From IMG/VR virus record IMGVR_UViG_3300021599_002585, positions 1 to 25,227 of that record: a stretch of 25,227 bases of DNA; one strand, written 5' to 3'. A model generated the notes under the pieces. That model was not told where the DNA came from and did no database searches. It was given only the letters and a program-made list of their open reading frames with translations. Source of the DNA: a virus. The translations under genes were made by a program, and so were the position numbers. This document shows positions 1 through 25,227 of this stretch, in pieces (position 1 is the first letter of the stretch; each line of letters starts with the position of its first letter).

Positions 1-3000
1 ATTGCTACTTTAAGACAATTACCTTTTGGCGGCCCAGCCGCGTCTTATCGGGATGCCTTATCAGAAGTTCGCAATCAAGAAAGACTATTAGAAGAGGCTT
101 ATCGTCGATTAGAAAGTGCATCGGACGATCCCAATGTGATCCAACAAGAGGTTGATAATACCCGATTAGCCCTAGAACAAGCCCGCGCCAACCTATTACA
201 GCAGCAAACCTCGCTACAAGACTATTACCGCAACCTTGACCGTCAGATAATCGACTTTAATCGTCAAATCGAAGACTACAGAAGACAAATCGAAGATGCC
301 CAACTGTCAGCATTTAAAGAGAATCGTTCCCTATCTGAAAGTTACAGTGATTTAGTCAGGGAACTTGATAAGAACCTCTTAGATGCCCAAAATCAGCTAC
401 TGGACACGACCGATAGAATCAGGGTACAGCAAGTCAAAAATCGGTTATTGATACCCGGTACAAGTGACGCTGGTAAAGAATTAGGGGATATTTTCCTAGA
501 ATTTGTCCAGGGACAAGCTGACCTTGCCAGTCGCGGTCGCACCTTCCAATCCCGAACCGAGGAGATTGAAACTTCCTATATTTCTACCCTAAGAAATATT
601 CGCAACTTACAAGAGCAACAGCAAGAAGCTGAAAGAAACCGACTAAGAACGATTGAGGATATTAAACGAACTCAAGAAAACCTTAATCGCACCTTAGCTG
701 ATTTAATCCGACAAACCAATAAAGAATTAGGCTTTATTCCCCAATCAATCAAGGATATTGTCACAAATCTCAATACACTCCCAGAGCCGATTAAATTAAT
801 CAATTCTGAGTTAGTGGCTATTCCCCCAGATATTAAGGCCTCTGGGGAAGACTTAGTAAAAAGTATAGAAGAAACTGCGGAAGCAATCAGAAAAGCTAAG
901 GAAGGTTTAATATTACCGGCTCCTGATAATTTTATTCCTGCTCCTGTCTGGAATGGGGGAGGTTTCTTACCACCGCCGCCATCACAAAATAACGCTGTGC
1001 AGTTTAACAGTCAGTTGCCTTCTGTTCAGCCTGGATTTATTGAAGAACTTTACAACGTTGCAAACAGGCTAAAAATTAATGCGGAAGATTTACTAACCGC
1101 AATGCTTTTTGAGACAAAAGGAACGCTGTCTCCTTCTATTCGCGGACCTCAAGTACCCGGACAAGGACGAGCGACGGGATTAATTCAGTTCATGCCTAGT
1201 ACAGCAAGAGGACTAGGAACATCTTCTGATGCTTTGGCTAAAATGTCTCAAATTCAACAGTTAAAATTCGTTGAAGCCTATTTTAGACCTTTTACTGGAC
1301 AAATTAAATCTTTACGGCAACTCTATTCTACAATTTTTACTGGAAAACTAAACAGTAGCTTGTCGATGTCGGATGGTTATCATACTTTAGCTAGTGCGAT
1401 TGAAAAGATGAATCGGGAACACCGACCTAAAGCTAGACAAATTTTAAACTCTAATTCTAATAGCCAACCCCGTACTCAATCCGAACTAGAAGCACTGCAA
1501 TATAATGACAGTCCTGCTAATATCGGGGCATTAAACCGCGTTCGACAAATTAGAAGAAATCAAGGCGGTCAAGGCGGTCTAGAATTTAGTAGTCCCCCAC
1601 CCATAGCCCAATTACCAACCCTACCCAATCAAAACCAAGATGATTTCTGGGATGCCGATTTACCGCCGGTTCCTAAAGAAAATCCGATTAACTTCCAGAA
1701 TCCTAATTTACCCCCCGTTCCTAATCTCCCTACAGGTAATCTTGACGCGGCGGCTGGTCAAATTCGCAATGCTGAAATAGCCGATCAAAACAGTCAAGAA
1801 TTTTTAAGACGATTAGAAGAGCAACAAAATCTAAACAATGCTCTTGACAGATCAATAAAATTTAGACGGCAGCAAGAAGAGGATGCCCGTACACTAGAAC
1901 GTACTTTAAGAGATGCTTCTGAAAATGTCGCTGACTTGACCGTAAATTCTAAAGGGTATCTGACAGTACAAGAGGAAATCAATAAGAGTGCCACAGAAGT
2001 CTCTCGACAATATCGCTCTCAAATTGAATCCTTGCAAGACCAACGACGGACTTTACTTTTAAATGCCGATGCTCAACAAAAATACAGTGACGCAATAAAA
2101 GAAATCTTAGGGGAATTTCAAAGAGAAGGTATAGCTCTTCCCCCTGAATTTGTCAAAGAAATGACAGATAGTATCGAGGTTTTAGCTAAAAACGCTGAAT
2201 TAGCCAAAGAACAGGTAGGAATTCTCGATCAAGCGATTGAACAATTAGGTAGAAATCAGGGAGTAGCTACTTTAGAAGCATCATTCAGAAAAACTAGAGA
2301 TACAGTCAGAAGTATCCGGGATCGGTTAAATGATTTAACTATCCAAAGAATGCGGCTGGAGAATCAATCCCGACCGACTCTATTTGATGATTCTGCTATC
2401 CTCGCTGAACGTATTAGCCTACAAAAAGAAAAAGAAGAACTAGAGGATTATCTTCAAGTTTATGAAGGATTACCAGAATACGCTGAATATGTAGCTAATA
2501 TCCGATCAGAATGGGAGAAACTTGCAGAATTAAGATTAGAACGAGCGGAGTTAGACGCTTCCCCAAATCGCAACGCAGCTGAAAGCTTTTTCTCTGACAT
2601 TAGAGAAGGAAAAGGAATAGAATCAGCTTTTAGTAGTCTTGGTTTAAATATCATGACAAAATTTGTCGAAGGTATCACTAAACCTGCTATCGATGCTTTA
2701 ACTTCTGCTATCGATGGATTTACTAAACCAATTACTCAGGCATTTGAGTCAGTATTTAATGCAATTATCGGGCCAGTAAGCAACTTCTTTACTAATGCCC
2801 TAAACAGTATCTTTAAACCAGTAGGTAACATCTTTTCTTCTATTTTTGGGGGAGGTGGCGGTGGTGGATTATTTAATGGGTTACTTAGTGGAATAACAGG
2901 GATTTTTAGCGGAGGACTTGGGGGACTCGGTTCAATTAGTTCACTTGGTAGCATAGGAGCCTCTAGCTTTGCTTCTGCCCCCGCTTCTGCCTTTTCTCTA

Positions 3001-3414
3001 GGTACAGGATTTAGCCTTTTTAGTGATGGGGGAAAAGTAGGTAAAGCTAACGCTCCGATAGAGAAAAATATCATTTCAGCTTTCCAACGCGAACGAGCTA
3101 TGAGTGGTGGTCGAAAACCTCGCTTAATCGTAGCCAATGAAGATGAATTAGTATTAAATCCTAAAGAAACAGAAGCTTATCTAGAATATAGAAACAACGC
3201 TCCTATTAAGAACTACGCCAACGGGGGATTTGTCGGAGGTAAACCTAACTATTCCACAACCTCAAATAACAATAGCTCTAATCAGTCTTTGGTAATCAAT
3301 AACACCAATAACGTGACTGTAGAATCAAGAAATGACATGGGTTACAGTTTAACTCAATTAAAAGAACGGGAAAATGCACAAAATGAACGAACCAAGAAAC
3401 GATTCTTTAGCTAA
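1..3414 (+). CDS. Phage tail tape measure protein with lytic transglycosylase-like domain (5' partial)
   Basis: The frame is open from base 1, so the N-terminus lies outside the window; 1137 codons are visible. This is the length-determining scaffold of a long-tailed phage, expected to be ejected at infection. Long charged coiled-coil stretches, rich in Q, E, R and N, fill about codons 20-250 and 570-850. Between them a transglycosylase-like fold carries a candidate catalytic Glu at codon 371 (in MLFETKGT) and the family signature GLIQFMPST from codon 393. That domain would open peptidoglycan during DNA injection. Near the C-terminus are hydrophobic, Gly/Ser-rich segments (about codons 880-1000), typical of tape measures. 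The 3' end overlaps the peptidase gene by 41 bases. The tape measure role is inferred from architecture and from the neighbouring NlpC/P60 gene. Confidence 0.88.
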   Translation: MATLRQLPFGGPAASYRDALSEVRNQERLLEEAYRRLESASDDPNVIQQEVDNTRLALEQARANLLQQQTSLQDYYRNLDRQIIDFNRQIEDYRRQIEDAQLSAFKENRSLSESYSDLVRELDKNLLDAQNQLLDTTDRIRVQQVKNRLLIPGTSDAGKELGDIFLEFVQGQADLASRGRTFQSRTEEIETSYISTLRNIRNLQEQQQEAERNRLRTIEDIKRTQENLNRTLADLIRQTNKELGFIPQSIKDIVTNLNTLPEPIKLINSELVAIPPDIKASGEDLVKSIEETAEAIRKAKEGLILPAPDNFIPAPVWNGGGFLPPPPSQNNAVQFNSQLPSVQPGFIEELYNVANRLKINAEDLLTAMLFETKGTLSPSIRGPQVPGQGRATGLIQFMPSTARGLGTSSDALAKMSQIQQLKFVEAYFRPFTGQIKSLRQLYSTIFTGKLNSSLSMSDGYHTLASAIEKMNREHRPKARQILNSNSNSQPRTQSELEALQYNDSPANIGALNRVRQIRRNQGGQGGLEFSSPPPIAQLPTLPNQNQDDFWDADLPPVPKENPINFQNPNLPPVPNLPTGNLDAAAGQIRNAEIADQNSQEFLRRLEEQQNLNNALDRSIKFRRQQEEDARTLERTLRDASENVADLTVNSKGYLTVQEEINKSATEVSRQYRSQIESLQDQRRTLLLNADAQQKYSDAIKEILGEFQREGIALPPEFVKEMTDSIEVLAKNAELAKEQVGILDQAIEQLGRNQGVATLEASFRKTRDTVRSIRDRLNDLTIQRMRLENQSRPTLFDDSAILAERISLQKEKEELEDYLQVYEGLPEYAEYVANIRSEWEKLAELRLERAELDASPNRNAAESFFSDIREGKGIESAFSSLGLNIMTKFVEGITKPAIDALTSAIDGFTKPITQAFESVFNAIIGPVSNFFTNALNSIFKPVGNIFSSIFGGGGGGGLFNGLLSGITGIFSGGLGGLGSISSLGSIGASSFASAPASAFSLGTGFSLFSDGGKVGKANAPIEKNIISAFQRERAMSGGRKPRLIVANEDELVLNPKETEAYLEYRNNAPIKNYANGGFVGGKPNYSTTSNNNSSNQSLVINNTNNVTVESRNDMGYSLTQLKERENAQNERTKKRFFS

Positions 3415-3817
3415 TCAAATTGTTACCGAGGCTATCGAGTGGCTTGGTACTCCCTGGTTTCACGGTCAATCCCTCAAAGGAATTGGAACCGATTGCGTAG
3501 GATTTATTGCCGGCGTGGGGATTAAAGTCGGATTCTTACCCCACGATTTCATCATTGAAAACTATGAACGGATTCCCCGAAACAACTTCTTAGTGAGATT
3601 TATTGAGAGTATTCTGACAAGAGTAGAAGGTAGTCCAGACAAGGGAGATGTTTTAGTCTTTCGCAAATCAGGCATAAATGGTCATGTAGGCATCTATTTA
3701 GGAGATGGGGAGTATATTCACGCTGACTCAATAAATGGCGTGATTAAGACCTATATCCATGAATGCCCGCCTGTACTAATTTATCGAGTACCTGTTTCGG
3801 GAGTGGTGAAATCATAG
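3374..3817 (+). CDS. NlpC/P60 family phage tail-tip cysteine peptidase
   Basis: A 147-residue protein of the usual size for phage tail NlpC/P60 peptidases, which cut peptide cross-links of peptidoglycan and sit at the tail tip. The catalytic Cys is residue 41 in GTDCVGFI, the His is residue 104 in GHVGIYLG, and a polar third residue is likely His116 in YIHADS. The N-terminal part (AIEWLGTPWFHG) matches the family start. It overlaps the tape measure gene by 41 bases in another frame, indicating translational coupling. A second ATG at 3383 is possible. The usual next gene, the tail tip protein, is found only at 9097, about 5 kb downstream. Confidence 0.9.
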   Translation: MHKMNEPRNDSLANQIVTEAIEWLGTPWFHGQSLKGIGTDCVGFIAGVGIKVGFLPHDFIIENYERIPRNNFLVRFIESILTRVEGSPDKGDVLVFRKSGINGHVGIYLGDGEYIHADSINGVIKTYIHECPPVLIYRVPVSGVVKS

Positions 3818-3835
3818 AAAATTACCATAACCTCA

Positions 3836-3949
3836 ATGAGAAAGATCATTTTAAGCTTATTGTTTTTAGGAATGATGCCTACTGTGGCACTGTCCCTTGA
3901 TAACCAGACTCAAGAAATACTTGAGAAAAGAACTTGTCAGTGTAATTAA
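3836..3949 (+). CDS. Possible small exported peptide
   Basis: A 37-codon reading frame starts with MRKIILSLLFLG, then MMPTVALS. A basic start, a hydrophobic run and a small-residue end look like a signal peptide, followed by a short mature part ending in KRTCQCN. It begins 18 bases after the peptidase stop on the same strand. No clear Shine-Dalgarno site is visible. It might be a lysis-related or secreted peptide, or the remnant of a longer gene. No function is recognised and it may not be expressed. Confidence 0.3.
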   Translation: MRKIILSLLFLGMMPTVALSLDNQTQEILEKRTCQCN

Positions 3950-3971
3950 GAGGCGATACCGTGGGAAGTTG

Positions 3972-4226
3972 GATTGTAGATAGATTGTAAATAACCCTAT
4001 TTACAATCAAACCCTTTAGCCTGTCTAGGTTTCAGACTTTGTAGATGCCGTTGATGCTTTATAGAGAAAAAAAAGAAAATAAAGTAAAAGGAAAAGACAG
4101 CCTCAACAGTAAGAGCATAAAAAAAATAATATCGGGGGATAGTGTCAACAGTATCTACAAAGTCTAGAAGCTATATATATCAAGGGTTCCATTGTTAATA
4201 ACAATATCTACAATCTATTGACAATC
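3972..4226 (+). repeat. Complex palindromic element, copy A (255 bp)
   Basis: Two 11-bp units GATTGTAGATA (3972-3982) and GATTGTAAATA (3983-3993) are followed by ACCC and the exact complement TATTTACAATC (3998-4008). The right end has two units in the opposite orientation, TATCTACAATC (4205-4215) and TATTGACAATC (4216-4226). Inside lies a second, longer inverted repeat (about 4029-4062 against 4138-4172) around the shared core AGACTTTGTAGAT. The central spacer is A-rich. A diverged copy in the same orientation lies at 13180-13432. No protein frame and no target-site duplication were seen. It could be a structured RNA, a replication or recombination site, or a MITE-like element. Confidence 0.85.
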
Positions 4227-4261
4227 TAACAATGACTACCAGTACAGGACACTAAAAAAGA

Positions 4262-5002
4262 GAGGGGATTATCTTAATCAATGATTGTCTTGTCGTTGAT
4301 TCTCGATTGATTGCCTTAGAATTGGGGATTGAACACCGCGCTTTAATGCAAACAGTCAAGAAATATTTAACAGAAATTCAAGAATTTTGAACTCTTGCAT
4401 TTGAAATGCGAGAGTTCAAAACGGCTCAGGGTAACACTTCCAAAGAGACTTACTGTTACCTAAATGAAGAGCAGGCAACTTTTTTGATGACGCTTTCTCG
4501 AAATACTTCGCAGGTCATTGCTTGTAAGCGCAACTTAGTCAAGGCATTTACTCAAGCAAAACAACTCATCAAAGAAGTAATCCCCGCTCAAAGTGGACGT
4601 ATTCGAGAATTAGAACTTGAGCTAGAACTAACAAAAGCCAAAACCTATTATATGGATCGGCGTGACGCAATTCGACTAATACATGGTGCTGAGGTCTTAG
4701 CCTTGTTAGATGGCCGTCCAGATATTGTGATCGAAAAGGTTGAAAAAGTCACCGAAACAATTATCTGTAAAAACGGACGGAATGTCAGCTTCGAGGGTCG
4801 CTCTACTGCCGATCTAGGGAAAGAACTAGGATTCAAGACTGGAAAAGAGTTAGAACGTTGGCTAGAGAAAAACGGTCATTCCCATTTGGTGTGTCAGGGG
4901 TTGCGAGTTAATCAAGCGTCCTATATCCCCACCGAAAACCTTAAGGAAGTTAAACAACTTTTTTCTAAGGTTAGAAACCGTCAACTATTAATCGGAGAAT
5001 AA
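4262..5002 (+). pseudogene. rha: Rha-family phage regulatory protein, interrupted by an in-frame TGA
   Basis: One frame encodes a Rha (pRha)-type phage regulator broken by a single stop. Before the stop, 4262-4387 reads into VVDSRLIALELGIEHRALM and ends IQEF. After TGA at 4388-4390 the same frame continues TLAFEMREFKT and then the hallmark YLNEEQATFLMTL and ACKRNLVKAFTQAK. Family members usually have Gly after EF, so GGA to TGA is the likely change. No ATG is visible at the 5' end: the frame follows a GAGAGGGG tract and could start at ATT, or the start is lost too. The 3' part keeps a ~198-codon frame from ATG 4406, but no ribosome site precedes it. A C-terminal domain (about 4650-5000) follows a short coiled coil. 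Readthrough cannot be excluded. Confidence 0.8.
4385..4421. repeat. 37-bp near-perfect palindrome spanning the rha stop codon
   Basis: The left arm 4385-4402 and right arm 4404-4421 pair over 18 positions with one exception (T4396 with G4410, a wobble in RNA) around a single central G. The interrupting TGA (4388-4390) is in the left arm. The ATG at 4406 is in the right arm. Confidence 0.9.
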
Positions 5003-5006
5003 AGTT

Positions 5007-5036
5007 AAAAGTGCCAGTCTATGAACTGGCACTTTT
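5007..5036. terminator. Bidirectional intrinsic terminator
   Basis: AAAAGTGCCAGT and ACTGGCACTTTT form a perfect 12-bp stem around the loop CTATGA. The A and T runs at the two ends let it work in both directions. It sits four bases after the rha stop and four bases before the stop of the convergent minus-strand RHH gene. Confidence 0.85.
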
Positions 5037-5040
5037 AGTA

Positions 5041-5181
5041 TTAGTCATCGGGTAAACTTCTGATCAATTCCCGGACTACCTCGGTTATTGACCGCTTTTG
5101 GGAATCGCAGTAGGTTTTTAGTTTTTTGTATTCAGGTAGCGAGGTACGGACGTTGAGAGGATAATAATCTTTATTTGACAT
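5041..5181 (-). CDS. Small ribbon-helix-helix DNA-binding protein
   Basis: A 46-residue protein with the full ribbon-helix-helix layout: a beta strand (YYPLNVRTSL), helix A (PEYKKLKTYCDS), a turn (QKRS) and helix B (ITEVVRELIRSL). Such CopG/Arc-like dimers bind operators through the strand and often repress their own gene. The ATG at 5181 overlaps the -35 box of the rightward promoter at 5175-5203, so this protein may control that promoter and itself. It is convergent with rha and shares its terminator. Too short for most gene finders; the target is inferred. Confidence 0.72.
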   Translation of the reverse strand: MSNKDYYPLNVRTSLPEYKKLKTYCDSQKRSITEVVRELIRSLPDD

Positions 5182-5203
5182 TTCTAGTAAACTTATGGTA
5201 GAT
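5175..5203 (+). promoter_or_regulatory. Sigma70-type promoter, shared-motif member 1
   Basis: TTGACA (5175-5180), 17 bases, then GTAGAT (5198-5203). The spacer begins TTTCTAGTAAA, nearly as in the promoters at 13498 and 23146. It would drive the gene at 5236 and those after it. The -35 box overlaps the start of the divergent RHH gene. Confidence 0.6.
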
Positions 5204-5235
5204 TCAAGTATAGTTTAGCACTACTTTAAATATTT

Positions 5236-5529
5236 ATGAATGCAAAACCTGATTATATCGTTAGATTTATTGCCGAGGTTTTTCTCGATGGAATCTATAA
5301 AGAATTGCTGACAACCGAAATATCAGTTGGGATTACCTCTAAATTAGCCGAAAAGTCTGGTAAATTTGACGAGACTAACTACTGTTGTGTTTATATTGCA
5401 CCAGAGATTTTTGAAAAATTTATTATCACTAAAACAGGATCAAATTATACGGCTCAGACCGTTGACGTACCGAGACTGTTAGAATACTGGGAAGTATTAG
5501 GGTTTCCTTTTTATATTGATAAAAATTAG
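5236..5529 (+). CDS. Hypothetical protein, 97 aa
   Basis: Not recognised. It looks soluble, with a start MNAKPDYIVRFIAEVFLDG and an aromatic C-terminus (LLEYWEVLGFPFYIDKN). It is the first gene after the promoter at 5175-5203, leaving a leader of about 25 bases without a visible Shine-Dalgarno site. It heads a rightward run of small genes up to 7835. Frame length and position support it as real; no function is proposed. Confidence 0.6.
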   Translation: MNAKPDYIVRFIAEVFLDGIYKELLTTEISVGITSKLAEKSGKFDETNYCCVYIAPEIFEKFIITKTGSNYTAQTVDVPRLLEYWEVLGFPFYIDKN

Positions 5530-5552
5530 TTTTTTTATTTAGGAGACACAAA

Positions 5553-5819
5553 GTGATTACTGCAAAACAATTAAAAGAGTTTTTAGCAACCGTTGAAGAC
5601 GATGCACTTATTTTTATAGGGAAAAGCGGAGGGGTGTCCTATGGTTGCCAAGATTTTATGGTTAAAAAGGAATTGTTTATAGAGAAAGAAGACCAGTTTC
5701 TTGATTCTCTAATTTGGGAGCATGGCTTTGACGATGAAGAAATTGAAGAGCTTGAAAAGCAAGCTATCGAGCGACAAGCTGTCTATTTGCAATACTACCC
5801 AGACTGGGGGGATGATTAA
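5553..5819 (+). CDS. Hypothetical protein, 88 aa, GTG start
   Basis: Not recognised. The GTG at 5553 is chosen because AGGAGA lies nine bases upstream, the best ribosome site in this cluster. The protein is acidic, with a Glu/Asp-rich C-terminal helix (DDEEIEELEKQAIERQA) and an end YLQYYPDWGDD. The N-terminal ITAKQLKEFLATVEDDALIF resembles small phage proteins of unknown role. It follows the preceding gene by 23 bases, probably in one operon. Confidence 0.65.
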   Translation: MITAKQLKEFLATVEDDALIFIGKSGGVSYGCQDFMVKKELFIEKEDQFLDSLIWEHGFDDEEIEELEKQAIERQAVYLQYYPDWGDD

Positions 5820-5937
5820 ATGTCAAGGAACCCCTGTTATTTTTAGCGATAGGACTGTTAAGGACTATTTTCTAGATAAAACCTTTAGACTTTTTATAGT
5901 AACTCCAAAAAACAATGAATCAAACACAGCTAGATAA
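5812..5937 (+). CDS. Possible small overlapping gene, 41 aa
   Basis: ATG at 5812 follows a run of G residues and overlaps the stop of the preceding gene by eight bases. The frame (MIKCQGTPVIFSDRTVKDYF and on) ends at 5937, inside the start of the next gene. It fills what would otherwise be a 95-base gap, as in tightly packed phage operons. No family is recognised and the call rests only on position and frame. Confidence 0.3.
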   Translation: MIKCQGTPVIFSDRTVKDYFLDKTFRLFIVTPKNNESNTAR

Positions 5938-6202
5938 AGAGATTGATCAATTTTTAAGAAAGAAATTAACCAAAGCAGAACTAAAAGAAATGGGAATAAA
6001 ACCACGCTCTTTAATCTTAACAATATGCAATTTTGCCAAGAGGTATTTACTTGTCATTTTAGATAGTATTTTTGTTGATGTTCCCCGTGGGTGGGATAAC
6101 TTTTTTTATAGCTTCTACTGTTGGCAAAAACTAATATTTAAAAGCAACAAATCAATAACAGAGATTTATTTCTGGGAACCTCTCAATAACTATAAAGAAT
6201 AA
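5915..6202 (+). CDS. Hypothetical protein, DVPxGW family copy 1
   Basis: A 95-residue protein related to the product of 6947-7282. Both share YLL, two hydrophobic residues and a gap, then DVPxGWxxFF, an aromatic stretch and WQxLI. Here the motif reads FVDVPRGWDNFFYSFYCWQK. A charged N-terminal helix (residues 1-25, rich in K and E) precedes the shared domain. The ribosome site is weak. The function is unknown; the abundance of aromatic residues may reflect membrane association or a compact core. Confidence 0.6.
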   Translation: MNQTQLDKEIDQFLRKKLTKAELKEMGIKPRSLILTICNFAKRYLLVILDSIFVDVPRGWDNFFYSFYCWQKLIFKSNKSITEIYFWEPLNNYKE

Positions 6203-6218
6203 ACAAAACTTTAAAACC

Positions 6219-6674
6219 ATGCTACAAATTATCTCAGGATATAAACTAGAAGGGTTATCAGTTGCTTCTATCGGGATGTGTCAGTCCCTAGAGTCAATCG
6301 ATGCCCTAGTATCTGATTTCATAAGTAGAAGCAACTACCCAGTAATATCTAATGTTTTAGATTTTTTTACTTACTGGCAACTAGAGGAAACAAAACTATG
6401 TCAACTCTTAAAACACTGGCAAGTTAGCAGTACATCGATTAAAATAGCATTCTGGGTAATCGAAAAAGACTTGCTTAGTGGACTATTCCTTTTTTACCGA
6501 TTATTAGAAGGGTACAGCAAAGAAGCTAGAATACACACAACTTCTATTGAGGTCGTTGATTTTCTACTAGAATACTGGCCAAGTAATCAGATTACTGTGA
6601 TTAAAGAATCAAGGATATTAAACAAAGACCTCGCTCAAAGAATCAGAAGTGGAGGACTAGATATATTAAGATAA
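6219..6674 (+). CDS. Hypothetical protein, 151 aa
   Basis: Not recognised. It is mostly helical in appearance, with many Leu, Ile, Trp and Phe residues (for example FFTYWQLEETKLCQLLKHW) and a basic end (RIRSGGLDILR). It starts 17 bases after the preceding stop, with no clear ribosome site. It belongs to the run of small rightward genes between rha and tRNA-Tyr. Confidence 0.6.
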   Translation: MLQIISGYKLEGLSVASIGMCQSLESIDALVSDFISRSNYPVISNVLDFFTYWQLEETKLCQLLKHWQVSSTSIKIAFWVIEKDLLSGLFLFYRLLEGYSKEARIHTTSIEVVDFLLEYWPSNQITVIKESRILNKDLAQRIRSGGLDILR

Positions 6675-6702
6675 ACCTACACCTAAAAAGAAAAACAAAA
6701 CA

Positions 6703-6894
6703 ATGGAAAAATACACTTTGATTAAAATAGAACAAGATGGAAGTGCTAAAACTTTCATCTATGAACCAACTGACACAGAACCTACTAAAAAAGAAATCAA
6801 GGATAAATTAATAGAAATTCTAATGACACTCAAAACACTGACAGCAGAAAAGGTAAATTTAATTTATTTTCTTATTAAAACTATAGACAAATAA
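6703..6894 (+). CDS. Hypothetical protein, 63 aa
   Basis: Not recognised. A short Lys/Glu/Thr-rich protein beginning MEKYTLIKIEQDGSAKTFIY, with a predicted beta-rich start and a helical end. It is preceded by a weak AAAAAGAAAAA stretch rather than a good ribosome site. Support comes from frame and operon position only. Confidence 0.5.
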   Translation: MEKYTLIKIEQDGSAKTFIYEPTDTEPTKKEIKDKLIEILMTLKTLTAEKVNLIYFLIKTIDK

Positions 6895-6946
6895 CTTTAA
6901 TTATGGTAAAGTAATACAGAACACCTAGAAAGGTTAAAGTAAAATT

Positions 6947-7282
6947 ATGAAAATAAAACCAATGACTCTGATCTTGAATTTACTCTTAATTTCTGCGTGG
7001 GGATTTATGTTAATCACTAAAGGATTGTTTTACACCTTGTCTTTTGGTTTTTATGTTTATGTTTGCAATAAGCTTTTTGAAAAGTATTTACTTATTATTT
7101 GGACTACTCTTAGAGAGGATGTTCCTTATGGATGGAAGCAATTTTTTGAGTGTTTTCGTTTATGGCAAAGCTTAATAGTTGAAAGAAAACACATAAATTT
7201 TTACAAGGGAATGTTTTTTTGGTTTCTCAGTGACAAGCAATGGTATCTTGGCGATGAACAAACATTAGAACTTTATATGTAA
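6947..7282 (+). CDS. Hypothetical protein, DVPxGW family copy 2, with N-terminal membrane segment
   Basis: A 111-residue paralog of 5915-6202. The shared block reads EDVPYGWKQFFECFRLWQSL. Unlike the first copy it begins with a hydrophobic stretch (about residues 6-36, including LILNLLLISAWGFMLI), probably one or two membrane segments. An AAAGGTT ribosome site precedes the ATG. The role is unknown. The two copies lie 0.7 kb apart in one gene run, suggesting duplication followed by gain or loss of the membrane part. Confidence 0.62.
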   Translation: MKIKPMTLILNLLLISAWGFMLITKGLFYTLSFGFYVYVCNKLFEKYLLIIWTTLREDVPYGWKQFFECFRLWQSLIVERKHINFYKGMFFWFLSDKQWYLGDEQTLELYM

Positions 7283-7301
7283 AATTAATCGGAGTCACAA
7301 T

Positions 7302-7835
7302 ATGTTTTATGTAGAACTGTTAAATCCTTGCTATTCTTACTCTTCTATTGAAGACAGTCAGTCAGAAGAGCCTGTTGAAAACTATCCTCAACAGACTCAA
7401 GGACTTTTCAGTGATGTTAATAACAACCGCCAAACTCAAAAAGGATTAGAAGGTTATTTACAAACCTTTCTAAATATTTGGAATCGAAAATTAGAGCCTG
7501 ATGGTGAATTCAGTTGGCAGATTATTCGGTTTCAGCCTAAAGAAACAAAAAGTTTTATGTTAGCTATTGTTTTCTCTACACAAGAGTACGGAGAAAAACC
7601 TCAACCCGTTTCTGAATTAGAACAAAAGCGACAAATAGAATCTCTTAATCAACTAATAAAACAGAAAAATGATTTAGTTTGTTCAGTTTCTGATACAGAA
7701 ATTATCATTATCAAGCGCAATGAACAAAGACTCTGGACTTGTAGTATGGCGCGTAAAGACGCAAATGAGGCAGTGCTTCAACTTCTCGATTTGCAAGAAT
7801 CTCAAAAGAATCAAAAAAATCAAAAACCAATATGA
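7302..7835 (+). CDS. Hypothetical protein, 177 aa
   Basis: Not recognised. ATG 7302 follows CGGAG at a normal distance. The first 45 residues are polar and low-complexity. The middle (residues 45-100) looks like a mixed alpha/beta domain with GEFSWQIIRFQPKE. The C-terminal part has a beta pair (CSVSDTEIIIIKRNEQRLW) and a Q/N/K-rich tail. It is the last gene of the rightward run, and the tRNA-Tyr promoter begins one base after its stop. Confidence 0.62.
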   Translation: MFYVELLNPCYSYSSIEDSQSEEPVENYPQQTQGLFSDVNNNRQTQKGLEGYLQTFLNIWNRKLEPDGEFSWQIIRFQPKETKSFMLAIVFSTQEYGEKPQPVSELEQKRQIESLNQLIKQKNDLVCSVSDTEIIIIKRNEQRLWTCSMARKDANEAVLQLLDLQESQKNQKNQKPI

Positions 7836-7864
7836 TTGACAAGCATTAAAAATTATATTAGAAT
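7836..7864 (+). promoter_or_regulatory. Strong sigma70-type promoter for tRNA-Tyr
   Basis: Consensus TTGACA (7836-7841), a 17-base spacer and TAGAAT (7859-7864). The expected start point is near 7871, six bases before the mature tRNA 5' end. It gives the tRNA its own transcription apart from the upstream operon. Confidence 0.8.
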
Positions 7865-7876
7865 AAATTTAGGTAA

Positions 7877-7959
7877 GGGTTGGTGACCGAGTAGCCGAAG
7901 GTGACAGACTGTAAATCTGTAGATTTAATTCCACGCTGGTGCAAATCCAGCCCAACCCA
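7877..7959 (+). tRNA. tRNA-Tyr (GTA)
   Basis: An 83-base class II tRNA. Acceptor GGGTTGG (7877-7883) pairs with CCAACCC (7952-7958), with discriminator A. The anticodon stem ACAGA/TCTGT encloses loop CTGTAAA, giving anticodon GTA. A long variable arm follows, and the T stem GCTGG/CCAGC closes the T arm. CCA is not encoded. The T loop reads TGCAAAT, so position 55 is G instead of the near-universal T (pseudouridine 55). It may decode for the phage or be a decaying copy. Confidence 0.92.
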
Positions 7960-8023
7960 TTAAAATAAAACATATTGACAAAATCAATCAGTCATAATGA
8001 GACGTATTACAAAAGGAAAAATA

Positions 8024-8548
8024 ATGATGACTACTTGCTATCATAAAAAGCTTAAAACCCTTGATTTTATAGGTTTTGAGTTTAATCAAGTTTTAAAATT
8101 AACAGGATTATCATCATGGCAATTAAGAACAGTAGTGTCTTTAAATTGGATAATTCCTATTAAATTAAGCGAGTCTAAAAATGGGAAATTGTTATTTTCT
8201 TGGGAACAACTTATAGAGTTAAAAGCAATTGCTAAACTAAGAAAAAAGATTAGTTTTCAAAAAATGAGAAATCTTAAGGATGTATTACTAAAACTAGATC
8301 ATGAATCATTTAAAGATGATTCTAGTAAAGTTTTAGTCGCTACTGATAAAACAGTCTTTCTGATAGATAAAAGCGATGTAAACTATCCAACTATGATGGA
8401 ATTATTAGGAGTAAATTGTGGACAATATGTGTTAGCAGTTTTCCCTATTTCTGAGATGATTAAAGAGATTGAGGAAACCGCAAAACAAAACAATATCGCC
8501 TATCTTCCCCAAAAAGAATACAGCCAAAACTGCCTAAAAACTGCCTAA
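8024..8548 (+). CDS. MerR-like helix-turn-helix protein
   Basis: A 174-residue protein whose N-terminal half fits a MerR-type winged helix: QVLKLTGLSSWQLRTVVSLN (recognition unit), a wing with NGKLLFSWEQLIELKAIAKL and the following helix KKISFQKMRNLKDVLLKL. The C-terminal half (about residues 95-174) is a mixed domain without cysteines arranged for metal sensing. The ATG at 8024 is preferred because AAAAGG lies upstream; an ATG at 7997 would add nine residues. It sits between two tRNAs and is probably a regulator; its target is unknown. Confidence 0.65.
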   Translation: MMTTCYHKKLKTLDFIGFEFNQVLKLTGLSSWQLRTVVSLNWIIPIKLSESKNGKLLFSWEQLIELKAIAKLRKKISFQKMRNLKDVLLKLDHESFKDDSSKVLVATDKTVFLIDKSDVNYPTMMELLGVNCGQYVLAVFPISEMIKEIEETAKQNNIAYLPQKEYSQNCLKTA

Positions 8549-8614
8549 TTAAAAATAATTAAAGTCTCAAAAGTAGAGAGTTTAATTACCATCACTAGCA
8601 ATTAAAGTCACACT

Positions 8615-8984
8615 ATGTTTGATACGGATAAATACTTAGAATTATTAAAGCAATACCCGCCTCGTCCTATTCACAACAAAGAAGAAGTAGAAAATACGGA
8701 AAGGTTATTAGTTCTTTTTTAGATAAAATCATATTAGATAAAATCCAATTGACGATAGAAGAAAGAGAGTATTTATGTGTTTTAGGAGCTTTAATCTATG
8801 AGTATGAAGAAACATACAACGTAATACCTGATATTTATGGAATTGAGCTGATTTATTATCTATTTTTGAAAATCAGTCAATTCTAGATGATATTTTTGAT
8901 GGACAACAAGAGTTAACGGCTGTTCACATTCAAAAAATAGCCGATTTTTTTAATATCTCTCTTGCTTTGTTTTTTCCTGAATAG
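8615..8984 (+). pseudogene. higA: Decayed HigA-type antitoxin / XRE regulator
   Basis: Three frames in order give one protein similar to cyanobacterial HigA-type antitoxins (COG5499 style). They are MFDTDKYLELLKQYPPRPIH (8615-8722), VISSFLDK and YLCVLGALIYEYEETY (about 8704-8886), and QELTAVHIQKIADFFNISLA followed by LFFPE (to 8984). There are at least two frameshifts. The middle of the DNA-binding domain, where family members read like NLRQKDLVPIFG, is missing. A 15-bp tandem duplication (TTAGATAAAATC twice, about 8719-8747) marks one junction. No toxin gene is visible beside it. Confidence 0.75.
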
Positions 8985-8989
8985 GTTAA

Positions 8990-9062
8990 GGGTTGATGGC
9001 CGAGCGGTTAAGGCAACGAACTCATAATTCGTCTTAGGTAGGTTTGATTCCTGCTCAACCTA
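8990..9062 (+). tRNA. tRNA with CAT anticodon (Met or Ile2)
   Basis: A 73-base tRNA. Acceptor GGGTTGA (8990-8996) pairs with TCAACCT (9055-9061), with G1-T72 as a wobble pair and discriminator A. The anticodon stem ACGAA/TTCGT encloses CTCATAA. The T stem GTAGG/CCTGC encloses TTTGATT, where position 56 is T instead of C. CCA is not encoded. It lacks the unpaired 1-72 and GC-rich anticodon stem of initiators, so it is an elongator Met or a lysidine-modified Ile2 tRNA for ATA codons. The D arm GGCCGAGCGGTTAAGGC looks like that of class II tRNAs, although the variable loop is short. Confidence 0.85.
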
Positions 9063-9096
9063 TTAGAATAGAGAAAATACTTACTTTAATTAACCC

Positions 9097-11610
9097 GTGG
9101 CTAATTTTCTCATACCCGTAGCAATCGGACTCGCATCTAATCTATTACTATCCTTATTTGCCCCTAAACCCCCCACTCAACAAAAAGGAAAGATTGAGGA
9201 TACTGGTGTCCCCACTGCTGAATATGGGACTAGCCTATCCTATCCTTTTGGTAGGGTACGAAAAGATAGCCTAACTATGTTTTGGGCTTTACCACTGAAA
9301 GAAGTAAAAACTAAAAAACGACAAGAAGGAAAAGGCGGTGGTGGGCAAACTACCGAGGAGTTTACCTACTTCATGACTTGCGCTTTTTTAATAGGGCGCG
9401 AGATTAGTTCTGTACGGCGCATATGGTTAAATAATATTTTAGTTTATGGACAAGGTTCAGGGGGAAAAAGCCAAAACTTTAGTATTTATACTGGCAAACA
9501 AACGACAGTCTCGTCAGTTATTCAAGGAAAAGAATCTAATCCTATACCTGCGTTTACAGGGTACTCTTATATAGTATTTAATAACTATCCTCTCGCTGAT
9601 TTTGAAGGTAGTGGATTTCCCCGCGTTGACGTTGAAGTAATTGGAGAAAGTGGAGAAAATCCAAAAGTAAAAAATGTTATAAGAACTATCTGTAAAATAG
9701 CAAAAATAGAAGATAGTAAAATTGATATTAGTGATATTGGCGACCAAACAGTAGAAGGTTTTGATTTGCTATTTGACGGGACAACTTTCGCTGATCAAAT
9801 AGAAGAAATTATGCGAACCTTTTTTATTGTAGCTAGAGAACCAAAAGATAAGATCCTTTTTAAAAGACAAGAATCTTCTAGTTTAACTTTTGTGCCTCGC
9901 GATTCATTAGGTGCTAAAAAGTTTGGAGAAAAGCCGATTGATATTGACGAGAAAAAATTGCTTCATTTTCGGGAGATTCCTAGCGCGGTTGTAGTATCAG
10001 GGAAAAATGTTTTAAATGATTATAATGATGTATCTGTTACCGCAATTGACCCTAGTGCAATTCACACAAACGAATTAAGTATAAACACTCGGTTAATTGC
10101 TACAGATAACTTATTTATTGATACAGCATCAAAAATTCTTTTCTTGGGCAGAATCCAATCAAAAACCTACTCAAAAATGTTTTTACTGCCAGCGTGGGAT
10201 GGCTTAAAAGTAGGGGATTTAATTTATACAGATAGTGATCAAAATGTCCATAAAGAAATTTTACAAATTACCAAAAAAGTACGCGGTTCCAACTATTTAA
10301 TAGAAATCGAAGCTGCTCGTTATCAAGGGTACGTGACCCTTTCTGAATATACTAATTCATTTACCTTGGTTTACTATCCTAGCACTTCTACTACTATACA
10401 AAAGACAGTTTCTTTTCAAGTTACTTCTAGCAGCAGTTTACGGACAGAAACATCACTGTCAGTTGGTCAAACATCAAATAGTCCTAACACTTATTTTAAT
10501 GTTTACGATCAAAACGATAATTTAATTTTTCAGCAACCAACTGGTTACGGAATTACATCTTCTTCCGTGCAAACTGTAGAAACCTCAACAGGAACAAATA
10601 CAGTTACGAATGATTTTATTCCTGTAGTCACAGTTAATAATTCGTTTACATCTACAGAATCTCCACGTCCTTATGGCGAAGCGTTTGCTATTCCTTTTGA
10701 GATACCAATAGTTGAAAGTAGGGATACTGATATAGGGCTTTATGTGGCGATTGACGGTAACCCTGATTTTAGAACTGGAGGTTTATTTTATTCTGATAAT
10801 AATGGTTCAAGTTATAGTTTAGCTACAAGTGTTTTCGGAAAAAGTACAATAGGTACTGTATTAAGCTTTTCCTCAAAATTCAACAATTCATCACCGCATT
10901 TTATCGATACGACTAATTCGATCAGGATAAAAATGGATTCAGGAGAATTAGAACCTGTTACCTTAGAAAGCTTTTTGTCTGGTAAGCAATTAGGATGGTT
11001 TTCCACTGGTGAAATTATCGCTTTTAAAAATGTCACTATTGTTTCAAGCGATCCTTTGACTTTTGATATTTCTTATATGATCAGAGGAGTTAAAGGGACT
11101 GAGTTTTATATTGATAAACATACCGTAGGCGAAAGATTTGTACTGCTCACTGATTATCTAATCCGTCTCCCAATCGAGCTTTACAATATTAATCAGCAAG
11201 CACGGGTTAAAATAGTTCCCACTGGATTATCAGAACCAGAGATAGAAGAGCCAATACCCTACACAATCAGACTAGAGGGATTAAAGCCTTTTCCTGCGTC
11301 TGTAAGAGGGCAAAAAACTGGAAACGATTTAACTATTAGTTGGTATCGCCGGACACGGTTAAATGGGCGATGGACTGACTACGTTGACGTTCCCTATGCC
11401 AATGGAGAACTAGACAGCTACACAGTGAGAATTTACGACGGAGCCACAGTAAAACGGGAATGGGTAGTTACGGCATCACGAAGCGTAGTTTACACAGAAT
11501 CACAACAAATAGCCGATTGGGGGTCAATCCAATCGGCTTACACGGTACGGGTTTTTCAAGGCTCAAGTTACCCAGTGCCTTTTAAAGAATCATTGGCAAC
11601 TGTTGTTTAA
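9097..11610 (+). CDS. Phage tail tip / host-specificity protein
   Basis: An 837-residue central tail tip (J-like, GTA gp15-like) protein, expected to close the tail tube and contact the host. It starts with a hydrophobic segment (residues 2-25, IPVAIGLASNLLLSLFAP). Next come the typical SYPFGRVR and TMFWALPLKEVKT and the block YFMTCAFLIGREISSVRRIW (about residues 90-115). A long middle domain follows, then a Ser/Thr-rich insert (about 430-530). The end is fibronectin-like, with ISWYRRTRLNGRWTDYVDV and YTVRIYD. GTG 9097 has no clear ribosome site. It lies 34 bases after a tRNA and 5.3 kb from the peptidase it normally follows. Confidence 0.8.
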   Translation: MANFLIPVAIGLASNLLLSLFAPKPPTQQKGKIEDTGVPTAEYGTSLSYPFGRVRKDSLTMFWALPLKEVKTKKRQEGKGGGGQTTEEFTYFMTCAFLIGREISSVRRIWLNNILVYGQGSGGKSQNFSIYTGKQTTVSSVIQGKESNPIPAFTGYSYIVFNNYPLADFEGSGFPRVDVEVIGESGENPKVKNVIRTICKIAKIEDSKIDISDIGDQTVEGFDLLFDGTTFADQIEEIMRTFFIVAREPKDKILFKRQESSSLTFVPRDSLGAKKFGEKPIDIDEKKLLHFREIPSAVVVSGKNVLNDYNDVSVTAIDPSAIHTNELSINTRLIATDNLFIDTASKILFLGRIQSKTYSKMFLLPAWDGLKVGDLIYTDSDQNVHKEILQITKKVRGSNYLIEIEAARYQGYVTLSEYTNSFTLVYYPSTSTTIQKTVSFQVTSSSSLRTETSLSVGQTSNSPNTYFNVYDQNDNLIFQQPTGYGITSSSVQTVETSTGTNTVTNDFIPVVTVNNSFTSTESPRPYGEAFAIPFEIPIVESRDTDIGLYVAIDGNPDFRTGGLFYSDNNGSSYSLATSVFGKSTIGTVLSFSSKFNNSSPHFIDTTNSIRIKMDSGELEPVTLESFLSGKQLGWFSTGEIIAFKNVTIVSSDPLTFDISYMIRGVKGTEFYIDKHTVGERFVLLTDYLIRLPIELYNINQQARVKIVPTGLSEPEIEEPIPYTIRLEGLKPFPASVRGQKTGNDLTISWYRRTRLNGRWTDYVDVPYANGELDSYTVRIYDGATVKREWVVTASRSVVYTESQQIADWGSIQSAYTVRVFQGSSYPVPFKESLATVV

Positions 11611-11620
11611 AAACTAATTA

Positions 11621-12004
11621 TTATTTTTCAACAACTTCTTTATATTGTTCAGTAAATTCTGAAATGACATTTACCATTTCTAAGATTTTAGGAATTGATC
11701 TAGTTAAATCTTTTCGTAGTTTTTCTAAATAGCTATCATCTTCGATGACAGTCTCTATCTCAAATCCTATTTCTTGTTCGTTTGAACTAATCTCAACCCA
11801 AGCATCGCACCCGTGATACAGTAAAGAGCCTTCAATGCTAACATTAAAATCGCTATCGATAAATACTTGAAAAGAATGATCACGATCTTTGACATTTCCG
11901 ATTAATGTCTGAACGCCAAAAGATTCCTGTTCATGGCTTTTATCAATCCACCAATCACCTGGATAATGGTCTTGGCAAAAAGCTTTAATTTTTGTGTAGC
12001 TCAT
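11621..12004 (-). CDS. Hypothetical protein, FCxxxYPxxDW-like family, minus-strand member
   Basis: A 127-residue acidic protein. The start IKAFCQDHYPGDWWIDKS, the middle HSFQVFIDSDFNVSIEG, CDAWVEISSNEQEIGFEIET and a helical end (SIPKILEMVNVISEF) follow the same order of features as the tandem genes at 24055, 24520 and 24965, so it is probably a distant homolog. A TTAGGAGTT ribosome site precedes ATG 12004. Further upstream its leader carries the heptamer repeat found before several plus-strand genes. It converges on the tail tip gene, ten bases away. Function unknown. Confidence 0.65.
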   Translation of the reverse strand: MSYTKIKAFCQDHYPGDWWIDKSHEQESFGVQTLIGNVKDRDHSFQVFIDSDFNVSIEGSLLYHGCDAWVEISSNEQEIGFEIETVIEDDSYLEKLRKDLTRSIPKILEMVNVISEFTEQYKEVVEK

Positions 12005-12030
12005 TTTTTTAACTCCTAAATGATTGTTTG

Positions 12031-12049
12031 CCGATAACTGATAACTAAT
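12031..12049 (-). repeat. Heptamer leader repeat (minus orientation)
   Basis: Read on the minus strand this gives TTAGTTATCAGTTATCGGC, then AAAC and a TTAGGAGTT ribosome site before ATG 12004. It is the same kind of leader as at 14502, 15761, 18075, 18558 and 23475. Confidence 0.75.
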
Positions 12050-12052
12050 AAA

Positions 12053-12433
12053 TCAAGAATCACAATCAAATAATTCTACAGATATGTCACACATACAGTA
12101 ATCAGAGATGTGAGTAACGACAATATCTTCAGAATTAACCAAAGGGTGATCCCACCCATTAGGAGTAATTGCTTTACAAGCAATATACTCTTCTATTTCG
12201 TCCCAATCAATATCTAAAAAAAGATGCTGTTTGTCGTATAAAGCGTCGCCACCTCCTTGATGTACTAATTTTGTTACCACACCCGACAATTTAGTTGCTC
12301 CTTCTGCATTTACAGTGTAAGATGCAATCGGAACATCTGTCCGCATTTTGTCGTAATAGTTATCGATCTTTTGTCCTTGATCTCGCCAGTAAGCTCGCTG
12401 AATATCTGGGCGATCATTGTCGATGCTGTACAT
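12053..12433 (-). CDS. Hypothetical protein, 126 aa
   Basis: Not recognised. An acidic, probably soluble protein beginning MYSIDNDRPDIQRAYWRDQG, with an FLDIDWDEIEEYIACK block in the middle and a Cys-containing end (YCMCDISVELFDCDS). AGGGAAAAA precedes the ATG at a normal distance. It sits between two other minus-strand genes of unknown role. A short palindrome at 12467-12481 lies in its upstream region. Confidence 0.6.
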   Translation of the reverse strand: MYSIDNDRPDIQRAYWRDQGQKIDNYYDKMRTDVPIASYTVNAEGATKLSGVVTKLVHQGGGDALYDKQHLFLDIDWDEIEEYIACKAITPNGWDHPLVNSEDIVVTHISDYCMCDISVELFDCDS

Positions 12434-12466
12434 ATTGATTTTTTTCCCTACTAAAAGCTTCGGGGT

Positions 12467-12481
12467 ATCCCTAATAGGGAT
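12467..12481. repeat. Short palindrome, possible operator
   Basis: ATCCCTA and TAGGGAT around one central A, upstream of the gene ending its leader at 12434. The rest of 12434-12600 shows no gene, only a repeated CCACTTTAAG (12548 and 12596 areas). Confidence 0.35.
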
Positions 12482-12600
12482 TAGATAAGAAACCGCACTA
12501 AATTGAGTAAAGAAAATTTCAATTCCTAATAGGAGTTTCTTGTGCGACCACTTTAAGTAAATTACCTAATTCTCTAAAATAGGTGTTCCGCTGTGCCACT

Positions 12601-13062
12601 TTAAGCACTGACACGCCGAGAAAAACGATAGCATACTTCTTGATAGGAGATGCTTTGAATTTCCCTTTTGACATTTTCAAATACCCAGTAATCCCCATCG
12701 CTATCTTGATAAATAACGTTTAAATCGATAGGAATCTCAAAAGTTGCAGATGTTTCGCCTTTTTTACCTTCAAATTTTCGACTTACAGGCTCGATAAACT
12801 TCTTAGTGAATCCACCGTGCTTAATATCTTTTTCGGGTGAGATTTTCGCTACCCATGCTTTCCAAGCGCGGCGAGGAGTTTCTAAAACAAGAGTGCGAGT
12901 TTTAGGCAATTTCTTAAAGCTTACGATAGTATTTTTCTCGATTGCTTCGATAGCGGCTTCTACTTTTAAGATTTTTTCAATTAGTTTACGCTGGTTTTGC
13001 CGTCCTCTAGTAATCGCTAGTTGAGCGTTTAGTCGAGCCAGTTTAGATTGTAGGTTAGTCAT
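12601..13062 (-). CDS. Hypothetical protein, 153 aa, with N-terminal coiled coil
   Basis: Not recognised. Residues 2-45 form a basic helix likely to be a coiled coil (LQSKLARLNAQLAITRGRQN and the next turns). The rest is basic and beta-rich (RTLVLETPRRAWKAWVAKIS, FEIPIDLNVIYQDSDGDYWV). The ribosome site is weak, but a consensus promoter (13096-13124 on the minus strand) lies just upstream, which favours this start at 13062. It could bind nucleic acid given its charge; this is only an inference. Confidence 0.62.
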   Translation of the reverse strand: MTNLQSKLARLNAQLAITRGRQNQRKLIEKILKVEAAIEAIEKNTIVSFKKLPKTRTLVLETPRRAWKAWVAKISPEKDIKHGGFTKKFIEPVSRKFEGKKGETSATFEIPIDLNVIYQDSDGDYWVFENVKREIQSISYQEVCYRFSRRVSA

Positions 13063-13095
13063 GATCTGCGATCTGTGTTTTGTTTGTCTAGATTT

Positions 13096-13124
13096 ATTTT
13101 ACGATATTTTCCCAGAAATGTCAA
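13096..13124 (-). promoter_or_regulatory. Sigma70-type promoter for the minus-strand genes
   Basis: On the minus strand TTGACA (13124-13119), a 17-base spacer beginning TTTCTGGG, and TAAAAT (13101-13096). The spacer start is close to that of the shared rightward promoters. It would drive 13062 and perhaps the two genes beyond. Confidence 0.65.
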
Positions 13125-13179
13125 CTATTTGGGAGAATTATTTTTCTAAACACTTGTACTAAGTATATTTACTCGTTGT

Positions 13180-13432
13180 CATTGTAGATAGATTGTCAAT
13201 AACCCTATCGACAATCAAAATCCTTGCAGGAACTGGGTTTTAGGCTTTGTTAATACCGTTGACGTTCTATAGAGGAAAAATAAAAAAGAAGAAATAATAA
13301 ACGAGCTGGACAATAAGAGAGGCAAGAGAAAACAATATTGGGGGATAGCGATAACAATATAAACAAAGCCTGAAACCTATATATATCAATAGTTCCATTG
13401 TAGATACCTTTATCTACAATCTATTTACAATA
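13180..13432 (+). repeat. Complex palindromic element, copy B (253 bp)
   Basis: A diverged copy of 3972-4226 in the same orientation. The left end is ATTGTAGATA then GATTGTCAATA (13191-13201), ACCC and TATCGACAATC. The right end is ATTGTAGATA (13397-13406), CCTT, TATCTACAAT (a perfect 10-bp stem), then TATTTACAATA. The inner arms share AGGCTTTGTT on the left and its complement AACAAAGCCT on the right, where copy A has AGACTTTGTAG and CTACAAAGTCT. The motifs GGGGGATAG and CTATATATATCAA are kept in both copies. It occupies most of 13125-13460, where no gene is seen. Confidence 0.85.
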
Positions 13433-13463
13433 ATAACTTAGTTCTTTCGTACTATTATTTTCT

Positions 13464-13500
13464 GTAAGTTTTTTGTAAGTTTTTTTTCTTAAAAAACTTG
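13464..13500 (+). promoter_or_regulatory. Putative repressor operator: 11-bp spaced GTAAGTTTTTT repeats
   Basis: GTAAG at 13464 and 13475, each followed by a T run, is the reverse complement of the CTTACAAAAAA array at 19574-19611. It is followed by AAGTTTTTT and AAAAAACTT as an inverted pair that abuts the -35 box at 13498. The shared sequence suggests control by the repressor encoded at 18922-19566. Confidence 0.6.
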
Positions 13501-13526
13501 ACAATTCTAGCAATTTACTATAAGAT
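13498..13526 (+). promoter_or_regulatory. Sigma70-type promoter, shared-motif member 2
   Basis: TTGACA (13498-13503), 17 bases starting ATTCTAGCAA, then TAAGAT (13521-13526). It would start the operon for 13553 and the RecT-like gene. The -35 box touches the putative operator. Confidence 0.7.
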
Positions 13527-13552
13527 TGTATTAATCAAGTTTTAGAGGAGAG

Positions 13553-13681
13553 ATGCTTATTACCCATATCTCAGTAGAATATAGTCAAAAGTGCAATCTC
13601 GGTAACTTTGAGTCTGTGAATGTGAGCATAAGCATTCACGGAAAACCAGAAGACGGCGAAGAACCTTACACTGATCTTTAG
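13553..13681 (+). CDS. Small conserved-type phage protein, 42 aa
   Basis: ATG 13553 follows GAGGAGAG closely, a strong ribosome site. The sequence VEYSQKCNLGNFESVNVSIS resembles the N-terminus of small phage/plasmid proteins that read like YxRKFNLGNYES and often accompany recombination genes. Those are usually longer (from memory, about 60-80 residues), so this copy may be C-terminally shortened. It is the first gene after the promoter and iterons and lies ten bases before the RecT-like gene. Function unknown. Confidence 0.6.
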   Translation: MLITHISVEYSQKCNLGNFESVNVSISIHGKPEDGEEPYTDL

Positions 13682-13691
13682 GAGAAATATC

Positions 13692-14486
13692 ATGTCTAGC
13701 GAAATTGTCAATATCAAATCTTCCCCATTAGAACTCAAAACAGTCGATGACATTTATAAAGTTTCTGATATTTTGGCAAAATCAGGAATGTTTGGAGACG
13801 TACAAAGTGCCGCTAAATGCTTTGTGAAAGTTTTAGCAGGAAAAGAATTGGGTATTCCTGCCTTTGCTTCGATGACCGGCATTCATTTAATACAGGGAAA
13901 GCCTGCTTTAAGTGCTAATCTAATGGCATCTTTAATTAAAGGATCGGGTAAATACCGATACAAAAAAATCAAGCATACGCCAGAAGTCTGTGAACTGGAG
14001 TTTTTTGAACTTTGGCAAAATAACTGGGAATCGTTAGGGATTAGTTCTTTCTCAAAAGACGATGCCCAAGCAGCAGGACTTCTCGGAGGGAATCCTAATT
14101 GGAAGAAATATCCCAAAAATATGCTTTTTGCAAGAGCAATTTCTAACGGGTTTCGTGAGTTTTGCCCTGACTTAGCACTTGGTGCGCCTGTTTATAATCC
14201 TGATGAGTTAGGTGCTGAAATTAGCGAATCTGGTAATGTAGTAGATGTGGAAGTGCCATCGCCTAAGTCACAGTCTTTATTATCAGAAGACCGCAAACAG
14301 GCTGGTATTGCTTGGGCTGTAGGTAAAGGATTGGCTCAATCAGAAGCGGAACAAATAGCTAATCAAGCAACTTCCGAAAAAGAGTTAGCCAATCTCTTAC
14401 AAAAGGCTATAGATGCGAGACAAAAGCCAATAGAAGTTCACAGTGAAAATATTGATCCCGGTGAACTTCTCAGTGAAGATTTTTAA
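13692..14486 (+). CDS. RecT-like phage single-strand annealing protein (candidate)
   Basis: A 264-residue protein of a widespread phage family with GIHLIQGKPALSA (residues 63-75), the helix around ASLIKGSGKYRY (79-90), SKDDAQAAGL (121-130) and WKKYPKNMLFARA (137-149). The order GK-loop, RSG-like, AGL, W-K-YP, RA matches RecT-type annealing proteins, which pair complementary strands during phage recombination and replication. An acidic C-terminal tail (to residue 264) is typical for partner binding. AGGAG precedes ATG 13692. It is the second gene of an operon under the promoter at 13498. Other phage proteins of unknown role share these motifs, so the RecT label is tentative. Confidence 0.58.
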   Translation: MSSEIVNIKSSPLELKTVDDIYKVSDILAKSGMFGDVQSAAKCFVKVLAGKELGIPAFASMTGIHLIQGKPALSANLMASLIKGSGKYRYKKIKHTPEVCELEFFELWQNNWESLGISSFSKDDAQAAGLLGGNPNWKKYPKNMLFARAISNGFREFCPDLALGAPVYNPDELGAEISESGNVVDVEVPSPKSQSLLSEDRKQAGIAWAVGKGLAQSEAEQIANQATSEKELANLLQKAIDARQKPIEVHSENIDPGELLSEDF

Positions 14487-14501
14487 TTAGTTGCTAATTG
14501 C

Positions 14502-14519
14502 CAGTTGTCAGTTATCAGC
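14502..14519 (+). repeat. Heptamer leader repeat
   Basis: CAGTTGTCAGTTATCAGC, followed by A-rich sequence and AGGAGTAAATTA before ATG 14548. It is a member of the leader set listed at 18075. Confidence 0.7.
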
Positions 14520-14547
14520 AAAAATAAATAGCCATAGGAGTAAATTA

Positions 14548-14751
14548 ATGTCTGTGTTCCCAGTTTTCAAAATAACCAAAATGCTTCGATCCCCAGAAGA
14601 GGACATGACAGATTTTATTTTTTTAGGACAAAAATATCGATTAATAGCAAGGCCAGTAAAATATTGGAAGTATTTTCCGTGGTCACAGAGGTTTCATGGT
14701 AAAAAGGTTTTTTATCAATGTCCGTGGCTAACCTTTTTTTCTTTGCGTTGA
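14548..14751 (+). CDS. Hypothetical protein, 67 aa
   Basis: Not recognised. ATG 14548 is chosen because AGGAGTAA lies eight bases upstream; earlier in-frame codons run through the repeat leader. The protein is basic and aromatic (KYWKYFPWSQRFHGKKVFY), starting MSVFPVFKITKML. It is the first of a set of small genes between the annealing protein and ParB-like genes. Confidence 0.5.
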   Translation: MSVFPVFKITKMLRSPEEDMTDFIFLGQKYRLIARPVKYWKYFPWSQRFHGKKVFYQCPWLTFFSLR

Positions 14752-14810
14752 TCTTAGCGTTTTGTTAAGCGACAAAAGTAATTCACTTAAAAAGTATTCG
14801 GAGTAAATTA

Positions 14811-15083
14811 ATGAACGAAACAGTTACAGTTTATATCACTAAATATGCCTTAACAAATGGCATCATAAAGTGCAGTGGGAAAATCTGCCATCAGAAATTT
14901 TTCCCAGATAATCCCCGTAAATTTAATGTGTTAATATTAGATGGATTTACGTCAACAGAGTTTGTTTTAACAGAAGCAGAAGCTCAAAAAGTCTTTAAAG
15001 AAAAGAGGCTTAAAGCAATTAAACAAACTGAAAGAAAACTTGAAAAATTAAAAACCCTAGAAATGCAAATTAAGGAGTATTAA
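14811..15083 (+). CDS. Hypothetical protein, 90 aa
   Basis: Not recognised. CGGAGTAAATTA precedes ATG 14811. The first 60 residues look beta-rich (TVTVYITKYALTNGIIKCSG and NVLILDGFTSTEFVLTEAE). The last 30 form a basic helix (KRLKAIKQTERKLEKLKTLE). The next gene begins one base after the stop, so the two are translationally coupled. Confidence 0.62.
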   Translation: MNETVTVYITKYALTNGIIKCSGKICHQKFFPDNPRKFNVLILDGFTSTEFVLTEAEAQKVFKEKRLKAIKQTERKLEKLKTLEMQIKEY

Positions 15084-15084
15084 A

Positions 15085-15744
15085 ATGAACCTCTTAAGTC
15101 GTGGTTGGTGGAAAGAGTTAACTTTTGATCAAGTGCAACAAACTTTAGCTCATGAGAGTAGTAATTCTATTTGCTTATATGGTCTAGTAAGTAACGTAAG
15201 TAACGTAGATTTAGATCAAACAAATGCAGATTTTGAAATTCTTTGTAGATTTACGAGTGGGACAATCAAGATTGATTTAACATACTTGTTTATTCTCGAA
15301 AAAATCACCTTGATAGACTTATTAAAATTAGGCAAACATTCTATCTGGATTAAAGGAAAAGTTACCTCTTTTCCAGTCCTCACGGTCCAGATCAAAAAGT
15401 GGGGTTTTGACTGGGATGATTTGCAAATAAGCAAATCTCTTGAGTACGATCTAGAGGTTACTTACGACAACTTGTCTGACGACGACGCAAGAAAATGGGT
15501 TGATACTTTAGAATCATCTACTAACCCAAGAGTTAAACAGCTTTTAGAGTGGTGGTACTGGCAAGGAAGCGGGCAAATAGAAGGTCTTAACCCTTCTCCT
15601 ATTGACACTCTTAAATTCTGGGGACTCACGACTTTTATTCCCGCTTATACGGGAATCTCTATACCACAATCAATTAGGAAAGATTTCGTTCTTTTTAAAA
15701 GAGCGTTACTTTTAGCTTCAATGCGTTTAGTCGAAAACGATTAG
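15085..15744 (+). CDS. Hypothetical protein, TGxxIP family member 1 with extra N-terminal domain
   Basis: A 219-residue protein in two parts. Residues 1-125 form a beta-rich domain seen only in this copy. Residues 126-219 match the genes at 15817 and 16220: a helix with WVDTLESSTNPRVKQLLEWW, then LKFWGLTTFIPAYTGISIP, RKDFVLFKRALLLASMRLVE. The ribosome site AAGGAG is inside the preceding gene. No known family is recognised. The hydrophobic stretch before TGISIP could be a buried helix or a membrane-touching one. Confidence 0.68.
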   Translation: MNLLSRGWWKELTFDQVQQTLAHESSNSICLYGLVSNVSNVDLDQTNADFEILCRFTSGTIKIDLTYLFILEKITLIDLLKLGKHSIWIKGKVTSFPVLTVQIKKWGFDWDDLQISKSLEYDLEVTYDNLSDDDARKWVDTLESSTNPRVKQLLEWWYWQGSGQIEGLNPSPIDTLKFWGLTTFIPAYTGISIPQSIRKDFVLFKRALLLASMRLVEND

Positions 15745-15760
15745 CGTATTTAGAAGTCTG

Positions 15761-15786
15761 ATTAGTTATCAGTTATTAGTTATTAG
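15761..15786 (+). repeat. Heptamer leader repeat
   Basis: TTAGTTATCAGTTATTAG then TTATTAGC, followed by AAAA and GGGAGTAAAACA before ATG 15817. Confidence 0.75.
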
Positions 15787-15816
15787 CAAAAAGTAACACA
15801 ATTAGGGAGTAAAACA

Positions 15817-16215
15817 ATGAACATTAGCCAGAATTATAGAGAGCAACTGTATAAAATTATAGTTCGAGATAAATATCTCGAACTATCTCTTGAGGCACAA
15901 GATTGGATCGATAATTTATTGAAAGCATCTGAAACCAACCAAGTAACTAATGATATACTGACCTGGTGGTGGAAAGGGGATATACAAAAAGGAAACATCG
16001 CGTACTTATCCGATGATAAATGGAATCTTTCTTTTCTTAATCGGTTTAAATTTTGGGTTATAACTATTCTTATGCCTATATGCACAGGAGTTACTATTCC
16101 TTCTCCTCTTAGAAAAGACTTTGATCTTTTCAGAAAAGCTTTAACACTAGCGTCAATCTTTCTAGTAGAAAAAGGGTGGTACGAGGAAATAACCGACAAT
16201 ACAACTCAGGGGTAA
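15817..16215 (+). CDS. Hypothetical protein, TGxxIP family member 2
   Basis: A 132-residue protein. The N-terminal part (YREQLYKIIVRDKYLELSLE, AQDWIDNLL) and the C-terminal block (FWVITILMPICTGVTIPSPL, RKDFDLFRKALTLASIFLVE) are shared with its neighbours. It is the best-preserved short form of the family. AGGGAGTAAAACA precedes the ATG. A perfect 28-bp palindrome lies at 15859-15886, within codons 15-24. Function unknown. Confidence 0.68.
   Translation: MNISQNYREQLYKIIVRDKYLELSLEAQDWIDNLLKASETNQVTNDILTWWWKGDIQKGNIAYLSDDKWNLSFLNRFKFWVITILMPICTGVTIPSPLRKDFDLFRKALTLASIFLVEKGWYEEITDNTTQG
15859..15886. repeat. Perfect palindrome inside a coding region (13-bp arms)
   Basis: ATAGTTCGAGATA, AA, TATCTCGAACTAT. 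The arms pair at all 13 positions. The neighbouring paralogs do not have it at this place. Confidence 0.9.
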
Positions 16216-16219
16216 AAAA

Positions 16220-16618
16220 ATGGACGCTCAAACCTATCAAATACTAATCGATTCAAGCTACAATGAGTTACCAAAAGAAGCCAAGCATTACGTCAACCGA
16301 TTAGTAACTAAAGTATCGAAAAAACCTTTTGTACTTTCAATACTAAAAGGATTCCATAGTAGCGCAATCAAATCAAACGACGTAGGTGTACTTTTAAGCG
16401 GTGCGTTTATTGACTCTGATCCATTTAAAAGAGCAGGATGTTTTTGGTACTTAAAAATCAAGATATTTCTGTTTGTCTTTTCGCTACTAACAGGTGTGAC
16501 AATACCTAAGCTTCTCAAAGAAAACTTTTGTCTTTTTCTGCAATCTCTTGTTATAGCTAGTTACTTTGCAAAGGAAGGTTATGTCAATGAATCTCCCTTT
16601 GATTGGGACTACGAATAA
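16220..16618 (+). CDS. Hypothetical protein, TGxxIP family member 3
   Basis: A 132-residue paralog starting four bases after the previous stop; GGGG in the previous gene's last codons is the likely ribosome site. It keeps the N-terminal helix pattern (ILIDSSYNELPKEAKHYVNR) and the block FLFVFSLLTGVTIPKLLKEN, FCLFLQSLVIAS. A Lys/Ser-rich middle and a more hydrophobic helix set it apart from member 2. Function unknown. Confidence 0.66.
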   Translation: MDAQTYQILIDSSYNELPKEAKHYVNRLVTKVSKKPFVLSILKGFHSSAIKSNDVGVLLSGAFIDSDPFKRAGCFWYLKIKIFLFVFSLLTGVTIPKLLKENFCLFLQSLVIASYFAKEGYVNESPFDWDYE

Positions 16619-16659
16619 AGTAAGAAACAGCTAAAAATAACCTAAAACAGGAGTAAAAA

Positions 16660-16991
16660 ATGATTAGTTACGGAGATGCAATAGCTATTAAAAGTGTTTG
16701 CGATAATTTACCTAAATCAACAAAAGATTTTATCGCTGATTTAGTCAATGAAGCAAAACAAAAACCACAGTTTTCAGCATTGCTTAAACATTGTTCAAAA
16801 ATCAACTATTGTTAGCAGTAACATTGCTTCTAAGAGTCAATGTTCCTGACCAGCTTAAAAAGAATACTAATCTTTTTGCGGTAGCTATTGCAATAGCTTC
16901 AATTGTATTTGCAGAAGGAGAGATGTCTTGCGTATATTTTCTCGGTCTAGAATATCTTAATCTAGAAAATCTTAAGTGTGCAATAAAATAG
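16660..16991 (+). pseudogene. TGxxIP family member 4, disrupted by deletion and frameshift
   Basis: ATG 16660 after AGGAGTAAAAA opens MISYGDAIAIKSVCDNLPKS, matching the N-terminus of member 3 (KKPFVLSILKG against QKPQFSALLKH). It ends at TAG 16813-16815. The C-terminal block continues in another frame from about 16791: LLLAVTLLLRVNVPDQLKKN, then TNLFAVAIAIASIVFAEG, to 16991. About 35 family residues between the two parts are missing, so a deletion probably caused the frame change. The 51-codon first part could still make a peptide. Confidence 0.72.
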
Positions 16992-17001
16992 GGCAAAACA
17001 C

Positions 17002-18063
17002 ATGAGTACAAATTCAAGAGACAAAATTAGAAGTTATGGCTCTGCGCGGGGAGAATTAATAGTGATCGATCCCCGACTAATTTCTTTCAGACTAGCTAAT
17101 GGTGATTTTATCGGACCGAGAATAGGGCTACATGACGACGGCAAAATGCACGTTCTACCTAATGAAACTCCCTTAACCTTTAGCCAAGACTTAATTGAGT
17201 CTATCTCAGGCGAGAACGGATGGAATACCCGTGTTACCTACGACTTGGAATTGATCAAAGAATTAGCCGATAAAATACTGGCATCAGGAGTAATTTACCA
17301 ACCCTTACATCTAATAGCCGATGGTGATCGACTGTTTCCTATGGATGGGCATCGCCGCGTTTTAGCTTGGTTGCTTTTAGCTTCTCAAGGAACTATCATT
17401 CCTAATGTTCTAGCGATTATTAAGCCTTTGATAGGCGGTTTAACCGTCCGCGACTTAGAGTATCAAATGTTAAGCTATGGCACTGATAGCGAAAAGTTAT
17501 CAGTGTATGATAAAGCAAAATTAATTAGACGACATCTACATGAGGACAGATTAACAGGTTTAGATGAAGACCAATCCAGGCAGCAATTTTGCGACAAAAC
17601 TGGATGGAAAAAACCAGAATATGACCGAACTCTAGAGATTTCTTCGATGTCTGCTCCGACATTAAAAGCAATCGAAGGTAAAGTGTCTGAAACAACTTTA
17701 CACAACCTTGTAAGGAAAAATGATTTGACGCTCTCGGAAAAAGAAAATGTCCTCTTGGAAACTGTAGCTATAGCAGAAAAAAAAGGAGTAAAAGCCACTG
17801 GACAACTGGTTGAATCGGTAACAGCCAACTTTATAGAGTCTAAAAATCCAAGTTTTCTAGACCCTGATGGGAGCGTGAAACCTAGTGACGAATTAGAACC
17901 AAAACCCGTTAAACGTCCTCCCAAAGCTAAAGAGGTTAAATATTTGCTGATGACTTTAGTAAACGAGGGAAACGCAAGACACACAGATAATAATACAATG
18001 ACCGTAGATTTCCCTAAAGAGTTATGGGGAAAAGTCATTGATTTTGTAGAAAGATTGAGTTAA
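17002..18063 (+). CDS. ParB-like nuclease/partition-domain protein
   Basis: A 353-residue protein with a ParB N-terminal-type domain: a strand/helix region ITYD-like at about residues 75-90, LADKILASGVIYQPLHLIAD and the box DGHRRVLAW at residues 115-123, which matches the GERR-type nucleotide site. A helical DNA-binding part follows (about 165-230, LIRRHLHEDRLTG, FCDKTGWKKPEYDRTL). The C-terminus is basic with KRPPKAKEVKYLL. ParB-type proteins act in plasmid or phage-plasmid partition or as transcription regulators. No ParA gene is in the window, so the partition role is open. Confidence 0.7.
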   Translation: MSTNSRDKIRSYGSARGELIVIDPRLISFRLANGDFIGPRIGLHDDGKMHVLPNETPLTFSQDLIESISGENGWNTRVTYDLELIKELADKILASGVIYQPLHLIADGDRLFPMDGHRRVLAWLLLASQGTIIPNVLAIIKPLIGGLTVRDLEYQMLSYGTDSEKLSVYDKAKLIRRHLHEDRLTGLDEDQSRQQFCDKTGWKKPEYDRTLEISSMSAPTLKAIEGKVSETTLHNLVRKNDLTLSEKENVLLETVAIAEKKGVKATGQLVESVTANFIESKNPSFLDPDGSVKPSDELEPKPVKRPPKAKEVKYLLMTLVNEGNARHTDNNTMTVDFPKELWGKVIDFVERLS

Positions 18064-18074
18064 AATTAGTTGTC

Positions 18075-18115
18075 AGCTATCAGTTATCAGCTAAAAATCA
18101 AAACAATCAGGAGTA
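18075..18115 (+). repeat. Heptamer leader module, copy 1 of a 41-bp direct repeat
   Basis: Starts AGCTATCAGTTATCAGC and ends CAATCAGGAGTA. It matches 18558-18598 at 40 of 41 positions and contains the ribosome site of the gene at 18118. Confidence 0.88.
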
Positions 18116-18117
18116 TT

Positions 18118-18480
18118 ATGTCTTTTAATTTTGTGCCTTCAGATTGTCCTGCTCGTGAGATAGAGTGGTCTTATCCTGACCCCGTACAACTGAGTCCAGA
18201 AAAAATAGAAAAAGAAAAACAACAGGCAGAAAAAAAGATTTTTAGAAATAAGCACACCAAAAAAATACTTGGGAGTCTAGAAAAAATTGAAATAGCTTAC
18301 GAATATACATTTTATGTATTTTCTGATGGTAGTCGATGGAGACTGGATTATTATTATGAGCATATAGAAAGTATTCCTCTTTACGGCCCGTACTTAAGTG
18401 ACTACGGAATTAACCGAAAAGATAAACAAGGATTTACTCCAGTTAGGACATATCAAGCAACAAATGATATGTTTGAATGA
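18118..18480 (+). CDS. Hypothetical protein, 120 aa
   Basis: Not recognised. ATG 18118 is chosen because AGGAGTATT precedes it; the longer frame upstream only translates the repeat leader. The protein has a Pro-rich start (FNFVPSDCPAREIEWSYPDP), a Lys/Glu helix (residues 27-45) and an aromatic beta-rich end (YTFYVFSDGSRWRLDYYYEH). It follows the ParB-like gene in the same direction. Confidence 0.58.
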   Translation: MSFNFVPSDCPAREIEWSYPDPVQLSPEKIEKEKQQAEKKIFRNKHTKKILGSLEKIEIAYEYTFYVFSDGSRWRLDYYYEHIESIPLYGPYLSDYGINRKDKQGFTPVRTYQATNDMFE

Positions 18481-18503
18481 ATCTCAAATAAAAAACAGAG
18501 GGT

Positions 18504-18520
18504 ATTACATTAAATGTAAT
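18504..18520. repeat. Short hairpin after gene 18118-18480
   Basis: ATTACATT, A, AATGTAAT, flanked by AGGG and CCCT that could extend the stem. No U run follows, so termination is doubtful. Confidence 0.4.
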
Positions 18521-18557
18521 TAAAGCCCTACTATCTAAGTTAGATTAGTGCGAAATT

Positions 18558-18598
18558 AGCTATCAGTTATCAGCTAAAAATCAAAACAATTAGGAGTA
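18558..18598 (+). repeat. Heptamer leader module, copy 2 of a 41-bp direct repeat
   Basis: Differs from 18075-18115 at one position (T for C at 18591) and supplies the AGGAGTAAA ribosome site of the gene at 18604. Confidence 0.88.
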
Positions 18599-18603
18599 AA
18601 GCA

Positions 18604-18876
18604 ATGACAAAACCACTAATATTAAATGAGCCAGCCTCTTTTCAGCTTCAAGAAATGATCGAAAAACTATTAGAGTTAGAAGATGCTAGTGGCTTCAATA
18701 AGCAGGAAAAATCTATCCTTTATGAACAAATGCTCGATAAATTGTCTTTATTGGCATCTTTAGACTCTGTAGAAGCGAGATGTGCATTAGAAACGATTAA
18801 AGTTTTATTAATTGAGATAGAGTCTCTTGCATCTGATGTATCAATTCTTCGTTACGAGTTATCATTTATTGGTTAG
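18604..18876 (+). CDS. Hypothetical protein, 90 aa, helical
   Basis: Not recognised. An acidic, all-helical-looking protein rich in Leu and Glu (QEMIEKLLELEDASGFNKQE, LLIEIESLASDVSILRYEL). It is the last gene of the rightward early operon, ended by the terminator at 18889-18918. The strong leader at 18558-18598 supports expression. Confidence 0.6.
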   Translation: MTKPLILNEPASFQLQEMIEKLLELEDASGFNKQEKSILYEQMLDKLSLLASLDSVEARCALETIKVLLIEIESLASDVSILRYELSFIG

Positions 18877-18888
18877 TAACCACACTAA

Positions 18889-18918
18889 AAAAAACAGAGG
18901 AGCAACCCTCTGTTTTTT
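18889..18918. terminator. Bidirectional intrinsic terminator
   Basis: AAAAAACAGAGG and CCTCTGTTTTTT form a perfect 12-bp stem around AGCAAC. It lies between the convergent genes ending at 18876 and 18922. Confidence 0.9.
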
Positions 18919-18921
18919 CTG

Positions 18922-19566
18922 TTATGCTCCGATTAGTTTCTCCTGTAAATATTGGTAAACTTCTTTTTGTAAATCCTTTGGGGCGGAACACAGAAAGGTT
19001 TTTACATCCTCTAGATCGATCTCTTTAATCATTTCTTGTAACTCATCCAGTTTTGAATAAAGAGATTCGACTTCTTTGATTACAAGCTTTGCTTTGACCT
19101 GAGTATCTGCTTCTTGGAACAGTTCTGGGATTAAGTTAGGGTTTTTAACACAATCTTTTTTCTGATTGATTGGGTCTTTAAGAAAATCCTGAATTGTCGG
19201 CCAATCACCGTTAAGGTAATTCACAAAAGAATCCGTATCAAGCCCAAATACAGCAGCCAACAGCCGCATATTCCCTAGATCGGGGCAACTAGCGATATTT
19301 TTTAGCTCCCAATTTTGAACCGCTCCCCCAGAAAATTCCGTGTTAGGCAAGCCCAACCGCTTACCTTCTTTCAGTATCCACTCGGTAAATTCAGCTTGAG
19401 TCATACCCAGTCCCATTCTTTTTGCCTTGATGGTATCAGACATTTTACTTATCCCCTTTTCCGTCAAGGCCGAAGCTTTTACTCGTTTGCGGGGGTTCCC
19501 GTGACTATCGAATCGTGGTGTGGCCATAGATAGAAGTGTATTTTTCTGATAAGATACCCTTATCAT
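18922..19566 (-). CDS. XRE-type helix-turn-helix phage repressor
   Basis: A 214-residue regulator. A basic N-terminal arm (residues 1-40) precedes a helix-turn-helix: IKAKRMGLGMTQAEFTEWIL, SGGAVQNWELKN, then LLAAVFGLDTDSFVNYLNGD. The C-terminal half is helical (KLVIKEVESLYSKLDELQEM), probably for oligomerisation. No autocleavage protease motif is evident. ATG 19566 is preferred since AAGG lies eight bases upstream; another ATG at 19527 has no clear ribosome site. The gene faces away from the RHH gene at 19662, with four 11-bp repeats between them, the classic layout of a lysogeny switch. Confidence 0.75.
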   Translation of the reverse strand: MIRVSYQKNTLLSMATPRFDSHGNPRKRVKASALTEKGISKMSDTIKAKRMGLGMTQAEFTEWILKEGKRLGLPNTEFSGGAVQNWELKNIASCPDLGNMRLLAAVFGLDTDSFVNYLNGDWPTIQDFLKDPINQKKDCVKNPNLIPELFQEADTQVKAKLVIKEVESLYSKLDELQEMIKEIDLEDVKTFLCSAPKDLQKEVYQYLQEKLIGA

Positions 19567-19573
19567 ACACTAC

Positions 19574-19611
19574 CTTACAAAAAACTTACAAAAAACTTAC
19601 AAAAAACTTAT
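19574..19611. promoter_or_regulatory. Iteron operator array, 11-bp CTTACAAAAAA repeats
   Basis: CTTAC starts at 19574, 19585 and 19596, and a fourth unit CTTAT at 19607. The 11-bp spacing puts the A runs on one face of the helix, so the DNA may be bent. The reverse complement occurs at 13464-13500. It lies between the repressor and the RHH gene. Confidence 0.8.
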
Positions 19612-19632
19612 AACCAATCTCAACTCTTATGA

Positions 19633-19638
19633 TATAAT
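19633..19638 (+). promoter_or_regulatory. -10 box of the rightward promoter
   Basis: A consensus TATAAT. The region 16-18 bases upstream (TATAACC) is a poor -35 and overlaps the last iteron, as expected for a promoter controlled by the bound protein. The start point near 19645 leaves about 17 bases of leader before ATG 19662. Confidence 0.6.
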
Positions 19639-19661
19639 ACAGAAAATTCTGAGATTGAACT

Positions 19662-19910
19662 ATGTCTGCCAATCAAGATGATGCAATAAAAGTTGTGTCA
19701 GTGCGAGTAAAAAAAGAGTTATGGGATGAGATGTGTCAAAGAGCCGAGATTTTAGGCTTGAAAACTCCAAAGGTGATCGAAATTGCACTAAAATCTTACC
19801 TTATCATTCCCATCGATACCGAACTCAATGCCAGAAAAGAGGGTGAAGCTGCATTTTACAACTCTTTGCATAGCCTAAAACCTAAGCGTAGCAAGGATTT
19901 ACAGGTGTAG
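19662..19910 (+). CDS. Ribbon-helix-helix-like regulator, 82 aa
   Basis: Residues 9-47 fit a ribbon-helix-helix fold: strand KVVSVRVKKEL, helix WDEMCQRAEILGL, turn KTP, helix KVIEIALKSYL. A polar C-terminal tail follows. Such proteins repress transcription or initiate relaxation of plasmids. Its place opposite the repressor, where Cro-like genes lie, suggests an antagonist in the switch (inference). The leader is very short with no clear Shine-Dalgarno site. Confidence 0.65.
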   Translation: MSANQDDAIKVVSVRVKKELWDEMCQRAEILGLKTPKVIEIALKSYLIIPIDTELNARKEGEAAFYNSLHSLKPKRSKDLQV

Positions 19911-19919
19911 TGCAAGTGT

Positions 19920-19962
19920 AGTATTTACCGATCAAGAAATTTCTGCTAAGATAGTAAATACT
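19920..19962 (+). repeat. Nested inverted repeats in the primase leader
   Basis: AGTATTTAC (19920-19928) and GTAAATACT (19954-19962) flank a smaller palindrome AGAAATTTCT (19935-19944). This is a possible leader structure between the RHH gene and the replication gene. Confidence 0.4.
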
Positions 19963-19999
19963 TTGATTTGTTCCCTCCTACCCATCTACCCAACAAAAA

Positions 20000-20017
20000 A
20001 CCCGCTCGGAGGCGGGT
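20000..20017 (-). terminator. Leftward-facing intrinsic terminator before the replication gene
   Basis: ACCCGC, TCGGAG, GCGGGT forms a GC stem. On the minus strand it is followed by a T run (TTTTTTG), so it should stop leftward transcription. On the plus strand no T run follows. Confidence 0.6.
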
Positions 20018-20048
20018 CGTGTAAACAAAACACTTTTCATATAAAACT

Positions 20049-22946
20049 ATGATAACACAATCCTCGAACCGTGTCAAGATCGATGAAAACAATCCTTGCC
20101 CCCACTGTGGCAAGCCCGATTGGTGCTATATGTACACAGCCGAAGATGGCAATCTACTCTCGGTCTGCAATCGAGATGCCGAACCCGCGCCAGGATGGGA
20201 AAAGTCGAGTAAAGTAGATAGTCAGGGTAAGCCGATCTACTATCTTAAAAAAGAAGTCAAGTTTTCTGCCTATAAAGAAGAAAAAACCCAATACTTCCTT
20301 TATCCCCTTCTTGCCAATGGGTTAAAAGTCCGTGTGTACCGGAAGGATTACCAAGAAGATGGTATCTGGAAAAAGGATATTAAGCAACAGCACTCTACAG
20401 ATAATGGTAAAAACTGGAAGTGGGGCATAGGTGATATTGAGTACAAAAATATACCTCTTTACCGCCAAGATCGCCTAGAAAGGGCTATCAAGGAAGGAAC
20501 TCCGATTTATATAGTCGAGGGTGAGACTAAGGTAGAAAAACTAGAATCTTTTGGATTAGTTGCCACTTGTAATATCGGTGGGTCAAAGAAATGGCAGATG
20601 CCCCACTCAGAAGCTTTAAAGGGGGCAAACCTGATTTTATGTCCAGACCGTGACAAGGGGGGAGTGGCTCACTGCCAGAAGATTTATCAAGACTTTCCTA
20701 TCGCCCAATGGCTTTACGCTTACCCAGATTCTCCCTTATGGGATCACCTTCCAGAATCTCAAGGGGCAGATATTGTTAATTGGATCGAGGAAGAGAAAGT
20801 AACTCTTGAGGCATTACTATCTTCGATAGTTGATAAGCCAAAAGAAATAAAAGAGAAAAAAGGAAAGGAAGTCACAGTAACAGAAACTATGACCTTCCAA
20901 GACCTAATAACAGCTATTGACGGCTGTATTGGTCAAGACGAAATTACCCGAACTCAATGGCAAGAAAAAGTTGATTTATGGGCAAAAGCCACTGGTAAAA
21001 CACCAACAGAAATACGCCATTTAATTGACATCCGCAAAAAAGAAATAGCGGAAGGGGACGCTATTAAAACAGGATTAGAAGGTTTCTTGAGGGGTAAGCA
21101 TTATCAGAAAAAAGAGATTGATCTCTTTGAGGTACTTCCTCAACCTTTAGCTGAGTCAATTATATCCCGTGCCAAAACACTTAATCAACCTCCAATCAGA
21201 TTACTGCATTCTTTATGGCCAATATTAGGGGCTGTCTTAGGTAGCCGGTTTGCAATTAATCTCCGAACTACCGTAAGAGATAGGGAATGTTGGAGAGAAT
21301 TCCCGATCTTCTATTGTGCAGATGCTGGTGGGGTGAGTAGTGGAAAAACTACTACTCAAAAAGAAATTTACAAGGTATTAAAAAGAAAGGACTTAGATGA
21401 GTTAGAAAGGCTCTCTAAAAAGCAAGCTAGGCTAAAAGAATTAAAAGCAGAATGGGCAGAAATGACCCGCGAAGAACGCAGCATAAACAAAGAAAACAGC
21501 GAGGTAAATCCCAGCCTTTACGAGAAAGAAAACTGTCAATCTCGTCGCTGGTTTTACGATGAAGGAACTTTCGATGGTGTCTTGAAAACCATGTCCACTC
21601 AACCTCGTTGGCAAGGTGGGGTGTGGGTAGCGGATGAGTTAACGGGACTATTTGAAGGGTTAAATCAATACCGATCAGGTGGCAAAGGTAACGACCGACA
21701 ACGGTTATTATCATCTTGGAATGATCCAGTACAAAATACTTTTGATAGGGTAAAAGAGGAGAACCGTTACTTTTTGAATGGGCAAACCATCAATATATTA
21801 GGTGGGATACAAATACAGAAAGTACAAAAATACTTAGACCTATCTAACGACGTAGATGGATTAGTTTCTCGATTTCTTTTTCTATTACATGAACCTCTTG
21901 ATCCTCAACGCGGGCGACCACCAGAAGACCCTAACTCGATTCAAGAGTGTATTTCTAGTATTATCAATCAAATCAGTGGGATTAGCCTAGAAGCTGATGA
22001 CGATGGAATTGTTGATCCTTATAATTGTTGGTTCACGAAAACTGGTGAGGATTACGCATTTGGAATCAAGTATCATTACGAGATGCTTATCAAGAAATAT
22101 CGAGTAACTAACCCTTCATTCGCTTCTTATATAGGTAAGCAAATGAAGACTTTTTTGAGGCTTACTCTGGCAATCCATCTATTGAACTGGATATTTGATC
22201 CAGACAGCACAAATCTTTACAGTATCCCTGTACAAACAGCCGTTAAAGCGGCTAAGATGACTGATTTTTATATTAGCCAATTCTTAACTATTCAGGGTGC
22301 TACTGCGGGGGATCAAGATAATCCAGTACAGGGAATTTTATCCGAGATATGGGAGATTGTCAAAACCACAGGACAGATTAAACCCCGGGAAGTTGCCCTA
22401 AAATTCGGTGGGCGTAAAATTAATGGGGAAAAAGTAAATACCTCTATCGCACGCACCCTGCTCACCCAGTTAGAACAAGCTGGCTACGGGCGATTAGAGA
22501 TCAAATCAAGGGGTATGGTATTACACCATCAAGAGCCAAAAGAATTAGAAACTTTTGAGATAGAAGAACCTGAATCCCTGGAATACCAATCAGAGATAAA
22601 AGAGGAAATTGTCCAGGTTCCCACTCCTACACCAAAACCCGAACCAGTTTCTGACCCTGAGATAGTAGAAATTGAATCGGAGCCAGTCGATGAGTTATCG
22701 GCTGATGGTGTACACATTGATAGCCTTCCTGATCTTGAAAAAGAAACCGTATTAATACGAACGGCTGCATCTGTAGAGATAGGAGAGCGAACTATCCCAC
22801 CAAGAGCGGTCGGAAAAGTTATAGAAGCAACTTTTGACACTTTTGACAATCAATGGCTTTTGAGGGTAGAAACTATCTTAAATGGGTCTGCGATCACTTT
22901 TATAATTCCATTCTCTAACTGTTATCTACAGGGTATAAATACCTAA
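20049..22946 (+). CDS. Replication protein: zinc-finger/TOPRIM-like primase with DUF3987-type helicase ATPase
   Basis: A 965-residue protein for phage or plasmid replication. A zinc finger uses Cys17, Cys20, Cys26 and Cys40 (CPHC...C...C). A TOPRIM-like region has VEGETK (residues 156-161, Glu157) and CPDRDKGG with Asp200 and Asp202. A P-loop ATPase of DUF3987 type has GGVSSGKTT (Lys433), a Walker B-like VADELTG (Asp529, Glu530) and downstream sensor-like blocks. A winged-helix-like part follows (about 770-830), then an acidic Pro-rich linker and a small beta domain at the C-terminus. It is probably the replicative primase-helicase. There is no clear ribosome site before ATG 20049. Confidence 0.8.
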   Translation: MITQSSNRVKIDENNPCPHCGKPDWCYMYTAEDGNLLSVCNRDAEPAPGWEKSSKVDSQGKPIYYLKKEVKFSAYKEEKTQYFLYPLLANGLKVRVYRKDYQEDGIWKKDIKQQHSTDNGKNWKWGIGDIEYKNIPLYRQDRLERAIKEGTPIYIVEGETKVEKLESFGLVATCNIGGSKKWQMPHSEALKGANLILCPDRDKGGVAHCQKIYQDFPIAQWLYAYPDSPLWDHLPESQGADIVNWIEEEKVTLEALLSSIVDKPKEIKEKKGKEVTVTETMTFQDLITAIDGCIGQDEITRTQWQEKVDLWAKATGKTPTEIRHLIDIRKKEIAEGDAIKTGLEGFLRGKHYQKKEIDLFEVLPQPLAESIISRAKTLNQPPIRLLHSLWPILGAVLGSRFAINLRTTVRDRECWREFPIFYCADAGGVSSGKTTTQKEIYKVLKRKDLDELERLSKKQARLKELKAEWAEMTREERSINKENSEVNPSLYEKENCQSRRWFYDEGTFDGVLKTMSTQPRWQGGVWVADELTGLFEGLNQYRSGGKGNDRQRLLSSWNDPVQNTFDRVKEENRYFLNGQTINILGGIQIQKVQKYLDLSNDVDGLVSRFLFLLHEPLDPQRGRPPEDPNSIQECISSIINQISGISLEADDDGIVDPYNCWFTKTGEDYAFGIKYHYEMLIKKYRVTNPSFASYIGKQMKTFLRLTLAIHLLNWIFDPDSTNLYSIPVQTAVKAAKMTDFYISQFLTIQGATAGDQDNPVQGILSEIWEIVKTTGQIKPREVALKFGGRKINGEKVNTSIARTLLTQLEQAGYGRLEIKSRGMVLHHQEPKELETFEIEEPESLEYQSEIKEEIVQVPTPTPKPEPVSDPEIVEIESEPVDELSADGVHIDSLPDLEKETVLIRTAASVEIGERTIPPRAVGKVIEATFDTFDNQWLLRVETILNGSAITFIIPFSNCYLQGINT

Positions 22947-23149
22947 TGATTGGACAATACACTCCCTCACGATACCCTGAAAAGGTTTATCGTGTCAACT
23001 CCTATGGACATATTTTTCCCCGGTGTAAACCATTGGGGATTATCAAAACTGCCATAGGAACCTACTACCATTTCGAGTCGATTCATCGCCTAACGAAAGG
23101 AGAGCAATTTTACTGTTTTAGGAAAGAAGATTTTCAAGAAATTTCTTGA
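22946..23149 (+). CDS. Hypothetical protein, 67 aa, coupled to the replication gene
   Basis: Not recognised. The start shares one base with the stop of the preceding gene (TAATG), a sign of coupled translation. The protein is basic and aromatic (RYPEKVYRVNSYGHIFPRCK, GTYYHFESIHRL), possibly a small beta-barrel-like partner of the replication protein. Its stop overlaps the next promoter's -35 box. Confidence 0.62.
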   Translation: MIGQYTPSRYPEKVYRVNSYGHIFPRCKPLGIIKTAIGTYYHFESIHRLTKGEQFYCFRKEDFQEIS

Positions 23150-23174
23150 CAATTCTAGTAAAATAATGTAAGAT
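23146..23174 (+). promoter_or_regulatory. Sigma70-type promoter, shared-motif member 3
   Basis: TTGACA (23146-23151), 17 bases starting ATTCTAGTAA, then TAAGAT (23169-23174). It is almost the same as the promoter at 13498. It would drive 23201 and following genes. Confidence 0.72.
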
Positions 23175-23200
23175 TTAAGTAATGAATCAAGGAGGAAATT

Positions 23201-23416
23201 ATGAGTAAATTGCAAGATAGTGTTAATGAATTAGTTAAGTACATTCTTGAGTATAAAACTGATTATTGGAGTGAGCTAGACGTTCAATTAACTAAAGAGG
23301 AAGCTGAAAACATGGCTGCCATTTTGATTGACAGTTTAATTGATGCTGACAGTTTAATTGATGCTGACATTGAGGATACTGACACTGAGGATGCTTATAG
23401 TAGTATGAACCACTAG
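23201..23416 (+). CDS. Small highly acidic protein, 71 aa
   Basis: ATG 23201 follows the strong site AAGGAGG. The protein has about 19 acidic and few basic residues, with a repeated end (DSLIDADSLIDADIEDTDTE) caused by an 18-bp tandem duplication at about 23332-23367. Its family is not recognised. Very acidic small phage proteins are sometimes DNA mimics that block host enzymes, but nothing here proves that. It is the first gene after promoter member 3. Confidence 0.6.
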   Translation: MSKLQDSVNELVKYILEYKTDYWSELDVQLTKEEAENMAAILIDSLIDADSLIDADIEDTDTEDAYSSMNH

Positions 23417-23474
23417 ATAATCCTGACCCACTTTATATATATGATGTTCAGGCAAGGTAGGCAATTTATTGAAT

Positions 23475-23493
23475 TTAGTTATCAGTTATCAGT
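23475..23493 (+). repeat. Heptamer leader repeat
   Basis: TTAGTTATCAGTTATCAGT, followed by A-rich sequence and AAGGAGG before ATG 23524. A member of the leader set at 18075. Confidence 0.72.
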
Positions 23494-23523
23494 TCAAAAA
23501 CAACAATAAATCAAGGAGGAATT

Positions 23524-23715
23524 ATGAAGCTTGTTGCGGCAAATATGGACACTGCTAAAATTAGTTATTATGCTAATTTTTACGCAGGACAATACCAAGC
23601 TTCTAAACAAGAAGCTGGGGAAAATGTACAGAAAAAACGTAACGCTTTATACTCGAAAATCAAAGAGTACAATAAAATCTTAGAACAGCGTGGATTTGAA
23701 AAAGTAAAGGTGTAA
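23524..23715 (+). CDS. Hypothetical protein, 63 aa
   Basis: Not recognised. A strong AAGGAGGAATT site precedes ATG 23524. The protein is basic and mostly helical, with YYANFYAGQYQASKQEAGEN and a Lys-rich helix (KKRNALYSKIKEYNKILEQR). The next gene starts two bases after its stop. Confidence 0.58.
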   Translation: MKLVAANMDTAKISYYANFYAGQYQASKQEAGENVQKKRNALYSKIKEYNKILEQRGFEKVKV

Positions 23716-23717
23716 TT

Positions 23718-23879
23718 ATGACAGAAGAAAAAAAGAAAGCATGGGCTAAATTATCAAGTCAGGATGAGATTGATAAGAATAAAGGACTTGTCAGAGGAAC
23801 AGAAGAACAAGAGTCTGCCAATAGACTCAAAGCGCATTTAGATTATTGTAGAAAACACTTAAAGGATTGGAGACAGTGA
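23718..23879 (+). CDS. Hypothetical protein, 53 aa
   Basis: Not recognised. A charged, helical protein (MTEEKKKAWAKLSSQDEIDK, then a helix with CRKHLKDWRQ). It is packed between two genes: two bases after the upstream stop and overlapping the next start by four (GTGA). This packing is the main support. Confidence 0.52.
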   Translation: MTEEKKKAWAKLSSQDEIDKNKGLVRGTEEQESANRLKAHLDYCRKHLKDWRQ

Positions 23880-24028
23880 GATACACAATCAGGACAATAG
23901 ATAAAAGAAACAAATTTTGCAGAATTAGAACATCTATGCACGAAAGCCGATTAATGGCTTATCTAGACGCTTTAAGCCGCAATGGGCATCACGGTATCGT
24001 AGTAGAAGAAACAGTAGGTATTTCTTAA
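23876..24028 (+). CDS. Hypothetical protein, 50 aa, GTG start
   Basis: Not recognised. GTG 23876 overlaps the TGA of the previous gene (GTGA), the usual mark of coupled translation. The basic protein reads MRYTIRTIDKRNKFCRIRTS and ends in SRNGHHGIVVEETVGIS. Its beta-helix-beta look would fit a small nucleic-acid-binding fold; this is an inference only. Confidence 0.48.
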   Translation: MRYTIRTIDKRNKFCRIRTSMHESRLMAYLDALSRNGHHGIVVEETVGIS

Positions 24029-24054
24029 AATTTCACACAACAGGAGTAACACCG

Positions 24055-24465
24055 ATGGACACGCAGTTAGTAACAGAAAAAATATTAACTTTTTGCAAGG
24101 CAAAATACCCAGATTTAGACTGGATATTCCACGGATTTAATTACGATCAATACCATCAAACTATTCAGGGGGTAACTGATTTAACCGATTCACCTGAAAT
24201 GGAAATACTGTTAAAAGTTGGTGACAGTGGTTCAGTCGATGAATACAGCGAAGGATGGGAAGGAATAAAAGGATGGTGTACTTTAAATTCGTTAGATTGG
24301 GTTGGTGAGTTTATAGTCTTACTAAATTCAAATAAAAAAAGTGAGTTCGTGTTTTACACGGAAACTGTTGATAAGTGGAGTGAAAAAGATTGGATATTGT
24401 GCAAACAAATCCAAAAAGTAATGTTAGACATTTTCAACTTCATCCTTGATGAGATTCAAGAGTAA
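24055..24465 (+). CDS. Hypothetical protein, FCKAKYPxxDW family member 1
   Basis: A 136-residue acidic protein with the start ILTFCKAKYPDLDWIFHGFN, a beta-rich middle (MEILLKVGDSGSV, GEFIVLLNSN, SEFVFYTETV) and a C-terminal helix (KVMLDIFNFILDEIQE). The same plan recurs in the next two genes and on the minus strand at 11621. AGGAGTAAC precedes ATG 24055. Function unknown. Confidence 0.65.
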   Translation: MDTQLVTEKILTFCKAKYPDLDWIFHGFNYDQYHQTIQGVTDLTDSPEMEILLKVGDSGSVDEYSEGWEGIKGWCTLNSLDWVGEFIVLLNSNKKSEFVFYTETVDKWSEKDWILCKQIQKVMLDIFNFILDEIQE

Positions 24466-24470
24466 AAACA

Positions 24471-24497
24471 TTACTAGACAGATATTCTGTCTAGTAA
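24471..24497. terminator. Hairpin between paralogs, possible terminator
   Basis: TTACTAGACAGA, TAT, TCTGTCTAGTAA form a perfect 12-bp stem. Only a short T run (ATTT) follows on the plus strand, so it may terminate weakly or stabilise the upstream mRNA. Confidence 0.6.
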
Positions 24498-24519
24498 ATT
24501 TACCCAATAGGAGTAACAA

Positions 24520-24951
24520 ATGGACACATGGCAAATAGCTTATAAAATATTAGAATTTTGCAAGGCAAAATACTCAGATATAGAGTGGAGCTATAACTAT
24601 TTTGACAGCCATAAAAATAATTATAACGTTGTCGCAATTATTCTTGGCTCTTGCTCTTTGTTTAAATTAGAGCTAGAAATTTGCTCAGATGAAAAAGATG
24701 AGTTTTACGAAAAAGAAGCTACTTACGATTATATACTGGGGTTGCTTTTAATATTTCAATCAGAAGAAAAATCTTTACTTCCCTGGTCAGGTAGTTTTAA
24801 AGTTAACTTAAACCATAACAAAGACAGCGAGTTAGAGTTTATGATTGCCACTCATGACGAGTGGAATGATGATAACTGGCTTTTAGTAAAAAAAGCCAGA
24901 AAAATGGTGAGAGAAATCTTTAATTTTATTGAAGATGAAATTCTGGAATAG
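24520..24951 (+). CDS. Hypothetical protein, FCKAKYPxxDW family member 2
   Basis: A 143-residue paralog of the preceding gene: ILEFCKAKYSDIEWSYNYFD at the start, FKLELEICSDEKDEF, SGSFKVNLNHNKDSELEFMI, and the closing helix MVREIFNFIEDEILE. AGGAGTAAC precedes the ATG, as in members 1 and 3. Function unknown. Confidence 0.65.
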   Translation: MDTWQIAYKILEFCKAKYSDIEWSYNYFDSHKNNYNVVAIILGSCSLFKLELEICSDEKDEFYEKEATYDYILGLLLIFQSEEKSLLPWSGSFKVNLNHNKDSELEFMIATHDEWNDDNWLLVKKARKMVREIFNFIEDEILE

Positions 24952-24964
24952 ATAGGAGTAACAA

Positions 24965-25227
24965 ATGGACACACAACAAATAGCCCACAAAATATCAGGT
25001 TATTGCCTAAATCAATACCCAGATTTAGACTGGAATGTAAGTAGATTAAATAGTGAGTGTACAAATAAAACTGTAATTTGTGGGGTAGATTTTCCGTTTA
25101 AAGTAACTCTAAAAATTTGCTCAGACAAAAGAAATGAGGTTTCTTCTTTATAAGAAGAAACTACTGATGATTATATAATCGGACACTTTGACCTAGTTAA
25201 TGTAGGTTGGTTGGGGATGTTTGGTAT
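24965..25227 (+). pseudogene. FCKAKYPxxDW family member 3, with an in-frame TAA (3' partial)
   Basis: ATG 24965 after AGGAGTAAC starts MDTQQIAHKISGYCLNQYPD, LDW and later FPFKVTLKICSDKRNE as in member 2. TAA at 25151-25153 stops the frame. The same frame then continues EETTDDYIIGHFDLVNVGWL to the window edge, matching member 2 (ATYDYILG). So one stop interrupts an otherwise intact paralog. The stop lies in the centre of a 10-bp-arm palindrome (25139-25161). The gene continues past base 25227. Confidence 0.7.
25139..25161. repeat. Palindrome spanning the in-frame stop of member 3
   Basis: GTTTCTTCTT, TAT, AAGAAGAAAC: ten perfect pairs. The TAA (25151-25153) begins at the last centre base and runs into the right arm. 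Confidence 0.9.

Follow-up and report, generated by a model that had tools for sequence, protein, structure and literature searches.

Antirepressors help to set when prophages leave lysogeny. The gene analyzed here belongs by profile to the Rha/antirepressor family (PF09669, TIGR02681, PHROGs 63, 373, 518 and 2657) and carries a DNA dyad within its codons. A comparable arrangement is known from the lambda-O-type replication initiators (the phi80 gp15 sites), which have binding sites in their own gene and in which protein and site move together. Intragenic operators exist as well, e.g. the galE internal operator, which shares with the Rha dyad its operator-like symmetry and its place inside a coding sequence. 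At the level of mutation, quasipalindrome correction, in which one base change improves the pairing of imperfect arms, resembles a change found at this locus.

We analyzed a stretch of 25,227 nucleotides of cyanophage DNA (IMG/VR record IMGVR_UViG_3300021599_002585, positions 1 to 25,227), hereafter the window. The features in and around its rha gene are as follows, with positions counted from the first base of the window:

3836..3941, plus strand: remnant of a 97-codon gene, about 180 bp of which were lost at 3941/3942
4279..4280, no strand: deletion junction, identified by comparison with relatives; its left end lies in their terminator-like inverted repeat
4280..5002, plus strand: rha remnant (Rha/antirepressor family) from codon 9 to the stop, startless and with one internal stop
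4385..4421, no strand: palindrome of 18-bp arms (4385-4402 and 4404-4421) around a one-nucleotide centre, G4403, with 17 of 18 positions paired
4388..4390, plus strand: in-frame TGA, at a position that is Gly in intact relatives and in the family
4390..4416, no strand: 27-bp dyad (arms 4390-4402 and 4404-4416, centre 4403), with 12 of 13 positions paired in the window
4406..5002, plus strand: residual open reading frame of 198 codons from ATG 4406, the start codon lying within the right arm
5006..5037, no strand: terminator-like inverted repeat downstream of rha (listed on the minus strand in the scan)

The frame 4262-5002 is open except for the TGA at 4388-4390. In a profile search, its read-through protein scored 51.4 bits against Pfam Phage_pRha (PF09669, cut-off 29.9), compared with 54-65 bits for intact relatives, and consecutive parts of the profile matched on either side of the TGA. 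The open frame and the profile match confirm the preliminary description, which had reported an rha gene broken by one TGA with Rha motifs on both sides; its expectation of Gly at the stop codon was also correct, since the intact relatives have GGA. A protein search matched 30 loci from IMG/VR, of which four (L006, L007, L008 and L029) have the same N-terminal allele and palindrome as the window; no confirmed relative was obtained by scanning a bacterial genome collection. Every relative examined contains 149-150 bp at 4279/4280 that are absent from the window, and this segment holds the leader of rha, its start codon ATG and its first eight codons. In other words, when compared with its relatives, the window rha carries two lesions, the start deletion and the TGA, and is not an intact PF09669 gene. 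The 149-bp deletion has its left end (window 4260-4279) within a terminator-like inverted repeat, which reads GAGAGGGGATTA...TAATCCCCTCTC in L006. The junction showed no microhomology, and a search of other viral contigs did not recover it. Following the upstream stop at 4253, the only in-frame starts ahead of the TGA are TTG 4307 and TTG 4322 and then ATG 4346, with no in-frame ATG or GTG between 4253 and 4346.

The hairpin had also been proposed to act in readthrough or in a restart at ATG 4406. We rejected such a programmed event as unlikely because the 149-bp deletion took the upstream start codon, the leader and the first eight codons, and because the right arm of the stem contains ATG 4406. 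Owing to the same deletion, full-length rha would be dead even if base 4388 were a sequencing error. Within the last 429 bases of rha, five of the changes private to the window were synonymous and one was not (p about 0.005 under a neutral 3:1 ratio). Because such a 5:1 excess is unlikely for a long-dead gene, the window rha may be a recent pseudogene, the alternative being that selection still acts on its truncated product. We also considered and rejected an overall decay of the phage, since the frames for the tail tape measure, a tail protein and the primase/helicase are open when compared with those of relatives; the clear losses near rha concern rha itself and the small gene before it. Two further observations were made in this region. 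The small gene after the NlpC-like gene has a middle part that is highly variable among L006, L007, L009, L020 and L028 (near 4200-4400). Two copies of a non-coding element, about 250 bp long and with abundant TTGTAGAT and ATTGTAAATA motifs, lie in the window (3944-4279 and 13181-13431); they are about 75% identical, and relatives carry the element too.

The stop had been placed in a palindrome with 18-bp arms and one T-G exception, and we found precisely this: T4396/G4410 is the sole unpaired position, and T4388 of the stop codon pairs with A4418. No other 17/18 palindrome with a spacer of at most 6 nucleotides was found in the window, and none at all in 40 dinucleotide shuffles. The palindrome is not a dispersed repeat, its sequence being confined to the four relatives, and none of the other contigs that share it has the stop. 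With GGA in place, 17 of 18 positions are paired in L007, L008 and L029 and 16 of 18 in L006, compared with 17 of 18 in the window with TGA. Because these intact close relatives keep GGA with a palindrome as good or slightly worse, the palindrome predates the stop and is not the product of the stop mutation; in addition, its 27-bp core is conserved in the family.

The proposal of quasipalindrome correction by template switching survives in part. Relatives do have GGA, and L006 is less perfect than the window, but the event did not create the palindrome, and homologues with an equal palindrome and GGA, named beforehand as the finding that would count against template switching, were recovered. 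The window differs from described quasipalindrome correction in that one base was changed, 15 positions away from the centre and beyond the conserved 13-bp arms; in that another mismatch, T4396/G4410, was kept and no linked multi-base copying from the other arm was observed; and in that the palindrome is older than the mutation. A single-base template-switch correction at 4388 is possible, since, of the 112-121 single changes by which the intact relatives' gene could acquire a stop, one alone improves the palindrome. Such a correction and an ordinary G-to-T change are indistinguishable here because just one base changed and the case was picked post hoc. Opinion is evenly balanced on the view that the stop, taken alone, is an ordinary point mutation or an assembly error in a start-deleted dead gene, with the palindrome unrelated: the leader and start codon are deleted, no palindrome-sharing contig has the stop and a single contig supports the TGA, but the new base is precisely the pairing one.

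We then compared the dyad across the family. To keep the palindrome out of the selection, most Rha genes were gathered via a downstream QATLLMT motif and by tblastn searches of phages and plasmids in GenBank. Proteins were profile-aligned, and the centre was fixed by the protein alignment at the base that opens the codon following the wing Phe (the F of FGxVxFE). Reduction of redundancy at 80% DNA identity left 106 genes, from phages and plasmids of cyanobacteria, actinobacteria, firmicutes and proteobacteria. As the null, we used codon shuffles that preserve the protein and the codon usage of each gene, and compared pairs at each distance from the centre.

Across these 106 non-redundant genes, a dyad of 13-bp arms and one central base was found at the same codon. 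At least 10 of 13 pairs were formed in 83-86% of the genes, compared with approximately 2% of synonymous recodings (85.8% versus 2.4% when the best centre within 6 bases was taken), and at least 12 of 13 pairs in 34.9% versus 0.024%. With the centre fixed, the z value was 35 for all genes, 12.9 for the 29 genes with less than 55% DNA identity and 16.5 for the 18 GenBank records, and the signal persisted in GC-rich, middle and AT-rich genes. Complementarity extends over distances 1-13 (z 6-14 over shuffles) and ends at 14; distances 3 and 9, which are fixed or nearly fixed by the protein, lie at expectation. The lowest values are those at 7 and 9, and the mismatch in the window dyad, at distance 7, is thus among the two least conserved pairs. 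The dyad is present in GenBank phages, in plasmids and in IMG/VR, and distant Rha genes also have inverted repeats at the equivalent place. Synonymous recoding rules out that the protein sequence alone brings about the palindrome. These gene comparisons show that a large Rha/antirepressor subfamily holds one 27-bp DNA dyad in the codons for the first strand of a predicted wing-like hairpin, and that, as DNA, it is kept more symmetrical than the protein needs.

The arms vary widely between phages yet remain complementary. For example, they read CTTGGTCGGATTT-g-AAATCCGACCAAG in Gordonia phage GAL1, AAGGGTCGCGTTT-g-AAACGCGACCCTT in L093, GACGATAACATTT-c-AAATGTCATCGTC in L128, GTTTTTCGATTT-c-AAATCGAAAAAC in a Planktothrix plasmid and ACTTTCACGATT-cta-AATCGTGAAAGT in L080; these examples have their length and an A/T-rich centre in common and little other sequence, and the AAGGGT class is the commonest. 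The GAL1 dyad pairs at 13 of 13 positions, and that of M. smegmatis phage Saal at 12 of 13. At distance 11, the pairs are AT in 19 genes, TA in 26, GC in 47 and CG in 10, with 4 mismatches, and at distance 5, GC (49) and CG (45) are similarly frequent. A second intragenic palindrome was observed elsewhere in the window, at 15860-15885 within the open reading frame 15817-16215 (TAGTTCGAGATAAATATCTCGAACTA, 12 of 13 pairs).

Complementary arms might also be expected if the dyad had no function and template switching homogenized the arms of an existing inverted repeat, the GGA-to-TGA change in the window being a misfired event. The TGA base is indeed the pairing base, one of the 112-121 stop-making changes, and the window has one mismatch fewer than L006. 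However, in every clade the dyad ends after 13 bp, and at distance 14 the synonymous base by which it could grow occurs less often than expected (z -4.4; TTT 28 versus TTC 14, p = 0.01), which disfavors passive growth by template switching. Moreover, the dyad occupies one and the same codon across phyla, not one of the 723 Phe codons found elsewhere in these genes reaches 10 pairs, and T4396/G4410 was left uncorrected. We consequently regard homogenization without function as very improbable.

The codons at the centre bear on whether the site acts as DNA or as RNA. Of 99 genes, 93 use TTT for the central Phe; among GC-rich genes, 40 of 45 do so, compared with 91 of 422 Phe codons elsewhere (p = 2e-19), and the Glu codon next to it is GAA in 66 of 73 cases versus 658 of 1426 elsewhere. 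The innermost pair is thus constrained although it would lie in the loop of any hairpin, which indicates duplex DNA. An rha mRNA hairpin, serving translation control, pausing or as a nuclease site, would account for the covariation of the arms, and the window RNA is predicted to fold into 17 pairs (-21.3 kcal/mol, z -4.5). Against it stand this strong constraint on the loop positions with their TTT codon, the absence of G-U enrichment among dyad mismatches (20.5% versus 24.4% expected) and the absence of an Rfam match in six rha loci, and we consider the hairpin unlikely. From these patterns, the dyad looks like a duplex-DNA site.

A model of the N-terminal domain (pLDDT 93.8) has helices at residues 16-23, 27-36 and 38-44 and strands at 49-55 and 61-69, an order of elements that we read as a winged helix; in this model, the residues encoded by the dyad, 45-55, form the beginning of the wing-like hairpin. 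A PDB fold search with the Rha domain returned nothing significant, and no solved structure related to it by sequence was found; a DNA-binding fold is assumed for Rha from the family names. We found no second copy of the dyad in the whole phage or satellite genomes of GAL1, Javan334, phiP4-7 and SPN9CC or in the window, and the best other site in those genomes matched at 16-19 of 27 positions, the level of permuted motifs. A set of operators like that of a phage repressor was therefore rejected for the four genomes and the window, and in the absence of second sites nothing indicates that other genes are regulated via the dyad. A partial Mantel test of dyad-helix co-variation beyond kinship gave nothing specific, and co-specificity of the dyad and the helices was likewise set aside.

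Symmetry beyond the coding constraint together with a defined length is expected of the operator of a dimeric protein, and the dyad has both. We consider the chances about even that it is a self-addressed operator of Rha, for which it would be the candidate site. In such a mechanism, a Rha dimer would bind the duplex dyad in its own gene, and bound Rha would limit its own transcription by repression or as a roadblock; the dyad would travel with the domain when the cassette is exchanged. In the window, the 149-bp deletion removed the rha start, and one base change produced the TGA beside the dyad core. A duplex-DNA site for a partner other than Rha, i.e. a host or phage protein, or a function in recombination, replication or packaging, would equally explain symmetry at the DNA level, and phi80 rha is annotated with DNA synthesis inhibition in IHF-minus hosts, though it lacks the dyad. 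However, the arms are so diverse between phages that one conserved partner seems improbable, and there are no second copies, in contrast to the operators of phage repressors; we find such a partner rather unlikely.

The founding member of the family, phi80 Rha, lacks the dyad (its best match is 9 of 13 pairs, at a different codon), and the second Rha of phage phiP4-7 lacks it too; both belong to another branch. The dyad is therefore a trait of a subfamily, and approximately 10% of the sampled branch is without it. Among the alleles of the window group, A has a strong dyad, and B and C match in the inner and outer parts, not in the middle. In L006, L009, L028 and L031/L032/L035, the N-terminal domain behaves as an exchangeable cassette: three alleles of Rha and one AntA-like domain were seen, all joined to a nearly constant C-terminal domain. 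Broken rha copies were also seen in L161 (Streptococcus satellite Javan441) and L166 (L. plantarum plasmid), one with a stop just after the wing and the other with a frameshift further on.

Returning to the self-operator, it would imply a widespread class of phage antirepressors, to which we give an equal chance of being real or not, whose own DNA target lies inside the codons of the DNA-binding domain; the sequence of this target would vary while its symmetry is kept, residues encoded by its two halves would covary via the DNA constraint, and protein and target would form one cassette. If true, this would be a clear case of DNA both coding and serving as a site, restricting the residues of the wing. 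A single conserved site in the gene offers a direct experimental handle on Rha, and a candidate target could be read from the gene itself for most members of the dyad branch.

No description of a dyad in rha was found in Rfam or in the open literature searched, and a conserved, covarying single self-site in antirepressor wing codons appears to be new. The Rha family has been described as protein only; we found no report of a DNA dyad in the gene, and the founder, phi80 Rha, is without one. Lambda-O-type initiators have several repeated sites and an origin, whereas here there is a single 27-bp dyad whose sequence varies between phages. Intragenic operators of the galE type are bound by a repressor whose gene lies elsewhere, and partner operators accompany them; in contrast, the Rha dyad is single per genome (in the four genomes and the window), lies in the gene of its likely binder and extends across phyla.
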